Assembly (NCBI RefSeq): GCF_000765215.1
Contig: NZ_JPJE01000018.1
Span: forward strand, 186,001 to 250,000
DNA length: 64,000 nt
Origin: Eubacterium sp. ER2
GTDB lineage: Bacteria; Bacillota; Clostridia; Lachnospirales; Lachnospiraceae
Direction: 5' to 3'
The number at the start of each line of letters is the position of its first letter. Within the stretch, counting starts at the first letter, position 1. Both the position numbers and the translations under genes were made by a program. Of the stretch, positions 1-64,000 are shown in pieces. The notes under the pieces were generated by a model. It was not told the origin of the DNA. It made no database searches and was given only the letters and a program-made list of their open reading frames with translations.

Positions 1-66
1 CCGAAGAAATGATCTTTGCCGGAAAATGATTTTACAAGAGAAATGATTTTGAGAGAGGTGAATGAG

Positions 67-435
67 ATGCAGCTTGCGAGCTTTGTTTTTGTGGGACTGG
101 GCGGGGCTGTGGGAGCCATGCTCCGGTACGCTGTCAGCCTTCTGCCCTACAAGGGTACCTTCCCTGTGCTGACCCTTGCGACCAATCTGCTGGGGGCCCT
201 GGCCATCGGCGTGATCGCCGGTATGGCGGCCAGGAGGCAGGCCCCGGAGGGGCTGGTGCTCTTCCTGAAGACGGGAGTGTGCGGCGGTTTTACGACCTTT
301 TCCACCTTCTCACTGGAGGCCTGGCAGCTCCTGGAGAAGGGGCATCCGGGCCTTGCCGTGACTTATATGCTGCTCAGTGTCCTGGGCTGTCTTGCCGGCG
401 TGGCTGCAGGTCTGTGGGCTGCCTCCAGGTGGTAA
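67..435 (+). CDS. crcB: Fluoride channel FluC/CrcB
   Basis: Small membrane protein of 122 aa that exports fluoride as a dual-topology dimer. Family hallmarks are visible: GGAVGAMLRY at residues 12-21, the pore Asn at residue 40 (TLATN), and GFTTFSTFS at 74-82, which carries the Phe-box and Thr/Ser residues lining the pore. Four hydrophobic segments cover most of the length. The ATG at 67 was chosen over upstream TTG/ATG codons because an AGAGGTG ribosome site lies 6-8 bases before it. Any partner gene upstream lies outside the window. No fluoride riboswitch is visible in the short upstream stretch. Confidence 0.93.
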   Translation: MQLASFVFVGLGGAVGAMLRYAVSLLPYKGTFPVLTLATNLLGALAIGVIAGMAARRQAPEGLVLFLKTGVCGGFTTFSTFSLEAWQLLEKGHPGLAVTYMLLSVLGCLAGVAAGLWAASRW

Positions 436-578
436 ACTCTGCCCGGCTGCGCATGGCGGAGGTAAAGGGCAGGATGACCATGACAAGAGATGGCATGTGC
501 CCCCGGGGAACAGTCAATAGAATTCAGGCATATAGTTTGCTCGCAGCATTTGCAGAGGCCATTTTTGCTCCTATGGAC

Positions 579-607
579 TTGCCGGGAGAAAAGAAATCCT
601 ATAAAAT
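579..607 (+). promoter_or_regulatory. Putative sigma-A promoter for the ABC-F gene
   Basis: TTGCCG at 579-584 and TAAAAT at 602-607 are separated by 17 bases, upstream of the ABC-F gene. The rest of the 243-base gap after crcB shows no gene. Confidence 0.5.
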
Positions 608-624
608 AGCGTCATGTGCAGTGG

Positions 625-654
625 TTTGCCGCAAGTGTTTTCGCCAGCGGCAAA
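625..654 (+). other. Leader hairpin before the ABC-F gene
   Basis: TTTGCCGC (625-632) pairs perfectly with GCGGCAAA (647-654) around a 14-base loop. It lies in the predicted leader just upstream of the ribosome site. No T-run follows, so it is not a terminator. It might stabilise or modulate the mRNA; that is inference. Confidence 0.5.
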
Positions 655-678
655 GGAAAATGAAAAGAGGTTTTACTT

Positions 679-2487
679 ATGAATATCATCAACATTGAAC
701 ATATCAGCAAGGTTTTTGGCGGCAAGACGATTTTTGAGGACGCCTCCTACGGCGTGCAGGAGGGGGACAAGGTGGGGATCATCGGCATCAACGGGACTGG
801 AAAGACCACCCTCCTGCGCCTTGTGGCAGGGCTGGAGACACCGGATGAGGGGCAGATCGTGACCCGCAGCGGCATCCGCATGGCCTACCTCTCACAGACG
901 CCTCAGTTTGAGGACGGGGCCACGGTCTCCTCCTGGGCCTTCAGCGGGGATCCGGATATGGACTGGAAGGTGCAGAGCAATCTCAATGAGCTGGGCATCA
1001 CGGACTGGGAAGCCCCCATCGATACCCTGTCCGGCGGGCAGAAGAAGCGGACCGCCATGGCCAGGCTGCTGGCGGACTCCTTTGATGTGCTGCTTCTGGA
1101 CGAGCCCACCAACCACCTGGATCAGGAGATGATCAGCTGGCTGGAGGACTATCTGAAATCCTTCCGGGGCACTGTTCTGATGGTGACTCACGACCGGTAT
1201 TTTCTGGACAAGGTGACAGACAGAATTCTGGAAATTGACTGGGGAAAGATTTACGGATACGAGGCGAATTATTCACAGTTCCTTGAGCTGAAGGCGGCCA
1301 GGGAGGAGAGTGAGCTTGCCTCGGAGAGAAAGAGAAAGAGCGTCCTTCGGATGGAACTGGAGTGGGCCAGGAGGGGATGCCGCGCCAGATCCACCAAGCA
1401 GAGAGCGCGGCTGGAGAGGCTGGAGGCGCTCAAGAGCCAGGCGGCCCCTGTGGCTAAGGAGACGGCCCAGATCGATTCGGTGGAGACGAGGATGGGCAGG
1501 AAGACGGTGGAGCTGCACCACATCAGCAAGAGCTATGGCGAAAATGTGATTATCCGGGATTTTGACTACATTTTCCTGAAAAATCAGAAGGTGGGGATCG
1601 TGGGGCCCAACGGCTGCGGAAAATCCACCCTGCTGAAGATCATTGCCGGGGAGGTGGAGCCGGATGGCGGACAGGTGGAAGTGGGGGAGACTGTGCGGAT
1701 AGCTTATTTCTCCCAGGAGCTGCCCCAGATGGACACAGAGCAGAGAGTCATCGACTATGTGAAGGATATAGGCGAGTATGTGCAGACAAAGGAGGGCAGG
1801 ATAAGCGCCTCCCAGATGCTGGAGCGCTTTCTCTTTACGCCGGAAATGCAGTATTCTCCGGTCGGAAAGCTGTCCGGCGGAGAGAAGAAGCGCCTTTATC
1901 TGCTTGGGATCCTGCAGTCAAACCCCAATTTCCTCGTCCTTGACGAGTGCACCAACGACCTGGACATCCCCACCATGACGATCCTGGAGGACTACCTGTC
2001 CGCCTTTACAGGGATCGTAGTGACTGTCTCTCATGATCGGTATTTCCTGGACAATGTGGCGGACCGGATCTTTGAGTTCTGCGGAGGAGGAGCTCTCAGA
2101 CAGTATGAGGGAGGCTATACGGACTACATCGAGACAAAGGGGCGGGAGGAGATTTCCGCCGGGATCCACAGTCAGGCTCCGGGAAAGAAGAGCGAGGCAG
2201 AAGCACAGGATAAAAGCGGGGCGAAGGACTGGAAGCAGCACAGGAACGCAAAGCTCAAATTCTCCTACAAAGAACAGAGAGAGTACGAGACCATTGATGA
2301 GGACATAGCGGCCCTGGAGGAGAAGCTGGAGGAGCTGGACGGGGAGATTATGGCCAACGCTACCAACTCGGCAAAGCTTGGGGAGCTGATGGAGAAAAAG
2401 GAGCAGGCGCAGGCAGAGCTGGACGAGAAGATGGAACGGTGGGTCTATCTGACAGAGCTGGCCGAGAAAATAGAGGGGCAGAAGTAG
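679..2487 (+). CDS. ABC-F family ATPase, Uup-like
   Basis: Soluble twin-ABC protein of 602 aa with no membrane segments. ABC-F proteins act on the ribosome or translation. Walker A motifs lie near residues 36-43 (GINGTGKT) and 309-316 (GPNGCGKS). The signatures are LSGGQKKR and LSGGEKKR. Walker B motifs are LLLDEPTNHLD (~138-148) and LVLDECTNDLD (~418-428). The interdomain linker (~230-290) is rich in Arg/Lys/Glu. A coiled-coil tail (~535-602) resembles the Uup C-terminal domain, which argues for Uup rather than a dedicated antibiotic-resistance ABC-F. Odd point: the usual Pro of the second DEPTN motif is Cys424. AAAAGAGG precedes the ATG. Confidence 0.88.
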   Translation: MNIINIEHISKVFGGKTIFEDASYGVQEGDKVGIIGINGTGKTTLLRLVAGLETPDEGQIVTRSGIRMAYLSQTPQFEDGATVSSWAFSGDPDMDWKVQSNLNELGITDWEAPIDTLSGGQKKRTAMARLLADSFDVLLLDEPTNHLDQEMISWLEDYLKSFRGTVLMVTHDRYFLDKVTDRILEIDWGKIYGYEANYSQFLELKAAREESELASERKRKSVLRMELEWARRGCRARSTKQRARLERLEALKSQAAPVAKETAQIDSVETRMGRKTVELHHISKSYGENVIIRDFDYIFLKNQKVGIVGPNGCGKSTLLKIIAGEVEPDGGQVEVGETVRIAYFSQELPQMDTEQRVIDYVKDIGEYVQTKEGRISASQMLERFLFTPEMQYSPVGKLSGGEKKRLYLLGILQSNPNFLVLDECTNDLDIPTMTILEDYLSAFTGIVVTVSHDRYFLDNVADRIFEFCGGGALRQYEGGYTDYIETKGREEISAGIHSQAPGKKSEAEAQDKSGAKDWKQHRNAKLKFSYKEQREYETIDEDIAALEEKLEELDGEIMANATNSAKLGELMEKKEQAQAELDEKMERWVYLTELAEKIEGQK

Positions 2488-2535
2488 GATTTACGGAAGC
2501 AAAATTTCCTGAAAATAAAAGTTTCTGGAAACTGC

Positions 2536-2564
2536 TTGACAAAACTATATAGAATTGCTATTAT
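2536..2564 (+). promoter_or_regulatory. Sigma-A promoter for ilvN-ilvC
   Basis: A perfect TTGACA (2536-2541), a 17-base spacer and TATTAT (2559-2564) lie in an AT-rich gap upstream of ilvN. Confidence 0.75.
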
Positions 2565-2566
2565 AA

Positions 2567-2590
2567 AAAAACAGAACGCACTCTGTTTTT
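2567..2590 (+). other. Inverted repeat at the ilvN transcription start
   Basis: AAAAACAG (2567-2574) and CTGTTTTT (2583-2590) are perfectly complementary around an 8-base loop. They lie immediately downstream of the -10 box, so the palindrome would sit at the transcription start. It could be an operator, a 5' hairpin or a weak terminator of upstream transcription. No T-box features are present. Confidence 0.5.
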
Positions 2591-2619
2591 GAAAAAATCA
2601 AATGAAAAGAGGTGCAGAT

Positions 2620-3162
2620 ATGAATAGGGTATTTTCACTGCTGGTTGACAACACGCCGGGTGTGCTGAGTCGAATTTCAGGACTTTTCAGCCGGCGGGGC
2701 TACAGTATTGACAGCATTACCGCAGGTGTGACCGCTGATCCCCGCTTTACAAGAATTACGATCGTGTCAAGTGGCGACGAGCTGATCCTCTCTCAGATCG
2801 AGAAGCAGGTACGCAAGCTGGAGGATGTCATTGAGATCAAGGTGCTGAAAGAGGGCGAGTCCGTTTACCGCGAGCTGATCATGGTGAAGGTGAGAGCTAA
2901 CGCGGCCCAGAGGGCGGAGATCATCTCCGTGGCAGATATTTTCCGGGCCAAGGTGGTGGATGTGGAGAAGGAGTCCCTGATGCTGGAGCTGACAGGAAAT
3001 CAGTCCAAGCTGGAGGCTTTCTTAAATCTCCTTGACGGCTATGAGATACTGGAGCTGGCGAGAACCGGAATTACCGGACTGTCCAGAGGAGTCAAGAACA
3101 TCACTGTGATTGACGAGAACGGACAGAAGAGGACATGGAACCCGGACGACGGCGCCAAGTAA
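2620..3162 (+). CDS. ilvN: Acetolactate synthase small (regulatory) subunit
   Basis: Regulatory subunit of acetohydroxyacid synthase, first step of valine/leucine/isoleucine synthesis; it confers feedback inhibition by branched-chain amino acids. The 180-aa protein has an N-terminal ACT domain (residues ~2-75; VDNTPGVLSRISGLFSRRGY is the typical opening) and a C-terminal ALS_ss domain. The ATG at 2620 was chosen over the in-frame ATG at 2602 because AGAGGTG precedes it by about 6 bases. It is followed 66 bases later by ilvC with no terminator between, so the two are probably one operon. The catalytic subunit ilvB is not in the window. Confidence 0.94.
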   Translation: MNRVFSLLVDNTPGVLSRISGLFSRRGYSIDSITAGVTADPRFTRITIVSSGDELILSQIEKQVRKLEDVIEIKVLKEGESVYRELIMVKVRANAAQRAEIISVADIFRAKVVDVEKESLMLELTGNQSKLEAFLNLLDGYEILELARTGITGLSRGVKNITVIDENGQKRTWNPDDGAK

Positions 3163-3201
3163 AATGTGCATGCTAAAGGACTAAAGCCTTTAACAATATA
3201 A

Positions 3202-4248
<1,047 letters not shown>

Positions 4249-4280
4249 TCAGAAATCCTACATATATAAAAGAGATGAAG

Positions 4281-4326
4281 AAAAGGCATCTTACGGAGCG
4301 GAAGCTCCGGAGGATGCCTTTTTTTG
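4281..4326 (+). terminator. Intrinsic terminator after ilvC
   Basis: AAAAGGCATC (4281-4290) pairs with GATGCCTTTT (4313-4322), with an inner CGGAGC/GCTCCG stem and a T-run to 4325. Confidence 0.9.
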
Positions 4327-4399
4327 TTAGGCCAAGGGCCTGTTTTCTGGCCCGGAGTTTTTCGGGTTCCGAAAAACGGAGGGTTAGAAAACCAAAAAA

Positions 4400-4418
4400 C
4401 CACTTGCTATGCAAGTGG
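4400..4418 (+). repeat. IS200 left-end hairpin
   Basis: CCACTTGC-TAT-GCAAGTGG: an 8-bp perfect stem with a three-base loop. It matches the size and position of TnpA-binding hairpins and mirrors the right-end hairpin. Confidence 0.75.
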
Positions 4419-4462
4419 ATAAGGATGCTTCAGCTTACAGAAAAACCTCCAATGTTATAATT

Positions 4463-4485
4463 AATGCAGGTTCGCCAACCGCATT
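4463..4485 (+). other. Hairpin upstream of the tnpA ribosome site
   Basis: AATGC/GCATT enclose GGTT-CGCC-AACC with one bulged A. The structure ends 6 bases before the AAAGGAGGT ribosome site. IS200 transposase genes are known to be translationally repressed by 5' mRNA structure and an antisense RNA; this hairpin is a candidate for the former. Confidence 0.5.
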
Positions 4486-4506
4486 AAAAACAAAGGAGGT
4501 ATCCAT

Positions 4507-4977
4507 ATGGATAGTAATAGTCTATCACATACCAGATGGAATTGTAAGTATCATATAGTTTTTGCACCGAAGTATAGAAGAAAAGTAGCATATGGAAAAA
4601 TAAAACAGGATATAGCCAATATCCTAAGTATGTTATGCAAGAGGAAAGGCGTAAAAATTATAGAAGCAGAGATATGTCCAGATCACGTCCATATGCTGGT
4701 AGAAATTCCGCCAAGCACGAGTGTATCGTATTTTGTAGGGTATCTGAAAGGGAAAAGTACACTAATGATATTCGAGCGGCATGCCAATTTGAAATATAAA
4801 TATGGGAACCGACATTTCTGGTGCAGAGGATACTACGTAGATACGGTAGGGAAAAATGCGAAGAAAATAGAGGAATATATAGCCAATCAGCTACAGGAAG
4901 ATCTGGAATATGATCAAATGACACTGAAAGAGTATATAGACCCGTTCACGGGTGAGCCAGTAAAGCAAAACAGATAA
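4507..4977 (+). CDS. tnpA: IS200/IS605-family Y1 transposase TnpA
   Basis: Single-strand-specific HUH transposase of 156 aa, a full length for the family. The metal-binding HUH motif is HVH in CPDHVHMLVEIPP (about residues 57-69). The catalytic Tyr lies in GYYVDTVGKN (about residues 115-124). Both are intact, so the enzyme is probably active. AAAGGAGGT precedes the ATG. Codon use is AT-richer than in flanking genes, consistent with transfer. An inverted repeat GAGCCC-TTTA-GGGCTC directly follows the stop (4981-4996). Confidence 0.95.
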   Translation: MDSNSLSHTRWNCKYHIVFAPKYRRKVAYGKIKQDIANILSMLCKRKGVKIIEAEICPDHVHMLVEIPPSTSVSYFVGYLKGKSTLMIFERHANLKYKYGNRHFWCRGYYVDTVGKNAKKIEEYIANQLQEDLEYDQMTLKEYIDPFTGEPVKQNR

Positions 4978-5087
4978 GAAGAGCCCTTTAGGGCTCAAGT
5001 AAGAAAATGATGTTGCGATTGGCGAACCAAATCGATGAGTCTTTAGACTCCAGTGCCGGTAAAAGACCCTTATAGGGTCAAAGCAAG

Positions 5088-5106
5088 CCACCGGCTAAGC
5101 CGGTGG
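5088..5106 (+). repeat. IS200 right-end hairpin
   Basis: CCACCGGC-TAA-GCCGGTGG: an 8-bp stem and three-base loop, the same design as the left end. Another hairpin GACCCT-TAT-AGGGTC precedes it at 5065-5079. Confidence 0.75.
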
Positions 5107-5129
5107 TCTTGACTAGATGCGTTATGCGC

Positions 5130-6368
5130 CTACGAATAGAAGTCGATCCGCTTGGTGCTTTCGTCTATGCGATAGTCCAGGTCAAAGAGCCCGGCGAAAT
5201 CCTCGACCTTCAGGCCGACGCAGAAGCGGGCACCCACCTCCGTGTCCTCGTCTGCGGTGACAAAGGGAAGGTTTAGAGGCTCTCCATTTTTCATCACGTT
5301 GAATTCCGTGATCTCATTATCGGAGAACTGGCTCTCCATCTGCCAGGTGTCGTCTCCGATCTTCCAGGATGACAGCCACAGTCCCTCCTCCGGCTCCAGG
5401 CAGTAGCTGCCGCCCAGGGCACTGACATACTCCCGCACGATCAGAGGCACGCTGGCGGAGTCGGTGACATATCCGATATCGCATGGAAGCATGTAGGAGC
5501 CGGTCTCCTGGCTGTACCAGCAGTAGCAGAAACGATCCGTGATCAGGGACCACTGGTTGACGGAGTCCTCCTGGCTGTTGTAGGTCATTTTTTTACCGTC
5601 CAGATAAATCGAGTCCAGTCTGGTCATGTGCTTACCGCGGGTGTATTCCTCGGGGATAGCGGCTAACTCGTCCAACTGGTTGTCCACGCACATCTGTGCA
5701 TACTCATCGGCAAGCCGCTGGTACAGCTCCTCCTGAGAGCTGAGTCCGTTGATCCCAAAGTCCGCCATGTTGATCCAGCTCTGGTGGGCTTCCATATCCT
5801 CCTGCGAAGGGTACCAGGCCAGGTGCACGCTTGTCAGGGGATTGTTCCAGAGAAAGTCCTCGTCATTGTAGGCCAGCTCCTCCCGGTAAACATCCCCCGC
5901 GCGGGCCATGACTTCAGCGACCTGCCCGAGATCGTCAAAGGAGAGAAGCCCGATCCACCCGTCGTCGTAGGTGGGAAGCTCCTCCAGGATACGGACGGCC
6001 CTGTCGTAATAGAGGTCATGGATCTCCGACACGTAGGTGCAGGAGATTTCCTTTGAGTAAAGAATTGTGCTGCTCCCGTCAATCGTGACGTTTTTCAGAT
6101 AGCTGTTGGCTGTGAATGTGAGATCCCGCTCCCTGGAGCGGAAGGTGTACTCTACATTTTTGGGACGGTCCTCCACCTGCTCTGATGAGACCAGCTCAAA
6201 CTCCTCGTCCGGGCAGACGGAGCGGACGTAGTCCAGCACCTCCTCCTCGCCGGACACATCGCTGTCAATGGTGGTACAGGAGGCGAGGAGCAGGGAGGAG
6301 AGAAGAGCGGCGAGCAGGGCGGGGAGGACGCGCCTCTTTAAATGTCTTTGTGTTTTCTGTCTGTTCAT
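5130..6368 (-). CDS. Putative lipoprotein of unknown function
   Basis: I do not recognise this 412-aa protein. It has a basic N-terminus, a hydrophobic signal segment and a lipobox LLASC with the modifiable Cys near residue 31, so it is predicted to be anchored to the outer face of the membrane. The rest is acidic and rich in Tyr/Trp/Asp/Glu with no transmembrane segment. GAGGGG precedes the ATG on the reverse strand. It is divergent from the membrane protein at 6456 (87-base gap). The stop lies about 23 bases from the IS200 right-end hairpin, so the gene's own terminator, if any, may have been displaced. The C-terminus appears natural but could have been altered by the insertion. Confidence 0.75.
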   Translation of the reverse strand: MNRQKTQRHLKRRVLPALLAALLSSLLLASCTTIDSDVSGEEEVLDYVRSVCPDEEFELVSSEQVEDRPKNVEYTFRSRERDLTFTANSYLKNVTIDGSSTILYSKEISCTYVSEIHDLYYDRAVRILEELPTYDDGWIGLLSFDDLGQVAEVMARAGDVYREELAYNDEDFLWNNPLTSVHLAWYPSQEDMEAHQSWINMADFGINGLSSQEELYQRLADEYAQMCVDNQLDELAAIPEEYTRGKHMTRLDSIYLDGKKMTYNSQEDSVNQWSLITDRFCYCWYSQETGSYMLPCDIGYVTDSASVPLIVREYVSALGGSYCLEPEEGLWLSSWKIGDDTWQMESQFSDNEITEFNVMKNGEPLNLPFVTADEDTEVGARFCVGLKVEDFAGLFDLDYRIDESTKRIDFYS

Positions 6369-6455
6369 ATTGACCCCTCATATTTTATAAAAAATCTAGT
6401 ATTGAGTTTCTCATGGTTTGATTATATCATAGAGAAAAAGAGGGGGATATATTAT

Positions 6456-7757
6456 ATGGAGAACAAAATTATTTACAGTGAGATACCGGACAATCTGAGG
6501 GAGCAGAGTGAAAATTTAAAGAAGCCTGTCGACATTGCCCATATGATTTTTTTCCCGGTAGTTCCATTTCTTTTGAGCGTGGACCAGTGGCTTGAGATAC
6601 CCAGAGAAGATCTTTACTTTTACAAAGCGAGATATTTTGTGTTTTCGCTCATCCTTTCTCTTCTCCCCGTCCTTGTCGGCTTTTTATATGCCAGGCGGAA
6701 GGCGAGAAAGAGGCAGGAGAAGATATGCCGATGCATGGAACGCGCACAGCAGGAGGACTGCATACTGACATTTTCAGAAGAAGGGATATGTCTTTTCTCC
6801 AAGAAAACAGGAGAAGCAAAAGATATCCCGTATGAAGGTGTGAAGGAGATACTCGAAGAGAGGGATGCTTTTCATATTCTGTTGGACAGGGGAGAAAAGA
6901 CATTTCTGAAAAAATATCTGGACTTTGAGAGCATGGAAAAGCTGGAGACACTATCGAAAATCTATTGCCCGGACAGATATGTGCGGGAGGGAGAAGAAAA
7001 AGTGGAGGAGATCTCAGTCTCTATCCCGGCCATTTCCAGCGATACGTGGACAAAGATCCGTGGAAAGCTGCGCACAGATGAGGCAAAGAAAGCGGTTCGG
7101 GCCTATACAGCCCGGTTCACAAGGGAAATGGAGATAAAGGAAGATCAGACATTCATAGCAGGGGGAGTGGCCATAACCGCGATGGGAGTCGTGATTTCTT
7201 ACTTTGAAAGCGGAGACTTTTCCCACATTTTAGCTGTCTTTGCCACTCTGTTAGGTCTGGCTCTGACTGGATATAGCCAGGCGCTGCGTGGTCTGATGTG
7301 GGCCTTCCTCCGGCTGTGCGGCATACCTTCGTTCTATGAGGCAATTAGAAAGCGGGATGAATATGCCGCAAAGGAATACCGTCTTGGCAAAGAGGGGATT
7401 TGTGATCAGATGACTGGCATTTTTTATCCGTATGACAATATCGGGCCTGTCATCGAGACAGAAGAGAAACTGAGGGTGGGACGCGTTTTTACATATGAAA
7501 AAGGCAACGACCCGGAACAATTTGACAGGCTGCGCGCTATGCTGAAAAAATATACGCCGGACCAGTACAGATACTATGAATTTTCGGGAGAGGCAGAAGA
7601 GAAGAAGGAAGGGAAGGCCGGGTATATTGCGGCGGCTGTTGTCCTTCTGTTTGTTCTCTTTGGCCGTTTCCTGCTCCCGCCCTGGTATGAGACGGATTTA
7701 TTTGTCCGTTTTCTGGCGGTTCCCAGGGATGTATATTTAGATAGCCTTTTTCACTAA
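6456..7757 (+). CDS. Putative membrane protein with YcxB-like repeats
   Basis: 433-aa protein with two hydrophobic segments near the N-terminus (~25-40 and ~58-82), two in the middle (~235-285) and one near the C-terminus (~395-415). Between them are two soluble stretches (~100-180 and ~305-385) of similar design: a short beta-rich run, a YPY/IPY-type motif, then a helix ending in a C/TPDRY or TPDQY motif. This resembles a duplicated YcxB-like domain of Firmicutes membrane proteins; the assignment is by eye and tentative. The ATG at 6456 was chosen because AGAGGGGG lies about 8 bases upstream. Function unknown. Confidence 0.65.
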   Translation: MENKIIYSEIPDNLREQSENLKKPVDIAHMIFFPVVPFLLSVDQWLEIPREDLYFYKARYFVFSLILSLLPVLVGFLYARRKARKRQEKICRCMERAQQEDCILTFSEEGICLFSKKTGEAKDIPYEGVKEILEERDAFHILLDRGEKTFLKKYLDFESMEKLETLSKIYCPDRYVREGEEKVEEISVSIPAISSDTWTKIRGKLRTDEAKKAVRAYTARFTREMEIKEDQTFIAGGVAITAMGVVISYFESGDFSHILAVFATLLGLALTGYSQALRGLMWAFLRLCGIPSFYEAIRKRDEYAAKEYRLGKEGICDQMTGIFYPYDNIGPVIETEEKLRVGRVFTYEKGNDPEQFDRLRAMLKKYTPDQYRYYEFSGEAEEKKEGKAGYIAAAVVLLFVLFGRFLLPPWYETDLFVRFLAVPRDVYLDSLFH

Positions 7758-7799
7758 AGAGTACCGAACAAAATCTATACAAAAATATATCTGACAACA

Positions 7800-7828
7800 T
7801 TCCATTTTTTGCTAATTTGTGCTAAAAT
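7800..7828 (+). promoter_or_regulatory. Putative promoter for the phosphoribosyltransferase-like gene
   Basis: TTCCAT (7800-7805), 17 bases, TAAAAT (7823-7828). The -35 is a weak match. Confidence 0.4.
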
Positions 7829-7884
7829 ATGAACTAGCAGAAAAAAAGAAAAAACTGCCCGCGGCAGAAGGGAGGAATTGTGTA

Positions 7885-8526
7885 ATGGATACGAATTTTG
7901 AGGATCTGCGCTCATGGAAAAATCCGAAGGCGCGCGTAAAAATCATGAAGGGGCATTTTGTTACCACACATTCACACGTCAATACATATATTGACCTGTC
8001 CACCATGAAGTCCAGGTGCAACAATGCCAGAGAGACTGCCAAGGTGATGGCTGAGCCCTATCTGGCATCCACCGAGATCGACACGATCGTGTGTCTGGAC
8101 GGCATGGAAGTGGTGGGAACATTTATTGCGGACATTCTGTCCAGGCCCGGAACCGTCTCCATCAACACAGGAAAAAATATTTCCGTTGTCACACCGGAGA
8201 CAGACAGGGCCGGCCAGATGATCTTTCGGGACAACACGAAGCGCATGATCGACGGCCAGAGGATCCTGATCGTTGCAGGTCTTATCACAACGGGAAAAAC
8301 TATGATGCAGTCCATAGAGAGCGTTCTCTACTATGGCGGGATAGTAAACGGCATCTGCGCCGCTTTCAGCCTTGTCTCCAAGGTGGCGGGGATGGACATC
8401 AACGCGGTGTTTACCCAGAAAGAAGTGCTGGGGTACGAGAAGTACTCTGACGGCGACTGCCCCATGTGTGCGGCTGGGAAGAAGGTAGACGCCTTTGTAA
8501 ACAGCTACGGATACTCGGCTCTCTAA
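7885..8526 (+). CDS. Orotate phosphoribosyltransferase-like protein
   Basis: 213-aa type I PRTase-fold protein. The PRPP loop region reads ILIVAGLITTGKT: the hydrophobic strand and TTG are kept, but the two adjacent acidic residues that bind the PRPP ribose in active enzymes (DD or ED) are Ala-Gly. The C-terminus carries a CPMC pair followed by an AGKKVDAF motif. The ATG at 7885 was chosen because GGGAGGAATT precedes it. The gene stands alone, with its own promoter and a terminator shared with rpsT. It could be a catalytically altered PRTase, a PurR-like regulator or a nucleotide sensor. It should not be assumed to be PyrE. Confidence 0.75.
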   Translation: MDTNFEDLRSWKNPKARVKIMKGHFVTTHSHVNTYIDLSTMKSRCNNARETAKVMAEPYLASTEIDTIVCLDGMEVVGTFIADILSRPGTVSINTGKNISVVTPETDRAGQMIFRDNTKRMIDGQRILIVAGLITTGKTMMQSIESVLYYGGIVNGICAAFSLVSKVAGMDINAVFTQKEVLGYEKYSDGDCPMCAAGKKVDAFVNSYGYSAL

Positions 8527-8552
8527 GCGGTTTCAGAGAGATTTTTGAGGAC

Positions 8553-8590
8553 AAAAAAAGACAACCACTGACGGTATGGTTGTCTTTTTT
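8553..8590. terminator. Bidirectional terminator between the PRTase-like gene and rpsT
   Basis: An A-run, then GACAACCA (8560-8567) pairing with TGGTTGTC (8577-8584), then six Ts. The A- and T-runs on either side make it usable by both convergent genes. Confidence 0.88.
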
Positions 8591-8605
8591 GTCTTCACTT
8601 TATTA

Positions 8606-8869
8606 TTAAGCAATTCCGTTAACAGCTTTTGCTAAACGGGAAATCTTTCTTGCGCAAGTGTTCTTGTGATAAACACCCTTGCTTCCTGCTTTGTTGATCT
8701 CGATTGTAGCAACTCTCAGAGCTTCTGCAGCAGCAGCGGCATCCTTGTGCGCAACGGCTGTCTCAACTTTCTTTACGCAGGTCTTAACTTTAGATTTGAT
8801 TGCCTTATTTCTAGCAGCCTTTGTTTCGTTTACTAAAATTCTTTTTTTAGCAGATTTGATGTTAGCCAA
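8606..8869 (-). CDS. rpsT: 30S ribosomal protein S20
   Basis: Small basic ribosomal protein of 87 aa that binds 16S rRNA. The sequence opens MANIKSAKKR, as in S20 family members, when the TTG at 8869 is used. GGAGGTG lies 6 bases upstream of that TTG. The in-frame ATG at 8884 lies within the ribosome site and is not a plausible start. Ala/Lys-rich helices follow, as expected. It is transcribed away from gpr; the order rpsT-gpr-spoIIP is typical of Firmicutes. Confidence 0.95.
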   Translation of the reverse strand: MANIKSAKKRILVNETKAARNKAIKSKVKTCVKKVETAVAHKDAAAAAEALRVATIEINKAGSKGVYHKNTCARKISRLAKAVNGIA

Positions 8870-8913
8870 CTTGTCCACCTCCATTAAAACTATTTCGAAT
8901 TAATCGATGACCG

Positions 8914-8946
8914 TTCGTTAGAGCCGGACACGGACGTTCTAACGAA
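8914..8946 (-). other. Inverted repeat in the rpsT leader
   Basis: TTCGTTAGA (8914-8922) and TCTAACGAA (8938-8946) are perfect complements around 15 bases. They lie between the rpsT promoter and ribosome site, so they would fold in the rpsT mRNA leader. A role in S20 autoregulation is possible but unproven. Confidence 0.5.
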
Positions 8947-8958
8947 ACATACTATTGT

Positions 8959-8987
8959 ATTTTATGCCAAGGTTTCCCGGATGTCAA
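8959..8987 (-). promoter_or_regulatory. Sigma-A promoter for rpsT
   Basis: On the reverse strand: TTGACA (8987-8982), 17 bases, TAAAAT (8964-8959). Confidence 0.7.
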
Positions 8988-9053
8988 TACATATTTCTGA
9001 AAATATTGCAAAAACTATCGGTAAACCAAAAGACTGAAGTGAGGTTATCAGAC

Positions 9054-10007
9054 ATGATCGAGAAGTACAGTATCCGAACAGACCTGGCCCTGGAACAGAA
9101 GGAGCGCTTTGAGGCGGACAATGTGGAAATTTCCGGGGTGGTGCTGGAGGAAAAGTATGATGAGGAGAGGGACATCAAAGTCACGACTGTCAGGATCGAG
9201 ACGGAAAACGGAGCCAGGACGATGGGAAAGCCGGTAGGGACCTACATTACCCTGGAGGCCCCGGAGCTGGCAGTGCCGGACGAGGGATACCACAGGGAGG
9301 TCTCGGAGGAGATCCTCCGCTTTCTCAGGCGGCTTCTTGATATGGGGAAAGAGGATTACTCTGTCCTTGTGGTCGGCCTTGGAAACCGACAGGTGACGCC
9401 GGATGCGCTGGGGCCTTATGTGGCGGACAATCTGAACATTACCAGGCACATCGTGAAGGAGTACGGCAAATATGCCATGGGGAAGGACCAGGTGCGGCTT
9501 CTGAGCGCCATTGTGCCCGGGGTCATGGGACAGACCGGGATGGAGACTGTGGAGATCATAAGGGGCGTGGTGAGAGAGACAAAGCCGGACGCGGTCATCG
9601 CCATCGATGCGCTGGCGGCCAGGAATTCCAGGAGGCTGAACCGGACCGTGCAGATCTCAGACACAGGGATCAGTCCGGGCTCAGGGATCGGGAATCAGAG
9701 AAGCGCTATCACAGAGGAGACGGTAGGAGTCCCGGTCGTCGCTATCGGTGTACCCACAGTGGTGGACGCCGCCACGATCGTAGGCGACGCCATGGAAAAC
9801 CTGATCGCCCAGATGGAGCGCTCGGAGACTATGAAGGGCGTGGGGGTTGTTCTCCAGGGGTACAATGCGGCCGAAAAGTATGAGCTTGTCAAGGAGCTGA
9901 TTGCCCCGCACCTGAACGGCATGTTTGTGACGCCGAAGGATGTGGACGAGACAGTCAAGCGGATCAGCTTCACTATATCAGAGGCACTGAACCGGCTTTT
10001 CGCATAA
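9054..10007 (+). CDS. gpr: Germination protease GPR
   Basis: Protease that degrades small acid-soluble spore proteins during germination; it is made in the forespore as a zymogen. The 317-aa protein opens with SIRTDLALE, the conserved propeptide/N-terminal region. It carries the family core LVVGLGNRQVTPDALGP and the VIAIDALAAR strand. The ATG at 9054 was chosen because GAGGTT lies 12 bases upstream; earlier in-frame ATGs have no ribosome site. A CATACTA at 8948-8954 resembles a forespore sigma-G -10 element, but no matching -35 is evident. Confidence 0.94.
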   Translation: MIEKYSIRTDLALEQKERFEADNVEISGVVLEEKYDEERDIKVTTVRIETENGARTMGKPVGTYITLEAPELAVPDEGYHREVSEEILRFLRRLLDMGKEDYSVLVVGLGNRQVTPDALGPYVADNLNITRHIVKEYGKYAMGKDQVRLLSAIVPGVMGQTGMETVEIIRGVVRETKPDAVIAIDALAARNSRRLNRTVQISDTGISPGSGIGNQRSAITEETVGVPVVAIGVPTVVDAATIVGDAMENLIAQMERSETMKGVGVVLQGYNAAEKYELVKELIAPHLNGMFVTPKDVDETVKRISFTISEALNRLFA

Positions 10008-10030
10008 TGCAGGCGGAAATCTCATATAGT
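10002..10030 (+). promoter_or_regulatory. Putative sigma-E promoter for spoIIP
   Basis: GCATAAT (10002-10008), a 14-base spacer and CATATAGT (10023-10030) resemble the mother-cell sigma-E consensus. The -35 overlaps the end of gpr. spoIIP is a known sigma-E gene in Bacillus. Confidence 0.5.
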
Positions 10031-10083
10031 GTAAAAGCGGCAGAATGGACCGGAGAATATGAGACGAGCAGGTGGAAGAGCTG

Positions 10084-11268
10084 TTGAGAAAGAGATGGAG
10101 ATTAAACAGAATAGGAATCGGGGTGATCCTGCTTCTGCTGACCGCCTACGGGTCAGTACAGGCAGGATTTCGTCCTGTGGGCAGCGTGGGAGGACATCTG
10201 GCGGAGGCCCTTCTGGGGAACTCGGAGAAAATGTTTTTGCCGGGAGCCTTTTACATAGAGAACGGGGCGGAGCTCTCCGCAGCGGATCTGCTGGCGAAGG
10301 GCATCAGTCTTCTGGCCCCCATCGGCACCTACGTGGATGGGCAGGAGAGTGAGGAGACCGATGTGGAGGATGCGGCAACCTACCAGATGATCCTGTCCCA
10401 GCAGGCCAGTGATGAAAATGAGGTGGGCGCCGACGGCACTCTGGTCAGCGGCACAGACGACTCTGACCAGACGACCATACATACCTCGGGGACACCGATT
10501 GATACTTCCATAGAAAAGATGAGCAGCTTTGACTATCTGATCGGCAATTTTTACACAGTGGACAGCACCACTATGATCCGGCCGGATGAGCTGAACGGGG
10601 CAGAGCTCCTGAGCAAAAATATGAAGATAGACCAGAGCACGGAGGGGCCGAAGATCCTGATCTACCACACGCACTCCCAGGAGATGTTCGCCGATTCGGT
10701 GGAGGGGGATGCGTCCACCTCCATCGTGGGGATCGGGGATTATCTGACTGCGCTCCTAAACGACACGTATCACATTCCCACCATGCACCATACAGCTGTC
10801 TACGACCTGATAGACGGGAAGCTGGACAGGAGCCTTGCCTATGACCTGGCAAAGCCGGATCTTCAGAAGATATTGGATGAAAACCCGAGCATTGAGGTTG
10901 TGATCGACCTGCACAGAGATGGGGTGAACGAGGGAACCCATCTGGTGACAGAGGTGAACGGGAAACCCACTGCTCAGATCATGTTTTTTAACGGGCTGAG
11001 TAAGACCAGAGCCAACGGGGAGATCGACTATCTGGCCAATCCGTACATACAGGATAACCTGGCTTTCTCTCTGCAGATGCAGGTGGCAGCCAACAATGAG
11101 TACCCGGGATTTACCAGGCGGATCTACCTGAGAGGATACCGCTATAACATGCACTTTAAGCCCAAGAGCCTCCTTGTGGAGGCGGGGGCCCAGACCAACA
11201 CGGTGGAGGAGATGAGAAACGCCATGGAGGTGCTGGCGGACCTGCTGCACACAGTGCTGGTGGGGTAA
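10084..11268 (+). CDS. spoIIP: Stage II sporulation protein P
   Basis: Cell-wall hydrolase of the SpoIID-SpoIIM-SpoIIP engulfment machine; it cuts peptide stems as an amidase. It has an N-terminal membrane anchor, an acidic/Thr-rich linker, then the catalytic domain with the zinc-ligand motif YHTHSQE (near residue 195) and the VIDLHRDG motif (~274). The start is uncertain: the TTG at 10084 has AGGTGG 8 bases upstream and is preferred over the GTG at 10072, which lacks a well-placed ribosome site. It follows gpr, as in most spore formers. The next genes are topoisomerase genes rather than lepA. Confidence 0.9.
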   Translation: MRKRWRLNRIGIGVILLLLTAYGSVQAGFRPVGSVGGHLAEALLGNSEKMFLPGAFYIENGAELSAADLLAKGISLLAPIGTYVDGQESEETDVEDAATYQMILSQQASDENEVGADGTLVSGTDDSDQTTIHTSGTPIDTSIEKMSSFDYLIGNFYTVDSTTMIRPDELNGAELLSKNMKIDQSTEGPKILIYHTHSQEMFADSVEGDASTSIVGIGDYLTALLNDTYHIPTMHHTAVYDLIDGKLDRSLAYDLAKPDLQKILDENPSIEVVIDLHRDGVNEGTHLVTEVNGKPTAQIMFFNGLSKTRANGEIDYLANPYIQDNLAFSLQMQVAANNEYPGFTRRIYLRGYRYNMHFKPKSLLVEAGAQTNTVEEMRNAMEVLADLLHTVLVG

Positions 11269-11283
11269 GCGCCCTTTTTCTGT

Positions 11284-11312
11284 TTGCAAGCCCCTACATT
11301 TTGTGCTAATAT
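11284..11312 (+). promoter_or_regulatory. Putative sigma-A promoter for parE-parC
   Basis: TTGCAA (11284-11289), 17 bases, TAATAT (11307-11312), just after spoIIP and 55 bases before parE. Confidence 0.55.
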
Positions 11313-11366
11313 TGAAACAGTGCGTAGAAAAATACCAGAAATTGGAGAGGAAGGATTAGGAGCAAC

Positions 11367-13289
11367 ATGGCGAACAAAAACACGTATGATGCAGACAGCA
11401 TTGCTGTGCTGGAGGGACTGGAGGCGGTCCGGAAGCGCCCGGGCATGTATATAGGAAGCGTCTCCACAAAGGGGCTGAACCACCTGATCTACGAGATCGT
11501 GGACAACTCAGTGGACGAACATCTGGCCGGCTACTGCAGTGAAATCCGGGTCACACTGGAGAAGGACGGATCCTGTACGGTCAGCGACAACGGGCGCGGC
11601 GTCCCTGTGGGTATGCACGCGAAAGGCGTCCCGGCAGCGAGACTTGTCTACACGACTCTCCATGCCGGTGGAAAATTTGACGACTCCGCCTACAAGACAA
11701 GCGGCGGTCTACACGGCGTGGGCTCATCGGTAGTCAACGCCCTCTCTGCCTATATGGATGTGGAGATCAGCAGGGACGGCTATATCCACCATGACCGCTA
11801 CGAGAGAGGAATTCCGGTGGTGGAGCTGGAGGACGGCCTTCTTCCCAAAATTGGAAAAACGAAAAGGACAGGGACTAAGGTGAATTTCCTCCCGGATGAC
11901 ACCATCTTTGAGAAGACCAGATTCCGGGGGGAGGAGGTCAAGAGCCGTATGCACGAGACCGCCTACCTCAATCCATCCCTTACTATTATATATGAAGACA
12001 AGCGGGGGGCTGAGCCGGAGAAGATCACCTACCACGAGCCGGACGGCATCCTTGGATTTATCCGGGAGCTGAACGAGAAGAAGGAGGCGGTCCACGAGCC
12101 GGTCTACTTTAAAGGAGAGGCTGACGGAATCGAGGTGGAGGCGGCCTTCCAGTACGTCAATGAATTTCACGAGAATGTGCTGGGATTTTGTAATAACATC
12201 TACAATGCAGAGGGGGGAACCCACCTGACCGGCTTTAAGACAACCTTCACCACAGTTATGAACCAGTATGCCAGAGAGCTGGGTATTCTGAAGGAGAAGG
12301 ACGCCAACTTTACCGGGGCGGATATCCGCAACGGCATGACTGCCATCATTTCCATCAAGCACCCGGATCCAAGATTTGAGGGACAGACAAAGACTAAGCT
12401 GGACAATCCGGATGCCGCCAAGGCAGTCAGCAAGGTGACAGGCGACGAGATCGTCCGGTATTTTGACAGAAATCTGGACAACCTGAAAAAGGTCCTTTCC
12501 TGCGCGGAGAAGGCGGCCAAGATCAGGAAGACGGAGGAGAGGGCAAAGACGAACCTTCTCACAAAGCAGAAATATTCCTTTGACAGCAACGGAAAGCTGG
12601 CCAACTGTGAGAGCAGGGACGCCTCCAAATGCGAGATCTTTATCGTGGAGGGGGACTCTGCCGGGGGCTCGGCGAAGACGGCCAGAGACAGAATGTTCCA
12701 GGCCATTCTTCCCATCCGGGGAAAGATCCTGAATGTGGAGAAGGCCAGCATTGACAAGATCCTGGCCAACGCGGAGATCAAGACCATGATCAATGCCTTT
12801 GGCTGCGGATTTTCGGAAGGGTACGGAAACGATTTTGACATTTCCAAGCTGAGATACGACAAGATCATTATTATGGCCGATGCGGATGTGGACGGAGCGC
12901 ATATCTCCACCCTGCTTCTGACGCTCTTTTACCGCTTCATGCCGGAGCTCATCTACGAGGGACATGTGTATATCGCCATGCCGCCCCTCTACAAGGCTAT
13001 GCCCAAAAAGGGGGAGGAGGAGTACCTCTACGATGACAAGGCGCTGGAGCGATACAGAAAGACCCACGACGGCCCCTTTACTTTGCAGAGGTACAAGGGA
13101 CTGGGAGAGATGGACGCGGAGCAGCTCTGGGAGACAACGCTGAACCCTAAGACCCGCATCCTGAAGCTTGTGGAGATCGAGGACGCCCGCATGGCTTCCA
13201 GTGTGACAGAGATGCTCATGGGCAACGAGGTTCCGCCGAGGCGTGCGTTTATCTACGACAATGCCACAGAGGCTGAACTTGACATATAG
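11367..13289 (+). CDS. parE: Type IIA DNA topoisomerase ATPase subunit (ParE/GyrB family)
   Basis: 640-aa ATPase subunit of a heterotetrameric type II topoisomerase. The GHKL ATPase domain has EIVDNSVDE near residue 43 and the GLHGVGSSVVNALS loop near ~113. The TOPRIM domain has EGDSAGGSAK (~428) and DADVDGAHI (~505), which bind Mg2+. The C-terminal YKGLGEMDAEQLWETT motif is intact. Only 16 bases separate it from the A subunit. The ParE naming rests on the paired A subunit lacking a GyrA box and on location away from any replication-origin genes (dnaA, recF); gyrase is not strictly excluded. Confidence 0.88.
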   Translation: MANKNTYDADSIAVLEGLEAVRKRPGMYIGSVSTKGLNHLIYEIVDNSVDEHLAGYCSEIRVTLEKDGSCTVSDNGRGVPVGMHAKGVPAARLVYTTLHAGGKFDDSAYKTSGGLHGVGSSVVNALSAYMDVEISRDGYIHHDRYERGIPVVELEDGLLPKIGKTKRTGTKVNFLPDDTIFEKTRFRGEEVKSRMHETAYLNPSLTIIYEDKRGAEPEKITYHEPDGILGFIRELNEKKEAVHEPVYFKGEADGIEVEAAFQYVNEFHENVLGFCNNIYNAEGGTHLTGFKTTFTTVMNQYARELGILKEKDANFTGADIRNGMTAIISIKHPDPRFEGQTKTKLDNPDAAKAVSKVTGDEIVRYFDRNLDNLKKVLSCAEKAAKIRKTEERAKTNLLTKQKYSFDSNGKLANCESRDASKCEIFIVEGDSAGGSAKTARDRMFQAILPIRGKILNVEKASIDKILANAEIKTMINAFGCGFSEGYGNDFDISKLRYDKIIIMADADVDGAHISTLLLTLFYRFMPELIYEGHVYIAMPPLYKAMPKKGEEEYLYDDKALERYRKTHDGPFTLQRYKGLGEMDAEQLWETTLNPKTRILKLVEIEDARMASSVTEMLMGNEVPPRRAFIYDNATEAELDI

Positions 13290-13305
13290 AAGGGAGTAAA
13301 GAGAT

Positions 13306-15546
13306 ATGCCGGAAGAACAGATCATACGGACAGAATACTCTGATCTGATGAAAAAATCATATATCGACTACGCCATGAGCGTGATCATTGCCAGGGCTCT
13401 CCCGGATGTGCGGGACGGGCTGAAGCCTGTCCAGAGACGTACTCTCTACGATATGCATGAGCTGGGCATCCGATGGGACAGGCCCTACAGAAAATGCGCC
13501 CGTATCGTGGGAGATACCATGGGTAAATACCACCCTCACGGGGACAGCTCCATCTACGAGGCCCTGGTGGTCATGGCCCAGGACTTCAAGAAGGGCATGG
13601 TGCTTGTGGACGGCCACGGCAACTTTGGCTCCATAGAAGGAGACGGGGCGGCTGCCATGAGGTACACTGAGGCAAGACTTGCCAAATTTACCCAGATGGC
13701 GTTCCTCCAGGATCTGGACAAGGACGTTATCAATTTTGTCCCCAACTTTGATGAGACGGAGAAAGAGCCGGAAGTGCTGCCGGTGCGTGTTCCCAACCTT
13801 CTGGTCAATGGGGCGGAGGGAATTGCCGTCGGCATGGCTACCAGCATCCCCCCCCACAATCTGGGCGAGGTCATCGATGCGGTGAAAGCCTATATGAAAA
13901 ACGATGATATCAGCACAAGACAGCTGATGAAATATGTGAAAGGTCCGGATTTCCCCACAGGGGGCATCGTGGTAAACAAAGACGACCTTCTGAATATCTA
14001 CGAGACCGGTGTGGGCAAGATCAAGATCCGGGGCAAAGTGGAAGTGGAGGACATGAAAGGCGGCAAGCAGCGCCTTGTCATCACAGAGATCCCCTACACC
14101 ATGATCGGCGCCGGCATCGGAAAGTTCCTCAATGATGTGTGCGCCCTTGTGGAGACGAAGAAGACGGGGGATATTGTGGACATCTCCAACCAGTCTTCCA
14201 AGGAAGGTATCCGCATTGTTATTGAGCTGAAGAAGGGCGCGGATGTCAAAAACCTGACCAACATGCTCTACAAGAAGACCAGACTGGAAGACACCTTCGG
14301 CGTCAACATGCTGGCTGTGGCGGACGGGCGCCCGGAGACCATGGGCCTTAAGAAGATCATCGAACACCACGTGGATTTCCAGTTTGAGCTGGCCACCAGA
14401 AAATATAAGACTCTCCTGGCAAAAGAGCTGGAGAAAAAAGAGATCCAGGAAGGTCTCATAAAAGCCTGCGATGTTATTGACCTGATCATCGAGATCCTCC
14501 GGGGCAGCCGGAATGTCCAGGACGCCAAGGCCTGCCTCACCCAGGGGATCACGGAGAACATCACGTTCAAGTCAAAGATCTCGAAAAAGATGGCCTCCAT
14601 GCTCCGGTTTACGGAGCGGCAGGCGGACGCTATTTTGCAGATGCGCCTGTACCGGCTCATCGGACTGGAGATCGATGCCCTTATGAAGGAGCACGAGGAG
14701 ACGCTTGCCAACATTGCCCGGTATGAGGACATTCTGAACAATTACGACTCCATGGCGGACGTGATCATCCAGGAGCTGGACGCCTTCAAAAAGGAGTTTG
14801 CCGTGCCCCGCAGAACCGTCGTGGAAAACGGGGAAGAGGCAGTCTTTGAGGAGAAGAAGATCGAGGAGCAGGAGGTAGTCTTCCTTATGGACCGCTTTGG
14901 CTACGCCAGATGCGTGGACACCTCCACTTATGAGAGAAACCGGGAGGCAGCGGACAGCGAGAACAAGTTTGTCCTGACCTGCCTCAACACAGGAAAAATC
15001 TGTATCTTTACAGATACGGGAAAAATGCACCAGGTGAAGGTGCTGGATGTGCCCTACGGAAAATTCCGGGATAAGGGCCAGCCCATAGACAATATGAGCA
15101 ACTTTGACAGCACCGCCGAGGAGATCGTCTACATGTGCGACGCGGAGCAGATGCGCTTTGCCTTGCTTTTCTTTGCCACAAGGCAGGGAATGGTCAAGAA
15201 GGTGGCCGGAACCGAGTTCCAGGTGTCCAAGCGGACCATAGCCGCCACCAAGCTGCAGGAGGGAGATGCCCTTGTCGCTGTGGCTGTGATCAACGACAAC
15301 CAGTACGTGGTGCTGCAGACAAAGGACGGCTATTTCCTGCGTTTCCACGCGGAGGAGGTCTCCGAGAAGAAGAAGGGCGCCGTCGGCGTCCGGGGCATCA
15401 AGCTTCGGAAGAACGACGAGCTGGAGGCCGCCTATCTCTTTGAGGACGGGGAGGACCCGAAGGCCATCTACAGGGAGAAGGAAGTGGCCCTGAACCGGCT
15501 GCGGATCGGGAAGAGAGACACCCAGGGAGTGAAAAACCGGGGATGA
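13306..15546 (+). CDS. parC: Type IIA DNA topoisomerase cleavage subunit (ParC/GyrA family)
   Basis: 746-aa DNA-cleaving subunit. The catalytic Tyr is residue 120 in MRYTEARL, the same position as in E. coli ParC. The quinolone-determining stretch [12 protein letters not shown] lies near ~78-89. The C-terminal domain (~500-746) is a shortened beta-pinwheel without a recognisable GyrA box, arguing for decatenase (topoisomerase IV) type. It forms an operon with parE. No clear terminator follows; the rimP promoter begins 25 bases after the stop. Confidence 0.87.
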
Positions 15547-15571
15547 TTAGGAAAAATCTGTGTAAAACCCC

Positions 15572-15600
15572 TTGATTTCCCGAAAAAGGAGTGCTATACT
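15572..15600 (+). promoter_or_regulatory. Sigma-A promoter for the rimP-nusA-infB operon
   Basis: TTGATT (15572-15577), 17 bases, TATACT (15595-15600). It precedes a 155-base leader. Confidence 0.75.
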
Positions 15601-15627
15601 ATATGCCAGTTACATAAGCATGCGGCA

Positions 15628-15653
15628 GAAGAGTGGACGAAAGTTCACTCTTC
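15628..15653 (+). ncRNA. rimP leader hairpin
   Basis: GAAGAGTGGAC (15628-15638) pairs with GTTCACTCTTC (15643-15653), with one G-T wobble, around a GAAA tetraloop. It lies in the leader upstream of rimP. A conserved rimP-leader hairpin is known in Firmicutes, and position and shape fit it. Its function is not established here. Confidence 0.75.
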
Positions 15654-15754
15654 TTTATATGATAGGGAGCTTTTCCATTTTTCATATATTTTCCGCTGGA
15701 TCTATGTCTTTATCAGCGCCGGGGAGGCGCACAGGTACGATAGGAGGTTTTACA

Positions 15755-16222
15755 TTGGCGAAGAGAGAAGCGTATGAACAGAAGACCGAGGAAATCCTTC
15801 TTCCTATTATGGAGAGGAACGGATTTGAACTGGTGGACGTAGAGTATGTCAAGGAGGGCGGCAACTGGTACTTGAGGGCCTATATCGACAAGCCGGGCGG
15901 TATCAATGTGGATGACTGTGAGATGGTCAGCAGAGAGCTGTCAGATATACTGGACGAGAAGGACTTTATTGACGAGGCCTACATCCTGGAGGTCAGCTCG
16001 CCGGGACTTGGACGCCCGCTGAAAAAGGAGAAGGATTTCAAGAGGAGCCTTGGCCAGGAGGTGGATGTCCGCACGTACCGGATGGTGGATAAGAGGAAAG
16101 AATTCACCGGGATCCTGAAGGATTATGATAAGGACACTGTAACGATAGAAATGGAAGATGGAAGCTTAAAAACATTTGAGAAAGGCGATATCGCGCTTAT
16201 TCGTCTGTCATTCGATTTTTAA
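15755..16222 (+). CDS. rimP: Ribosome maturation factor RimP
   Basis: Assembly factor for the 30S subunit, 155 aa. It contains the family motif FELVDVEYVKEGGNWYLR, then YILEVSSPGLGRPL, and a C-terminal SH3-like domain ending in an IRLSFDF-type tail. The TTG at 15755 was chosen because AGGAGG is 7 bases upstream; earlier in-frame ATGs lie inside the structured leader. First gene of the long translation operon; nusA follows after 17 bases. Confidence 0.92.
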   Translation: MAKREAYEQKTEEILLPIMERNGFELVDVEYVKEGGNWYLRAYIDKPGGINVDDCEMVSRELSDILDEKDFIDEAYILEVSSPGLGRPLKKEKDFKRSLGQEVDVRTYRMVDKRKEFTGILKDYDKDTVTIEMEDGSLKTFEKGDIALIRLSFDF

Positions 16223-16239
16223 TTTAGGAGGAAAGACAC

Positions 16240-17514
16240 ATGAACACAGAATTACTGGAAGCGTTGAATATTTTGGAAAAGGAGAAGGATATCAGCAAAG
16301 ATACGCTGATGGATGCCATTGAGAATTCTCTCATCAATGCCTGCAAGAACCATTTTGGAAAGGCAGACAACATCAAGGTCATCATGGACAGAGAGACCTG
16401 TGATTACAAACTTCTCCAGGAGAAGACGGTTGTTGAGGAAGTGGAAGACAAGGTAGAAGAGATCAGCCTTGAGGACGCAAAGAATATTGACAGCAAATAT
16501 GAGCTGGGCGATGTGGTCCAGATCCCGGTAGAGTCCAAATCTTTTTGCCGTATCGCAACGCAGAACGCCAAGAACCTGATCCTCCAGAAGATCCGCGAGG
16601 AAGAGAGAAAGGTGATCTACGACCAGTATTTTGAAAAAGAGAAAGATATCGTGACCGGTATCGTGCAGCGCTATGTCGGAAAGAACATCAGCATCAACCT
16701 GGGCAAGGCGGATGCTATGCTGACAGAGAACGAGCAGGTAAAAGGCGAGGTGTTCAAGCCCACAGAGCGTATCAAGCTGTACGTTGTGGAGGTTAAGAAT
16801 ACGACGAAAGGACCGAAGATCCTGGTGTCCCGTACCCATCCTGAGCTGGTGAAGCGTCTCTTTGAGGCTGAAGTTACCGAGGTGAAGGACGGCATCGTGG
16901 AGATCAAGAGCATCGCACGTGAGGCGGGAAGCCGTACAAAGATCGCTGTCTGGTCCAATGATCCGGATGTGGATCCGGTGGGCGCCTGCGTCGGCATGAA
17001 CGGAGCCAGAGTAAACGCTATTGTCAATGAGCTGAGAGGTGAGAAGATCGACATCATCAACTGGGATGAAAACCCGGGTATCCTGATCGAGAATGCCCTG
17101 AGCCCGGCAAAGGTTATCTCTGTTATGGCTGATCCCGATGAGAAGACAGCAAGCGTCATCGTGCCGGATTATCAGCTCTCCCTGGCCATCGGCAAAGAGG
17201 GACAGAACGCAAGGCTGGCAGCACGACTGACAGGCTACAAGATCGATATCAAGAGCGAGACACAGGCCATCGAGTCCGGCGAGCTCCCGGAGAACTACAT
17301 GGAGCTGGGCGAAGGCGTATACGAGGAGGAAGTATACGAGGACGGCTACGATGAGGCTTACGATGACAGCTATGGTGAGAACTACGATGACTACGGCTAT
17401 GAAGAGGACGGCTACGGCGAAGAGGATGAGGAGTACGGCGACGGCTATGACCAGGAGGATGAGCCGTACAGCGAAGGCCAGGATGACATAGAATTCCACG
17501 AGACAGAAGAATAG
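16240..17514 (+). CDS. nusA: Transcription termination/antitermination factor NusA
   Basis: RNA-polymerase-binding elongation factor, 424 aa. N-terminal domain (~1-125), S1 domain (~133-200), then KH1 and KH2 (the second contains LAIGKEGQNARLAARLTGYKIDI, ~310-332). From about residue 345 the protein ends in an unusual ~75-residue tail made almost only of Tyr, Asp, Glu and Gly, with repeated DGY/EDGY units. The tail takes the place of the acidic repeats found in some proteobacterial NusA proteins. AGGAGG precedes the ATG. Confidence 0.95.
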   Translation: MNTELLEALNILEKEKDISKDTLMDAIENSLINACKNHFGKADNIKVIMDRETCDYKLLQEKTVVEEVEDKVEEISLEDAKNIDSKYELGDVVQIPVESKSFCRIATQNAKNLILQKIREEERKVIYDQYFEKEKDIVTGIVQRYVGKNISINLGKADAMLTENEQVKGEVFKPTERIKLYVVEVKNTTKGPKILVSRTHPELVKRLFEAEVTEVKDGIVEIKSIAREAGSRTKIAVWSNDPDVDPVGACVGMNGARVNAIVNELRGEKIDIINWDENPGILIENALSPAKVISVMADPDEKTASVIVPDYQLSLAIGKEGQNARLAARLTGYKIDIKSETQAIESGELPENYMELGEGVYEEEVYEDGYDEAYDDSYGENYDDYGYEEDGYGEEDEEYGDGYDQEDEPYSEGQDDIEFHETEE

Positions 17515-17522
17515 GTGATTAT

Positions 17523-17801
17523 TTGAGCAATAATAAAAAAGTTCCCATGCGCAAATGCGTGGGGTGCCAGGAAATGAAGAGTAAAAAAGAGATGCTGCGC
17601 ATTATCAGGACCCAGGAAGGAGAGTTCCTGCTGGATGCCACCGGAAAGAAGAACGGCAGGGGAGCCTATATCTGCCCTTCCTCTGAGTGCCTCTCAAAGG
17701 CCATCAGGCAGAAGGGGCTGGAGCGGTCATTCAAGCAGGCAATCCCGCAGGATGTCTACGAGATGCTGGAAAGGGAGATGAGAGAGATTGAGTCAAAGTA
17801 A
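17523..17801 (+). CDS. rnpM: RNase P modulator RnpM (YlxR)
   Basis: 92-aa RNA-binding protein of the YlxR family. The typical N-terminal RKCVGCQEMK and central DATGKKNGRGAYICPS motifs are present; the conserved Cys residues and GRGAY are the family signature. The start is TTG at 17523 with AGGTGA at 17513-17518 overlapping the nusA stop; the ATG at 17547 is an alternative. It lies between nusA and ylxQ, as in Bacillus. Confidence 0.92.
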   Translation: MSNNKKVPMRKCVGCQEMKSKKEMLRIIRTQEGEFLLDATGKKNGRGAYICPSSECLSKAIRQKGLERSFKQAIPQDVYEMLEREMREIESK

Positions 17802-18099
17802 AGCCCTGTCCATGATCGGACTGGCGACCAAGGCGGGAAAGACGGCAAGCGGAGAGTTCTGTACGGAGAAAGAAGTAAAGACAGGAAGAGCCGCGCTTGT
17901 GATCGTCGCCGGGGATGCGTCGGATAATACAAAGAAAAAATTCCGGAATATGTGCGAGTATTACAAGGTGCCCATCTGTTTTTATGCGGATAAGGATACG
18001 CTTGGCCACGCCATGGGAAAAGAATTCCGGGCATCTCTGGCAGTCCTGGACGCCGGGTTTGCAAAAGGGATCATGAAACATCTGGATACGGAAAGATAA
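17788..18099 (+). CDS. ylxQ: L7Ae-family ribosomal protein YlxQ
   Basis: 103-aa kink-turn RNA-binding protein of the L7Ae/L30e family. It opens [17 protein letters not shown], a typical beginning for YlxQ, and carries the VIVAGDAS strand-turn. The TTG start at 17788 lies inside the last codons of rnpM (14-base overlap), preceded by GGGAG. This suggests translational coupling. The role in translation or K-turn binding is inferred from the family. Confidence 0.9.
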
Positions 18100-18125
18100 T
18101 GATGCTGCATAGAGGAGGTATTTGC

Positions 18126-20852
18126 ATGTCGAAAATTAGAGTGTATGAGCTTGCCAAGGAGCTCGACAGATCCAGCAAGGAGCTGATGGAGTTTCTGGCA
18201 GAGAAAAATATAACAGTAAAAAGCAATATGAGCTCCCTGGAGGAAGAGGAGACTCAGATGCTGAGAAAGGCATTTGGAAAGAAGAAGGAGGAGGCTCCAA
18301 AGAAGGAAGAGGCTCCCAGGAAGAGGAACATTGTCCATGTCTTCCGTCCTCAGAACAGCCGCGACGGAAAGAACCTGATGCGCCAGGGAAGGGCTCAGGG
18401 ACAGAAGGGAGCCGGCGCGCGTCCGGCAGCACCCGGGGAGAGACCGCAGGCAGGACGTCCGGGGGCAAGACCACAGGGCGACAGACCGGAGAGAGCCCAG
18501 GGAGGGGCGCGCCCGGCAGGACGCCCGGAGAGGCCGCAGACAGAGCGGGCTCACAGCGACAGACAGAGGGCAGAAGGACGTCCACAGGGCGACAGACCGG
18601 AGAGAGCCCAGGGAGGAACACGTCCGGCAGGAGGAGCTGAGAGAAGCCAGGGCGGCGCGCGCCCGGCAGGACGTTCAGACAGACCTCAGGGGACAAGAGG
18701 CGGCGACAGAAGAGACGGACGCCCCCAGGGAAGACCCTCTCAGGACAGAAGAGACGACCGGCGTGACGGCGGCGAGAGAGGCGACAGAAGGCCGGGACAG
18801 CGCTCCGGCAGAGGCTTTGAGGGAGAGAGAAGAGACGACAGACAGGGCAGCCGTGACAGCAGAGGCGGACGCTTTGGCGACAACAAGGACCGCCAGCCCA
18901 GAAAGAATTCCTCTATCCCCGCGCCTGCCCTGGAGGGACAGAAGCCCCAGAGAGCAAAGGGAAAGGGCAAGGACGATTACAGGAAGAAGGATTACCGCGG
19001 CGACGAGGACGACAGAATGACAAAGGGCAAGGGCAAGAAGCAGGAGTCCAAGAACCAGCTTCAGAAGCCGCAGCATAAGGAGCAGAAGCAGGAAGAGCAG
19101 ATCAAGTCCATCGTCATCCCTGAGGTGCTGACCATCCAGGAACTGGCAGACAAGATGAAGGTCGTTCCGTCTGTTATCATAAAGAAGCTGTTTATGCAGG
19201 GCAAGATCGTCACAGTAAACCAGGAGATCGACTACGACACAGCGGAGGAGATTGCCCTTGAGTTTGACATCCTCTGCGAGAAGGAAGAGGTAGTGGACGT
19301 GATCGAGGAGCTCCTCAAGGAAGAGGAGGAGGACGAGAAGAAGATGAAGAAGCGTCCTCCGGTAGTCTGCGTCATGGGTCATGTAGACCACGGCAAGACC
19401 TCCCTTCTGGATGCCATCCGCCACACGAACGTGACAGACAGAGAGGCCGGCGGTATCACCCAGCACATCGGAGCCTACGTGGTGGAGGTAAACGGGGAGA
19501 AGATCACATTCCTGGATACACCGGGACATGAGGCGTTTACCGCCATGCGTATGCGCGGCGCCAACTCCACAGATATCGCCATCCTGGTGGTGGCTGCGGA
19601 CGACGGCGTGATGCCCCAGACAGTGGAGGCCATCAACCATGCCAAGGCCGCGGGAGTCGAGATCATCGTTGCCATCAACAAGATCGACAAGCCCAGCGCC
19701 AACATTGACCGGGTGAAGCAGGAGCTGGCAGAGCACGAGCTGATCCCCGAGGACTGGGGCGGAAGCACAGTGTTCGTACCTGTGTCCGCCAAGACAGGCG
19801 AGGGACTCTCTGACCTCATGGAGATGATCATCCTGACTGCGGAGATGATGGAGCTGAAGGCGAACCCCAACCGCCGGGCAAGGGGACTTGTGATCGAGGC
19901 GCAGCTGGATAAGGGAAGAGGCCCGGTTGCCACTGTACTCGTGCAGAAGGGAACTCTCCGGGTAGGCGATCCGGTTGCGGCCGGCAGCTCATTCGGAAAG
20001 GTGAGAGCCATGATGGACGACAAGGGAAGACGGGTCAAGGAGGCCGGTCCTTCCATGCCGGTGGAGATCCTGGGTCTCAACGACGTCCCCAACGCGGGGG
20101 AGGTCCTTGTGGGCTGCAAGAACGAGAAGGAGGCCCGCAGCTTTGCGGACACCTTTATTTCACAGAACAAGGCGAAGCTTCTGGAGGAGACAAAATCCAA
20201 GCTGTCTCTTGACGATCTGTTTACCCAGATCAAGGAGGGCAATCTGAAAGAGCTGGGCATCGTCGTGAAGGCTGATGTACAGGGCTCTGTGGAGGCCCTG
20301 AAGCAGAGCCTCCTGAAGCTGTCCAACGACGAGGTGGTTGTGAAGGTCATCCACGAAGGAGTGGGAGCCATCAACGAGTCGGATGTCAGCCTTGCCTCTG
20401 CCTCCAACGCCATCATTATCGGATTTAACGTGCGTCCGGATGCTGTGGCCAAGGAGACGGCTGAGAGAGAAGGAGTGGATATCCGCCTGTACCGCGTGAT
20501 CTATAATGCCATCGAGGATGTGGAGGCAGCCATGAAGGGTATGCTGGATCCCGTCTTCGAGGAGAAGGTGCTGGGACATGCGGAGATTCGTCAGACCTTC
20601 AAGGCATCCGGCGTGGGAACCATCGGCGGAGCCTATGTGATGGACGGAACATTTGAGAGAGACTGTCAGGCGAGGATCATTCGTGACGGCGTTGTCATCT
20701 ACGACGGCAAGCTTGCGTCCTTAAAGAGATTTAAGGACGATGTCAAAGAGGTGAGATCCGGATACGAGTGCGGCTTTGTCTTTGAGAATTACAATGATAT
20801 TAAAGAGGGAGACCAGGTGGAGGCCTACAAGATGGTTGAGATTCCGAGATAG
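18126..20852 (+). CDS. infB: Translation initiation factor IF-2
   Basis: GTPase that brings initiator tRNA to the 30S subunit; 908 aa. An IF2N helical domain (~1-55) is followed by a long disordered linker (~60-300) rich in Arg, Gly, Pro and Gln with repeated DRPERAQGG-type units. The second IF2N domain lies at ~330-380. The G domain has GHVDHGKT (~417), DTPGHEAF (~464) and NKIDKPS (~518). Domains II-IV complete the C-terminus. The ATG at 18126 was chosen because AGAGGAGGT is 6 bases upstream; the ATG at 18099 has no ribosome site. The linker is coded by imperfect DNA repeats. Confidence 0.96.
18471..18616 (+). repeat. 35-bp direct repeat inside infB
   Basis: Two identical 35-base copies (18471-18505 and 18582-18616) start at CCACAGGGCG and encode a DRPERAQGG unit of the IF-2 linker. 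They could recombine to change linker length by 37 codons in frame (111 bases apart). Confidence 0.85.
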
Positions 20853-20889
20853 GCTTCCCGTCTGGCTGCCGCAGTAAGGAGAGAGATCT

Positions 20890-21276
20890 ATGAGAAAGAA
20901 CAGCATTAAGAATACAAGAGTCAACACGGAAGTGCTAAGGGAACTCTCCAACATCCTCAGGGGCGGCATCAAGGATCCGCGGATCGCGCCGTGGACCTCT
21001 GTCGTCGCTGTGGAGGTGGCCCCGGATTTAAAGACCTGCAAGGCCTACATCAGCGTGCTGGGAGACGAGAAGGCCCAGGCTGATACCATTGCCGGCCTGA
21101 AAAGCGCGGAGGGCTATATCCGGAGGGAGCTGGCACATACACTGAACATGAGAAACACGCCGGAGATCCGGTTCATTCTGGATCAGTCCATTGAGTACGG
21201 CGTCAATATGTCCAAAAAGATAGCAGACGTAACCAAAGGCATGGATCAAAAAGGAGATGCGGAGGATGCAGAATAA
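20890..21276 (+). CDS. rbfA: Ribosome-binding factor A
   Basis: 128-aa KH-fold factor needed for 16S rRNA 5'-end maturation. The N-terminus has NTEVLRELSNILRGGIKDPRIAPW-type sequence and the centre DLKTCKAYISVLG, both characteristic. GGAGAGAG precedes the ATG. Its 3' end overlaps the start of nrnA by 11 bases. Confidence 0.94.
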   Translation: MRKNSIKNTRVNTEVLRELSNILRGGIKDPRIAPWTSVVAVEVAPDLKTCKAYISVLGDEKAQADTIAGLKSAEGYIRRELAHTLNMRNTPEIRFILDQSIEYGVNMSKKIADVTKGMDQKGDAEDAE

Positions 21277-22246
21277 ACTGGCAGAACTTCTGGAGGGAAA
21301 GACCTCTGTTGCAATAGGCGGACACGTGCGGCCCGACGGCGACTGCGTCGGCGCCTGCATGGGGCTTTACCAGTATTTGAGAAACAACTATAAAGACATA
21401 GAGACAGACGTGTACCTGGAGGAGATCCCCTCCCATTTCTCCTTTGTGAAGGGGACCGGGGATATCCGCCATCAGGTGCAGCCGGGAAAAACCTACGACC
21501 TGTTTATCTGTCTGGACTGCGGAGATGCGGAGAGGCTGGGCTTCTCCGGCCCTCTCTTCGAGAGCGCGGTGCAGACCTTCTGTGTGGATCACCATATCAG
21601 CAACCAGGCCTTTGCGGATGAAAACTATATCGTGCCGGACGCAAGCTCCACCTCGGAGCTGGTCTTCCATCTCCTGGACAGAGAAAAGATAACAAAGGAG
21701 ATCGCGGAGGCCCTCTACATAGGGATCGTGCACGACACCGGCGTGTTCCAGTATTCCTGCGCAGGGCCGGAGACCTTCCGCATAGCGGCGGACCTGCTGG
21801 AGAAGGGAGTGGATGCGCCATCCATCATAGAGAGGACCTATTGTGAAAAGAGCTATGCCCAGAACCAGATCCTGGGACGGGCGCTTCTTGAGAGCATTGT
21901 CTTTATGCATGGACAGTGCATTTTCTCCTCAGTCTCCCAGGCGGTGATGAAATTTTACGGTGTGACACCCAAGGAGCTGGATGGAATCGTCAGCCAGCTT
22001 CGGATCACGAAGGGCGTGGAGGTGGCCATTTTCCTCTATGAGCAGGAGCCAAATGTCTACAAGGTCAGCCTCCGGTCAAAGGAGAAGGTGGATGTCAGCA
22101 GGGTGGCTGTCTACTTTGGAGGCGGCGGCCACGTGAAGGCGGCCGGCTGCACCATGCCCGGCACAGTCCACGATGTGATCAACAACCTGGCAGGGCAGAT
22201 CGCCCTCCAGCTTGAACCGGAAGAAACGAAGACAGAAGAGGCATAA
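21266..22246 (+). CDS. nrnA: DHH-family phosphoesterase, NrnA-like
   Basis: 326-aa Mn2+-dependent phosphoesterase. Family members degrade nano-RNA, pAp or cyclic dinucleotide breakdown products. Motif I is HVRPDGDCVG, motif III is the VDHH of CVDHHISN, and the DHHA1 substrate-binding domain ends in GGGGHVKAAGC. The ATG at 21266 was chosen over 21257 because AAGGAG then has a 9-base spacing. It is located in the rbfA-truB position typical of Firmicutes. Which substrate dominates cannot be told from sequence. Confidence 0.9.
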   Translation: MQNKLAELLEGKTSVAIGGHVRPDGDCVGACMGLYQYLRNNYKDIETDVYLEEIPSHFSFVKGTGDIRHQVQPGKTYDLFICLDCGDAERLGFSGPLFESAVQTFCVDHHISNQAFADENYIVPDASSTSELVFHLLDREKITKEIAEALYIGIVHDTGVFQYSCAGPETFRIAADLLEKGVDAPSIIERTYCEKSYAQNQILGRALLESIVFMHGQCIFSSVSQAVMKFYGVTPKELDGIVSQLRITKGVEVAIFLYEQEPNVYKVSLRSKEKVDVSRVAVYFGGGGHVKAAGCTMPGTVHDVINNLAGQIALQLEPEETKTEEA

Positions 22247-22249
22247 CGC

Positions 22250-23137
22250 ATGTTGGACGGCATTTTCAATGTTTATAAAGAGAAAGGCTACACATCCCAC
22301 GATGTGGTGGCAAGGCTGAGAGGCATTGCCGGGCAGAAAAAAGTCGGGCATACAGGGACGCTGGATCCGGATGCGGAGGGCGTCCTTCCCGTCTGTCTGG
22401 GAAAGGCCACCAAGGTGTGCGACGTGCTGACAGACAAAAGCAAGACCTATCAGGCAGTACTGCTGCTGGGACGGAGAACAGACACCCAGGATATATCCGG
22501 GGCCTGCCTGGAGGAGAGAGATACTTCGGGACTTGCAAAGGAGACTGTCAGAAGAGCGGTGGAGAGCTTCCTGGGGGACTATATGCAGACGCCTCCCATG
22601 TACTCCGCCTTAAAGGTAGATGGAAAAAAGCTCTACGAACTGGCCCGGGAGGGAAAGACGGTGGAGCGCAAAGCCCGGAAGGTACAGATTCACAGGATAG
22701 AGATCAGGAAGATGGATCTGCCCCGGGTCTGGATCGAGGTGGAGTGCTCCAAGGGAACCTACATCCGCACCCTCTGCGATGACATCGGGGAGCTGCTGGG
22801 CGTGGGGGGATGCATGGAGGAGCTTCTGCGCACCAGAGTGGGACATTTCAGGATAGAGGACAGCGTAAGGCTCTCGGAGCTTGAGAGGTACAGGGAGGAG
22901 GGCACGCTTGAGGAGCATCTCATACCTGTGGACAGCGTGTTCGCGGACTGTCCCAGGCTGGACGTGCCAGAGCGCCTGGAGCCTCTTTTATACAACGGCA
23001 ATCCTCTCCGCCTTCTGGAGGGGGAGGACGGTCAGCTGGTGCGCGTGTACGACAGCCGGGGCCGGTTCATTGCGCTGTACCGCTATCAGCAGAAAAAGCA
23101 TATTTACAAAAATGAAAAGATGTTCTTCAGCCCATAG
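22250..23137 (+). CDS. truB: tRNA pseudouridine(55) synthase TruB
   Basis: Makes pseudouridine 55 in the T-loop of tRNA. The 295-aa protein carries GHTGTLDPDAEGVLP with the catalytic Asp39, the TYQAVLLLG motif and the YIRTLCDDIG motif. It starts 3 bases after the nrnA stop. Full length for the family. Confidence 0.95.
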   Translation: MLDGIFNVYKEKGYTSHDVVARLRGIAGQKKVGHTGTLDPDAEGVLPVCLGKATKVCDVLTDKSKTYQAVLLLGRRTDTQDISGACLEERDTSGLAKETVRRAVESFLGDYMQTPPMYSALKVDGKKLYELAREGKTVERKARKVQIHRIEIRKMDLPRVWIEVECSKGTYIRTLCDDIGELLGVGGCMEELLRTRVGHFRIEDSVRLSELERYREEGTLEEHLIPVDSVFADCPRLDVPERLEPLLYNGNPLRLLEGEDGQLVRVYDSRGRFIALYRYQQKKHIYKNEKMFFSP

Positions 23138-23173
23138 AGGCAGGACAGGACAGAGGACAAAGAAGGGATCGCA

Positions 23174-24100
23174 ATGCAGTATATAAATGGACTGGAGACC
23201 TTCAGCGCGGCAGGCAGGAGCGCTGTGACGCTGGGGAAATTTGACGGCCTGCACAAGGGACATCAGAAGCTTGTGGAGAAAGTAACAGAATACGGCAGGG
23301 CAGACGGGCTGAACAGCATTGTATGTGCCTTTGACATGGAGCCCCTGTGCCGGCGTCTGAACCGCCCTTACCAGGTGCTGATGACACAGGAGGAAAGAAA
23401 GAGGCATCTGGAGGGACAGGTGGACTATCTGGTTAGCTGCCCCTTTACCGAGAGCTTCAGCCAGATGAGCGCGGAGGATTTTATCCGGGATGTGATCGCC
23501 GGACTTTTCCAGGCAGCCTACGTGGTGGTGGGCACGGATTTTCATTTCGGCTATCAGAAGAGAGGGGACGTGCACATGCTGGCTGCCTATCAGCATATCT
23601 ACGACTATCAGCTTGAGGTGGTGGACAAGGAGCGATACGAGGACCGGGAGATCAGCAGCACCTTTGTGAAGGAGGCGCTGGCGGCGGGGGACATGGCTCT
23701 GGCCGAGACACTCCTGGGCTATCCCTACGAGCTGGAGGGGACGGTGGAGCACGGAAAACAGCTGGGCCGCACCCTGGGCTTTCCCACCTTCAATGTGGAG
23801 CCGCCAAAGGAGAAGCTCCTCCCTCCTAACGGCGTCTATCTGGAGCAGGTGGAGGTGGATGGAAGCTGGTACAACGCCATCGGCAACCTGGGCGTCAAGC
23901 CCACGGTGACGGACAGCGGCAGGATGCTTGTGGAGAGCTTTCTCCTTGACTACAGCGGCAACGCCTACGGGAAGCGCGTGAAGATCAGGCTCAGGGCCTT
24001 TCGCCGTCCGGAGCAGAGGTTTCGGGACGTGGAGGAGATGAAGCGCCATGTGGACATGGATATTGCCTGCGGGAGAGAGTTTTTCGCCGGCTCAAAGTAG
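23174..24100 (+). CDS. ribF: Bifunctional riboflavin kinase / FAD synthetase
   Basis: Phosphorylates riboflavin to FMN and adenylates FMN to FAD; 308 aa. The N-terminal nucleotidyltransferase domain shows GKFDGLHKGHQ (residues ~16-26). The central EISSTFVKEALAAGD motif follows. The C-terminal kinase domain has GRTLGFPTFN and NGVYLEQV. It is the last gene of the rimP operon before the rpsO promoter. No FMN riboswitch is seen here. Confidence 0.95.
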   Translation: MQYINGLETFSAAGRSAVTLGKFDGLHKGHQKLVEKVTEYGRADGLNSIVCAFDMEPLCRRLNRPYQVLMTQEERKRHLEGQVDYLVSCPFTESFSQMSAEDFIRDVIAGLFQAAYVVVGTDFHFGYQKRGDVHMLAAYQHIYDYQLEVVDKERYEDREISSTFVKEALAAGDMALAETLLGYPYELEGTVEHGKQLGRTLGFPTFNVEPPKEKLLPPNGVYLEQVEVDGSWYNAIGNLGVKPTVTDSGRMLVESFLLDYSGNAYGKRVKIRLRAFRRPEQRFRDVEEMKRHVDMDIACGREFFAGSK

Positions 24101-24120
24101 AAACTTAAAGTAAAAAAGTG

Positions 24121-24149
24121 TTTACTTTCCCATCTGCATATGCTATACT
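24121..24149 (+). promoter_or_regulatory. Sigma-A promoter for rpsO
   Basis: TTTACT (24121-24126), 17 bases, TATACT (24144-24149). Confidence 0.72.
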
Positions 24150-24155
24150 ACGCAA

Positions 24156-24246
24156 GTGGTAAAAAAACAGCCGGCGTTCGGTAAAAGGAAGACTCCGACC
24201 ATTACTTAATGCCTGGCCAAGTATCAGAAAAAGGAGGAAATGAAAC
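24156..24246 (+). other. rpsO mRNA leader
   Basis: About 90 bases of leader between the rpsO promoter and start, ending in AAAGGAGG. It contains short complementary runs (for example GCCGGCG/TTCGG and GGAAGACTCC). S15 commonly represses its own translation through such leaders; that this one does so is inference. Confidence 0.4.
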
Positions 24247-24513
24247 ATGATTTCAAAAGAGCAGAAAGCACAGATCATCGCTGAGTATGGAAGAGGAGAG
24301 GGAGACACAGGTTCTCCGGAGGTACAGATCGCTATCCTGACAGCCAGGATCAACGACCTGACAGACCACTTCAAGGCAAACCCGAAGGATCACCACTCAA
24401 GAAGAGGACTTCTGAAGATGGTTGGTCAGAGAAGAGGCCTTCTCGCTTATCTGAAAAAGAAAGATATCGAGAGATACCGTGCACTGATCGAGAGACTTGG
24501 TCTGAGAAAATAA
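24247..24513 (+). CDS. rpsO: 30S ribosomal protein S15
   Basis: 88-aa primary 16S rRNA-binding protein. Family motifs [25 protein letters not shown]-like sequence (here [15 protein letters not shown]) and [10 protein letters not shown] are present. It has its own promoter and terminator. Strong codon bias fits a highly expressed gene. Confidence 0.97.
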
Positions 24514-24531
24514 TCGGATCGCAAGATACAG

Positions 24532-24561
24532 AGGGACACCCAAAATGGGCGTCCCTTTTTC
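24532..24561 (+). terminator. Intrinsic terminator after rpsO
   Basis: AGGGACACCCA pairs with TGGGCGTCCCT with one A-C mismatch, followed by a T-run. Confidence 0.85.
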
Positions 24562-24590
24562 TTGCCTGTCAGTCATTTCTATGATATAAT
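24562..24590 (+). promoter_or_regulatory. Sigma-A promoter for pnp
   Basis: TTGCCT (24562-24567), 17 bases, perfect TATAAT (24585-24590). Confidence 0.75.
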
Positions 24591-24602
24591 AACTTAGATT
24601 GT

Positions 24603-24685
24603 GGGCAGGGATAAATTCCGAGACCACTGAAAAGCACAGTTGCCCCGGCAAATATGTTTTTCAGTAGTTTCGGTTTTGCCTGCCC
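24603..24685 (+). other. Structured pnp leader
   Basis: A nested fold. The outer stem is GGGCAGG (24603-24609)/CCTGCCC (24679-24685). The middle 16-base stem, 24618-24633 with 24658-24673, has one G-T pair and one mismatch. The inner hairpin is TTGC-CCCG-GCAA (24640-24651). There is no T-run, so it is not a terminator. In E. coli the pnp leader stem is processed by RNase III and used for PNPase autoregulation; a similar role is inferred here from position and shape only. Confidence 0.65.
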
Positions 24686-24717
24686 CGGCTGAATACTATT
24701 TTTAAAAGGAGAATGAC

Positions 24718-26805
24718 ATGTATAAGAAGTATGAAATGGAATTAGCCGGAAGAACACTCCGTGTCGATGTGGACAGAGTGGCCAAGCAGGCCAACGGCGC
24801 TGTGCTCATGCACTATGGCGACACGACGGTTCTTTGTACGGCAACCGCATCTGAGAAACCCCGGGAGGGCATTGATTTCTTCCCGCTGAGCGTTGAGTAC
24901 AATGAGAGAATGTACGCTGTCGGAAAGATTCCGGGCGGATTTAACAAGCGTGAGGGAAAGGCTTCCGAGAACGCCATCCTCACAGATCGCGTCATCGACC
25001 GGCCTATGCGCCCCCTTTTCCCCAAGGACTACAGAAACGATGTAACGCTGGAGAACCTGGTGCTGTCTGTGGATCAGGACTGTGCGCCTGAGCTGACGGC
25101 CATGCTGGGAGCTGCCATCGCCACATGTATTTCCGACATCCCCTTTGACGGCCCTATCTCCACCACGCAGGTGGGTCTGGTGGACGGCGAGTTCGTGTTC
25201 AACCCAACCGCAGACCAGAGAGAGGCTTCCGACCTGGCCCTCACCGTGGCATCCACAAAGGAGAAGGTGATCATGATCGAGGCCGGAGCAAACGAGGTTC
25301 CGGAGGACAAGATGATCGAGGCCATCTTTGCGGCCCATGAGCTGAACCAGAAGGTCATCGCCTTCATTGAGACCATCGTTGCTGAGTGCGGAAAGCCGAA
25401 GCACTCCTATGAGAGCTTTGCCGTTCCCCAGGAGCTGTTTGACGACATCCAGAAGGTGGTTCCGCCCCAGGAGATGGAGGAGGCAGTCTTCACGGACGAC
25501 AAGCAGACAAGAGAGGAGAATATCCGCCAGGTGACAGAGAAGCTGGAGGAGGCTTTTGCAGACAACGAGGAGTATCTGGAGAAGCTGTCTGAGGCAGTGT
25601 ACCAGTATCAGAAAAAGACGGTGCGCAAGATGATCCTGAAGGATCACAAGCGCCCGGACGGAAGGGCCATCGACCAGATCCGTCCCCTCTCCGCAGAGGT
25701 GGATCTGATCCCGAGAGTGCACGGCTCCGCCATGTTTACGAGAGGACAGACACAGATCTGCACAGTGACTACACTGGCGCCTCTGTCTGAGGCGCAGCGC
25801 CTGGACGGGCTGGACGAGCGTGAGACATCCAAGCGCTATATGCACCACTACAATTTCCCGTCCTACTCTGTAGGTGAGACAAGACCTTCCAGAGGACCGG
25901 GACGCCGCGAGATCGGTCACGGAGCTCTGGCTGAGAGAGCGCTTATACCTGTACTTCCCAGCGAGAGCGAGTTCCCTTATGCTATCCGTACAGTGTCCGA
26001 GACATTTGAGTCCAACGGTTCCACATCCCAGGCCAGCGTGTGCGCCTCCTCCATGTCGCTGATGGCGGCGGGCGTGCCCATCAAATCCGCAGTTGCGGGT
26101 ATCTCCGCAGGCCTGGTGACAGGGGAGACAGATGACGATTACCTGGTGCTGACAGACATTCAGGGACTGGAGGACTTCTTCGGGGATATGGACTTCAAGG
26201 TGGCAGGTACACACAAGGGTATCACAGCCATCCAGATGGATATTAAGATCCACGGACTGACAAGGCCCATCATCGAGGAGGCCATTGCAGCCACAAAGAA
26301 GGCAAGAACCTACATCCTGGACGAGGTGATGGCAAAGACTATCGCTGAGCCAAGACCGGAGGTGGGCCCCTATGCGCCGAAGATCATCCAGATGCAGATC
26401 GATCCCCAGAAGATCGGTGATGTGGTTGGCCAGAGAGGAAAGACCATCAATGCCATCATCGAGGAGACCGGCGTGAAGATCGATATTGAGGACGACGGCT
26501 CTGTATCCATCTGCGGAACAGAGAGCGAGTCCATGGAGAGGGCGAGACGCCTTATCGAGATCATCGTCACAGACTTTGAGGCCGGACAGGTGCTGGAAGG
26601 AAAGGTTGTCAGCATCAAAGAATTTGGCGCTTTCCTTGAGTTTGCTCCTGGAAAAGAGGGAATGGTACACATTTCCAAGATCTCCAAGCAGCACATCAAG
26701 CAGGTGGAGGACGTGCTCACCCTGGGCGATGTGGTGAAGGTCGTATGCCTCGGAAAGGACAAGATGGGACGCTTCTCCTTCAGTATGAAGGACGTGGCGC
26801 AGTAG
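24718..26805 (+). CDS. pnp: Polynucleotide phosphorylase
   Basis: 3'-5' phosphorolytic exoribonuclease, 695 aa. Two RNase PH domains (~1-210 and ~310-535) flank an alpha-helical linker. A KH domain (IGDVVGQRGKTINAII, ~562-577) and an S1 domain (VLEGKVVSIKEFGAFLEF onward, ~622-692) complete it. AAAGGAG precedes the ATG. It follows rpsO, as in most bacteria, but has its own promoter and structured leader. Confidence 0.97.
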   Translation: MYKKYEMELAGRTLRVDVDRVAKQANGAVLMHYGDTTVLCTATASEKPREGIDFFPLSVEYNERMYAVGKIPGGFNKREGKASENAILTDRVIDRPMRPLFPKDYRNDVTLENLVLSVDQDCAPELTAMLGAAIATCISDIPFDGPISTTQVGLVDGEFVFNPTADQREASDLALTVASTKEKVIMIEAGANEVPEDKMIEAIFAAHELNQKVIAFIETIVAECGKPKHSYESFAVPQELFDDIQKVVPPQEMEEAVFTDDKQTREENIRQVTEKLEEAFADNEEYLEKLSEAVYQYQKKTVRKMILKDHKRPDGRAIDQIRPLSAEVDLIPRVHGSAMFTRGQTQICTVTTLAPLSEAQRLDGLDERETSKRYMHHYNFPSYSVGETRPSRGPGRREIGHGALAERALIPVLPSESEFPYAIRTVSETFESNGSTSQASVCASSMSLMAAGVPIKSAVAGISAGLVTGETDDDYLVLTDIQGLEDFFGDMDFKVAGTHKGITAIQMDIKIHGLTRPIIEEAIAATKKARTYILDEVMAKTIAEPRPEVGPYAPKIIQMQIDPQKIGDVVGQRGKTINAIIEETGVKIDIEDDGSVSICGTESESMERARRLIEIIVTDFEAGQVLEGKVVSIKEFGAFLEFAPGKEGMVHISKISKQHIKQVEDVLTLGDVVKVVCLGKDKMGRFSFSMKDVAQ

Positions 26806-26853
26806 AGACAGACCGCGCAGGATATAGAAGAATACAGAAAGCTATCAATGCAA

Positions 26854-26901
26854 AAAAGGCATGCTTCATTCCCTTTTATGGGCTCTGAGGCATGCCTTTT
26901 T
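26854..26901 (+). terminator. Intrinsic terminator after pnp
   Basis: AAAAGGCATGC (26854-26864) pairs with GCATGCCTTTT (26890-26900), followed by more Ts. Confidence 0.88.
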
Positions 26902-26925
26902 ATTGTGGGTTTTGAAAGCTGACAG

Positions 26926-26953
26926 GAATAAATGATTGTCCACAACATATATA
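26926..26953 (+). promoter_or_regulatory. Putative sigma-E promoter for the spoIIIA operon
   Basis: GAATAAA (26926-26932), 13 bases, CATATATA (26946-26953). It resembles the sigma-E consensus, and spoIIIA is a classic sigma-E operon. Confidence 0.55.
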
Positions 26954-26975
26954 TGGGTTAAAGAGGTGGACAAAG

Positions 26976-27893
26976 ATGCAGAAAGAAAGAGTGTGGAGCA
27001 TCCTCCCGGAGAGGGTGCGGCAGGTGCTGGATAAAGAGGTTACAAATTATGACGAGCTTCAGGAGATCAAGCTCCGTACCGGTCAGCCGTTGCTGATCAG
27101 GTGCCGCGGGGAGGAGAGGATCCCCGGCAGGGGCCACCCCTATGTGGTGACGGCAAGAGATGTGAGGGAGGCCGTGGATTACACGAGCAACTTCTCCCTC
27201 TACGCCTATGAGGATGAGATGAGGCAGGGATTTATTACGATAGAGGGAGGACACAGAGTGGGCATGACAGGGCAGGTCATACTGGACGGAGGGCATGTGA
27301 AAAATCTGAAGTATATCTCCTCGGTCAACATCCGCATTTCCCATGAGATAGAAGGGTGCGCGGACAAGATCATGCCCTATGTGGTCCGGGGCGGCAGGGT
27401 GGCGCACACCCTGATCCTCTCGCCGCCGGGATGCGGAAAGACGACCCTTCTGCGGGACATGGTCCGGCAGATTTCCGACGGGAACCAGCTTGTGAAGGGC
27501 ATGACAGTGGGTGTGGTGGACGAGCGGTCAGAGATCGCGGGCTGCTGGAGGGGAGTGGCCCAAAATCATCTGGGCATACGCACAGACGTGCTGGACGGAT
27601 GCCCCAAGGCGGAGGGCATGATCATGCTGATCCGCTCCATGGCGCCCCAGGTGATCGCTGTGGATGAGATAGGTGCCCAGGAGGATGTGCACGCTATAGA
27701 GTACGCCATGCACTGCGGCTGTAAGCTGATCGCCACCATGCACGGCGCCTCCATTGAAGAGCTGAGGAAGAAGCCGGTATCCAGAAAAATGATTGACGAG
27801 AAGCGCTTTGAGCGGTACATCGTCCTGGAGGGAAGAGGACAGATAGAGGGCATATACGACGAGTACGGGCGGCCCGTGAGGAGGGAGGGATGA
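26976..27893 (+). CDS. spoIIIAA: Stage III sporulation protein AA
   Basis: Cytoplasmic secretion-type ATPase of the SpoIIIA-SpoIIQ feeding-tube complex linking mother cell and forespore; 305 aa. Walker A is SPPGCGKTTLLRD (~148-160) and Walker B is VIAVDEIG. The N-terminal domain has the family EIKLRTGQPL motif. GAGGTGG precedes the ATG. Its stop overlaps the start of spoIIIAB (ATGA). Confidence 0.95.
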   Translation: MQKERVWSILPERVRQVLDKEVTNYDELQEIKLRTGQPLLIRCRGEERIPGRGHPYVVTARDVREAVDYTSNFSLYAYEDEMRQGFITIEGGHRVGMTGQVILDGGHVKNLKYISSVNIRISHEIEGCADKIMPYVVRGGRVAHTLILSPPGCGKTTLLRDMVRQISDGNQLVKGMTVGVVDERSEIAGCWRGVAQNHLGIRTDVLDGCPKAEGMIMLIRSMAPQVIAVDEIGAQEDVHAIEYAMHCGCKLIATMHGASIEELRKKPVSRKMIDEKRFERYIVLEGRGQIEGIYDEYGRPVRREG

Positions 27894-28408
27894 TCCGGCT
27901 GGCCGGCGGATTTCTTGTCATCGGCACAGCTTCTCTGTTCGGCTTTCGGGCAGCGGACACGCTTGAGGAGGAGTACCGGCAGATGCAGGACATCCGCAGG
28001 ATCGTGTACATGCTCCAGGGGGAGATCCGGTACGCCAGATCCTTTCTATCGGAGGCCTTCCTTGCCATCGCGGCAAACCAGGAGGAGCCTTACCGGTCCT
28101 GGCTCCTCAGTATGCAGGAGAAAATGGACCTGCGGGAGGAGGGCTCTTTGCCCTGTATCTGGGAGGAGACAGCCAGAGAGCACCTTGCCAGGCTGGCACT
28201 GAAGGAGGGGGAGAAGAGGAGGCTGTACGCCCTGGGGCGTTACCTGGGGACAGCGGATGTGAAGATGCAGATCTCCCACCTGCAGATGTACGCGGAGCAC
28301 CTGGAGACGCGGATGGAGGAAATGCAGCAGACCATGCAGACACAGAAAAAGCTTTACAGGGTCCTCGGCATGTCCGGCGGTATCCTGCTGGCAATCCTGC
28401 TCATATAG
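27890..28408 (+). CDS. spoIIIAB: Stage III sporulation protein AB
   Basis: 172-aa membrane protein related to type II secretion GspF. Hydrophobic segments lie at each end: the N-terminal FLVIGTASLFGF and the C-terminal GILLAILLI. The middle is helical and charged. It starts in a 4-base overlap with spoIIIAA, preceded by GAGGGAGG. The family motif EEYRQMQDIRRIVYMLQGEI is present. Confidence 0.93.
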   Translation: MIRLAGGFLVIGTASLFGFRAADTLEEEYRQMQDIRRIVYMLQGEIRYARSFLSEAFLAIAANQEEPYRSWLLSMQEKMDLREEGSLPCIWEETAREHLARLALKEGEKRRLYALGRYLGTADVKMQISHLQMYAEHLETRMEEMQQTMQTQKKLYRVLGMSGGILLAILLI

Positions 28409-28417
28409 GAGGAGAAG

Positions 28418-28612
28418 ATGGAAGTAGATCTGATATTTAAAATTGCGGCAGTTGGCATCCTTGTCTCTGTGCTGAGCCAGGTGCTGAAGCACAGCGGCAG
28501 GGAAGAGCAGGCCTTTCTCACAAGCCTGGCGGGACTCCTCCTTGTACTGTTCTGGATCGTGCCCTACATTTATGATCTGTTTGCAGCCATACAGGGCCTG
28601 TTTTCGCTGTAG
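28418..28612 (+). CDS. spoIIIAC: Stage III sporulation protein AC
   Basis: 64-aa small membrane protein with two transmembrane segments, a typical length. SpoIIIAC and AD form part of the mother-cell membrane platform. AGGAGGAG precedes the ATG. The family motif VLKHSGREEQA is present. Confidence 0.93.
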   Translation: MEVDLIFKIAAVGILVSVLSQVLKHSGREEQAFLTSLAGLLLVLFWIVPYIYDLFAAIQGLFSL

Positions 28613-28666
28613 AGCCCTCTGCTCTGACAGCGTGGCGGACGCCGAGGGAAGACAAGGTGATGGAAG

Positions 28667-29053
28667 ATGGACATTTTACAGATTGCCCTGCTGGGGGTGG
28701 CGGGAACGCTCCTGGCCATCCAGTTCAAGGGTGGAAAAACAGAATACGGGATATATATCTGCGCCGGCATCAGCCTTCTCATCTTTTTTGCTGTCCTTGA
28801 CAGGATCGCGGCGGTGGTGGCCCGCCTGGACGAGATCACAGCCTACATTGATCTGGCTCCGGCCTACATAGAGATGCTGCTGAAAATGCTGGGGATCACT
28901 TTTGTGGCTGAATTTTCCTCGGCCCTGTGCAGGGATGCAGGCTATCAGACCATTGCCCAGCAGATCGAAGTGTTTGCCAAGCTGGCGGTTCTCGTGCTGG
29001 GCCTGCCGGTGGTGTTCTCGCTGCTGGAGCTGATAGGGGAGTTTCTGTCATGA
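28667..29053 (+). CDS. spoIIIAD: Stage III sporulation protein AD
   Basis: 128-aa membrane protein with about four transmembrane segments. It carries the conserved EFSSALCRDAGYQTIAQQIE region. AAGGTGATGG precedes the ATG. The stop overlaps the spoIIIAE start (ATGA at 29050-29053). Confidence 0.93.
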   Translation: MDILQIALLGVAGTLLAIQFKGGKTEYGIYICAGISLLIFFAVLDRIAAVVARLDEITAYIDLAPAYIEMLLKMLGITFVAEFSSALCRDAGYQTIAQQIEVFAKLAVLVLGLPVVFSLLELIGEFLS

Positions 29054-30261
29054 GCCACAGAAGAAAGGGAAGCCGCCTGCCATTACGGCGTCTGTGCCTC
29101 CTTCTGCCTGTCCTTGTCTGCTGCCTCCTCGCCTGCTGTCTCCTTGCTCCGGCCAGGAGCCTGGCGGCGGATACAGAAGAGAAGGAGCAGACGCAGACAA
29201 CAGACCGGGCAGAGGAGATACTGGAGGAAGAGCTGGAACTGGATCAGATCAATGAGACGCTGGAGGAGATCTTCCCGGATGAAAAGCTGGACTTTGGAGA
29301 GACGGTCAGGGCTGTCATCACAGGAGACCTGTCCGTCTCGGTGGATCTCCTTGGGCGGCTCATATCGGATCAGCTCTTTCACGCCCTGGAGGTAAACCGG
29401 GAGAGTCTGATCCACATGGTCCTCATCGCGGTGATCGCGGCTGTGTTTGCCAATTTTGCGGAGGTCTTTCAGGCGCGCCAGATATCAGAGATCAGCTTCT
29501 ATGTACTCTACATGCTTATGATCGCTCTCTGTCTGGGAGCCTTCCAGAGCGCAGCGGCCTGGGTGGAGGACGGGATCGGGCTTCTGACAGAATTTATGAA
29601 GGCCCTCTGTCCGGTCTACTTTATCGCTGTCTCCCTGGCAAAGGGGAGCATGACAGCCGCGGCGTTCTACAATCTGGCGCTTTTTGTCATCCTGCTGGTG
29701 GAGGTGTTTATGGTGAAGCTTCTGCTGCCTGCCCTTCACGTGTACATGATGATCAAGGTGCTGAACTATCTGTCCCAGGAGGAGTATCTGTCCAGATTTA
29801 TCGAGCTGATCGAGACCATCGTGTCCTGGACTCTAAAGACTCTGCTGGCACTTGTCATCGGACTGAACACTATACAGGGGCTTATCGCCCCGGCTGTAGA
29901 CAGCGTAAAGCGCAGTGTGCTGACCCGGGGCGTGGAGGCCATACCAGGCGTGGGAGACGCCATCGGCGGCACGGCGGAGCTCATCCTCGGGACGGCGGTG
30001 GTGGTCAAAAACGGCATTGGCATAGCCGGGGTGATCATCTGCTTTGCGCTTTGCATGGTGCCCCTTGTGCAGGCCGGTCTCATGGTGCTCATGTATAAGC
30101 TGGCCGCTGCGGTCCTGCAGCCTGTGTCGGACAAACGGCTCATCGGCTGCATCGGTGGAATGGCGGACGCCTGCCAGCTCCTGATGCGGCTCATCTTTAC
30201 CGCCGGCATGCTCTTTCTCCTGACCGTGGCCATTGTGGCTGCTACCACGAACAGCGGATAG
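29050..30261 (+). CDS. spoIIIAE: Stage III sporulation protein AE
   Basis: 403-aa polytopic protein with a cleavable-looking N-terminal signal (basic start, long Leu/Cys-rich core, then an acidic Glu-rich region), followed by six to eight membrane segments. Family-typical stretches include RGVEAIPGVGDAIGG and the C-terminal ADACQLLMRLIFTAGMLF region. The ATG at 29050 was chosen because of the ATGA overlap with spoIIIAD; the longer frame begins inside spoIIIAD. Confidence 0.93.
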   Translation: MSHRRKGSRLPLRRLCLLLPVLVCCLLACCLLAPARSLAADTEEKEQTQTTDRAEEILEEELELDQINETLEEIFPDEKLDFGETVRAVITGDLSVSVDLLGRLISDQLFHALEVNRESLIHMVLIAVIAAVFANFAEVFQARQISEISFYVLYMLMIALCLGAFQSAAAWVEDGIGLLTEFMKALCPVYFIAVSLAKGSMTAAAFYNLALFVILLVEVFMVKLLLPALHVYMMIKVLNYLSQEEYLSRFIELIETIVSWTLKTLLALVIGLNTIQGLIAPAVDSVKRSVLTRGVEAIPGVGDAIGGTAELILGTAVVVKNGIGIAGVIICFALCMVPLVQAGLMVLMYKLAAAVLQPVSDKRLIGCIGGMADACQLLMRLIFTAGMLFLLTVAIVAATTNSG

Positions 30262-30301
30262 AGAGCAGGCAGGTAATAATCGTGAGAAAAGGAGGTGCGA
30301 T

Positions 30302-30706
30302 ATGCTGGAGCAGCTCTATGGGTGGATCAGGAGCCTCGCTTATTTTATGGTGTTCTCCGCTGTGCTCAGCCATGTGATCCCCGGCCAGGCCTACAAAAAA
30401 TATATCCGCTTTTTCACCGGCCTGCTGCTCGTCATCCTCCTCCTGACGCCGGTCATGAAGCTGCTGGGCATGGGGCAGGAGTTCTCTGCCATCTACCAGG
30501 GCACTGCCTACGCGGAGGAGCTGCGGCAGATCCAGGAGGCGGGGGCCTACCTGGAGGATATCGGGTCAGGGGAGGGCCTGCCAGCGAATGGCGGAAAGCC
30601 GGACAGCGCGGAGCCGGGCCCCGAAGAGCCGGATACTAAAGAGTCGGAGGCAGAGGAGACAGGGGGCAACAGGATCAGTGTGGAGGAGATCAGGATTGGA
30701 CAGTAA
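30302..30706 (+). CDS. spoIIIAF: Stage III sporulation protein AF
   Basis: 134-aa protein with two N-terminal membrane segments (~10-30 and ~38-57) and a soluble domain. The usual YIRFFTGLLLVILLLTPV sequence is present. After residue ~95 the sequence becomes a Pro/Glu/Asp-rich tail, shorter and less conserved than in Bacillus. GGAGGTG precedes the ATG at 30302. Its end overlaps spoIIIAG by 11 bases. Confidence 0.9.
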   Translation: MLEQLYGWIRSLAYFMVFSAVLSHVIPGQAYKKYIRFFTGLLLVILLLTPVMKLLGMGQEFSAIYQGTAYAEELRQIQEAGAYLEDIGSGEGLPANGGKPDSAEPGPEEPDTKESEAEETGGNRISVEEIRIGQ

Positions 30707-31316
30707 AAAAATCAAAGAATGGCTTGGAAAGCTGACGGCAGGAGGCGCCAGGACCTGGCTTCGGAAGGATCGGCTGCTGATCCTTCTCCTGGCGGGTGTG
30801 CTGCTGCTGGTGATCACCCTCCCCGTCTCAGACAAAAGCGGGGAGGAGGACTCCTCCCTGTCCCAGGGCGGGCAGGAGGCGGGCACCGGGCTTTCCGGAG
30901 GTGAGGACTATGCGCAGTACATGGAGAAAAGACTGGAGGAGGCCCTGTCAGAGGTGTCCGGCGTGGGGAAGGTGAAGGTCATGGTGACCCTCCGTTCCAC
31001 CTCCGAGAAGGTAGTGGAGAAGGATGAGGAGCAGGAGAGCGAGACGGTGACAGAGCAGGACAGCCAGGGGGGAACACGCACCACAGCAAGGAGCAGCTCC
31101 AGCGGTACCACTGTATACGGTGAGCCTGGCAGCGGCACCTCCGCCGGGCAGGAGCCCTACGTGACAAAGGAGCTGACCCCTTCCGTGGAGGGGGTGGTGG
31201 TGATCGCCCAGGGCGGGGACCAGCCCGTCACCGTGCAGAACATAACGGAGGCGGTGCAGGCATTATTTAATGTAGACACGCATAAAATTAAGGTGATGAA
31301 GCTGAATGAAAATTAA
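30696..31316 (+). CDS. spoIIIAG: Stage III sporulation protein AG
   Basis: 206-aa protein with one membrane anchor (~25-42) and an extracytoplasmic ring-building-motif domain; SpoIIIAG forms a large ring in the intermembrane channel. The LEEALSEVSGVGKVKVMVTL motif is typical. The start is inferred as TTG at 30696 with GGAGGAG 7 bases upstream; the longer frame from 30588 lies mostly in spoIIIAF. A Ser/Thr/Gly-rich insert separates the two halves of the domain, as in Clostridia. Confidence 0.88.
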   Translation: MDSKKIKEWLGKLTAGGARTWLRKDRLLILLLAGVLLLVITLPVSDKSGEEDSSLSQGGQEAGTGLSGGEDYAQYMEKRLEEALSEVSGVGKVKVMVTLRSTSEKVVEKDEEQESETVTEQDSQGGTRTTARSSSSGTTVYGEPGSGTSAGQEPYVTKELTPSVEGVVVIAQGGDQPVTVQNITEAVQALFNVDTHKIKVMKLNEN

Positions 31317-31328
31317 GGAGGTAGCAGA

Positions 31329-31985
31329 GTGAAAAAAATATTCAGGAAAAACCAGATCATCATTGCGGCTCTTGCGGTCATGATCGCTGCGGCGGGGTAT
31401 CTGAACTACTCGGGGCGGCTCTTCGGGGAGAAGGACGACGCGGCTCAGACGAGCGGGGATCTGGCCAGCCAGGAGCTTCTGGACATATCCGAGGAGGACG
31501 TGTCTGCCAGCTCGGACGACATTGAGAGCCAGGATGTAGACGGGGACGCTGCCGGGACGGACGGGGAGACAGACGACGGAGGTGTGGACGGCACACCCGG
31601 CGAGGCTGTGCTGACAAGCGGGGATGCCAGCGCGGTGGTGGCAGAGGCGAAGGTGACAAGAGAGCAGGTGCGGGCAAAGAACAAGGAGGATCTCCTCTCC
31701 ATCATTGACAACCAAAATCTGAGCGATGAGCAGAAGCAGGACGCTGTCAACCAGATGGTCCAGATGACTGATCTTGCGGAAAAGGAGGCGGCGTCCGAAA
31801 CCCTGCTGGCCTCCAAGGGATTTACTGACGCGGTAGTCAGCCTGACGGCGGACAGCGCGGACGTGGTGGTCAGTGCCTCGGAGCTGTCGGACGCTAACCG
31901 GGCGCAGATCGAGGATATTATTACAAGAAAAACCGGGATTGCCGCCCAGAATATCGTCATCACACCCATCAACACAGCGGAGTAG
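31329..31985 (+). CDS. spoIIIAH: Stage III sporulation protein AH
   Basis: 218-aa single-pass protein whose extracellular YscJ/FliF-like domain binds SpoIIQ from the forespore. It has a membrane segment at ~10-25, an acidic Asp/Ser/Gly-rich linker (~35-105), then the ring domain (~110-215). GTG start at 31329 with GGAGG upstream. Last gene of the conserved operon. Confidence 0.92.
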   Translation: MKKIFRKNQIIIAALAVMIAAAGYLNYSGRLFGEKDDAAQTSGDLASQELLDISEEDVSASSDDIESQDVDGDAAGTDGETDDGGVDGTPGEAVLTSGDASAVVAEAKVTREQVRAKNKEDLLSIIDNQNLSDEQKQDAVNQMVQMTDLAEKEAASETLLASKGFTDAVVSLTADSADVVVSASELSDANRAQIEDIITRKTGIAAQNIVITPINTAE

Positions 31986-32082
31986 CTTTACAAAGATTTA
32001 ACGGAAAGCAAAGATGGATTTGAACTGGAGCTGTTAAGATAAGAACGAAGAAAGATACCAGGGGCAGAAAGGGAATGAGAGG

Positions 32083-32853
32083 ATGACAGGGAGAGAGAAG
32101 AGGGCGCTTCGGGATGCGTTTATCAAGCTTTTGTCCGCCGCAGTGGTGGCCGCCGGTCTGGCCGGCATGTACGGCATGAGAGCGGGAGCTGTGCAGGCTC
32201 CGGCGAACAGGACGGCTTTCCAGGCAGAGGCAGAAGCTGTGGAAAAAACAGAGCCAGGACAACAGACAGGACAGCAGGGGAAGGTGATCATTTCCCAGTT
32301 CTACGGAGCCGGAGGCGGGGAGGGAGTCTTCTCCAACGACTTTGTAGAGCTCTACAACCCTGGAGACGAGGCCGTTCGTCTGGACGATTACATACTGGGC
32401 TACAGCTCGGGGGCCGTGGAGGACGAGGCCGGCTCCACCGTGGACAGCGACGGCGTGCGGACAGAGAGGACAGTCGGGCTGGCCGGATCCATACCGGCCC
32501 ACGGCTACTATCTCGTGTGCGGCGCAGGCAATGTGCAGGAAGATAGAGCTTACCAGATAGAGAGCTTTAACAGGATGTGGCAGGATCTTGTGATCGACGA
32601 CCAGCCCACAGTCACACTGAAGCTCTACGGGGGAGCGAACCTTGTAGATATGGTTTCCACAGAGGGGAGCAGCTGCCAGTATCTCGTCTCCGCCAGCACG
32701 TCTGTAGTCAATGGAGAGGCGGCAAGAGGGGAGAGTGGAAGAAGCGGAAAAGGGCTGCGGACCTTCTACTGGGACGGCAGGGTGGCGCCGGAGTATGAAA
32801 ACCTCTACGAGCCCCACAGCTCCTACGGGGCAGCGGACGGAGAAGAGGGATAA
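32083..32853 (+). CDS. Exported lamin-tail-domain protein
   Basis: 256-aa protein with an N-terminal hydrophobic signal or anchor (~13-38), a short Gln/Glu linker, then an Ig-like lamin tail domain. The domain shows IISQFYGAGG, NDFVELYNPGDEAVRLDDY and a later strand ending in YYLVCG, all typical. Lamin-tail domains in bacteria are often in surface or nuclease-associated proteins; no nuclease motif is present here. It lies 97 bases after spoIIIAH with no terminator between and has its own terminator, so it may be expressed with the spoIIIA operon. Function unknown. Confidence 0.75.
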   Translation: MTGREKRALRDAFIKLLSAAVVAAGLAGMYGMRAGAVQAPANRTAFQAEAEAVEKTEPGQQTGQQGKVIISQFYGAGGGEGVFSNDFVELYNPGDEAVRLDDYILGYSSGAVEDEAGSTVDSDGVRTERTVGLAGSIPAHGYYLVCGAGNVQEDRAYQIESFNRMWQDLVIDDQPTVTLKLYGGANLVDMVSTEGSSCQYLVSASTSVVNGEAARGESGRSGKGLRTFYWDGRVAPEYENLYEPHSSYGAADGEEG

Positions 32854-32865
32854 AAAATAAGTATT

Positions 32866-32898
32866 GCGTTGATCTGGAATACAGATCAGCGCTTTTTT
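32866..32898 (+). terminator. Intrinsic terminator after the lamin-tail gene
   Basis: GCGTTGATCTG (32866-32876) pairs with CAGATCAGCGC (32882-32892), with one wobble, followed by six Ts. Confidence 0.9.
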
Positions 32899-33052
32899 AT
32901 TGGAAAATTGTATTAGTATAGAATGTGTCGATAGATGAAAATAATTATAAAAATTAACAATTTTATTTTTGGAAATGTATATGATAAAATGAAGCCGTTT
33001 GAGTGTTAGAAAAATAACAAAACAGATAACGCAGGGATAAGGAGTGTTCGTT
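32899..33052 (+). other. AT-rich region upstream of the ABC importer
   Basis: Very AT-rich compared with its surroundings. It contains the palindrome AAAATT-AAC-AATTTT (32950-32964), a possible operator, and a TAAAAT-like -10 near 32983-32988. No convincing -35 was found. The change in composition marks the left edge of the importer cassette. Confidence 0.4.
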
Positions 33053-34126
33053 ATGGCGTTAAACCAGAAAGCGGATTCAAAGAAGAATACGAATTCGGAT
33101 CATCTTGAGAATCTGACCAGGCAACAGTTAAAAGAACTGGAGGAGAAAGAAAAGTCTTTTGTGCAGAAGATACTGGATGTTGTGATCAGTCTTTTGCCAA
33201 TCATATGCGGTATTGCAGCTATTCTGGAATATCAGCTGATTCCGGATGGAAGCAGCAATAATGATCCCAAAACATATCTTGGACTTCTCATTGTACTGAT
33301 TGCTGCGTATGTTCTCTATGGAGCCGTGGGAGTGATTCGGAGGCTTCGAGGAGATAAGACAATCATAGAAAGAGTCCGTTACAAGGCACCGCTTTATTCA
33401 GCACTTTTTTTGCTGCTGCTCGCATATGATTACCTGACGTTGAAGACAGGAATTCTGACACAGCCTTTTGTACCGTGTATGAACTCTATCTTGAATGCGG
33501 CGTGGAACGATAAAGGATATTTGATCGAGTCAACCCTACATACCCTGCGGCTTCTGTTCCTGGGCTATTTTATCGGTGTGGTTCTTGGACTTATCACAGG
33601 AATTACCTGCGGCTATTCCAAAAAAGTACGCTACTGGATTGATCCGGTTATTAAATTTCTTGGACCAATTCCTACTTCTACGTGGATCCCGATCGTCATG
33701 GTTGTAGCGACTTCCCTTTTCGGCGGAGCTGTGTTTATTATCGCTCTCGGGTCATGGTTTGCGGTAACCGTCGCTTCTATGACAGGAATTTCAAATGTGG
33801 ACAAGGACTTTTTTGAAGCGGCGAGAACGCTGGGGGCCAACGAGAGACAGCTGGTCTTCCGGGTGGCGATCCCTCATGCAATGCCATCTATTCTTCAGGG
33901 AATGACACAGGCGATGAGCTCTGCTTGTACGGCTATCATGATCGCGGAGATGATGGGAGTAAAGGCGGGTCTTGGATGGTATATGACCTGGGCAAAATCC
34001 TGGTCAAGCTATGACAAGATGTTTGCGGCATTGTTCGTGATCTGCTTTATATTTACAGTTGTTACGAAGGTTCTTGATTTGATCAAACGTCGTGTCTTAC
34101 GCTGGCAGAATGGAGTTGTTAAATAA
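33053..34126 (+). CDS. ABC importer permease, nitrate/sulfonate/taurine type
   Basis: 357-aa inner-membrane permease of the binding-protein-dependent (SsuC/TauC-like) family. A charged N-terminal extension (~1-40) precedes about seven hydrophobic segments. The ATPase-coupling EAA loop is visible as EAARTLGANERQLVFRVAIP (~260-279). The ATG at 33053 was chosen because AAGGAG is about 9 bases upstream. Its stop overlaps the ATPase start (TAATG). The substrate cannot be told. Codon use is AT-richer than in the flanking genes, suggesting acquisition. Confidence 0.88.
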   Translation: MALNQKADSKKNTNSDHLENLTRQQLKELEEKEKSFVQKILDVVISLLPIICGIAAILEYQLIPDGSSNNDPKTYLGLLIVLIAAYVLYGAVGVIRRLRGDKTIIERVRYKAPLYSALFLLLLAYDYLTLKTGILTQPFVPCMNSILNAAWNDKGYLIESTLHTLRLLFLGYFIGVVLGLITGITCGYSKKVRYWIDPVIKFLGPIPTSTWIPIVMVVATSLFGGAVFIIALGSWFAVTVASMTGISNVDKDFFEAARTLGANERQLVFRVAIPHAMPSILQGMTQAMSSACTAIMIAEMMGVKAGLGWYMTWAKSWSSYDKMFAALFVICFIFTVVTKVLDLIKRRVLRWQNGVVK

Positions 34127-34899
34127 TGGTAGAAAAAAAAGTAACATTAAAACTGGATCATGTTTCAAAAAGTTTCGCGAAAATTGAGACAGATGAAGTA
34201 ACTCATGCGCTGAACGAGATCGATCTGACAATGAAAAGCGGGGAGTTTATTAGTCTGGTAGGACCATCAGGCTGTGGAAAATCAACTATACTGCGTCTGG
34301 TGGCCGGGCTGATCATGCCGACAACAGGGAAACTGACTGTAGATGACAATGAGATACAGGGCCCTTCTCCGGAGAGGGGGATGGTATTCCAAAAACCAAC
34401 TCTTTTTCCGTGGCTTACCGTAAAAGATAACATAGCTTTCAGTCTTAAAATGCAGGGAAAGCTGAAAGGAAATGAAGACAAAGTTGAAAAGATGATCGAT
34501 GTCATCGGACTAGGGTCGTTCAGGGATGATTATCCGGGACAGCTCTCTGGTGGAATGGCCCAAAGAGTGGCGCTTGTCCGCTCCCTGATCAATGAGCCGG
34601 ACATTCTGCTTCTGGATGAGCCTCTTGGAGCGCTTGATGCGTTCACGCGTATGAATATGCAGGACGAAATCCTGCGGATATGGCAGGAAAAGGAGCAGCT
34701 GGCTATTATGGTGACACATGATGTGGATGAGGCAGTCTATATGGGAAGCAGAGTGATTGTTATGGATTCAAATCCGGGCAGAGTTGTATCAGACATAACT
34801 ATAAAAGAAAAATATCCCAGAGACAGATCGTCAGCCATGTTTGTAGAGTATAGAAATGAAATCTTAAATAAACTCCATTATGGGGGGATCCGCAGTTAG
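34126..34899 (+). CDS. ABC importer ATPase, SsuB/TauB-like
   Basis: 257-aa ATP-binding subunit. Walker A is GPSGCGKST (~46-54), the Q-loop is GMVFQKPTLFPWL, the signature is LSGGMAQRVALVR, Walker B is ILLLDEPLGALD, and the switch is VTHDVDEA. All catalytic residues are present. It overlaps the permease stop by one base, so translation is probably coupled. Confidence 0.92.
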   Translation: MVEKKVTLKLDHVSKSFAKIETDEVTHALNEIDLTMKSGEFISLVGPSGCGKSTILRLVAGLIMPTTGKLTVDDNEIQGPSPERGMVFQKPTLFPWLTVKDNIAFSLKMQGKLKGNEDKVEKMIDVIGLGSFRDDYPGQLSGGMAQRVALVRSLINEPDILLLDEPLGALDAFTRMNMQDEILRIWQEKEQLAIMVTHDVDEAVYMGSRVIVMDSNPGRVVSDITIKEKYPRDRSSAMFVEYRNEILNKLHYGGIRS

Positions 34900-34983
34900 C
34901 GGATTTAAAACAAGATTCTTTTAACTGAGAAGGAAATTTCCGGATCGGTTTTTAGAATAAAATATACAAGAAGGAGAGAAAGT

Positions 34984-36123
34984 ATGAAATTGAAAAGAAT
35001 CGCAGCATCTTTACTTGCCGGAATGATGGTTTTTTCACTTGCAGCCTGCGGACAGAGCAGCGCTGATAAGAGTGAAGGCAGTGGAAAGGATGCAAGTACA
35101 GAACGACCGGAGGCAGTTTCAGAGGAAGACTGGGAAGCAATGCAGAAAGAGCCGGCTTTTGGAACAGAGCTGAAGTACCTGTTTAATGGAGGAGCATGCG
35201 TATCAGCAAAATACCTTGCGGAAGAGCTGGGGTATTATGAGGAGTATGGTATCAATGCTACCTATGTGCAGGGTAGTTCTGTAGTGGAGACTGTTGGAAC
35301 GGGCCAGTGTATGTGGGGAACTGACCATATTGCCACAATGCTTGTTCCTGTAACAAATGGAGTGAATATGACATTCGTGTGCGGCGCACATATCGGATGC
35401 AAGTCCATCTATGTTCCGGCTGACAGCGATATTCAGTCCGTAGAGGATCTGAAAGGCAAAACGATCGCAATCCACGATGGAATTGGAAATTCTGACCAGA
35501 ATATCTGCTACCGTCTTCTTGATGAGTATGGGGTAGATCCGACTACAGAAGTAGAGTTCCTGAATGTCGAGGACAATGCAGCAACTGTTGCCAGCATGGA
35601 AAATGGCGAAGTGGATGCTACAATTTTTTCTGATTATTTTGTGATGGCCAACTATCCGGATGATATGCGTATGATCTGCTCTATTACATACAGCCCGGAA
35701 TTCCAGGATGAGGCTTGTTGCGTGACAGCGATGAACAATGATTTCCTTGAGAAAAATCCGGTTCATGCAAAATATATTGTAAAGGCTATTAAACGTGCCG
35801 GACAGTATGCGCGCTTAAACTCTGAGGATGCAGTACAGCTCATGTATGACACGGACATGATGACAGGAGATCAGGAAGTACAACAGAAGTTCTGGGATTC
35901 CCTTCATTTTGGACTGTCTGACGCATTTACAGAGCAGTCTCTGAGAGAGATCGCAGAGGATTACCTGAGACTTGGAATTATTGAAAATCAGGATCTGACT
36001 GTGGATGAAATCATGGATATGGCTTGGACAGAGGTTTGCCCGGACGAAGAGATCGAGGGTCTCACTGTAGGTGATCCGGTTGAACCGGAAAATGCGGTGA
36101 TTCCGATTGAGCAGAAACAGTAA
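34984..36123 (+). CDS. ABC importer substrate-binding lipoprotein
   Basis: 379-aa lipoprotein with signal peptide and lipobox SLAACG (Cys near residue 22). It resembles SsuA/NMT1-type periplasmic-binding proteins: AKYLAEELGYYEEYGI near the start of the domain, then a DLKGKTIAIHDG motif. The mature protein has nine Cys besides the lipid-anchored one, including CGAHIGC and an ACC pair, which is unusual for an extracytoplasmic domain. The gene order permease-ATPase-binding protein is also less common. AAGGAG precedes the ATG. Substrate unknown. Confidence 0.85.
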   Translation: MKLKRIAASLLAGMMVFSLAACGQSSADKSEGSGKDASTERPEAVSEEDWEAMQKEPAFGTELKYLFNGGACVSAKYLAEELGYYEEYGINATYVQGSSVVETVGTGQCMWGTDHIATMLVPVTNGVNMTFVCGAHIGCKSIYVPADSDIQSVEDLKGKTIAIHDGIGNSDQNICYRLLDEYGVDPTTEVEFLNVEDNAATVASMENGEVDATIFSDYFVMANYPDDMRMICSITYSPEFQDEACCVTAMNNDFLEKNPVHAKYIVKAIKRAGQYARLNSEDAVQLMYDTDMMTGDQEVQQKFWDSLHFGLSDAFTEQSLREIAEDYLRLGIIENQDLTVDEIMDMAWTEVCPDEEIEGLTVGDPVEPENAVIPIEQKQ

Positions 36124-36147
36124 AAATTAATATGCGAAGATAACGGG

Positions 36148-36190
36148 AGGGCGTCCTGAAAGTCAGAGAATGACTGAGGGACGCCCTTTT
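36148..36190 (+). terminator. Intrinsic terminator after the ABC importer
   Basis: AGGGCGTCC (36148-36156) pairs with GGACGCCCT (36179-36187), with an inner AGTCA/TGACT stem and a short T-run. Confidence 0.85.
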
Positions 36191-36286
36191 CATATAGCTT
36201 TAGCAAGGTGATAAGGGAAAAATTGGATCAAAGAGGCAGATGTTAAAACCTTGTGATTTTTACAGAGCAGAAAAAATGAATAACGA

Positions 36287-36316
36287 TTGCACAGACGGCA
36301 CGACCTGTGGTAAACT
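36287..36316 (+). promoter_or_regulatory. Putative sigma-A promoter for prfC
   Basis: TTGCAC (36287-36292), 18 bases, TAAACT (36311-36316). Confidence 0.55.
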
Positions 36317-36376
36317 GTATATTCGGAGTAAAACGACTATCTGATGTAAATTAGAATATAGAGGAGAGCTTATATC

Positions 36377-37981
36377 ATGCCGGAATTGACAAAACAGATG
36401 AAAGATGAAATCAAAAGGCGCCGCACCTTTGCCATCATTTCCCACCCGGACGCGGGAAAGACGACTCTGACAGAGAAGTTCCTGCTCTACGGGGGAGCCA
36501 TCAACCAGGCGGGAAGCGTGAAGGGAAAGGCTACCGCAAAGCACGCTGTGTCGGACTGGATGGAGATCGAGAAGGAGAGAGGTATCTCCGTCACATCCTC
36601 TGTCCTGCAGTTTGAGTACGACGGGTACTGCATCAATATTCTGGATACACCGGGTCACCAGGACTTCTCGGAGGATACCTACCGGACTCTGATGGCGGCG
36701 GACTCCGCCGTCATGGTGATTGACGCGTCCAAGGGTGTGGAGGCCCAGACGAGAAAGCTGTTCAAGGTCTGTACCATGCGCCACATCCCCATCTTTACCT
36801 TTATCAACAAGATGGACCGGGAGGCCATGGATACCTTTGAGCTGCTGGACGACATCGAGAATGAGCTGGGAATTGCGACCTGCCCCATCAACTGGCCCAT
36901 CGGCTCGGGCAAGAGCTTTAAGGGCGTGTATGACAGGAAGGAGAGAGAGGTGGAGCTCTTCTCCGACACAAAGAAGGGAACGACCCAGGGAGAGGTCAAA
37001 AAGGTGAAGATCGATGACCCGGAGATCACCTGGCTCATCGATGACAACCAGAGACTACAGCTGGAGGAGGAGATCGAGCTCCAGGACGGAGCAGGAGCCG
37101 AGTTTGACCAGGAACTGGTCAGCCGTGGAGAGCTGTCGCCGGTATTTTTCGGCTCCGCACTGACCAACTTCGGCGTGGAGACCTTCCTGCAGCACTTCCT
37201 TGATATGACCTCATCCCCTCTCCCGAGAAAATCTGACAAGGGGGACATCGATCCCATGGAGGAGCCGGATTTCTCGGCCTTTGTGTTCAAGATACAGGCC
37301 AACATGAACAAGGCCCACAGGGACAGGATCGCCTTCATGCGCATCTGCTCCGGCAAATTTGACGCCGGCATGGAGGTCCATCACATCCAGGGGGGCAAGA
37401 AGGTGCGGCTCTCCCAGCCCCAGCAGATGATGGCCAGCGAGAGAAAGATCATTGAGAACGCCTATGCGGGAGATATCATCGGCGTCTTTGACCCGGGCAT
37501 TTTCTCCATCGGAGATACGCTGACCGCCTCCCCGGAGAAATTTGCCTTTGAGGGCATCCCCACCTTTGCCCCGGAGCACTTTGCAAGAGTCCGCCAGGTG
37601 GACACCATGAAGAGAAAGCAGTTCATCAAGGGTATCAGCCAGATTGCCCAGGAGGGAGCCATCCAGATCTTCCAGGAGTACAATACCGGTATGGAGGAGA
37701 TTATCGTGGGCGTTGTGGGCGTCCTGCAATTCGACGTGCTCAAGTACCGTCTGGAGAACGAGTACAAGGTGGAAATCCGCCTGGATACGCTGCCCTACGA
37801 GCACATCCGCTGGATCGAGAACGAAGACCTGGATCTGGATCACCTTGTAGGCACTTCGGACATGAAGAAAATCAAGGATCTCAAGGACCGTCCGCTGCTC
37901 CTCTTTATCAACGAATGGAGTATCCGCATGACTCTGGACCGGAACGAGGGACTTGTCCTCTCGGAATTCGGCCGCTCATAG
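36377..37981 (+). CDS. prfC: Peptide chain release factor 3
   Basis: Translational GTPase that recycles RF1/RF2 after termination; 534 aa. P-loop SHPDAGKTTLTEKFLLYGGAI (residues ~19-39, with GAGKTT-type core DAGKTT), DTPGHQDFSEDTYR and NKMDRE are visible. The C-terminal RF3 domain includes VVGVLQFDVLKYRLENEY. GAGGAGAG precedes the ATG. It has its own promoter and is not part of the following operon. Confidence 0.95.
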   Translation: MPELTKQMKDEIKRRRTFAIISHPDAGKTTLTEKFLLYGGAINQAGSVKGKATAKHAVSDWMEIEKERGISVTSSVLQFEYDGYCINILDTPGHQDFSEDTYRTLMAADSAVMVIDASKGVEAQTRKLFKVCTMRHIPIFTFINKMDREAMDTFELLDDIENELGIATCPINWPIGSGKSFKGVYDRKEREVELFSDTKKGTTQGEVKKVKIDDPEITWLIDDNQRLQLEEEIELQDGAGAEFDQELVSRGELSPVFFGSALTNFGVETFLQHFLDMTSSPLPRKSDKGDIDPMEEPDFSAFVFKIQANMNKAHRDRIAFMRICSGKFDAGMEVHHIQGGKKVRLSQPQQMMASERKIIENAYAGDIIGVFDPGIFSIGDTLTASPEKFAFEGIPTFAPEHFARVRQVDTMKRKQFIKGISQIAQEGAIQIFQEYNTGMEEIIVGVVGVLQFDVLKYRLENEYKVEIRLDTLPYEHIRWIENEDLDLDHLVGTSDMKKIKDLKDRPLLLFINEWSIRMTLDRNEGLVLSEFGRS

Positions 37982-38010
37982 GACACGGAGTTCGTTCGCA
38001 GGAGAAAGTG

Positions 38011-38039
38011 TTGGCATTTGCATATAAATTTGTTATAAT
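38011..38039 (+). promoter_or_regulatory. Sigma-A promoter for the yqhY-to-recN gene run
   Basis: TTGGCA (38011-38016), 17 bases, perfect TATAAT (38034-38039). Confidence 0.78.
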
Positions 38040-38091
38040 GTATATTAATAATGTAATGTGAATTTGTAACACATATATGGAGGGCATTTTT

Positions 38092-38475
38092 ATGGGAAAA
38101 GACGAGAGAAGTACCTATACAATAAAAGAGGATGAAAATCTCGGCGAGGTGAAGATCGCTGACGAGGTGGTGGCCATCATCGCCGGCCTTGCGGCCATGG
38201 AGGTGGACGGAGTGGCGTCCATGTCCGGCAATGCCACGAGAGAGCTGATCAGCAAGCTGGGCATGAAGTCCCTGTCAAAGGGCGTGAAGGTGGACGTGCT
38301 GGAGGGGATTGTCACAGTGTCCCTGAAGCTGAACCTGAAGTATGGCTACAATGTCATGGACATCTGCCAGAAGGTGCAGGAGAAGGTGAAGGCAGCCATC
38401 GAAAATATGACAGGCCTTACTGTTGCGGACGTGAATATCCGCATCGCAGGCGTGGATGTTCCGGAGGAAGCGTAA
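38092..38475 (+). CDS. yqhY: Asp23/Gls24-family protein, YqhY-like
   Basis: 127-aa Asp23-domain protein. The domain core EVKIADEVVAIIAGLAAMEV and the later VTVSLKLNLKYG strand are typical. Its place directly upstream of nusB matches Bacillus yqhY, which is linked to control of fatty acid synthesis; no acc genes are next to it here. The ATG at 38092 was chosen because GGAGGG is 8 bases upstream. The nusB GTG start follows the stop immediately. Confidence 0.88.
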   Translation: MGKDERSTYTIKEDENLGEVKIADEVVAIIAGLAAMEVDGVASMSGNATRELISKLGMKSLSKGVKVDVLEGIVTVSLKLNLKYGYNVMDICQKVQEKVKAAIENMTGLTVADVNIRIAGVDVPEEA

Positions 38476-38874
38476 GTGAAGAGATCAGAGTCTAGGGAAC
38501 ATATATTTAAGCTGGTGTTTGGACTGGAGTTCAACGCCGAAGAGGAGATGCCCCAGCAGCTGGAGCTGTATTTTGACCAGCTTGAGGAGGCGAAGGAGAA
38601 GGACAGGGAATATATCCAGAAGAAAGCCCAGGCTGTCGCTGAGCACAAGGAGGAGATCGACAAGCTGATCGGTGAGCACACGACAGGCTGGAAGACCACC
38701 AGGATGAACAAGGTGGATCTTACGATCCTGCGCCTGGCTGTCTATGAGATGAAGTGGGACGATGACGTGCCTGTGTCTGTGGCGATCAACGAGGCAGTGG
38801 AGCTTGCCAAGCGGTTTGGCGGGGACGAGAGCCCCTCTTTCATAAACGGCGTTCTGGCCAGGATCGCAGACTGA
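38476..38874 (+). CDS. nusB: Transcription antitermination factor NusB
   Basis: 132-aa all-helical protein of the rRNA antitermination complex. Motifs include KVDLTILRLAVYEM, VPVSVAINEAVELAKRFG and FINGVLARI. GTG start abutting the yqhY stop; GGAGG lies inside the last yqhY codons. Confidence 0.94.
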   Translation: MKRSESREHIFKLVFGLEFNAEEEMPQQLELYFDQLEEAKEKDREYIQKKAQAVAEHKEEIDKLIGEHTTGWKTTRMNKVDLTILRLAVYEMKWDDDVPVSVAINEAVELAKRFGGDESPSFINGVLARIAD

Positions 38875-38897
38875 GACGAGAGGTGCATTGACAGATC

Positions 38898-40133
38898 ATG
38901 GCGGGAAATGTTTATACAGTAAAACAGGTAAATGCCTATATCCGGAATATGTTCACCCAGGATTTCATGCTGAACCGTATTTACGTTAAAGGCGAAGTGT
39001 CAAACTGTAAGTACCACACGTCGGGTCATATATATTTTTCATTGAAGGATGAGTCCGGAACGATTGCCTGTGTCATGTTTGCAGGGCAGCGTGGAGGGCT
39101 CTCTTTTCGTATGACGGAGGGACAGCAGGTGATCGTCTTTGGCTCGGTCAGCGTGTATGAGCGTGGAGGTACATACCAGCTCTACGCGAGGCAGATCCGG
39201 CTGGACGGTGAGGGCGTTCTATACGAGAAATTCCAGGCCCTGAAAAAGGAGCTGGAGGAGATGGGCATGTTTGCCCCCGAGTACAAAAAACCCATCCCGC
39301 CCTTTGCCATGCGGGTGGGCGTAGTGACGGCATCCACCGGGGCGGCTGTGCGGGATATCATGAATATCAGCAGGCGCCGGAATCCCTACGTGCAGCTCAT
39401 TCTCTACCCGGCCCAGGTGCAGGGTGAGGGGGCAAAGGAGAGCATTGTAAAAGGAATACGCATGCTGGAGCAGGCCGGTGTGGATGTGATGATCGTTGGC
39501 AGAGGCGGCGGTTCAATCGAGGATCTCTGGGCCTTCAACGAGGAGATAGTGGCCAGAGCCATCTTTGACTGCTCTGTGCCGGTGATCTCCGCGGTTGGAC
39601 ACGAGACCGACACCACCATCGCTGACTATGTGGCGGACCTGCGGGCTCCCACGCCCTCGGCTGCGGCCGAGCTGGCAGTGTGGGATATCCGGCTCTTTGA
39701 CCAGCGCCTGCAGGAGACGGCCCTGCAGATGAACAGGCAGATGGACAGAGTGCTCCAGGTGAGCCGCCTGCGGCTTCAGAAATACGAGGCCAGGCTCCAG
39801 TATCTCCACCCCGGCAACAAGCTGCGGGAGAGACGGCAGATGCTGGTGGAGCTGGAGGATGCCATGAGGCGGAGCATGGAGCAGAAGGTGCAGAGGGCGA
39901 GACACCAGCTTGCCATTTACATTGAGAAGATGCGGGGGCTCTCCCCCGCCGGAAAGCTGAATCAGGGCTACTCTTACGTGGAGAGGGAGTCCGGCGGCAG
40001 ACGTGAGGCGGTTAAGAGCATCCGCCAGGTGGAAAAAGATATGGAGCTGCGCATCTACGTCTCGGACGGTGTGATCCGGGCCAGAGCGGAGGATGTGCAG
40101 GATGAAGGAGGGACACCATGGAAGAGAGAATAG
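38898..40133 (+). CDS. xseA: Exodeoxyribonuclease VII large subunit
   Basis: 411-aa catalytic subunit of single-strand exonuclease VII. N-terminal OB-fold (~1-100; KGEVSNCKYHTSGHIYFSLK), catalytic domain with GVVTASTGAAVRDI, RGGGSIEDLW and VGHETDTTIADYVADLRAPT, then a coiled-coil segment that binds XseB. It overlaps xseB by 16 bases. Confidence 0.95.
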   Translation: MAGNVYTVKQVNAYIRNMFTQDFMLNRIYVKGEVSNCKYHTSGHIYFSLKDESGTIACVMFAGQRGGLSFRMTEGQQVIVFGSVSVYERGGTYQLYARQIRLDGEGVLYEKFQALKKELEEMGMFAPEYKKPIPPFAMRVGVVTASTGAAVRDIMNISRRRNPYVQLILYPAQVQGEGAKESIVKGIRMLEQAGVDVMIVGRGGGSIEDLWAFNEEIVARAIFDCSVPVISAVGHETDTTIADYVADLRAPTPSAAAELAVWDIRLFDQRLQETALQMNRQMDRVLQVSRLRLQKYEARLQYLHPGNKLRERRQMLVELEDAMRRSMEQKVQRARHQLAIYIEKMRGLSPAGKLNQGYSYVERESGGRREAVKSIRQVEKDMELRIYVSDGVIRARAEDVQDEGGTPWKRE

Positions 40134-40357
40134 AGGAGCAGACAGTGCCCGCGGAAGGAGAGCAGACGCTGGAGCAGCTCTTTGCGGAGCTGGAGGCGTT
40201 GACAGGAGCGCTGGAGGAGGAGTCCTCCCTTGAGAAGTCCTTTCAGCTCTACCACAGGGGAATGGACATGCTGAAGGCGTGCAGCGACAGGATAGACAGA
40301 GTGGAAAAACAGATACAGGTTCTGGATGAAAAAGGAGAGACCCATGAGTTGCAGTAG
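40118..40357 (+). CDS. xseB: Exodeoxyribonuclease VII small subunit
   Basis: 79-aa helical subunit. The family motif LEALTGALEEESSLEKSFQ with a downstream YHRGMDMLKAC helix is present. It starts inside the 3' end of xseA and ends 14 bases inside ispA, consistent with coupled translation. Confidence 0.92.
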   Translation: MEERIEEQTVPAEGEQTLEQLFAELEALTGALEEESSLEKSFQLYHRGMDMLKACSDRIDRVEKQIQVLDEKGETHELQ

Positions 40358-41249
40358 GATGGAGTATGAGCGAGAGCGGGAGCAGAAGGTTGAGGAGATA
40401 GAGGCCCTGCTCACAAAGTATCTGCCCTCAAAGGAGGGATTGCAGAAGATCATCATGGAGGCCATGGAGTACAGCCTCATGGCGGGCGGCAAGCGGCTCC
40501 GGCCCATGCTGATGCAGGAGACCTACCGTCTCTTTGGCGGAGAGGGAGAGCTGGTGGAGCCCTTTATGGCGGCTATGGAGATGATCCACACCTACTCCCT
40601 TGTCCACGACGACCTGCCGGCTATGGACAATGACGAGTACCGGAGAGGGCGGAAGACCACCCATGTGGTCTACGGGGAGGACATGGGGATCCTGGCAGGT
40701 GATGCTCTTTTAAACTATGCCTTTGAGACGGCCTCCTCGGCTTTTGAGCAGTATCCGGATAAAGCCCTTCTCATAGGAAAAGCCCTCCGTGTCCTGTCCG
40801 CAAAGGCGGGCATCCACGGCATGATCGGCGGCCAGGTGGTGGATGTGAAGGAGACGGGACACGCTGTCTCAAGAGAGGTGCTGGATTTTATCTATGAGCT
40901 GAAGACAGGGGCGCTTATCGAGAGCTCCATGATGATCGGCGCCATCCTCGCCGGCGCCTCGGATGGAGATGTGAAGAAGGTGGAGAAGATTGCCTCCAAT
41001 GTGGGCTTTGCCTTCCAGGTGCAGGATGACATCCTGGATGTGACCAGCACCAGCGAGGTGCTGGGAAAGCCGGTCCACAGCGATGAGAAGAATGAGAAGA
41101 GCACCTACGTGACTCTGGTCGGACTCAAGGAGGCGGGAAGGCTGGTGGAGACAGCGTCCATGGAGGCTGTCCGTCTTCTGGGAGAGCTTCCCGGGGAAAA
41201 CGGCTACCTGGCATGGCTCATCGAGAAGCTGATCCACCGGGAGAAATAA
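40344..41249 (+). CDS. ispA: Farnesyl diphosphate synthase
   Basis: 301-aa trans-isoprenyl diphosphate synthase. The first Asp-rich motif is DDLPAMD followed by NDEYRRGRKTTH. The second is DDILD in AFQVQDDILDVT. AGGKRLRP binds the homoallylic diphosphate. The ATG at 40344 was chosen because AAAGGAG is upstream; the ATG at 40326 is less well placed. It lies next to dxs in an isoprenoid pair. Product length (C15 versus longer) is inferred from context. Confidence 0.93.
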   Translation: MSCSRMEYEREREQKVEEIEALLTKYLPSKEGLQKIIMEAMEYSLMAGGKRLRPMLMQETYRLFGGEGELVEPFMAAMEMIHTYSLVHDDLPAMDNDEYRRGRKTTHVVYGEDMGILAGDALLNYAFETASSAFEQYPDKALLIGKALRVLSAKAGIHGMIGGQVVDVKETGHAVSREVLDFIYELKTGALIESSMMIGAILAGASDGDVKKVEKIASNVGFAFQVQDDILDVTSTSEVLGKPVHSDEKNEKSTYVTLVGLKEAGRLVETASMEAVRLLGELPGENGYLAWLIEKLIHREK

Positions 41250-41261
41250 GGAGCGACAGGT

Positions 41262-43154
41262 ATGTTGTTAGATCGGATCGAGAGAGAAAATGATGTAAAA
41301 AAACTTAGGGCCGAGGAGCTGGAGGAGCTGGCGGCGGAGATCAGGCAGTTCCTGATCGAAAAGATCAGTATGACAGGAGGCCATCTGGCCTCCAATCTGG
41401 GTGTGGTGGAGCTCACTATCGCCATGCACAGAGTGTTCCAGCTCCCGGAGGACAAGATGATCTGGGATGTGGGGCATCAGTCCTACACCCATAAGATCCT
41501 GACGGGGCGCAGAGCGGGCTTTGACGACCTGCGCAAATACGGGGGCATGAGCGGCTTCCCGAAGCGGAAGGAGAGCGCCTGCGACGCCTTTGATACGGGG
41601 CACAGCTCCACCTCCATCTCCGCGGGGCTGGGGTACGTGCAGGCCCGTGATCTTCTGGGGCAGGACTACAGTGTTCTCTCTGTTATAGGGGACGGTGCCA
41701 TGACCGGCGGCATGGCCTACGAGGCCCTGAACAACGCGGCGCGGATCAAGACAAATTTTATTATTATCTTAAATGACAATGAGATGTCCATATCGGAGAA
41801 TGTAGGCGGCATGTCCGACTATCTGGCCCGTCTGCGGACAGCGGACATCTATACAGGCCTGAAAAAGGGAGTCACCAACACCCTCCACAGAATTCCGGTG
41901 GCAGGGGACTCCATCATCGAGCAGATCCGCCGGACAAAGAACAGCATCAAGCAGCTGGTAGTGCCGGGCATGCTCTTTGAGGATATGGGGATCACCTATC
42001 TGGGGCCCATACCGGGACATGACATCGCCATGCTCTGCCGGGCCCTGCGGGAGGCGAAAAAGGTGGAGGGGCCTGTCCTTCTCCACGTCCTCACCCAGAA
42101 GGGAAAGGGCTACGAGCCGGCGGAGCAGGAGCCGGCCCGCTTCCATGGGACAGGTCCCTTCGACATAGAGACGGGAAAGCCTGTTGGCACAAAGAAGAAG
42201 GATACATACACGGATGTGTTCTCAAAGGTGATCTGCGATATCGGCAAGAGAAATCCCAGGGTGGCGGTCATCACAGCCGCCATGGCGGACGGCACCGGCC
42301 TCTCCGAGTTCCAGCGCCGTTTCCCGAAACGGTTTTTCGACGTGGGCATCGCAGAGGGCCACGCGGTCACCTTTGCGGCCGGTCTGGCGGCAGGGGGGAT
42401 GAAGCCAGTGTTTGCCGTGTACTCCTCCTTCCTCCAGAGAGGGTATGACCAGATCATACACGATGTGGGACTGCAGAACCTGCCGGTTGTCTTTGCGGTG
42501 GACAGGGCCGGACTGGTGGGCAGCGACGGGGAGACTCACCAGGGGATCTTTGACCTGTCCTATCTGGGCATCATCCCCAATATGACTGTCATGTCGCCCA
42601 AGAACCGCTGGGAGCTGGCGGATATGCTGCGCTTTGCTGTGGACTATGAGGGACCCATCGCGCTCCGCTATCCCCGTGGAACAGCCTACGACGGCTGCGA
42701 GGAGTTCCGCTCCCCCATCCGGTACGGAAAGAGCGAGGTCATCTACGAGGAGGAGAGCATTGCCATCGTGAGTGTGGGCCACATGTTTGAGGAGGCCCTG
42801 AAGACCCGCAGGCTTATCAAGGAGACCGGGTACAATTGCAGTCTGGTCAACGCCAGATTTGTCAAGCCCATTGACAGCGAGATGATCGAGGAGCTGGCAA
42901 AGCGCCACAGTCTCATCGTCACCATAGAGGAGAACGTCCTCTGCGGAGGCTTTGGGGAGCAGGTGACAGAGTACGTGTCCGCTCAGGGACTTCCGGTAAA
43001 GGTGCTGAATCTGGCCCTGCCGGACGACTATATCGAGCACGGCAGCGTGGATGTGCTGCGAAGAGAGGTCCTTCTGGATGCTCCTTCCATGATGAAGCGC
43101 ATTGTGACTGCGTATATACTTGCATGCTCCAAAAGGGCAGAAAAGGATATCTGA
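41262..43154 (+). CDS. dxs: 1-deoxy-D-xylulose-5-phosphate synthase
   Basis: First enzyme of the MEP isoprenoid pathway; condenses pyruvate and glyceraldehyde 3-phosphate using thiamine diphosphate. The 630-aa protein has DVGHQSYTHKILTGR, the ThDP motif GDGAMTGGMAYEALNNA, the transketolase catalytic part DVGIAEGHAVTFAAGLA, and DRAGLVGSDGETHQG. AAGGAG precedes the ATG. Confidence 0.96.
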   Translation: MLLDRIERENDVKKLRAEELEELAAEIRQFLIEKISMTGGHLASNLGVVELTIAMHRVFQLPEDKMIWDVGHQSYTHKILTGRRAGFDDLRKYGGMSGFPKRKESACDAFDTGHSSTSISAGLGYVQARDLLGQDYSVLSVIGDGAMTGGMAYEALNNAARIKTNFIIILNDNEMSISENVGGMSDYLARLRTADIYTGLKKGVTNTLHRIPVAGDSIIEQIRRTKNSIKQLVVPGMLFEDMGITYLGPIPGHDIAMLCRALREAKKVEGPVLLHVLTQKGKGYEPAEQEPARFHGTGPFDIETGKPVGTKKKDTYTDVFSKVICDIGKRNPRVAVITAAMADGTGLSEFQRRFPKRFFDVGIAEGHAVTFAAGLAAGGMKPVFAVYSSFLQRGYDQIIHDVGLQNLPVVFAVDRAGLVGSDGETHQGIFDLSYLGIIPNMTVMSPKNRWELADMLRFAVDYEGPIALRYPRGTAYDGCEEFRSPIRYGKSEVIYEEESIAIVSVGHMFEEALKTRRLIKETGYNCSLVNARFVKPIDSEMIEELAKRHSLIVTIEENVLCGGFGEQVTEYVSAQGLPVKVLNLALPDDYIEHGSVDVLRREVLLDAPSMMKRIVTAYILACSKRAEKDI

Positions 43155-43167
43155 AAGGAGAACAGCC

Positions 43168-43977
43168 ATGAAAGAGCGTCTGGATGTATTGCTTGTAAAA
43201 AGAAATCTCGCCGGTTCCAGAGAGAAGGCCAAGGCCATCATCATGTCCGGCATTGTGTATGTGGACGGACAGAAGGAGGACAAGGCCGGCACAACCTTCC
43301 CGGAGGATGTACAGATTGAGGTCAGAGGGCACACCCTTCCCTATGTCAGCAGAGGGGGACTGAAGCTGGAGAAGGCTCTGAAGTGCTTTGACGTGTCCGT
43401 GGAGGGAAAGGTCTGCACAGATGTGGGATCCTCCACAGGCGGGTTCACAGACTGCATGCTGCAAAACGGCGCGGTCAAGGTGTTTGCCATAGATGTGGGA
43501 CGGGGACAGCTTGACTGGAAGCTGCGCCAGGATGACCGGGTGGTCTGTATGGAAAAGACAAACATCCGCTACGTAAAGCCGGAGGATTTGGGGGAGCCCA
43601 TCGACTTCTCCTCCATAGATGTATCCTTCATCTCCCTCACAAAGGTGCTCGGCCCTATCCGGGACTATCTGACAGAGAAAGGGCAGATCGTGGCTCTTAT
43701 CAAGCCCCAGTTTGAGGCCGGCAGGGAGAAAGTCGGAAAGAAAGGGGTGGTGCGGGAAAAGAGCACCCATCTGGAGGTCATCAGCCAGATTATTTCCTAT
43801 GCACTTTCCATTGGCTTCCGGGTGCTGGATCTGACATTTTCGCCCATCAAAGGGCCGGAGGGGAATATCGAGTATCTGGTCCACCTGGAAAAATGTGATC
43901 CCTCGCAGGCGGCTGTGGAGGATGGGATCGCTGTGGAGACGGTTGTGTCAGAAGCATTTGAAGCACTGCGAGGTTAG
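43168..43977 (+). CDS. tlyA: TlyA-family RNA methyltransferase (YqxC)
   Basis: 269-aa protein with an N-terminal S4 RNA-binding domain (ERLDVLLVKRNLAGSREKAK) and an FtsJ-like SAM methyltransferase domain (DVGSSTGGFTDCMLQNGA, SAM loop near ~85-102; VALIKPQFEAGRE). Mycobacterial TlyA methylates 16S/23S rRNA 2'-O positions; the target here is inferred. The ATG at 43168 was chosen because AAAGGAG is upstream; the longer frame lies in dxs. Confidence 0.92.
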   Translation: MKERLDVLLVKRNLAGSREKAKAIIMSGIVYVDGQKEDKAGTTFPEDVQIEVRGHTLPYVSRGGLKLEKALKCFDVSVEGKVCTDVGSSTGGFTDCMLQNGAVKVFAIDVGRGQLDWKLRQDDRVVCMEKTNIRYVKPEDLGEPIDFSSIDVSFISLTKVLGPIRDYLTEKGQIVALIKPQFEAGREKVGKKGVVREKSTHLEVISQIISYALSIGFRVLDLTFSPIKGPEGNIEYLVHLEKCDPSQAAVEDGIAVETVVSEAFEALRG

Positions 43978-43980
43978 AAG

Positions 43981-44811
43981 ATGGAACGGTTTTATATAGT
44001 GACGAATGATGGAAAAGACAGAGACGGAAGGGTCACGGACAGGATCCGGCACATCCTTGAGGGAGCGGGGAAGACATGCCTGTTCTCGGAGAAGGATGAG
44101 AAAAAAAATATCATCCGGGAGACAGTTCCCGAGGATGCGGACTGCGCCATTGTCATCGGCGGAGACGGCAGCCTCATAGAGGTGGCAAGGATCCTGAAAA
44201 ATGAGATTCCCATTTTGGGTATTAATATGGGGACGCTGGGTTACCTGACCGAGGTGGATCCCGCCAGGCTGGATGAGGCGCTGGCACAGATCCTGCAGGG
44301 GGACTACTGCATTGAGGAGAGGATGATGCTGGAGGGACATTTCCAGGGGAAGGAGCCGGACGTGGCCCTCAACGACATCGTAATTTCCAGAAAAGGAAGC
44401 CTGCGGGTCATTCATTTTGATGTATATGTGAACGGCGCCTGCCTGAATTCCTACGAGGCGGACGGAATGATCATATCCACCCCCACTGGCTCCACAGCCT
44501 ACAACCTGTCGGCAGGAGGACCTGTGGTAGAGCCGACAGCGTCCCTCATCGTCCTCACCCCCATCTGCTCCCATGCGCTGAACACAAGCAGCATCGTGCT
44601 GTCCGCGGAGGATGAGGTTATCGTTCAGATCGGGCAGGGGAGAAACGGGAGAGAAGAGGAAGTGTTCGCCACATTTGACGGCGCGGATGTGGTGGAGATG
44701 CGGACCGGGGACAGAGTCCTGGTGCGCAGATCAGAGCACGTGACAAAGCTGATGAAGCTGAGCAAGGTCAGCTTTCTCGAAATCATGCGCAGAAAGATGA
44801 AAGGAAACTGA
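43981..44811 (+). CDS. nadK: NAD kinase
   Basis: Phosphorylates NAD to NADP. The 276-aa protein carries GGDGS (IGGDGSLIEVAR, near residue ~59), NMGTLGYLTEVD and the TPTGSTAYNLSAGGPVV motif. It starts 3 bases after the tlyA stop in the conserved tlyA-nadK-argR-recN order. Confidence 0.95.
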   Translation: MERFYIVTNDGKDRDGRVTDRIRHILEGAGKTCLFSEKDEKKNIIRETVPEDADCAIVIGGDGSLIEVARILKNEIPILGINMGTLGYLTEVDPARLDEALAQILQGDYCIEERMMLEGHFQGKEPDVALNDIVISRKGSLRVIHFDVYVNGACLNSYEADGMIISTPTGSTAYNLSAGGPVVEPTASLIVLTPICSHALNTSSIVLSAEDEVIVQIGQGRNGREEEVFATFDGADVVEMRTGDRVLVRRSEHVTKLMKLSKVSFLEIMRRKMKGN

Positions 44812-44815
44812 TACC

Positions 44816-45265
44816 ATGAAGATCAACCGACATGCGAAGATAGTAGAACTCATCAATAAATACAGAATTGAGACACAGGAGGAGCTGGCAGAATACCTGA
44901 ACAAAGAGGGCTTTAAGGTGACCCAGGCCACTGTATCCAGGGATATCCGGGATCTGAAGCTGACCAAGGTGCCTACAGACGACGGCAGACAGAAATACGC
45001 GGTGCACCAGAAGGGTGAGTCTGAGATGAGTGAGAAATATATCCGGGTACTTCGGGACGGCTATGTCTCCATGGACAAGGCTCAGAATATCCTCGTGATC
45101 AAGACCGTGGTGGGTATGGCGAACGCGGTGTGCGCCGCCCTGGATGCCATGAAGTGGAATGAGATCATCGGGAGCGTGGCCGGGGACGATACTATCATCT
45201 GTGTGATCCGCAGTGTGGACGAGACCATAGCTGTCATGGATAAGATCAGCAAAATTGTTTCTTAG
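44816..45265 (+). CDS. argR: Arginine repressor ArgR/AhrC
   Basis: 149-aa regulator. N-terminal winged helix (EELAEYLNKEGFKVTQATVS with RDIRDL recognition helix) and a C-terminal arginine-binding, hexamer-forming domain (GSVAGDDTIICVIR). Its usual targets are arginine genes, none of which are in the window. In Bacillus it also sits upstream of recN. Confidence 0.95.
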   Translation: MKINRHAKIVELINKYRIETQEELAEYLNKEGFKVTQATVSRDIRDLKLTKVPTDDGRQKYAVHQKGESEMSEKYIRVLRDGYVSMDKAQNILVIKTVVGMANAVCAALDAMKWNEIIGSVAGDDTIICVIRSVDETIAVMDKISKIVS

Positions 45266-45305
45266 TGGCTTTTGAAAGATACAGTATAAGGATACAGGAG
45301 GCTGT

Positions 45306-46985
45306 ATGTTACAGAATTTACATGTAAAAAATCTTGCCCTGATCGATGAAGTGGAGATCGACTTCCAGAAAGGGCTGAACATACTGACAGGAGAGACCGG
45401 AGCGGGGAAATCGATTATCCTCGGTTCGATCAGCCTTGCTCTTGGGGCCAGATACACCACAGATATCCTGCGCAAGGGCGCCAGGTACGGATTTGTGGAG
45501 CTGACCTTTACAGTGGAGAATGAGAAGCAGGAGGAGAAGCTTAAAAAGCTGGATATCTTTCCCGAGGAGGGGACAGTCGTCCTGAGCCGGCGTCTCATGG
45601 AGGGCCGCAGTACAAGCAAGATCAACGGAGAGACCGTGCCCATCTCTCTCCTCAAGGAGGCAGCCGCCATCCTGATCGACATACACGGACAGCATGAACA
45701 CCAGTCTCTTCTCTACAAGAAGAGACAGCTGGAGCTGCTGGATGCCTTTGCATCCGAGAAGATCCTGGAGGCAAAGGAGAAGGTCCGCTTCTCCTTCCAG
45801 GAGTACAGAAAGTGGAAAAAAGAGCTGGAGGAGGCTGATCAGGACGAGGCAGAGCGGGCGAAGGAAGCCTCTTTTCTCGAATTTGAGATAGGCGAGATCG
45901 AGGACGCCGGACTGAGGGACGGCGAGGATGAGGAGCTGGAGGAGAGCTACCGGCGCATGGTCAACAGCAAGAGGATCGTGGAAGGTGTCAGTGAGGCCCA
46001 CGGCTACACAAGCGGGGAGGCGGGCAGCGCCAGCGAGTGCCTCAGCCGGGCGGCCAGGTGTCTTGCGGAGGCGGCAGGACTGGACGAGGATGCCCGTCAG
46101 CTCTACGAGCAGCTTCTGGAGGTAGACAGCCTTCTGAATGATTTCAACAGGGAACTGGCAGACTATGAGAAGTCGCTGGAGTTCTCTGATGAGGACTTTG
46201 CCGAGACGGAGAACCGGCTCAATGAGATCAACCGGCTCAAGACAAAATACGGCAGCACTATCGAAGAGATCAGGGCCTACTGTGAGGAGAAAAAAAGCCG
46301 TCTCCTGGTGCTGAACGACTACGACCGCTACCTGGAGGAGCTGAAGGAGAAGTACGAGCGCTCTCTTAAGCATCTGGAGAAGAATACCACTGTCCTCACA
46401 AGGCTGAGAAAGGAGCAGAGTCTGCTTTTTGCTGACAGGATCACAGAGGGACTGCGTGATCTGAATTTCGCCGATGTACGGTTCCAGATCGATTTTTCCG
46501 GTCTACCGGAGTATACCTCAAACGGAAAGGACGACATCGCCTACATGATCTCCATGAACCCGGGAGAGCCCTTAAAGCCCCTGGCGGAGGTGGCTTCCGG
46601 AGGCGAGCTGTCCAGGATCATGCTGGCCATCAAGACAGTGATGGCGGACAGGGACGAGATACCGACCCTTATCTTTGACGAGATCGACGTGGGGATCAGC
46701 GGCCGGACAGCCCAGAAGGTGTCCGAGAAGATGGCTGTCATCGGGAAGACCCACCAGGTCATCTGTATCACCCATCTGGCTCAGATCGCCGCCCAGGCGG
46801 ACGCTCACTACCTGATCGAGAAGACGGTGGAAGAGGGAAAGACCCACACCGGTATCCGTCAGCTCTCGGAGGAGGAGTCCATTGAGGAGCTGTCAAGGAT
46901 ACTGGGAGGCGCGAAGATCACCGACGCGGTCCTGGAGAATGCGAGGGAGATGAAGGAGCTGGCCCGAGGTGGAAGAGGGGAGTAA
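45306..46985 (+). CDS. recN: DNA repair protein RecN
   Basis: SMC-like ATPase for double-strand break repair; 559 aa. Walker A is GETGAGKSII (~29-38), the signature is ASGGELSRIMLAIK, Walker B is LIFDEIDVGISG, with a long coiled coil (~150-390) between. ACAGGAGG precedes the ATG. It is the last gene of the run. In Bacillus spoIVB and spo0A follow directly; here they lie 12.5 kb further on. Confidence 0.95.
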   Translation: MLQNLHVKNLALIDEVEIDFQKGLNILTGETGAGKSIILGSISLALGARYTTDILRKGARYGFVELTFTVENEKQEEKLKKLDIFPEEGTVVLSRRLMEGRSTSKINGETVPISLLKEAAAILIDIHGQHEHQSLLYKKRQLELLDAFASEKILEAKEKVRFSFQEYRKWKKELEEADQDEAERAKEASFLEFEIGEIEDAGLRDGEDEELEESYRRMVNSKRIVEGVSEAHGYTSGEAGSASECLSRAARCLAEAAGLDEDARQLYEQLLEVDSLLNDFNRELADYEKSLEFSDEDFAETENRLNEINRLKTKYGSTIEEIRAYCEEKKSRLLVLNDYDRYLEELKEKYERSLKHLEKNTTVLTRLRKEQSLLFADRITEGLRDLNFADVRFQIDFSGLPEYTSNGKDDIAYMISMNPGEPLKPLAEVASGGELSRIMLAIKTVMADRDEIPTLIFDEIDVGISGRTAQKVSEKMAVIGKTHQVICITHLAQIAAQADAHYLIEKTVEEGKTHTGIRQLSEEESIEELSRILGGAKITDAVLENAREMKELARGGRGE

Positions 46986-47301
46986 TTGGATTAGCGGGTA
47001 TAAATCAATCTGCTGGATACTGTCGCTGTGTTTGAGATTACATACAAAATCATTTGTTTGATTTTCCTCATATACAGGAAAACAGTATCCCGGCAAAGGA
47101 AAACGCCCATCCGCTCTGGCAAGCGTGATGGGCGTTTGCGTCACAGACGCAGATAACTAATCATCTCAAAGAGCTGCCACATCGGCTTTGATCCGATATG
47201 CAATGCTTCTTTTCATCTTCAGTATAGTAAGAAAATTATCTTTTGTCAATGCGTTTATGGAAACACTTTTTTAAGCAGCTGTAATTTCCTGACAAGGAAG
47301 T
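46986..47301. other. Intergenic region between recN and gltD with nested inverted repeats
   Basis: 316 bases without a gene. GGATACTGT (47015-47023) is complementary to ACAGTATCC (47082-47090) and encloses AAAATCA/TGATTTT (47046-47052, 47059-47065), giving a large cruciform-like or RNA fold. A terminator hairpin follows at 47101-47137. The remaining ~160 bases up to gltD are AT-rich and show nothing I recognise. Confidence 0.6.
47101..47137. terminator. Bidirectional terminator between recN and gltD
   Basis: AAACGCCCATC (47101-47111) pairs with GATGGGCGTTT (47127-47137). On the reverse strand the stem is followed by TTTTCCTTT, so it probably serves the gltD operon best. The forward T-run is short. 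Confidence 0.75.
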
Positions 47302-48756
47302 TTACATATTTGTATACCCCATCAGGTACTCATCCACTTCCCTGGCACACGCGCGGCCTTCCGCGATGGCCCAGACTACAAGGGACTGACCCCGGTGCAT
47401 ATCCCCTGCGGCAAACACCTTCTCTGTGTTGGTCTTGTAGGAGGAGGGGGCAGTGGCAGCCACGCCTCTTGGCGTGAGGTCGAGCTGGAAGGCGTCTGAC
47501 ACGTAGGACTCGCATCCGGTAAAGCCTGCCGCGATGAGGAGCAGGTCTGCCTCTAAAATCTGCTCACTGCCCTCTATTTCTGTCATTTTTCCGTCCTTGA
47601 AAGAGAGCTTCACGGTCTTTACTCCGGTGAGCTGATTTTTGTCGTCTGTCAGGAACTCCTTGATGGTAGTCTCATAGATCCGGGGATCGTGGCCAAAGCA
47701 GAAGATGGCCTCCTCCTGTCCGTAATCGGTCTTGCAGACCTTGGGCCACTCCGGCCAGGGGTTGGATGGCGTGCGCTCATCCGGGGCCTTGGGCATCATC
47801 TCAATCTGCGTGACGGAGGCACAGCCCTGGCGGATACAGGTACCCACGCAGTCATTTCCGGTGTCTCCGCCGCCCACGATGATGACCTTTTTATCCTTTG
47901 CGGATACCCAGGGGGTACCGTCCAGCAGATGCTTTGTGGCCCTTGTGAGGAAGTCCACGGCAAAATAGATGCCCTCCGCCTGGCGGCCCTCACCGTTTAA
48001 GTCCCTGGCTCTCTTGGAGCCGCAGCACAGGATCACAGCGTCATACTCCTCTAGCAGCTTCTGGGCCGGGATGTCAGCGCCGATATTGGCGCCGGTCACA
48101 AACTCGATGCCCTCCGCGGTCATCAGATCCACCCGGCGCTGTACGATGGATTTGTCCAGCTTCATGTTGGGGATACCGTACATGAGAAGGCCTCCCACGC
48201 GGTCCTCCCTCTCAAAAACAGTCACATGGTGGCCTCTCTGGTTGAGCTGGTCTGCGGCTGCCAGGCCGGCGGGACCGGCCCCAACTACGGCCACCTTCTT
48301 TTCCGTGCGCACAGCCGGGATCCGGGGCTTCATATTTCCCTCGGCAAAGCCGGTCTCTATGATGAAGAGCTCATTGTCGCGGATGGTCACCGGATCGTCG
48401 TTCATGCCGCAGACACAGGCTTTTTCACACAGCGCAGGGCAGACCCTCCCGGTAAATTCCGGAAAGCTGCTCGTCTTGCGCAGACGGGAGAGTGCCTGGG
48501 AGTAGTTTCCGTGAAACACCTCGTCGTTCCACTCCGGGATCAGATTGTGGAGCGGGCAGCCTGTCACCATGCCCTTCAGCTGCAGTGCAGACTGGCAGAA
48601 GGGGACGCCGCAGTTCATGCATCGGGCCCCCTGGATCCTTCTTTCCTCAGGGGAAAGAGGGGGGTGAAATTCATTGAAATTCCTGATGCGCTCCTCCGGA
48701 GCACAGGACGAATTATCCATTCTTTTATATTCTAAAAAACCAGTTGGTTTTCCCAT
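47302..48756 (-). CDS. gltD: Glutamate synthase small subunit
   Basis: 484-aa flavoprotein of NADPH-GOGAT; passes electrons to GltB. N-terminal cysteine clusters for 4Fe-4S centres (CMNCGVPFC, CPLHN, CPALCEKAC), FAD site GAGPAGLAAADQL and NADPH site GGGDTGNDCVG are intact. AAAGGAGGAAG precedes the ATG on the reverse strand. It is the last gene of the GSIII-asnB-gltB-gltD operon, 21 bases after gltB. Confidence 0.96.
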   Translation of the reverse strand: MGKPTGFLEYKRMDNSSCAPEERIRNFNEFHPPLSPEERRIQGARCMNCGVPFCQSALQLKGMVTGCPLHNLIPEWNDEVFHGNYSQALSRLRKTSSFPEFTGRVCPALCEKACVCGMNDDPVTIRDNELFIIETGFAEGNMKPRIPAVRTEKKVAVVGAGPAGLAAADQLNQRGHHVTVFEREDRVGGLLMYGIPNMKLDKSIVQRRVDLMTAEGIEFVTGANIGADIPAQKLLEEYDAVILCCGSKRARDLNGEGRQAEGIYFAVDFLTRATKHLLDGTPWVSAKDKKVIIVGGGDTGNDCVGTCIRQGCASVTQIEMMPKAPDERTPSNPWPEWPKVCKTDYGQEEAIFCFGHDPRIYETTIKEFLTDDKNQLTGVKTVKLSFKDGKMTEIEGSEQILEADLLLIAAGFTGCESYVSDAFQLDLTPRGVAATAPSSYKTNTEKVFAAGDMHRGQSLVVWAIAEGRACAREVDEYLMGYTNM

Positions 48757-48777
48757 AGTCAGTCTTCCTCCTTTGGA

Positions 48778-51700
48778 CTATTTCTGGATCTCGTAAAATG
48801 CTTCAAGCGCCGCGTCTTCATGGGAGAGACCCTTCTCTTCGTACTTGCTGATGGCGTGGAGCATGCGCTGGTAATCGTTGGGAAGGATCTTCTTAAATCC
48901 CGGCAGATAATCTCCGAAATGCTCCAGGATATCCTTTGCGAGAGCGGAAGAGGTCTCCTTCTCGTAATCCTTCAGTATATTTTTCAGCTCGGCAATGTCG
49001 TGCTTTTCCGTCACCTCAGACATGGTCACCATATCCTTGTTCAGCTTTTTGTAGAGCTGATGATCCATATCCAGCACATAGGCTGTGCCGCCGCTCATGC
49101 CTGCGGCAAAGTTTTTGCCGGTTTTTCCAAGGATGACCGCGCAGCCTCCTGTCATGTATTCCAGCCCGTGGTCACCGCAGCCCTCGGCCACCGCTGTGGC
49201 GCCGGAGTTGCGGACGCAGAAGCGCTCGCCGGCCACGCCGCAGACATAGGCTTTTCCTGATGTGGCGCCGTAGAGGGCCACGTTTCCGATGATGATGTTT
49301 TCAGAGGCCTTAAAAGTGCTGTGTCTGGACGGATACACGATCAGCTTTCCGCCTGACAGGCCCTTGCCGAAGTAGTCGTTGGCGTCTCCCTCCAGCGTCA
49401 GGGTCAGACCCTTGGGGATAAAGGCGCCGAAGGACTGGCCGCCGCCTCCGGTGCAGTGTACCTTAAAGGTGTCGTCCTTGAGTGTGTTCTTGAAGGCGGC
49501 TGTGATCTCGGATCCCAGGATGGTTCCCACAGAGCGGTTCACGCTGTTCACGCGGATGCTCTCGCTGTGCTTCCTGCCGCTCTTCAGAGCCTTCTCAAAG
49601 CGGGGCAGGAGAATGGCCTCGTCCACGGTCTTCTCCAGCTCAAAGTCAAAGACATCCTCCGGGTTGAAGTGGACCGCGCTGCCCTCCGGTGCGGAGCAGA
49701 GGATCCTTGAGAGGTCTACCTTTTTCGCCCTAGGGATACTGCAGTTCTCACGAACCTTCAGGCATTCCGTGTGTCCCACCATCTCGGAGAGTGTGCGGAA
49801 GCCAAGCTTTGCCATGATCTCCCGCAGCTCCTGGGCCATGAAGAGCATGAAGTTCATGACGTACTCCGGTTTGCCCTTAAAGCGCTTGCGTAAGGCTTCA
49901 TTCTGGGTGGCAACGCCCACAGGGCAGGTGTCCAGGTTGCAGACCCGCATCATCATGCAGCCCATGGTCACAAGGGGAGCAGTGGCAAAGCCGAACTCCT
50001 CAGCTCCCAGAAGGGCGGCGATGGCCACATCCCGGCCGCTCATGAGCTTGCCGTCCGTCTCGATGACCACACGGCTCCTCAGGTGGTTCTGTATCAGCGT
50101 CTGGTGTGTCTCAGCAAGGCCCAGCTCCCAGGGAAGCCCCGCGTGATGGATAGAGCTCTGGGGCGCGGCTCCTGTTCCTCCGTCGTAGCCGGAGATGAGC
50201 ACCACCTGGGCGCCCGCCTTGGCCACGCCTGAGGCGATGGTCCCGACACCCGCCTCGGACACAAGCTTCACCGCGATCCGGGCCTTCCTGTTGGCGTTCT
50301 TCAGGTCGTAGATGAGCTGCGCCAGGTCCTCGATGGAGTAGATGTCGTGGTGAGGCGGAGGGGAGATGAGGGATACACCGGGGGTGGAGTAGCGTGTCTT
50401 CGCGATCCAGGGGTATACCTTTTTCCCGGGCAGGTGTCCGCCTTCTCCGGGCTTTGCGCCCTGGGCCATCTTGATCTGGATCTCCTTTGCGCTCACCAGA
50501 TACTCGCTGGTGACGCCAAACCGGCCGGAGGCCACCTGCTTGATGGCGCTGTTCTTCTCTGTGCCCAGGCGCTCCGGCTTCTCGCCGCCCTCGCCTGAGT
50601 TGGACTTGCCTCCCAGACGGTTCATAGCGATAGCCATACACTCGTGGGCCTCCTCAGAGATGGAGCCGTAGGACATGGCCCCTGTCTTAAAGTGCTTGAC
50701 GATCTCAGAGGCGGGCTCCACCTCGTCGATGGGGATGCCCCCGTCCTCCGGGAACTGGAAGGAGAGGAGCCCCCGCAGGGTGTGGGGACGGGTCTCGTCG
50801 TCCACCATGGCTGTATATTCCTTAAATCTCTCATAGTCGCCGTTCTGTGTGGACTGCTGGAGGGCGATGATGGTGGCCGGATTGTAGAGGTGGTCCTCCT
50901 TGTCCCCGCCGCTCCGAAGCCGGTGGAAGCCGGTGCTGTCCAGGGTAGTGTCCACACCCAGGTCCAGTGGGTCGAAGGCCTTGTTGTGGCGGGCGATCAC
51001 GTCGTCATTGATATCCTTCATGCCGATGCCGCCCACCCGGCTGACTGTGTTGGTAAAATACTTGTCTATGACCTCCCTGCTGATGCCCACAGCCTCGAAG
51101 ATCTGGGCAGACTGATAGGACTGGAGGGTGGAAATACCCATCTTGGCCGCGATCTTTACGATACCGTGGAGCACAGCCTCGTTGTAGTCGTGGATGGCTG
51201 TGTGGTAGTCTTTATCCAGGATACCCCTGTCTATGAGCTCGGAGATGCACTCGTGAGCCAGATAGGGATTGACAGCCCTGGCGCCGTAGCCAAGGATGGC
51301 GGCGAACTGGTGCACGTCCCTGGGCTCGCCGCTCTCCAGGATGATGGAGACAGCGGTCCTCTTCTTTGTACGGATCAGGTGCTGCTCCATGGCGGAGACA
51401 GCCAGGAGGGAGGGGATGGCCACATGGTTCTCATCCACGCCCCGGTCGGAGAGGATGATGATGTTGGCCCCCTTCGTGTAGGCCCGGTCGCAGCTGACAA
51501 AGAGCTGGTCCAGCGCCTTCTCAAGAGAGGTATTCTTGAAGTAGAGAAGGGAGACCACGGCGCTCTTAAAGCCCGGGCGGTCCAGGGACTTGATCTTCAT
51601 CATGTCCACACCGGTGAGGATGGGGTTCTTCACCTCCAGCACAGTACAGTTGCCGCTCGCCTCCTCCAGCAGGTTTCCGTCTGAGCCGATGTACACCGTG

Positions 51701-53298
51701 GTGTCTGTGACGATCTCCTCCCGGAGAGAGTCGATAGGCGGGTTGGTCACCTGAGCAAAGAGCTGTTTAAAATAGTGGGAGAGAGGCGGATGCTTCTCCG
51801 ACAGCACAGCCAGGGGAATGTCGGTCCCCATGGAGGCTGTGGCCTCGGACCCGTTTGTCGCCATGGGAAGGAGCACATCCTTCACGTCCTCGTAGGTGTA
51901 GCCGAAGACCTTGTAGAGCTGGTCCCTTCTCACCTGGCTGTGGACCGGCACCTTCTTGTTGGGGACCGGGATGTCCTTTAAGTAGAGCAGGTTCAGGTCC
52001 AGCCATTCGCCGTAGGGCTGGCGGGTGGAGTAGTACTCCTTGCACTCCTCGTCAGAGATCAGCTTTTTCTTCTTCGTGTCCACGAGGAGGATCTTTCCCG
52101 GCTGCAGCCTGGATTTCTCCACCACGTGCTCCGCCGGGAGATCCAGCACGCCCACCTCGGAGGAGAGGATGAGGTGCCGGTCGTCTGTGATGTAGTACCT
52201 GGAGGGACGAAGTCCGTTCCGGTCCAGCACAGCGCCCAGGATATCTCCGTCTGAGAAGAGGATGGCCGCAGGGCCGTCCCAGGGCTCCATCATGGTGGCG
52301 TAGTAGTGGTAGAAATCTTTTTTCTTCTCATCCATGTACCGGTCATGCCTCCAGGGCTCCGGGATGGTGATCATGACGGCCAGGGGAAGGTCCATACCGT
52401 TCATGTAGAGGAACTCCAGGGTGTTGTCCAGCATGGCGGAGTCAGAGCCGCTGCTGCCGATGACCGGGAGTACCTTGTCGATGTCGTCTGAGATGACAGA
52501 AGAGTGCATGGTCTCCTCCCTGGCCAGCATGCGGTCCGCGTTGCCCCGGATGGTGTTGATCTCCCCGTTGTGGAGGATCAGGCGGTTGGGGTGAGCCCTC
52601 TCCCAGCTGGGTGTCGTGTTGGTGGAGAAGCGGGAGTGGACCATGGCGATGGCCGTGCGATAGTCCGTATCCTGCAGGTCGTCGTAGAACCGGCGGAGCT
52701 GTCCCACAAGGAACATGCCCTTGTACACGATGGTGCGGGAGGAGAGGGAGGCCACGTAGGTGTCCTCGCAGCTCTGCTCGAACTCTCTTCTGGCGATGTA
52801 GAGACGGCGGTCAAAGTCGATGCCCTTCGGGCAGTCCGCTGGCCTCTCCACAAAGCACTGCATGATGTAGGGCATGCGCTCTCTGGCGTAGTCTCCCAGT
52901 ATCTCCGGGTGGACCGGCACCTTTCTCCAGCCAAGCAGTCTAAGGCCGCTTTTTTCCAGAATGACCTCAAACATTTTCCGGGAAAAATTCCGCTTCAGTG
53001 TGTCCTGGGGGAAGAAGAACATGCCTACGCCATAATCCCTCTCATCTCCCAGGGAAATGCCTGCCTGTGCGGCGGCTTTGGAAAAAAATGAGTGGGAAAT
53101 CTGCGTCAGGATCCCCACTCCGTCACCAACCTGTCCAGTGGCGTCTTTGCCTGCGCGGTGTTCCAGTTTTTCTACGATCGTAAGGGCGTCGTCCAGAATT
53201 TTGTATTCCTTTACGCCGTCGATACTGACAACAGCTCCGATGCCGCAGGCATCGTGCTCAAAACTGCTCTGATATAAAGTTTGATTTTCTTGGTTCAT
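48778..53298 (-). CDS. gltB: Glutamate synthase large subunit
   Basis: 1506-aa GOGAT alpha subunit; transfers the amide of glutamine to 2-oxoglutarate. A short propeptide is expected to be cleaved before Cys18 (HDACGIG), the glutaminase nucleophile. The central domain, the FMN-binding synthase domain (PGEGGHLPGKKV; GYDGGTGAAPQSS) with its 3Fe-4S cysteines (CNLDTCPVGVATQ) and the GXGXG C-terminal domain are all visible. The ATG at 53298 was chosen because AAAGGAG is upstream; the longer frame runs into asnB. It lies 34 bases after asnB. Confidence 0.96.
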   Translation of the reverse strand: MNQENQTLYQSSFEHDACGIGAVVSIDGVKEYKILDDALTIVEKLEHRAGKDATGQVGDGVGILTQISHSFFSKAAAQAGISLGDERDYGVGMFFFPQDTLKRNFSRKMFEVILEKSGLRLLGWRKVPVHPEILGDYARERMPYIMQCFVERPADCPKGIDFDRRLYIARREFEQSCEDTYVASLSSRTIVYKGMFLVGQLRRFYDDLQDTDYRTAIAMVHSRFSTNTTPSWERAHPNRLILHNGEINTIRGNADRMLAREETMHSSVISDDIDKVLPVIGSSGSDSAMLDNTLEFLYMNGMDLPLAVMITIPEPWRHDRYMDEKKKDFYHYYATMMEPWDGPAAILFSDGDILGAVLDRNGLRPSRYYITDDRHLILSSEVGVLDLPAEHVVEKSRLQPGKILLVDTKKKKLISDEECKEYYSTRQPYGEWLDLNLLYLKDIPVPNKKVPVHSQVRRDQLYKVFGYTYEDVKDVLLPMATNGSEATASMGTDIPLAVLSEKHPPLSHYFKQLFAQVTNPPIDSLREEIVTDTTVYIGSDGNLLEEASGNCTVLEVKNPILTGVDMMKIKSLDRPGFKSAVVSLLYFKNTSLEKALDQLFVSCDRAYTKGANIIILSDRGVDENHVAIPSLLAVSAMEQHLIRTKKRTAVSIILESGEPRDVHQFAAILGYGARAVNPYLAHECISELIDRGILDKDYHTAIHDYNEAVLHGIVKIAAKMGISTLQSYQSAQIFEAVGISREVIDKYFTNTVSRVGGIGMKDINDDVIARHNKAFDPLDLGVDTTLDSTGFHRLRSGGDKEDHLYNPATIIALQQSTQNGDYERFKEYTAMVDDETRPHTLRGLLSFQFPEDGGIPIDEVEPASEIVKHFKTGAMSYGSISEEAHECMAIAMNRLGGKSNSGEGGEKPERLGTEKNSAIKQVASGRFGVTSEYLVSAKEIQIKMAQGAKPGEGGHLPGKKVYPWIAKTRYSTPGVSLISPPPHHDIYSIEDLAQLIYDLKNANRKARIAVKLVSEAGVGTIASGVAKAGAQVVLISGYDGGTGAAPQSSIHHAGLPWELGLAETHQTLIQNHLRSRVVIETDGKLMSGRDVAIAALLGAEEFGFATAPLVTMGCMMMRVCNLDTCPVGVATQNEALRKRFKGKPEYVMNFMLFMAQELREIMAKLGFRTLSEMVGHTECLKVRENCSIPRAKKVDLSRILCSAPEGSAVHFNPEDVFDFELEKTVDEAILLPRFEKALKSGRKHSESIRVNSVNRSVGTILGSEITAAFKNTLKDDTFKVHCTGGGGQSFGAFIPKGLTLTLEGDANDYFGKGLSGGKLIVYPSRHSTFKASENIIIGNVALYGATSGKAYVCGVAGERFCVRNSGATAVAEGCGDHGLEYMTGGCAVILGKTGKNFAAGMSGGTAYVLDMDHQLYKKLNKDMVTMSEVTEKHDIAELKNILKDYEKETSSALAKDILEHFGDYLPGFKKILPNDYQRMLHAISKYEEKGLSHEDAALEAFYEIQK

Positions 53299-53332
53299 AT
53301 AGAAAACTCCTTTCGTGTTGCGGCGCTTTTGT

Positions 53333-54913
53333 CTAAACGCCGCTTGCTCCGTAGTTGGAGAGTACTCTTGCGGAAGGATCATCCACATCGCAGCCCTCCC
53401 ACTCTTTGTTGGGCATCCAGAAGTCCGTGATCATCTCAGACTGTCCGGGATAGTACTTCTCAAAGATCTCCCGGTACAGGAGGGACTCCTTTGTGAATGG
53501 AGCTGCATGTGTATATTGTTTCCGCTTTTCTTCAAATTCTTCATCGGAATAGCAGCCCTCTGCGTATTCCTTCAGATAATCCACCATGGAGTGGCCCACT
53601 GCGTCGGAGAAGGCCGCCTTCTCGCGCATCAGGATGTCGTAGGGAAGATAGTCGCCCTCAAAGGCGTGGCGGAGAAGATATTTTCCCTTGCCATAGATGT
53701 TCATCTTCTTTGCCGGGTCCACGCTCATGACGTAGGAGACAAAATCTAGATCGCCGAAGGGAACCCGGGCCTCCATGGAGTTCACGCTGATACACCGGTC
53801 AGCCCGGAGCACATCGTACATGTGGAGCTCGTGGACTCTCTTGACAGACTCTTTTTGGAAGGCCTCCGGTGAGGGGGCGAAGTCTGTATATTTGTAGCCG
53901 AAGAGCTCGTCTGAGATCTCTCCGGTCATGAGGACCCGCACATCTGTCTTCTCGTGGATGGCCCTGCAGAGAAGGTACATGCCCATGGAAGCGCGGATGG
54001 TAGTGATGTCAAATGTGCCGAGAGCTTTGATGACATCCGGCAGGGCATGAAGCACATCCTCCTTTGTGATGATGACCTCTGTGTGGTCGCTGCCGATATA
54101 GTCCGCCACTTCCTTTGCGTACTTTAAGTCAATGGCGTCCTCGCTCATGCCGATGGCAAAAGTGCGGATGGGGCGGCCAAGGATGCGGGCTGACACAGCG
54201 CACACGAGAGAGGAGTCCAGGCCTCCGCTTAAGAGGAAGCCAAGGGGAGCGTCCGCGTCCAGTCTCTTGCGGATGCCTTCCACCAGCTTGTCGTGGATGT
54301 TCCTGCAGACCTCCTCCGTGTCATCCGTACAGACAGAGGAAACCGCAGTGATATCGCGGTAGCAGATGAATTCCCCGTCCTTATAGTAATGTCCGGGCGG
54401 GAAGGGCATGATCTTATCGGTCAGTCCCACCAGATTCTTGGCCTCGCTTGCGAAAATAGCGGCGCCGTCTTTGTCATAGCCATAGTAGAGAGGGCGGATC
54501 CCAATGGGGTCCCTTGCCGCTATGTATGATCTCGTGTCGCCGTCAAAGAGGATGAGAGCGTACTCTGCATCCAGCATGCCAAACATGTTTGTCCCGTATT
54601 CCTTGTAGAGGGGGAGAAGGATTTCGCAGTCGCAGTCACTCTTAAAGGTATAGCCTTTCTCCTCCAGCTTTTTTTTCATTTTTCTGAAGCCATATATTTC
54701 TCCGTTGCATACAAGGGTATGACCGCAAAGGGAGAAGGGCTGCATCCCTTCTCCTGTAAGTCCCATGATCGCAAGTCTGTGAAAACCGAGAAGGCCGAAG
54801 CCGGTATCGATGATCCGGCTGTCGTCCGGTCCTCTCGAGATGGTGCGGTCAAATCCCTCCTTGAATAGATCGTGATCGGCACTGGGTGAACAGTACCCCA
54901 TGATTGAACACAT
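53333..54913 (-). CDS. asnB: Asparagine synthase (glutamine-hydrolysing)
   Basis: 526-aa AsnB. The nucleophile is Cys2 (MCSIMGY). The N-terminal glutaminase has NGEIYG and SDCDCEILLPLY. The synthetase domain has the pyrophosphate loop LLSGGLDSSL and later GEISDELFGYKY. Its position between GSIII and gltB ties asparagine formation to the same glutamine supply. GGAGG precedes the ATG. There is a 45-base gap after GSIII with no terminator. Confidence 0.94.
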   Translation of the reverse strand: MCSIMGYCSPSADHDLFKEGFDRTISRGPDDSRIIDTGFGLLGFHRLAIMGLTGEGMQPFSLCGHTLVCNGEIYGFRKMKKKLEEKGYTFKSDCDCEILLPLYKEYGTNMFGMLDAEYALILFDGDTRSYIAARDPIGIRPLYYGYDKDGAAIFASEAKNLVGLTDKIMPFPPGHYYKDGEFICYRDITAVSSVCTDDTEEVCRNIHDKLVEGIRKRLDADAPLGFLLSGGLDSSLVCAVSARILGRPIRTFAIGMSEDAIDLKYAKEVADYIGSDHTEVIITKEDVLHALPDVIKALGTFDITTIRASMGMYLLCRAIHEKTDVRVLMTGEISDELFGYKYTDFAPSPEAFQKESVKRVHELHMYDVLRADRCISVNSMEARVPFGDLDFVSYVMSVDPAKKMNIYGKGKYLLRHAFEGDYLPYDILMREKAAFSDAVGHSMVDYLKEYAEGCYSDEEFEEKRKQYTHAAPFTKESLLYREIFEKYYPGQSEMITDFWMPNKEWEGCDVDDPSARVLSNYGASGV

Positions 54914-54958
54914 AGATGTTACCTCCGGGATTTGATTTTTATAAACAAGGCGCTCTGC

Positions 54959-57052
54959 CTAGATGATGCCAAAGAGCAGCTTTCCGTAAGTCGGGAATGG
55001 CCATACAGATGTGTCTGTCATGGTCTCCAGCAGATCCACGTCGCCGCGGAGGGCGTCCATGGCCGGGATGACCATATCTCTGTAGTAGAAGGCCTCCTTC
55101 TCGAAATCGGAAATGGTTCCTGCCTCGCTGACAACCCTCTTCAATGTCTCCAGCTTCTCGTAGGCGGAAGCAGTGAGAGAGGAGATCTTCTTGACTGTGC
55201 TGTATTCATAGGATGTGTCGATCTCAGCTCCGAGAGAGCGCTTTGCGAGTACAGTATCCGTGAGTGAGTGTGCGTATCCACTGACTGCCGGGAGGATATC
55301 CCGCTCAGCCATCTCGGCCATGGTCAGGGCCTCGATGTGCAGCACCTTCACGTAATTTTCCATCATGATCTCATAGCGGGACTGCATTTCTTCCTCGCTG
55401 AACACCTTGTGGGAGGTGAACAGCTTCACGTTTTTCTCGTGGAGGAAGCAGGGCAGTGCATCCGGCGTGGTGCGCAGGTTCAGAAGACCTCTCTTTTCGG
55501 CCTCCTCAAGCCATGCGTCGTCGTAGCCGTTTCCGTTGAAGATGATCCGCTTGTGGTCCCGGATCGTATCCCGTATCAGGTCGTGGAGGGCGGTCTCGAA
55601 ATCGTCCGCGCTCTCCAGGATGTCGGCGAACTGCTTCAGCTCTTCTGCCACCGCTGTGTTCAGGATCACGTTGGGGCCTGAGATGGAAGCGGAGGAGCCC
55701 AGCATACGGAACTCAAATTTATTTCCGGTAAAGGCAAAGGGTGATGTCCTGTTCCGGTCTGTGGAGTCCTTGGGGAACTTGGGAAGAACGTGTACGCCGA
55801 CACGCATCAGCTCTTTTTCCTTTCCGTCGTAGGACTCTTCGTTTTCAATGGCCTTGAGGATTTCGGTCAGCTCATCGCCCAGGAACATGGAGATGACTGC
55901 CGGCGGCGCCTCGTTGGCGCCCAGTCTGTGGTCGTTTCCGGCTGAAGCGGCGGACAGGCGCAGGAGATCCTGGTACTCATCTACAGCCTTGATGACCGCG
56001 CAGAGGAAGAGGAGGAACTGAGCGTTCTCGGAGGGCGTGTCGCCGGGCTCAAGGAGATTGATGCCGGTGTCCGTGGAGATAGACCAGTTGTTGTGCTTGC
56101 CGCTTCCGTTGATGCCTTCAAAGGGCTTCTCGTGGAGAAGGCAGACAAGGTCGTGCTTCTTGGCGATCCGCTGCATCAGCTCCATCATCAGCTGGTTGTG
56201 GTCTGTGGCAATGTTGGTAGTGGTGAAGATGGGCGCCAGCTCGTGCTGTGCGGGAGCCACCTCGTTGTGTTCTGTCTTGGCCAGGATTCCCAGCTTCCAG
56301 AGTTCTTCATTGAGTTCCTTCATATATGCCTGGACGCGGGATTTGATGGTGCCGAAGTAGTGGTCCTCCAGTTCCTGGCCCTTGGGAGCGGATGCTCCGA
56401 AGAGGGTCCTGCCGGTGTAGATCAGGTCTTTTCTTTCCTCATAATACTTTTTATCTACCAGGAAATATTCCTGCTCCGGGCCTACCGTTGTCTTTACGGA
56501 TTTTACATCCTCATTTCCGAAGAGGTGCACAACCCGGAGGGCCTGGCGGTTGATGGCCTGCATGCTCCGCAAAAGAGGCGTTTTCTTGTCGAGCGCGTGG
56601 CCGCTGTAGGAGCAGAAGGCCGTGGGAATGCACAGGACACCGTTCTTGATGAAGGCGTAGGCTGTGGGGTCCCAGGCTGTGTATCCTCTGGCCTCAAAGG
56701 TGGCCCGAAGTCCTCCCGACGGGAAGGAGGAGGCGTCCGGTTCACCCTGCACCAGCTCTTTGCCGGAAAATTCCATGATGACTTTTCCGTCCACATCCGG
56801 GCTGATGAAGCTGTCGTGCTTTTCCGCTGTTATGCCTGTCATGGGCTGGAACCAGTGGGTGTAGTGTGTGACTCCCTTTTCAATCGCCCAGTCTTTCATG
56901 GCGTTGGCGACTACGTTGGCAATATTTATGTCCAGGCTCCTTCCGTCTTTCATTGTACGCTGAAGCTGCTTGAAGGTCTCCTTTGGAAGGCGTTCCTTCA
57001 TGACAGACTCATCAAAAACCATTGAACCAAATTTTTCTGCTGCTGTACTCAT
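54959..57052 (-). CDS. glnN: Glutamine synthetase type III
   Basis: 697-aa GSIII; makes glutamine from glutamate, ammonia and ATP as a dodecamer. GSIII motifs are visible: [20 protein letters not shown] near the start, [28 protein letters not shown], and [18 protein letters not shown]. The ATG at 57052 was chosen because AAAAGGAG is 10 bases upstream; the longer frame runs through the leader. First gene of the reverse-strand operon; its ~215-base leader contains two terminators (see control region). Confidence 0.95.
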
Positions 57053-57123
57053 GACTCTCAAACTCCTTTTCATTTTTATTTGGATTTGATGTGTGCGGCC
57101 CAGGCCGCAAGGATAAAATAAAT

Positions 57124-57198
57124 AAAAAAGAGCGGCAGTGGAACTCCTCCATCCCGATATGGCCATTTCTCAGGGTGGAAAAGCGACTCCATTGCCGC
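57124..57198 (-). terminator. GSIII leader terminator 2 (proximal to the gene)
   Basis: On the reverse strand GCGGCA (57198-57193) pairs with TGCCGC (57137-57132). An inner TGGA/TCCA extends it past one mismatch, and CTTTTTT follows. The large loop contains a second stem (TCCACCC with GGG-TGGA). Confidence 0.72.
57183..57198 (-). promoter_or_regulatory. Putative ANTAR-target hairpin, GSIII site 2
   Basis: GCGGC-AATGGA-GTCGC on the reverse strand: 5-bp stem and a hexaloop with A1 and G4. It overlaps the 5' arm of leader terminator 2, so the two folds exclude each other. Confidence 0.6.
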
Positions 57199-57212
57199 GT
57201 ACACAAAGTAAA

Positions 57213-57258
57213 AGAAAAAACGGCGCGCAGAAAAAAGGGGTATTCCTGCGACGCCGTT
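57213..57258 (-). terminator. GSIII leader terminator 1 (promoter-proximal)
   Basis: On the reverse strand AACGGCG (57258-57252) pairs with CGCCGTT (57225-57219), extended by GCAG/CTGC, and followed by a T-run. Confidence 0.8.
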
Positions 57259-57262
57259 GCCG
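57249..57262 (-). promoter_or_regulatory. Putative ANTAR-target hairpin, GSIII site 1
   Basis: CGGC-AACGGC-GTCG on the reverse strand: 4-bp stem, hexaloop with A1 and G4. It overlaps the 5' arm of leader terminator 1. AAAGAA lies directly upstream (57268-57263), near the predicted transcription start. Confidence 0.6.
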
Positions 57263-57275
57263 TTCTTTGCATATG

Positions 57276-57304
57276 ACTATACTGCCGTGATAAAGATTTG
57301 TCAA
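57276..57304 (-). promoter_or_regulatory. Sigma-A promoter for GSIII-asnB-gltB-gltD
   Basis: Reverse strand: perfect TTGACA (57304-57299), 17 bases, TATAGT (57281-57276). Confidence 0.78.
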
Positions 57305-57356
57305 ATGTTTTCTTGTATTTATTTTCGTACAATCCGCCCGGCCGGCCCGACAGAAG

Positions 57357-57385
57357 TTGACACAGAAAAGGAAATCCGCTATATT
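57357..57385 (+). promoter_or_regulatory. Sigma-A promoter for glnA-ANTAR
   Basis: Perfect TTGACA (57357-57362), 17 bases, TATATT (57380-57385). Confidence 0.78.
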
Positions 57386-57404
57386 TTCTACTGTAAAGAA
57401 TAGT

Positions 57405-57418
57405 GGGCAAAGGCGTTC
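57405..57418 (+). promoter_or_regulatory. Putative ANTAR-target hairpin, glnA site
   Basis: GGGC-AAAGGC-GTTC: a weak 4-bp stem (two G-T pairs) and a hexaloop with A1 and G4. It overlaps the 5' arm of the glnA leader terminator. An upstream AAAGAA (57395-57400) also fits the A1/G4 loop rule and could form a first hairpin with a poor stem. Confidence 0.55.
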
Positions 57419-57479
57419 ATCTGAGGCAGGGAAAGTTTTCGCGGCTGTGAGAGCTTTCTCTTTCAGAAGACGCCTTTTT
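57410..57479 (+). terminator. glnA leader terminator (attenuator)
   Basis: AAGGCGT (57410-57416) pairs with ACGCCTT (57470-57476); inner TCTGA/TCAGA and GAAAG/CTTTC stems lie within; the T-run ends at 57479. It lies in the leader, 33 bases before the glnA start, so it would block glnA unless antiterminated. Confidence 0.78.
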
Positions 57480-57512
57480 ATCATATATTAAGATGTAAGA
57501 GGAGGTAAGAAT

Positions 57513-58739
57513 ATGGACATGTATCAATATGAAAAGGTCATGACATTTGTGGATGAGGAGGATGTAAAATTCATCCGTCTGGCCTTTTTTGACGCCTTTG
57601 GCGTGCAGAAAAATATTTCCATCATGTCAGGCCAGCTGGAGAGGGCCTTCAAGGAGGGGATCTCTTTCGACGCGTCGGCTGTGGCCGGATTTGACAGTGA
57701 GGTGAAGAGCGACCTCTTTCTCCACCCGGATCCGTCCACCTTTTCTATTCTGCCGTGGCGTCCGTCCACAGGGCGGGTGGCCAGGATGTACTGCGACATC
57801 CGCTATCCGGACGGGACGATCTACGAGAAAGACAGCCGCTATATATTAAAGAAGGCAGTGGAGAAGGCAAGGGAAAAGGGACTGAAGATCGATTTCGGGA
57901 CAGAGGTGGAGTTCTACCTCTTTAATACAGACGAGCAGGGCAGCCCGACCAAGATCCCCTTTGACATGGCCGGATACATGGATGTGGCCCCGGAGGACAA
58001 GGGGGAGAACATTCGCAGGGAGATCTGTTTCACCCTTATTGATATGGGTATTGAGCCGGAGGCTTCTCACCACGAGGAGGGGCCCGGCCAGAATGAGATC
58101 GACTTCCAGTACAGTGATCCCCTCACAGCGGCGGACAACACGGCCACCTTCAAGTGGGTGGTGAGCACAGCGGCCATGGGGAACGGCCTTTACGCCGACT
58201 TCTCTCCAAAGCCCATCAAGGAATATGCGGGAAACGGCATGCATATCAATATGTCAGTGAGATGTGAGGACGGGTCGGACTGCAACGGCCAGTTCATGAC
58301 AGGCATCCTGGAGCACATAAGGGACATTACCCTGTTTTTAAATCCATCCGAGGATTCCTACAGGAGGCTGGGTGAGAAGAAGGCTCCCAAGTATGTGACC
58401 TGGTCCCCGGAGAACCGCTCCCAGCTGATCCGGATCCCGGCGGTGAAGAACAAAAGGAAGCGGATCGAGCTTCGCTCCCCTGACCCCACGGCCAATCCCT
58501 ATCTGGCCTTCGCCCTCCTCATCTACGCCGGGATGGACGGCATCGAGAGAAAGCTGCCCCTCCAGAAGCCGGCCAATGTCAATCTGTACACGGCGGACCA
58601 CAAGGTGACGGATCAGCTCAGGAAGCTGCCGGAGAGCCGCGGGGAGGCCTGGGATGCGGCGACTGCAAGCGCCCTGGTAAAGAAGGTGCTGCCAGAGGCT
58701 TATCTGGACGTTTACAAGAACCCGCCGAAGACACGCTGA
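57513..58739 (+). CDS. glnA: Glutamine synthetase type I-like protein
   Basis: 408-aa GSI-family protein, about 30-40 residues shorter than usual. Metal and substrate residues that can be matched by eye are kept: EVEFYLF, HHEEGPGQNE, GNGMH, NRSQLIRIP, and KRIELRSPDPTANPYLAF. Differences: the loop that normally reads GYEAP reads EKKAP, so the flap Glu directly before Ala-Pro is Lys. The second His of the GMHxH motif is Asn. A segment after that motif is missing. It may be a functional short GS, a GS acting on another amine, or a sensor. AGAGGAGG precedes the ATG. The ANTAR regulator follows 37 bases later. Confidence 0.85.
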   Translation: MDMYQYEKVMTFVDEEDVKFIRLAFFDAFGVQKNISIMSGQLERAFKEGISFDASAVAGFDSEVKSDLFLHPDPSTFSILPWRPSTGRVARMYCDIRYPDGTIYEKDSRYILKKAVEKAREKGLKIDFGTEVEFYLFNTDEQGSPTKIPFDMAGYMDVAPEDKGENIRREICFTLIDMGIEPEASHHEEGPGQNEIDFQYSDPLTAADNTATFKWVVSTAAMGNGLYADFSPKPIKEYAGNGMHINMSVRCEDGSDCNGQFMTGILEHIRDITLFLNPSEDSYRRLGEKKAPKYVTWSPENRSQLIRIPAVKNKRKRIELRSPDPTANPYLAFALLIYAGMDGIERKLPLQKPANVNLYTADHKVTDQLRKLPESRGEAWDAATASALVKKVLPEAYLDVYKNPPKTR

Positions 58740-58776
58740 CAGATACATTGACAAGGATAAAGGAGTGGGAAAGAAC

Positions 58777-59358
58777 ATGACAGCAGAAAAAGAGGCATAC
58801 CGCATCCTGGTGGCTTCTGCGTCAGACAAGATGGTCTCAGTTGTAAGGGATGTGCTCCCGGGCCCCCAGTACAGGGATATTTCCTACGTGTCCACCATGG
58901 GGGACGCCAAGCGTATGCTGGTCAGCCATATCTGTGATATTCTCATCATCAACACGCCGCTGAAGGACGACTTCGGCATACAGTCCGCTATCGATATAGC
59001 GGAGCAGCACGAGACGGGAATTCTCCTGCTGGTCAAAGCGGAGATGTACGAGCAGGTGTCCTCCCAGGTGGAGGACTACGGCATCGTCACCCTGGCCAGG
59101 CCCACCACAAGGCAGAGCCTCTACGCGTCCGTGAAGATGCTCAGCGCTGTCCAGATGAAGATAAAGAAGCTGGAGAAGGATATGCGCAGGCTGAAGGAGC
59201 GGATGCAGGAGCAGCAGACCATTGACAGGGCCAAGTGGATTCTGGTGGACCAGAGGAAGATGAGCGAGCCGGACGCCCACAGGTACATAGAGAAATCAGC
59301 CATGGACCGGTGCGTCAGGAAGATCCGCATTGCGGAGGAGATTTTGAGAGACAGCTGA
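58777..59358 (+). CDS. ANTAR-domain antitermination regulator with degenerate receiver
   Basis: 193-aa protein. Residues ~8-115 form a receiver-like domain, but the phosphoacceptor position is Asn59 (DILIINTPL) and the conserved Lys-Pro is Arg-Pro, so phosphorylation is unlikely. A coiled coil (~118-145) leads to a C-terminal ANTAR domain (~147-190; AKWILVDQRKMSEPDAHRYI, then MDRCVRKIRIAEEIL), an RNA-binding fold that prevents terminators from forming. The ATG at 58777 follows AAAGGAG by about 11 bases; the GTG at 58765 is an alternative. In operon with glnA. Likely targets are the three leader hairpins in the divergent control region (inference). Confidence 0.88.
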   Translation: MTAEKEAYRILVASASDKMVSVVRDVLPGPQYRDISYVSTMGDAKRMLVSHICDILIINTPLKDDFGIQSAIDIAEQHETGILLLVKAEMYEQVSSQVEDYGIVTLARPTTRQSLYASVKMLSAVQMKIKKLEKDMRRLKERMQEQQTIDRAKWILVDQRKMSEPDAHRYIEKSAMDRCVRKIRIAEEILRDS

Positions 59359-59392
59359 CAGCCATTGAAGACAGGCAGCCATTTATTACCAG

Positions 59393-59420
59393 TGTAAAAG
59401 TTTTCCTCCTTCGCATACTA
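59393..59420 (+). promoter_or_regulatory. Putative forespore (sigma-G/F type) promoter for spoIVB
   Basis: CATACTA (59414-59420) matches the sigma-G -10 pattern. TGTAAA (59393-59398), 15 bases upstream, is a poor -35. spoIVB is a forespore gene in Bacillus. An inverted repeat CGCCCT/AGGGCG follows at 59430-59448. Confidence 0.4.
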
Positions 59421-59467
59421 ACGATAAAACGCCCTCACAGGAAGGGCGGCAGTATGGAGACGATAGT

Positions 59468-60535
59468 ATGCGAAGATATTGGTACAGACGAATTTTGATC
59501 ATGATCCTTGTGTTCACCATCTCTGTAGGAGGGAGCTGGTATCTGATCGAGGAGAACAGAGCCGGCCTGGAGAGAGAGGCAAGCGCGGACGCGTCCGGGG
59601 AGCTCCTGATCCCCGGCGGCATGCCGGTGGGCATCTATCTGGAGACAAAAGGGGCCATGGTCCTGGGAACTGAGAAGATCCAGGGCGAGGACGGGCAGGA
59701 GTATGAGCCCGCCGCCAACCTGGTGCAGGAGGGCGACTACATCATCGGGCTGGACGGGGAGGAGATCGACAACAAGTCCCAGCTCGTGGAGGCAGTGGCG
59801 GCACTGGACAAGGAGGAGGTCGTGCTGAAGGTGCGCCGGGATGGCCAGGAGATCGCCATCCGCATGAAAGCTGTGCGGTGCGGAAGGGATGAGTACAAGC
59901 TGGGGATCTGGGTGCGGGACAATGCCCAGGGCCTGGGGACTGTCACCTTTCTAAACGCGGACAGCCAGTTCGGAGCTCTCGGGCACGGGATCCGGGACAC
60001 AGATACCGGAAAGCTCTTAAGCGCTTCGGACGGCCTTCTCTACACAACCAGCATCAAGGACATCAAGAAGGGGAAGGATGGGACGCCGGGGGGCATGGAG
60101 GGCGTCATTATCTATAACAATTACAATATCCTGGGGACCATCACCCAGAACACGGAGGACGGCATATACGGCACCCTGGACAGGATCGACGCTCTCTTCA
60201 CGGATACGCAGCCCCTGGAGGCGGCTGTGGATGAGAGCCAGATAGAGGAGGGGGAGGCTACCATCCGATGCGCGGTCAGCGGCCAGGTGGAGGATTACAG
60301 CATTCGTATTACAAAAGTTGACAGGAACGCCCAGGAAGCGAACAAAGAGATTTTGCTGGAGGTGACGGACGAGAAGCTGCTGGAGCTCACCGGCGGCATC
60401 GTCCAGGGCATGAGCGGCAGCCCCATTATCCAGAACAGACGGCTCATCGGGGCAGTGACCCACGTGTTCGTGAACAACCCGAAGGAGGGCTACGCCATTT
60501 TTGTCCAGGATATGTTGAAACATATCGAAAGGTAA
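59468..60535 (+). CDS. spoIVB: SpoIVB peptidase
   Basis: 355-aa forespore serine peptidase (family S55) secreted into the intermembrane space to trigger pro-sigma-K processing. N-terminal membrane anchor (~8-27), PDZ domain (~60-140), then the peptidase: His in ALGHGI (~172) and the catalytic Ser in GMSGSPI (~316). GGAG precedes the ATG. It is followed by spo0A as in Bacillus, but recN is not next to it on the other side. Confidence 0.94.
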   Translation: MRRYWYRRILIMILVFTISVGGSWYLIEENRAGLEREASADASGELLIPGGMPVGIYLETKGAMVLGTEKIQGEDGQEYEPAANLVQEGDYIIGLDGEEIDNKSQLVEAVAALDKEEVVLKVRRDGQEIAIRMKAVRCGRDEYKLGIWVRDNAQGLGTVTFLNADSQFGALGHGIRDTDTGKLLSASDGLLYTTSIKDIKKGKDGTPGGMEGVIIYNNYNILGTITQNTEDGIYGTLDRIDALFTDTQPLEAAVDESQIEEGEATIRCAVSGQVEDYSIRITKVDRNAQEANKEILLEVTDEKLLELTGGIVQGMSGSPIIQNRRLIGAVTHVFVNNPKEGYAIFVQDMLKHIER

Positions 60536-60551
60536 GAAAACAGGAAGAAGG

Positions 60552-60558
60552 TGTCGAG
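60552..60558 (+). promoter_or_regulatory. 0A-box-like element upstream of spo0A
   Basis: TGTCGAG differs in one base from the Spo0A-binding consensus (TGTCGAA). It lies 20 bases upstream of the -35 box and may allow autoregulation. Confidence 0.4.
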
Positions 60559-60577
60559 ATCTTCCGACTTCAAAACC

Positions 60578-60606
60578 TTGATTTCGCATTTTTGTAATTC
60601 TATAAT
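60578..60606 (+). promoter_or_regulatory. Sigma-A promoter for spo0A
   Basis: TTGATT (60578-60583), 17 bases, perfect TATAAT (60601-60606). An inverted repeat CTTGA/TCAAG (60611-60627) lies over the predicted start site. Confidence 0.72.
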
Positions 60607-60648
60607 TTTCCTTGACAGTTTTTCAAGAACAGATAGGAGGATTATGGA

Positions 60649-61440
60649 ATGGGAGAGATTCGTGTAGCAATCGCCGACGACAATGAGAGAATTCTGGAGC
60701 TGCTTGGCGAAATCATCAGCAGCGACAAGGATTTAAGTCTGGTGGGAAAGGCGGACAACGGTGAGGATATGTGCCGCGTGATCCGGGAGAAGGAGCCGGA
60801 TGTTGTCCTGCTCGATCTGATCATGCCTAAAATGGACGGACTGGGAGTGATGGACGCCGTCAACCATGACAAAACTTTGAAAAAGCGCCCGTATTTTATC
60901 ATAGTGACAGCTGTGGGCCAGGAGAGGATCACGGAGGACGCCTTCAACAAGGGAGCCATGTACTATGTCATGAAGCCCTTTAAAAATGACGTCATCCTGG
61001 AGCGGATCAAGCAGGTCACTCAGAAGGGGAGGACAAGCTATATCCCTGGCACGGATCTGTCCCAGCAGGGCGGCGAAACGCAGGAGCAAAGCCTGGAGAC
61101 GAGAGTGACAGACATGATCCACGAGATTGGTATTCCCGCCCACATCAAGGGGTATCATTACCTGCGGGACGCTATCATGATGGCCGTGGAGGACATGGAC
61201 GTGCTGAACGCGGTGACCAAGGTGCTGTACCCCACAGTCGCCAAGCGCCACCAGACGACGGCCAGCCGGGTGGAGCGGGCTATCCGCCACGCCATTGAGG
61301 TGGCATGGAGCCGAGGGAAGCTGGACACACTGGATGAGCTCTTCGGATACACTGTGAGCAACGGCAAGGGAAAGCCCACAAACTCAGAGTTTATCGCCCT
61401 TATTGCGGACACCCTCCGCCTGGAATATAAAAACAGATAA
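60649..61440 (+). CDS. spo0A: Sporulation master regulator Spo0A
   Basis: 263-aa response regulator. The receiver domain (~5-125) has acidic residues DDN (10-12), the phosphoacceptor Asp56 (LLDLIMP) and the MKPF Lys. The C-terminal DNA-binding domain carries the recognition sequence [18 protein letters not shown], almost invariant in Spo0A. AGGAGG is 8 bases before the ATG at 60649. Confidence 0.97.
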
Positions 61441-61443
61441 CCC

Positions 61444-61472
61444 TTTTCATCTGAAAAAAAATACGGTATAAT
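61444..61472 (+). promoter_or_regulatory. Putative sigma-A promoter for glgA
   Basis: TTTTCA (61444-61449), 17 bases, perfect TATAAT (61467-61472). Confidence 0.6.
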
Positions 61473-61516
61473 AAGCGTATATACCTAGATACCGTAAGGA
61501 TGGGAGGAAAGATATC

Positions 61517-62953
61517 ATGAAACAAATACTTTTTGCAGCATCGGAGTCCGTGCCCTTTATCAAGACGGGCGGGCTGGCAGACGTAGTCGGGTCTCTGCCG
61601 AAATATTTTGACAAAGAAAAATACGATGTCCGCGTCATGCTGCCAAAATATCTCTGCATAAAAGAGGAGTGGAGAAATCAGCTGCAGTACCGGACGCATT
61701 TTTACATGGACCTGAACTGGAGAACAGAGTACGTAGGAATTCTTGAGTTGCAGTACGAAGGAATTACGTTCTATTTTATAGATAATGAATACTATTTCAG
61801 CGGCTGGGCGCCCTATGGAGATATGTATGCGGATATCGAGAAGTTTGCCTTCTTCTCCAAGGCGGTGCTGAGCGCCCTGCCGGTGATCGGCTTCCGGCCG
61901 GATATCATCCACTGCCATGACTGGCAGACCGGTCTGATCCCCATCTTCCTCGATAATTTCCGCTATGGAAACGAGTATTACCGGGGCATCAAGACAATCA
62001 TGACCATCCACAACCTGAAATTCCAGGGCACCTGGGATACAAAGAGAGTGCAGGATATCACAGGCCTTCCGTCCTACTATTTCGTGCCGGACAAGCTGGA
62101 GGCCTACAAGGATGCCAACTACCTGAAAGGCGGCATCGTTTATGCGGACCGCATTACCACTGTCAGCAGTACATATGCGGAGGAGATCAAGACTCCCTTC
62201 TACGGCGAGAAGCTGGACGGACTGATGAACGCAAGGGCAAACTGCCTCTCAGGTATTGTCAACGGCATTGACTACAATGAGTACAATCCGGAGACAGACA
62301 AGCACATTGCCCGCAATTACTCGGTGAGCAATTTCCGGAAGGAGAAGGTAAAGAATAAGATTGCCCTCCAGGAGGAGCTGGGGCTGGACAAGGACAGCCA
62401 TGTAATGATGATCGGCATTGTTTCCAGACTGACAGATCAGAAGGGCTTTGACCTGATCGACTGTGTACTGGATGAGCTCTGTCAGGACGCCATCCAGATC
62501 GTGGCTCTGGGAACCGGGGAGGCGCGGTACGAGAACATGTTCCGCCATTACGCATGGAAGTATCCGGGAAAGGTTTCCGCGAACATTTACTATTCCGAGC
62601 CCATGTCCCACAAGATCTACGCTTCCTGCGACGCTTTCCTCATGCCCTCCCTCTTTGAGCCCTGCGGCCTGAGCCAGCTCATGAGCCTGCGGTACGGGAC
62701 TCTGCCCATCGTCAGGGAGACAGGCGGACTGAAGGACACGGTGGAGCCCTACAATGAATATGAGAAGACCGGCACCGGCTTCAGCTTCTGCAATTACAAT
62801 GCTCACGAGATGATGGCAACTGTCCGCTATGCGGAGCAGATCTACTACGATCACAAGAGAGACTGGAACAAGATCGTTGAGAGAGCCATGCAGCAGGATT
62901 TCTCATGGAACAATTCCGCAAGACAGTATGAGAAGCTTTACGACGAGCTATAG
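61517..62953 (+). CDS. glgA: Glycogen synthase
   Basis: 478-aa GT5 glycosyltransferase that extends alpha-1,4-glucan from ADP-glucose. The N-terminal ADP-glucose loop is KTGGLADVVGSLP. The HCHDWQTGLIP motif and C-terminal FLMPSLFEPCGLSQLMSLRYG are present. GGGAGGAAAG precedes the ATG. It has its own promoter and terminator; no other glg gene is adjacent. Confidence 0.95.
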   Translation: MKQILFAASESVPFIKTGGLADVVGSLPKYFDKEKYDVRVMLPKYLCIKEEWRNQLQYRTHFYMDLNWRTEYVGILELQYEGITFYFIDNEYYFSGWAPYGDMYADIEKFAFFSKAVLSALPVIGFRPDIIHCHDWQTGLIPIFLDNFRYGNEYYRGIKTIMTIHNLKFQGTWDTKRVQDITGLPSYYFVPDKLEAYKDANYLKGGIVYADRITTVSSTYAEEIKTPFYGEKLDGLMNARANCLSGIVNGIDYNEYNPETDKHIARNYSVSNFRKEKVKNKIALQEELGLDKDSHVMMIGIVSRLTDQKGFDLIDCVLDELCQDAIQIVALGTGEARYENMFRHYAWKYPGKVSANIYYSEPMSHKIYASCDAFLMPSLFEPCGLSQLMSLRYGTLPIVRETGGLKDTVEPYNEYEKTGTGFSFCNYNAHEMMATVRYAEQIYYDHKRDWNKIVERAMQQDFSWNNSARQYEKLYDEL

Positions 62954-62973
62954 AATGTATGACAGGATGATCT

Positions 62974-63014
62974 CAGGCTGCCGCACCTGTTTATCTGGCG
63001 CGGCAGCCTGTTTT
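62974..63014 (+). terminator. Intrinsic terminator after glgA
   Basis: CAGGCTGCCGC (62974-62984) pairs perfectly with GCGGCAGCCTG (63000-63010), followed by TTTT. Confidence 0.88.
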
Positions 63015-63052
63015 GTACAACTACAAGGACAAGAAAGGACACAGAAATCGGG

Positions 63053-63706
63053 ATGACAGACACGAGGACAAAAGAGGCGATCCGCTACCTGGGATTTGGA
63101 CGAAAGGAGGCGGACCAGGCCACTCTGGACCTGATAGCAGGCTCCTTTGACAAGCTGGAGCAGGCGGCCTCCCCCAGGATCGTCTGGAGGCTCTTTGACC
63201 TGAAAACCGCCGGGGAGGGACGCCTGGACATAGGCGGCATGGAGGTGGAGAGCAGGAGTCTCTGGAAAAATATGAAGGGCTGCTGTCAGACAGTAGTCCT
63301 GGGAGCCACCCTGGGAGCCGGCGTGGATCTCCTTATGCGCCGCCAGTCCCTGACAGACATGGCCGGAGCCGTGGTGACACAGGCCTGTGCGGCTGCCATG
63401 CTGGAGGAATATCTGGATGAGGAGCAGGAGAAGATCGGCCGCGAGCTGGAGAGGGAGGGCAAGTATCTGCGGCCCAGGTTCAGCCCCGGCTACGGAGATT
63501 TTTCCATCCGGCACCAGGGACAGATCCTGGCCATGCTGGATGCGCCAAAGAGGATTGGCCTTTCCATGACAGACAGCTCCATGCTCACCCCGGTGAAATC
63601 TGTCACCGCGGTGATCGGGGTTTCCACAGTGAGGGAGCCCTGCCACAGGAAGGGCTGTGAGGCCTGCGGAAAGAGAGATTGCATATATCGGAGGAACGAA
63701 GGATGA
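63053..63706 (+). CDS. Stand-alone methionine synthase reactivation-domain protein
   Basis: 217-aa protein homologous to the C-terminal AdoMet-binding activation domain of cobalamin-dependent MetH. The RxxPGYGDFS-like stretch RFSPGYGDFSIRHQ is visible, and the C-terminal CHRKGCEACGKRDC cysteine cluster is typical of the Clostridia form. In these bacteria the domain is encoded separately from MetH. It overlaps the metH start by 4 bases (ATGA). AAAGGA lies 13 bases upstream of the ATG, a long spacing. Confidence 0.87.
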   Translation: MTDTRTKEAIRYLGFGRKEADQATLDLIAGSFDKLEQAASPRIVWRLFDLKTAGEGRLDIGGMEVESRSLWKNMKGCCQTVVLGATLGAGVDLLMRRQSLTDMAGAVVTQACAAAMLEEYLDEEQEKIGRELEREGKYLRPRFSPGYGDFSIRHQGQILAMLDAPKRIGLSMTDSSMLTPVKSVTAVIGVSTVREPCHRKGCEACGKRDCIYRRNEG

Positions 63707-64000
63707 TACTGGACAGATTAGGAAAAGAGCTGCTGTTTTTTGACGGCGGCATGGGAACCCTTCTCCAGGAGAAGGGACTGCGCCCCGGGGAACTGCCGGA
63801 GGTCTGGAACCTGGAGCACACAGAGGAGATCGTGGATATCCACAGACAGTACTTTGAGGCCGGGAGCGACATTGTCCTCACCAACACATTCGGGGCCAAC
63901 GCCCTCAAATTCCACAGCAGTGAGTACGATCTGGAGGACATCATCACAGCCGCTGTGGTGAGCGCCAGGGAGGGCGCCTATCTGGGAGTCCATGACGACA
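63703..64000 (+). CDS. metH: Cobalamin-dependent methionine synthase, N-terminal part (cut by window end)
   Basis: About 99 codons of a homocysteine S-methyltransferase domain: FFDGGMGTLLQEKGL near the start and VLTNTFGANALK further on, both diagnostic. GGAGG precedes the ATG. The frame is open to the window edge. The adjacent reactivation-domain gene supports the B12-dependent enzyme rather than a B12-independent one. Confidence 0.93.
   Translation, partial: MILDRLGKELLFFDGGMGTLLQEKGLRPGELPEVWNLEHTEEIVDIHRQYFEAGSDIVLTNTFGANALKFHSSEYDLEDIITAAVVSAREGAYLGVHDD

Follow-up and report, generated by a model that had tools for sequence, protein, structure and literature searches.

The locus lies in the genome of Eubacterium sp. 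ER2 (3.27 Mb in 74 contigs, 99.9% complete), which is Lachnospiraceae-like and near Claveliimonas. The window is the whole stretch of 64,000 nucleotides that we analysed, and within it two operons diverge from the intergenic region 57053-57512. Leftward run the genes for a type III glutamine synthetase (GSIII), asnB, gltB and gltD; rightward run a glutamine synthetase (GS)-like glnA gene and an ANTAR gene, the latter being the second gene of the operon adjoining the leaders. No other ANTAR gene was found in the genome, and the nearest named relatives of the encoded protein are in C. monacensis and Lachnoclostridium sp. An118, at 91% identity each. The gene clusters with glutamine synthetase and glutamate synthase genes, as NitR-type genes do by a definition drawn in part from the account in PMC6316151. 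A GSIII start at 57166 is replaced, on the genus alignment, by a conserved ATG at 57052 that is preceded by AAAAGGAG. Beyond the ANTAR operon, at 59468-61440, are a PDZ-protease-like gene (SpoIVB-like by eye) and then spo0A. The features of the two operons and their leaders are:

47302..48756, minus strand: gltD, glutamate synthase small subunit
48778..53388, minus strand: gltB, glutamate synthase large subunit; true start probably a little downstream of 53388
53333..54913, minus strand: asnB, asparagine synthase B
54959..57052, minus strand: GSIII gene, start corrected to 57052
57122..57198, minus strand: terminator 2 of the GSIII leader (arms 57198-57132, then T-run)
57183..57198, minus strand: P2b hairpin GCGGC-AATGGA-GTCGC, second (tandem) putative ANTAR target of the GSIII leader
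57213..57258, minus strand: terminator 1 of the GSIII leader (arms 57258-57219, then T-run; its 5' arm opens with the P2a loop)
57249..57262, minus strand: P2a hairpin CGGC-AACGGC-GTCG, first putative ANTAR target of the GSIII leader
57276..57304, minus strand: GSIII operon promoter TTGACA-17-TATAGT, kept in all six genus members aligned
57357..57385, plus strand: glnA-like operon promoter TTGACA-17-TATATT
57390..57404, plus strand: possible P1-like hairpin ACTGT-AAAGA-ATAGT with a five-base loop, at the predicted glnA transcript start
57405..57418, plus strand: P2 hairpin GGGC-AAAGGC-GTTC, putative ANTAR target of the glnA leader (extends GTGGGC/GTTCAT, 57403-57420)
57409..57479, plus strand: terminator of the glnA leader (arms 57409-57477, with T-run)
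57513..58739, plus strand: GS-like glnA gene, 408 aa (flap Glu changed to Lys; candidate sensor partner)
58777..59358, plus strand: ANTAR antiterminator gene (pseudo-receiver and ANTAR domain; alternative GTG start 58765)

The original prediction placed three hairpins here with a hexaloop that has A at position 1 and G at position 4 (A1/G4), each overlapping the 5' arm of a terminator. All three are found where it put them, and in 3/3 the loop and the 3' side of the hairpin are common to a strong terminator with a T-run; each P2 hairpin and its terminator are mutually exclusive. In the definition of an ANTAR target that PMC3369931 sets out, the hexaloop carries A1 and G4, as it does at all three sites and in the modules of the wider locus set, and P2 overlaps an intrinsic terminator, as it does here. 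The terminators fold at -39.6 kcal/mol (z -4.5) in the glnA leader and at -24.2 (z -4.3) and -35.0 (z -4.2) for terminators 1 and 2 of the GSIII leader, and for each of the three 0/200 shuffles fold as well. The P2 hairpins are weak alone, with -4.3 kcal/mol for glnA, -3.6 for P2a and -7.3 for P2b; shuffles fold at least as well in 27/200, 112/200 and 10/200 cases, respectively. None of the three leader terminators is listed by a simple terminator scan, probably because it does not allow for loops and bulges of their size, and the window has no Rfam match at gathering thresholds.

The intergenic region was aligned with five other members of the genus (G159, G153, G152, G150 and G151). The promoters are kept throughout, as are the CAAAGG or CAATGG loop and the terminator of the glnA leader. 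The comparison of leaders for compensatory changes, proposed together with the original prediction, finds one in the terminator stem of the glnA leader: a C-to-T change in G150/G151 is matched by a G-to-A change, which gives the pairing GGTG...TACC against the GGCG...CGCC type in the window. In the GSIII leader, P2a, P2b and both terminators are kept in G159, G153 and G152, and G150/G151 have CGGC-AAAGGC-GCTG with a different terminator instead.

These elements can be combined into a mechanism. Each of the two divergent promoters is closely trailed by one or more attenuators, each with a single AANGGN hairpin closed by C-G, and the P2 loop and 3' arm would double as the 5' arm of the terminator, which would win by default. 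Free ANTAR protein would bind the hexaloop hairpin as it emerges from the polymerase and block the folding of the terminator. Readthrough into the GS-like/ANTAR operon would then pass one module, with autoregulation, while readthrough into the GSIII-asnB-gltB-gltD operon would pass two modules in series. Very probably it is the RNA-binding protein of the adjoining gene that holds the hairpin and lets the message continue. For the recruitment hairpin, P1, there would be no room ahead of the first GSIII module, and possibly one stands at the 5' end of the glnA leader. Binding, antitermination, the start sites and a switch to the on state when nitrogen is limiting, the direction reported for NitR, are all predicted.

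The ANTAR domain of the protein itself (PF03861) is clear, with 64.3 bits against a cut-off of 27.3. Solved relatives found for it are 1s8n (a putative antiterminator, which we take to be Rv1626), AmiR and 6wsh (presumably EutV). The receiver is without the phospho-acceptor Asp and the acidic pocket and in this departs from a response regulator; it reads DILIINTPL and ILVASASD, against MDINLPG and IAEDE in the protein of L144. In an alignment of a subset of ANTAR proteins, an Asp at the phospho-acceptor position is found only in L009 and L011 among the GS-linked members. The RNA contacts of EutV, Tyr164, Met172, Lys147, Lys143 and Arg142, correspond to His, Met, Arg, Gln and Gln in our protein. 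The Met172 counterpart is kept in the GS-linked proteins aligned, and all but that of L073 have His at the position of Tyr164, as does AmiR.

In 77 loci, many of them one place fetched twice, the gene that immediately precedes the ANTAR gene is a GS, and this is so in nearly all loci with enough flank. Exceptions are L005, where the ANTAR gene faces GSIII without a GS between them, L031, where the next gene upstream is a GSIII on the opposite strand, and the different ANTAR genes of L077, L078 and L093; L032 and L036 are flagged only for overlapping or split frames, and L007, L034 and L035 are cut. The ANTAR gene of L031 has a module of its own in its leader (GATAAAC-AAAGGC-GTTTATT, near 404, plus strand). 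We read the linked GS proteins with residue roles and B. subtilis numbering that we presume to apply at these positions. On that reading our GS-like protein still has its presumed metal ligands but carries Lys in place of the flap Glu and is altered in the RIEESD region, and in this it departs from a type I enzyme with its catalytic flap Glu and metal ligands; for TIGR00653 it scores 353 bits, below the cut-off of 429. After 65 linked GS were collapsed to 49 by shared 5-mers, the flap Glu is kept in 12/49, at least one presumed metal ligand is lost in 14/49, one or the other is changed in 42/49, and 7/49 are intact at all positions checked. Several metal ligands are lost in some orthologues, losses being seen in L016, L019, L020 and L056. 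By length and score, each of the 39 genomes checked also has at least one GSIII-type gene, so glutamine supply need not depend on the linked GS.

The altered linked GS, the presence of GSIII elsewhere and the pseudo-receiver together lead us to hypothesize a role for the GS-like protein as glutamine sensor and as the partner that sequesters the ANTAR protein, by analogy with AmiC-AmiR and NasS-NasT. AmiR is an ANTAR antiterminator with a pseudo-receiver that is controlled by its partner AmiC, as PMC8934654 describes, and NasT is released from NasS on nitrate or nitrite in the account of PMC3795266. The partners in those systems are ligand-binding proteins of other families, whereas the neighbour here, a putative partner, is GS-like. 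A precedent for a glutamine synthetase in such a role is found in Bacillus subtilis, where according to PMC6316151 the enzyme binds and holds the nitrogen regulator TnrA; TnrA is DNA-binding and its GS fully active, whereas by hypothesis an RNA-binding regulator is paired here with an altered GS.

The alternative is that the linked GS is a plain enzyme, a glutamine synthetase or another gamma-glutamyl ligase, and that the ANTAR protein is controlled by PII, a small molecule or its own abundance. We give this about an even chance. The presumed metal ligands kept in our protein, the seven intact linked GS and the ANTAR genes of L005 and L031 that have no GS directly upstream all fit a plain enzyme; the changes at the flap Glu or a metal ligand in 42/49, with at least one metal ligand gone in 14/49, do not, and neither do the GSIII-type genes in every genome checked, the receiver without a phospho-acceptor and the precedent of AmiR and NasT, ANTAR proteins that partner proteins hold (in the accounts of PMC8934654 and PMC3795266).

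For the RNA elements, a module was defined as an AANGGN loop on a stem of at least 4 bp with a terminator of at least 9 bp, and a promoter was counted when its -10 box ends 3-45 nt upstream. The scan covers 81 loci with 424,379 bases (424 kb), some still near-identical, after setting apart repeated places, EutV-like loci, L094-L128 (pattern loci of the own genome) and loci truncated before the leader. It finds 77 modules, 51 of them with a promoter. The control loops TTNCCN, AANCCN, GGNAAN and CANGAN give 5, 5, 7 and 5 modules with 0, 0, 1 and 0 promoters, other A1/G4 loops give 80 and 7, and dinucleotide shuffles average 8.7 and 0.33. In a scan of GS-ANTAR leaders with crudely set gene starts, 34/90 have a module. 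A looser module scan was too noisy and was set aside, and the look-alike modules at L131, L132 (behind a SpoVG-like gene by eye) and L134 are without support.

Is P1 present in these leaders? The original prediction had named AAAGAA, near both predicted starts, as the only candidate. On the glnA side it has support, as a P1-like hairpin lies at the predicted start in three of the six species: ACTGT-AAAGA-ATAGT in the window, where RNAfold folds ACUGU-AAAGA-AUAGU (57390-57404), CTGT-AAGGAT-ATGG in G159 and ACTGT-AATGAC-ATAGT in G153. The hairpin is missing in G152, G150 and, by alignment, G151. The GSIII side of the proposal does not hold: AAAGAA precedes P2a in four genus members, with ATAGAA in G150/G151, there is no stem, fewer than 12 nt lie between the predicted starts and the hairpin, and the P2a stem begins 13 nt past the -10 box, with no room for P1. 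The opposite view, that P1 is absent from every leader, was dropped on account of the P1-like hairpin in the glnA leader of three species.

Room for P1 was judged from the earliest start, set at the fifth base after the -10 box, with 3 bp and six loop bases as the minimum hairpin. In 39/51 promoter modules, the GSIII leader among them, fewer than 12 nt precede the inner 4-bp P2 core, so that a P1 hairpin cannot fit. An upstream A1/G4 hairpin by a lax definition (loop 5-7) is found in 3 of the 12 modules with room, where 0.64 are expected from shuffled leaders; these are the glnA leaders of the window and G159 and the module of L134, whose downstream gene is a LysR-type regulator by eye and not a nitrogen gene (G153 is outside the 51 because its promoter is too far from P2). 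A strict scan (hexaloop, linker 1-20 nt), whose limits exclude the glnA-leader hairpins of the window and G153, gives a P1 candidate at 5/77 modules, none of them a nitrogen leader with room. On the eut locus L179, taken as a control, the strict scan gives P1 at 2/3 real modules, and the third has by eye a P1-like hairpin with a GATGAT loop. The two-hairpin arrangement in the target definition of PMC3369931 is thus found neither at the GSIII leader nor in the wider set.

The alternative that bears on these results is that we are dealing with classical dual-hairpin targets, which in the glnA leader at least would have and require a P1, at 57390-57404 or at the hexaloop counterparts of the relatives. 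P1 is required in vivo in EutV, the best-studied ANTAR system, as reported in PMC3369931; the hairpins of the window, G159 and G153 stand in the same place and all have A1 and G4, and AAAGAA is there before P2a in four GSIII leaders. Even so, we regard this alternative as improbable. A P1 in the glnA transcript would require initiation about 5 nt past the -10 box. Between it and P2 lie 0 nt in the window, 1 nt in G159 and about 57 nt in G153, yet EutV tolerates little change of this linker, lengths of 3 or 14 nt having sharply cut induction in the experiments that PMC3369931 describes. The missing glnA hairpin in G152 and G150, the stemless AAAGAA of the GSIII leaders (ATAGAA in G150/G151), the 39/51 modules without room and the low yield of the strict scan also tell against it. 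From the predicted promoters, the GSIII leader and most modules cannot have a P1, and P1 is probably no general requirement here, given a GSIII side that lacks both stem and room, as do 39/51 promoter modules. In this lineage a genuine P1 may persist in the glnA leader, which in G153 (L081) carries, relative to the window, an extra stretch of some 57 nt between the P1-like hairpin and P2.

If the leaders were ordinary terminators or attenuators unrelated to ANTAR, the hexaloops would be by-products of terminator arms, and the 5' arm of P2, which lies outside the terminator, would have no reason to pair. In a register test, candidates were picked ignoring this arm, which avoids circularity, and 46 were reduced to 34 distinct ones by identical 24-mers. 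The arm pairs over at least 4 bp in register in 29/34, and at shifts of -3, -2, -1, +1, +2 and +3 in 0, 0, 0, 0, 1 and 0 of 34. Among those 29, the inner four pairs are formed in 29/29 with 1, 3, 3 and 3 pair types, the closing pair is C-G in 29/29, the sixth loop base is C in 24, and the distance from the end of the -10 box to the stem is 4-25 nt (median 10). The weakness of the P2 hairpins alone and a look-alike at L129, between an aldolase-like gene and a second GSIII gene, whose hairpin is not kept in G152 and G153, do suit ordinary terminators; in view of the in-register pairing with covariation, the promoter spacing and the association with ANTAR genes and nitrogen genes, we think them very unlikely to be the explanation. 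It is likewise highly improbable that a repressor or activator recognizes the AANGG element as DNA, or that another RNA factor controls the leader, for although the element abuts the promoter as operators often do, its stem varies with pairing kept and its loop is fixed, which points to RNA, and no Rfam family is matched.

The distribution of the module was followed with a class pattern (TTGACA, CAANGGNG and a T-run at module spacing) in 245 Clostridia genomes. It matches 71/245, with 118 matches (some sites counted twice) against 19 for the reversed control. ANTAR genes are present in 124/245; pattern and ANTAR occur together in 57 genomes, the pattern only in 14, ANTAR only in 67 and neither in 107, so that 57/71 pattern genomes have ANTAR against 67/174 of the others (odds ratio 6.5, p = 1.7e-9, kinship ignored). 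One matched string was checked in each of the 14 pattern genomes without ANTAR, and 10 of these strings are without a stem or a -10 box. A protein search of the four with clear modules (G222, G226, G394 and G418) gives no convincing ANTAR gene (best E 0.14); they may have missing contigs, a divergent regulator or another reader.

We read 31 of the 118 matches (in 30 loci) closely: a stem of 3 bp or more is present in 26 and a -10 box in 24. Behind these 24 modules, 16 proteins are nitrogen or glutamine genes by scan (amt x3, PII, GS x2, GSIII x2, glutamate synthase-type GATase x2, asnA x2, gdhA, argD, guaA and purC), five more are asnA, GS or GSIII by eye (L242, L246, L247+, L253 and L257), and three, at L233, L240 and L256, have no nitrogen assignment. 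At L240 (G349:C1:4227169-4227253) a single-hexaloop module with a promoter lies about 640 nt upstream of eutA, in an operon class known for dual hairpins. Elsewhere gdhA is found behind modules in L008 (Pfam) and, by eye, in L009, L011, L017 and L020, and further modules precede asnB (L026, by eye) and pyrG (L032). The modules before pyrG (L032), purC (L232) and guaA (L244) suggest that nucleotide synthesis is within the nitrogen regulon of some species. For GSIII, of which 69 genes of this type are listed, 14/40 scanned leaders have a module, with a promoter close upstream in seven; the GSIII leader of L206 has the variant loop AACGAC.

That ANTAR antitermination controls both divergent operons, as originally predicted, is strongly supported by comparison: by the sole ANTAR gene, the compensatory terminator change within the genus, the motif excess, the register pairing and the co-occurrence with ANTAR. 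Taken as a whole, antitermination by mostly single-hexaloop attenuators is in our judgement the best explanation, and we hold it with good confidence on these comparisons of sequence. Weighing on the other side are the P1-like hairpin in three glnA leaders, the four genomes with clear modules in which no ANTAR gene is found, the 67 ANTAR genomes that do not show the strict pattern, the many GS-ANTAR and GSIII leaders in which no module is detected, the need of EutV for P1 and the long-gap pattern of the own genome, which does no better than its reversed control. The system would then be one case of a promoter-abutting, mostly single-hexaloop nitrogen regulon in many Clostridia. We put forward a wider reading only tentatively: a P1-free, promoter-abutting class of ANTAR RNAs would govern nitrogen assimilation in many Clostridia and be read by a pseudo-receiver protein, with the GS homologue of the same operon, drifted from catalysis, as the sensor that binds glutamine and holds the antiterminator at nitrogen plenty.

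How does this compare with known systems? Control of GS/GOGAT by NitR is already known: this ANTAR protein of Clostridium saccharobutylicum is said to induce GS/GOGAT by antitermination on nitrogen limitation (Stutz et al. 2007, via PMC6316151). Our locus resembles that account in having an ANTAR protein with GS/GOGAT genes and predicted antitermination. It differs in its apparent single-hairpin target, of which the passages on NitR in PMC6316151 give none, in a linked GS that is non-canonical and in a predicted target set that includes GSIII and asnB. With EutV and the eut genes of E. faecalis it shares, as far as PMC3369931 and PMC8934654 describe them, the A1/G4 hexaloop, a P2 that overlaps the 5' arm of the terminator, several copies per regulon and nitrogen-related genes. 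In contrast to the EutV targets, a P1 would not fit in the GSIII leader or in those of most relatives, and the loop keeps to a narrower form, AANGG(C), on a closing C-G pair; unlike EutV, which is phosphorylated, the protein has a pseudo-receiver and His for Tyr164.

The promoter-abutting, mostly P1-free architecture predicted here is a variant of the known dual-hairpin target, and it agrees with the minimal ANTAR target as redefined in 2022, in the paper on the EutV-RNA structure, to one hexaloop (PMC8934654). The authors there supposed that single-hexaloop sites occur where no transcribing polymerase sets a time limit, and they call for more bioinformatics and experiments on the role of such sites. 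The locus and its relatives offer a large set of apparent single-hexaloop sites that stand under this time limit, and for that reason the dispensability of P1 becomes directly testable, with the glnA and GSIII leaders as a natural pair with and without a P1-like hairpin. The modules outline a nitrogen regulon for gut Clostridia, to which the GS homologue is a possible signal input. A literature search, which covered few subscription journals and is weak evidence of novelty, found among the papers listed neither a promoter-abutting single-hexaloop ANTAR class nor a GS-like ANTAR partner.

In the genome itself only the two divergent operons count as secure targets. Another is probable at L130 (G000:C55:800-2600), where on the minus strand near 568 TTGACA-17-TATACT, a weak 3-bp AAAGGT hairpin and a strong terminator precede an argD-like aminotransferase gene, since the argD gene of G272 has the same arrangement. 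The candidate at the second GSIII gene (L129, G000:C56:45400-48800) was rejected: the hairpin closing is lost and the terminator kept in G153 and G152, there is no clear promoter, and the terminator is taken as belonging to the preceding aldolase-like gene (aldolase by eye). L188, L191 and L192 among the 14 flagged GSIII leaders are this same site in relatives. Own-genome patterns with a long gap match 2 times against 3 for the reversed control, and those with a short gap 78 times against 29, 12 of the matches being copies of one repeat; short-gap matches were followed only where hairpin and terminator are present. The repeat is a 42-base terminator-like stretch, CAAAGGTGGTGCTGGAGCC..., that recurs identically at 12 places on several contigs, often near contig ends, and is probably a repeated element.
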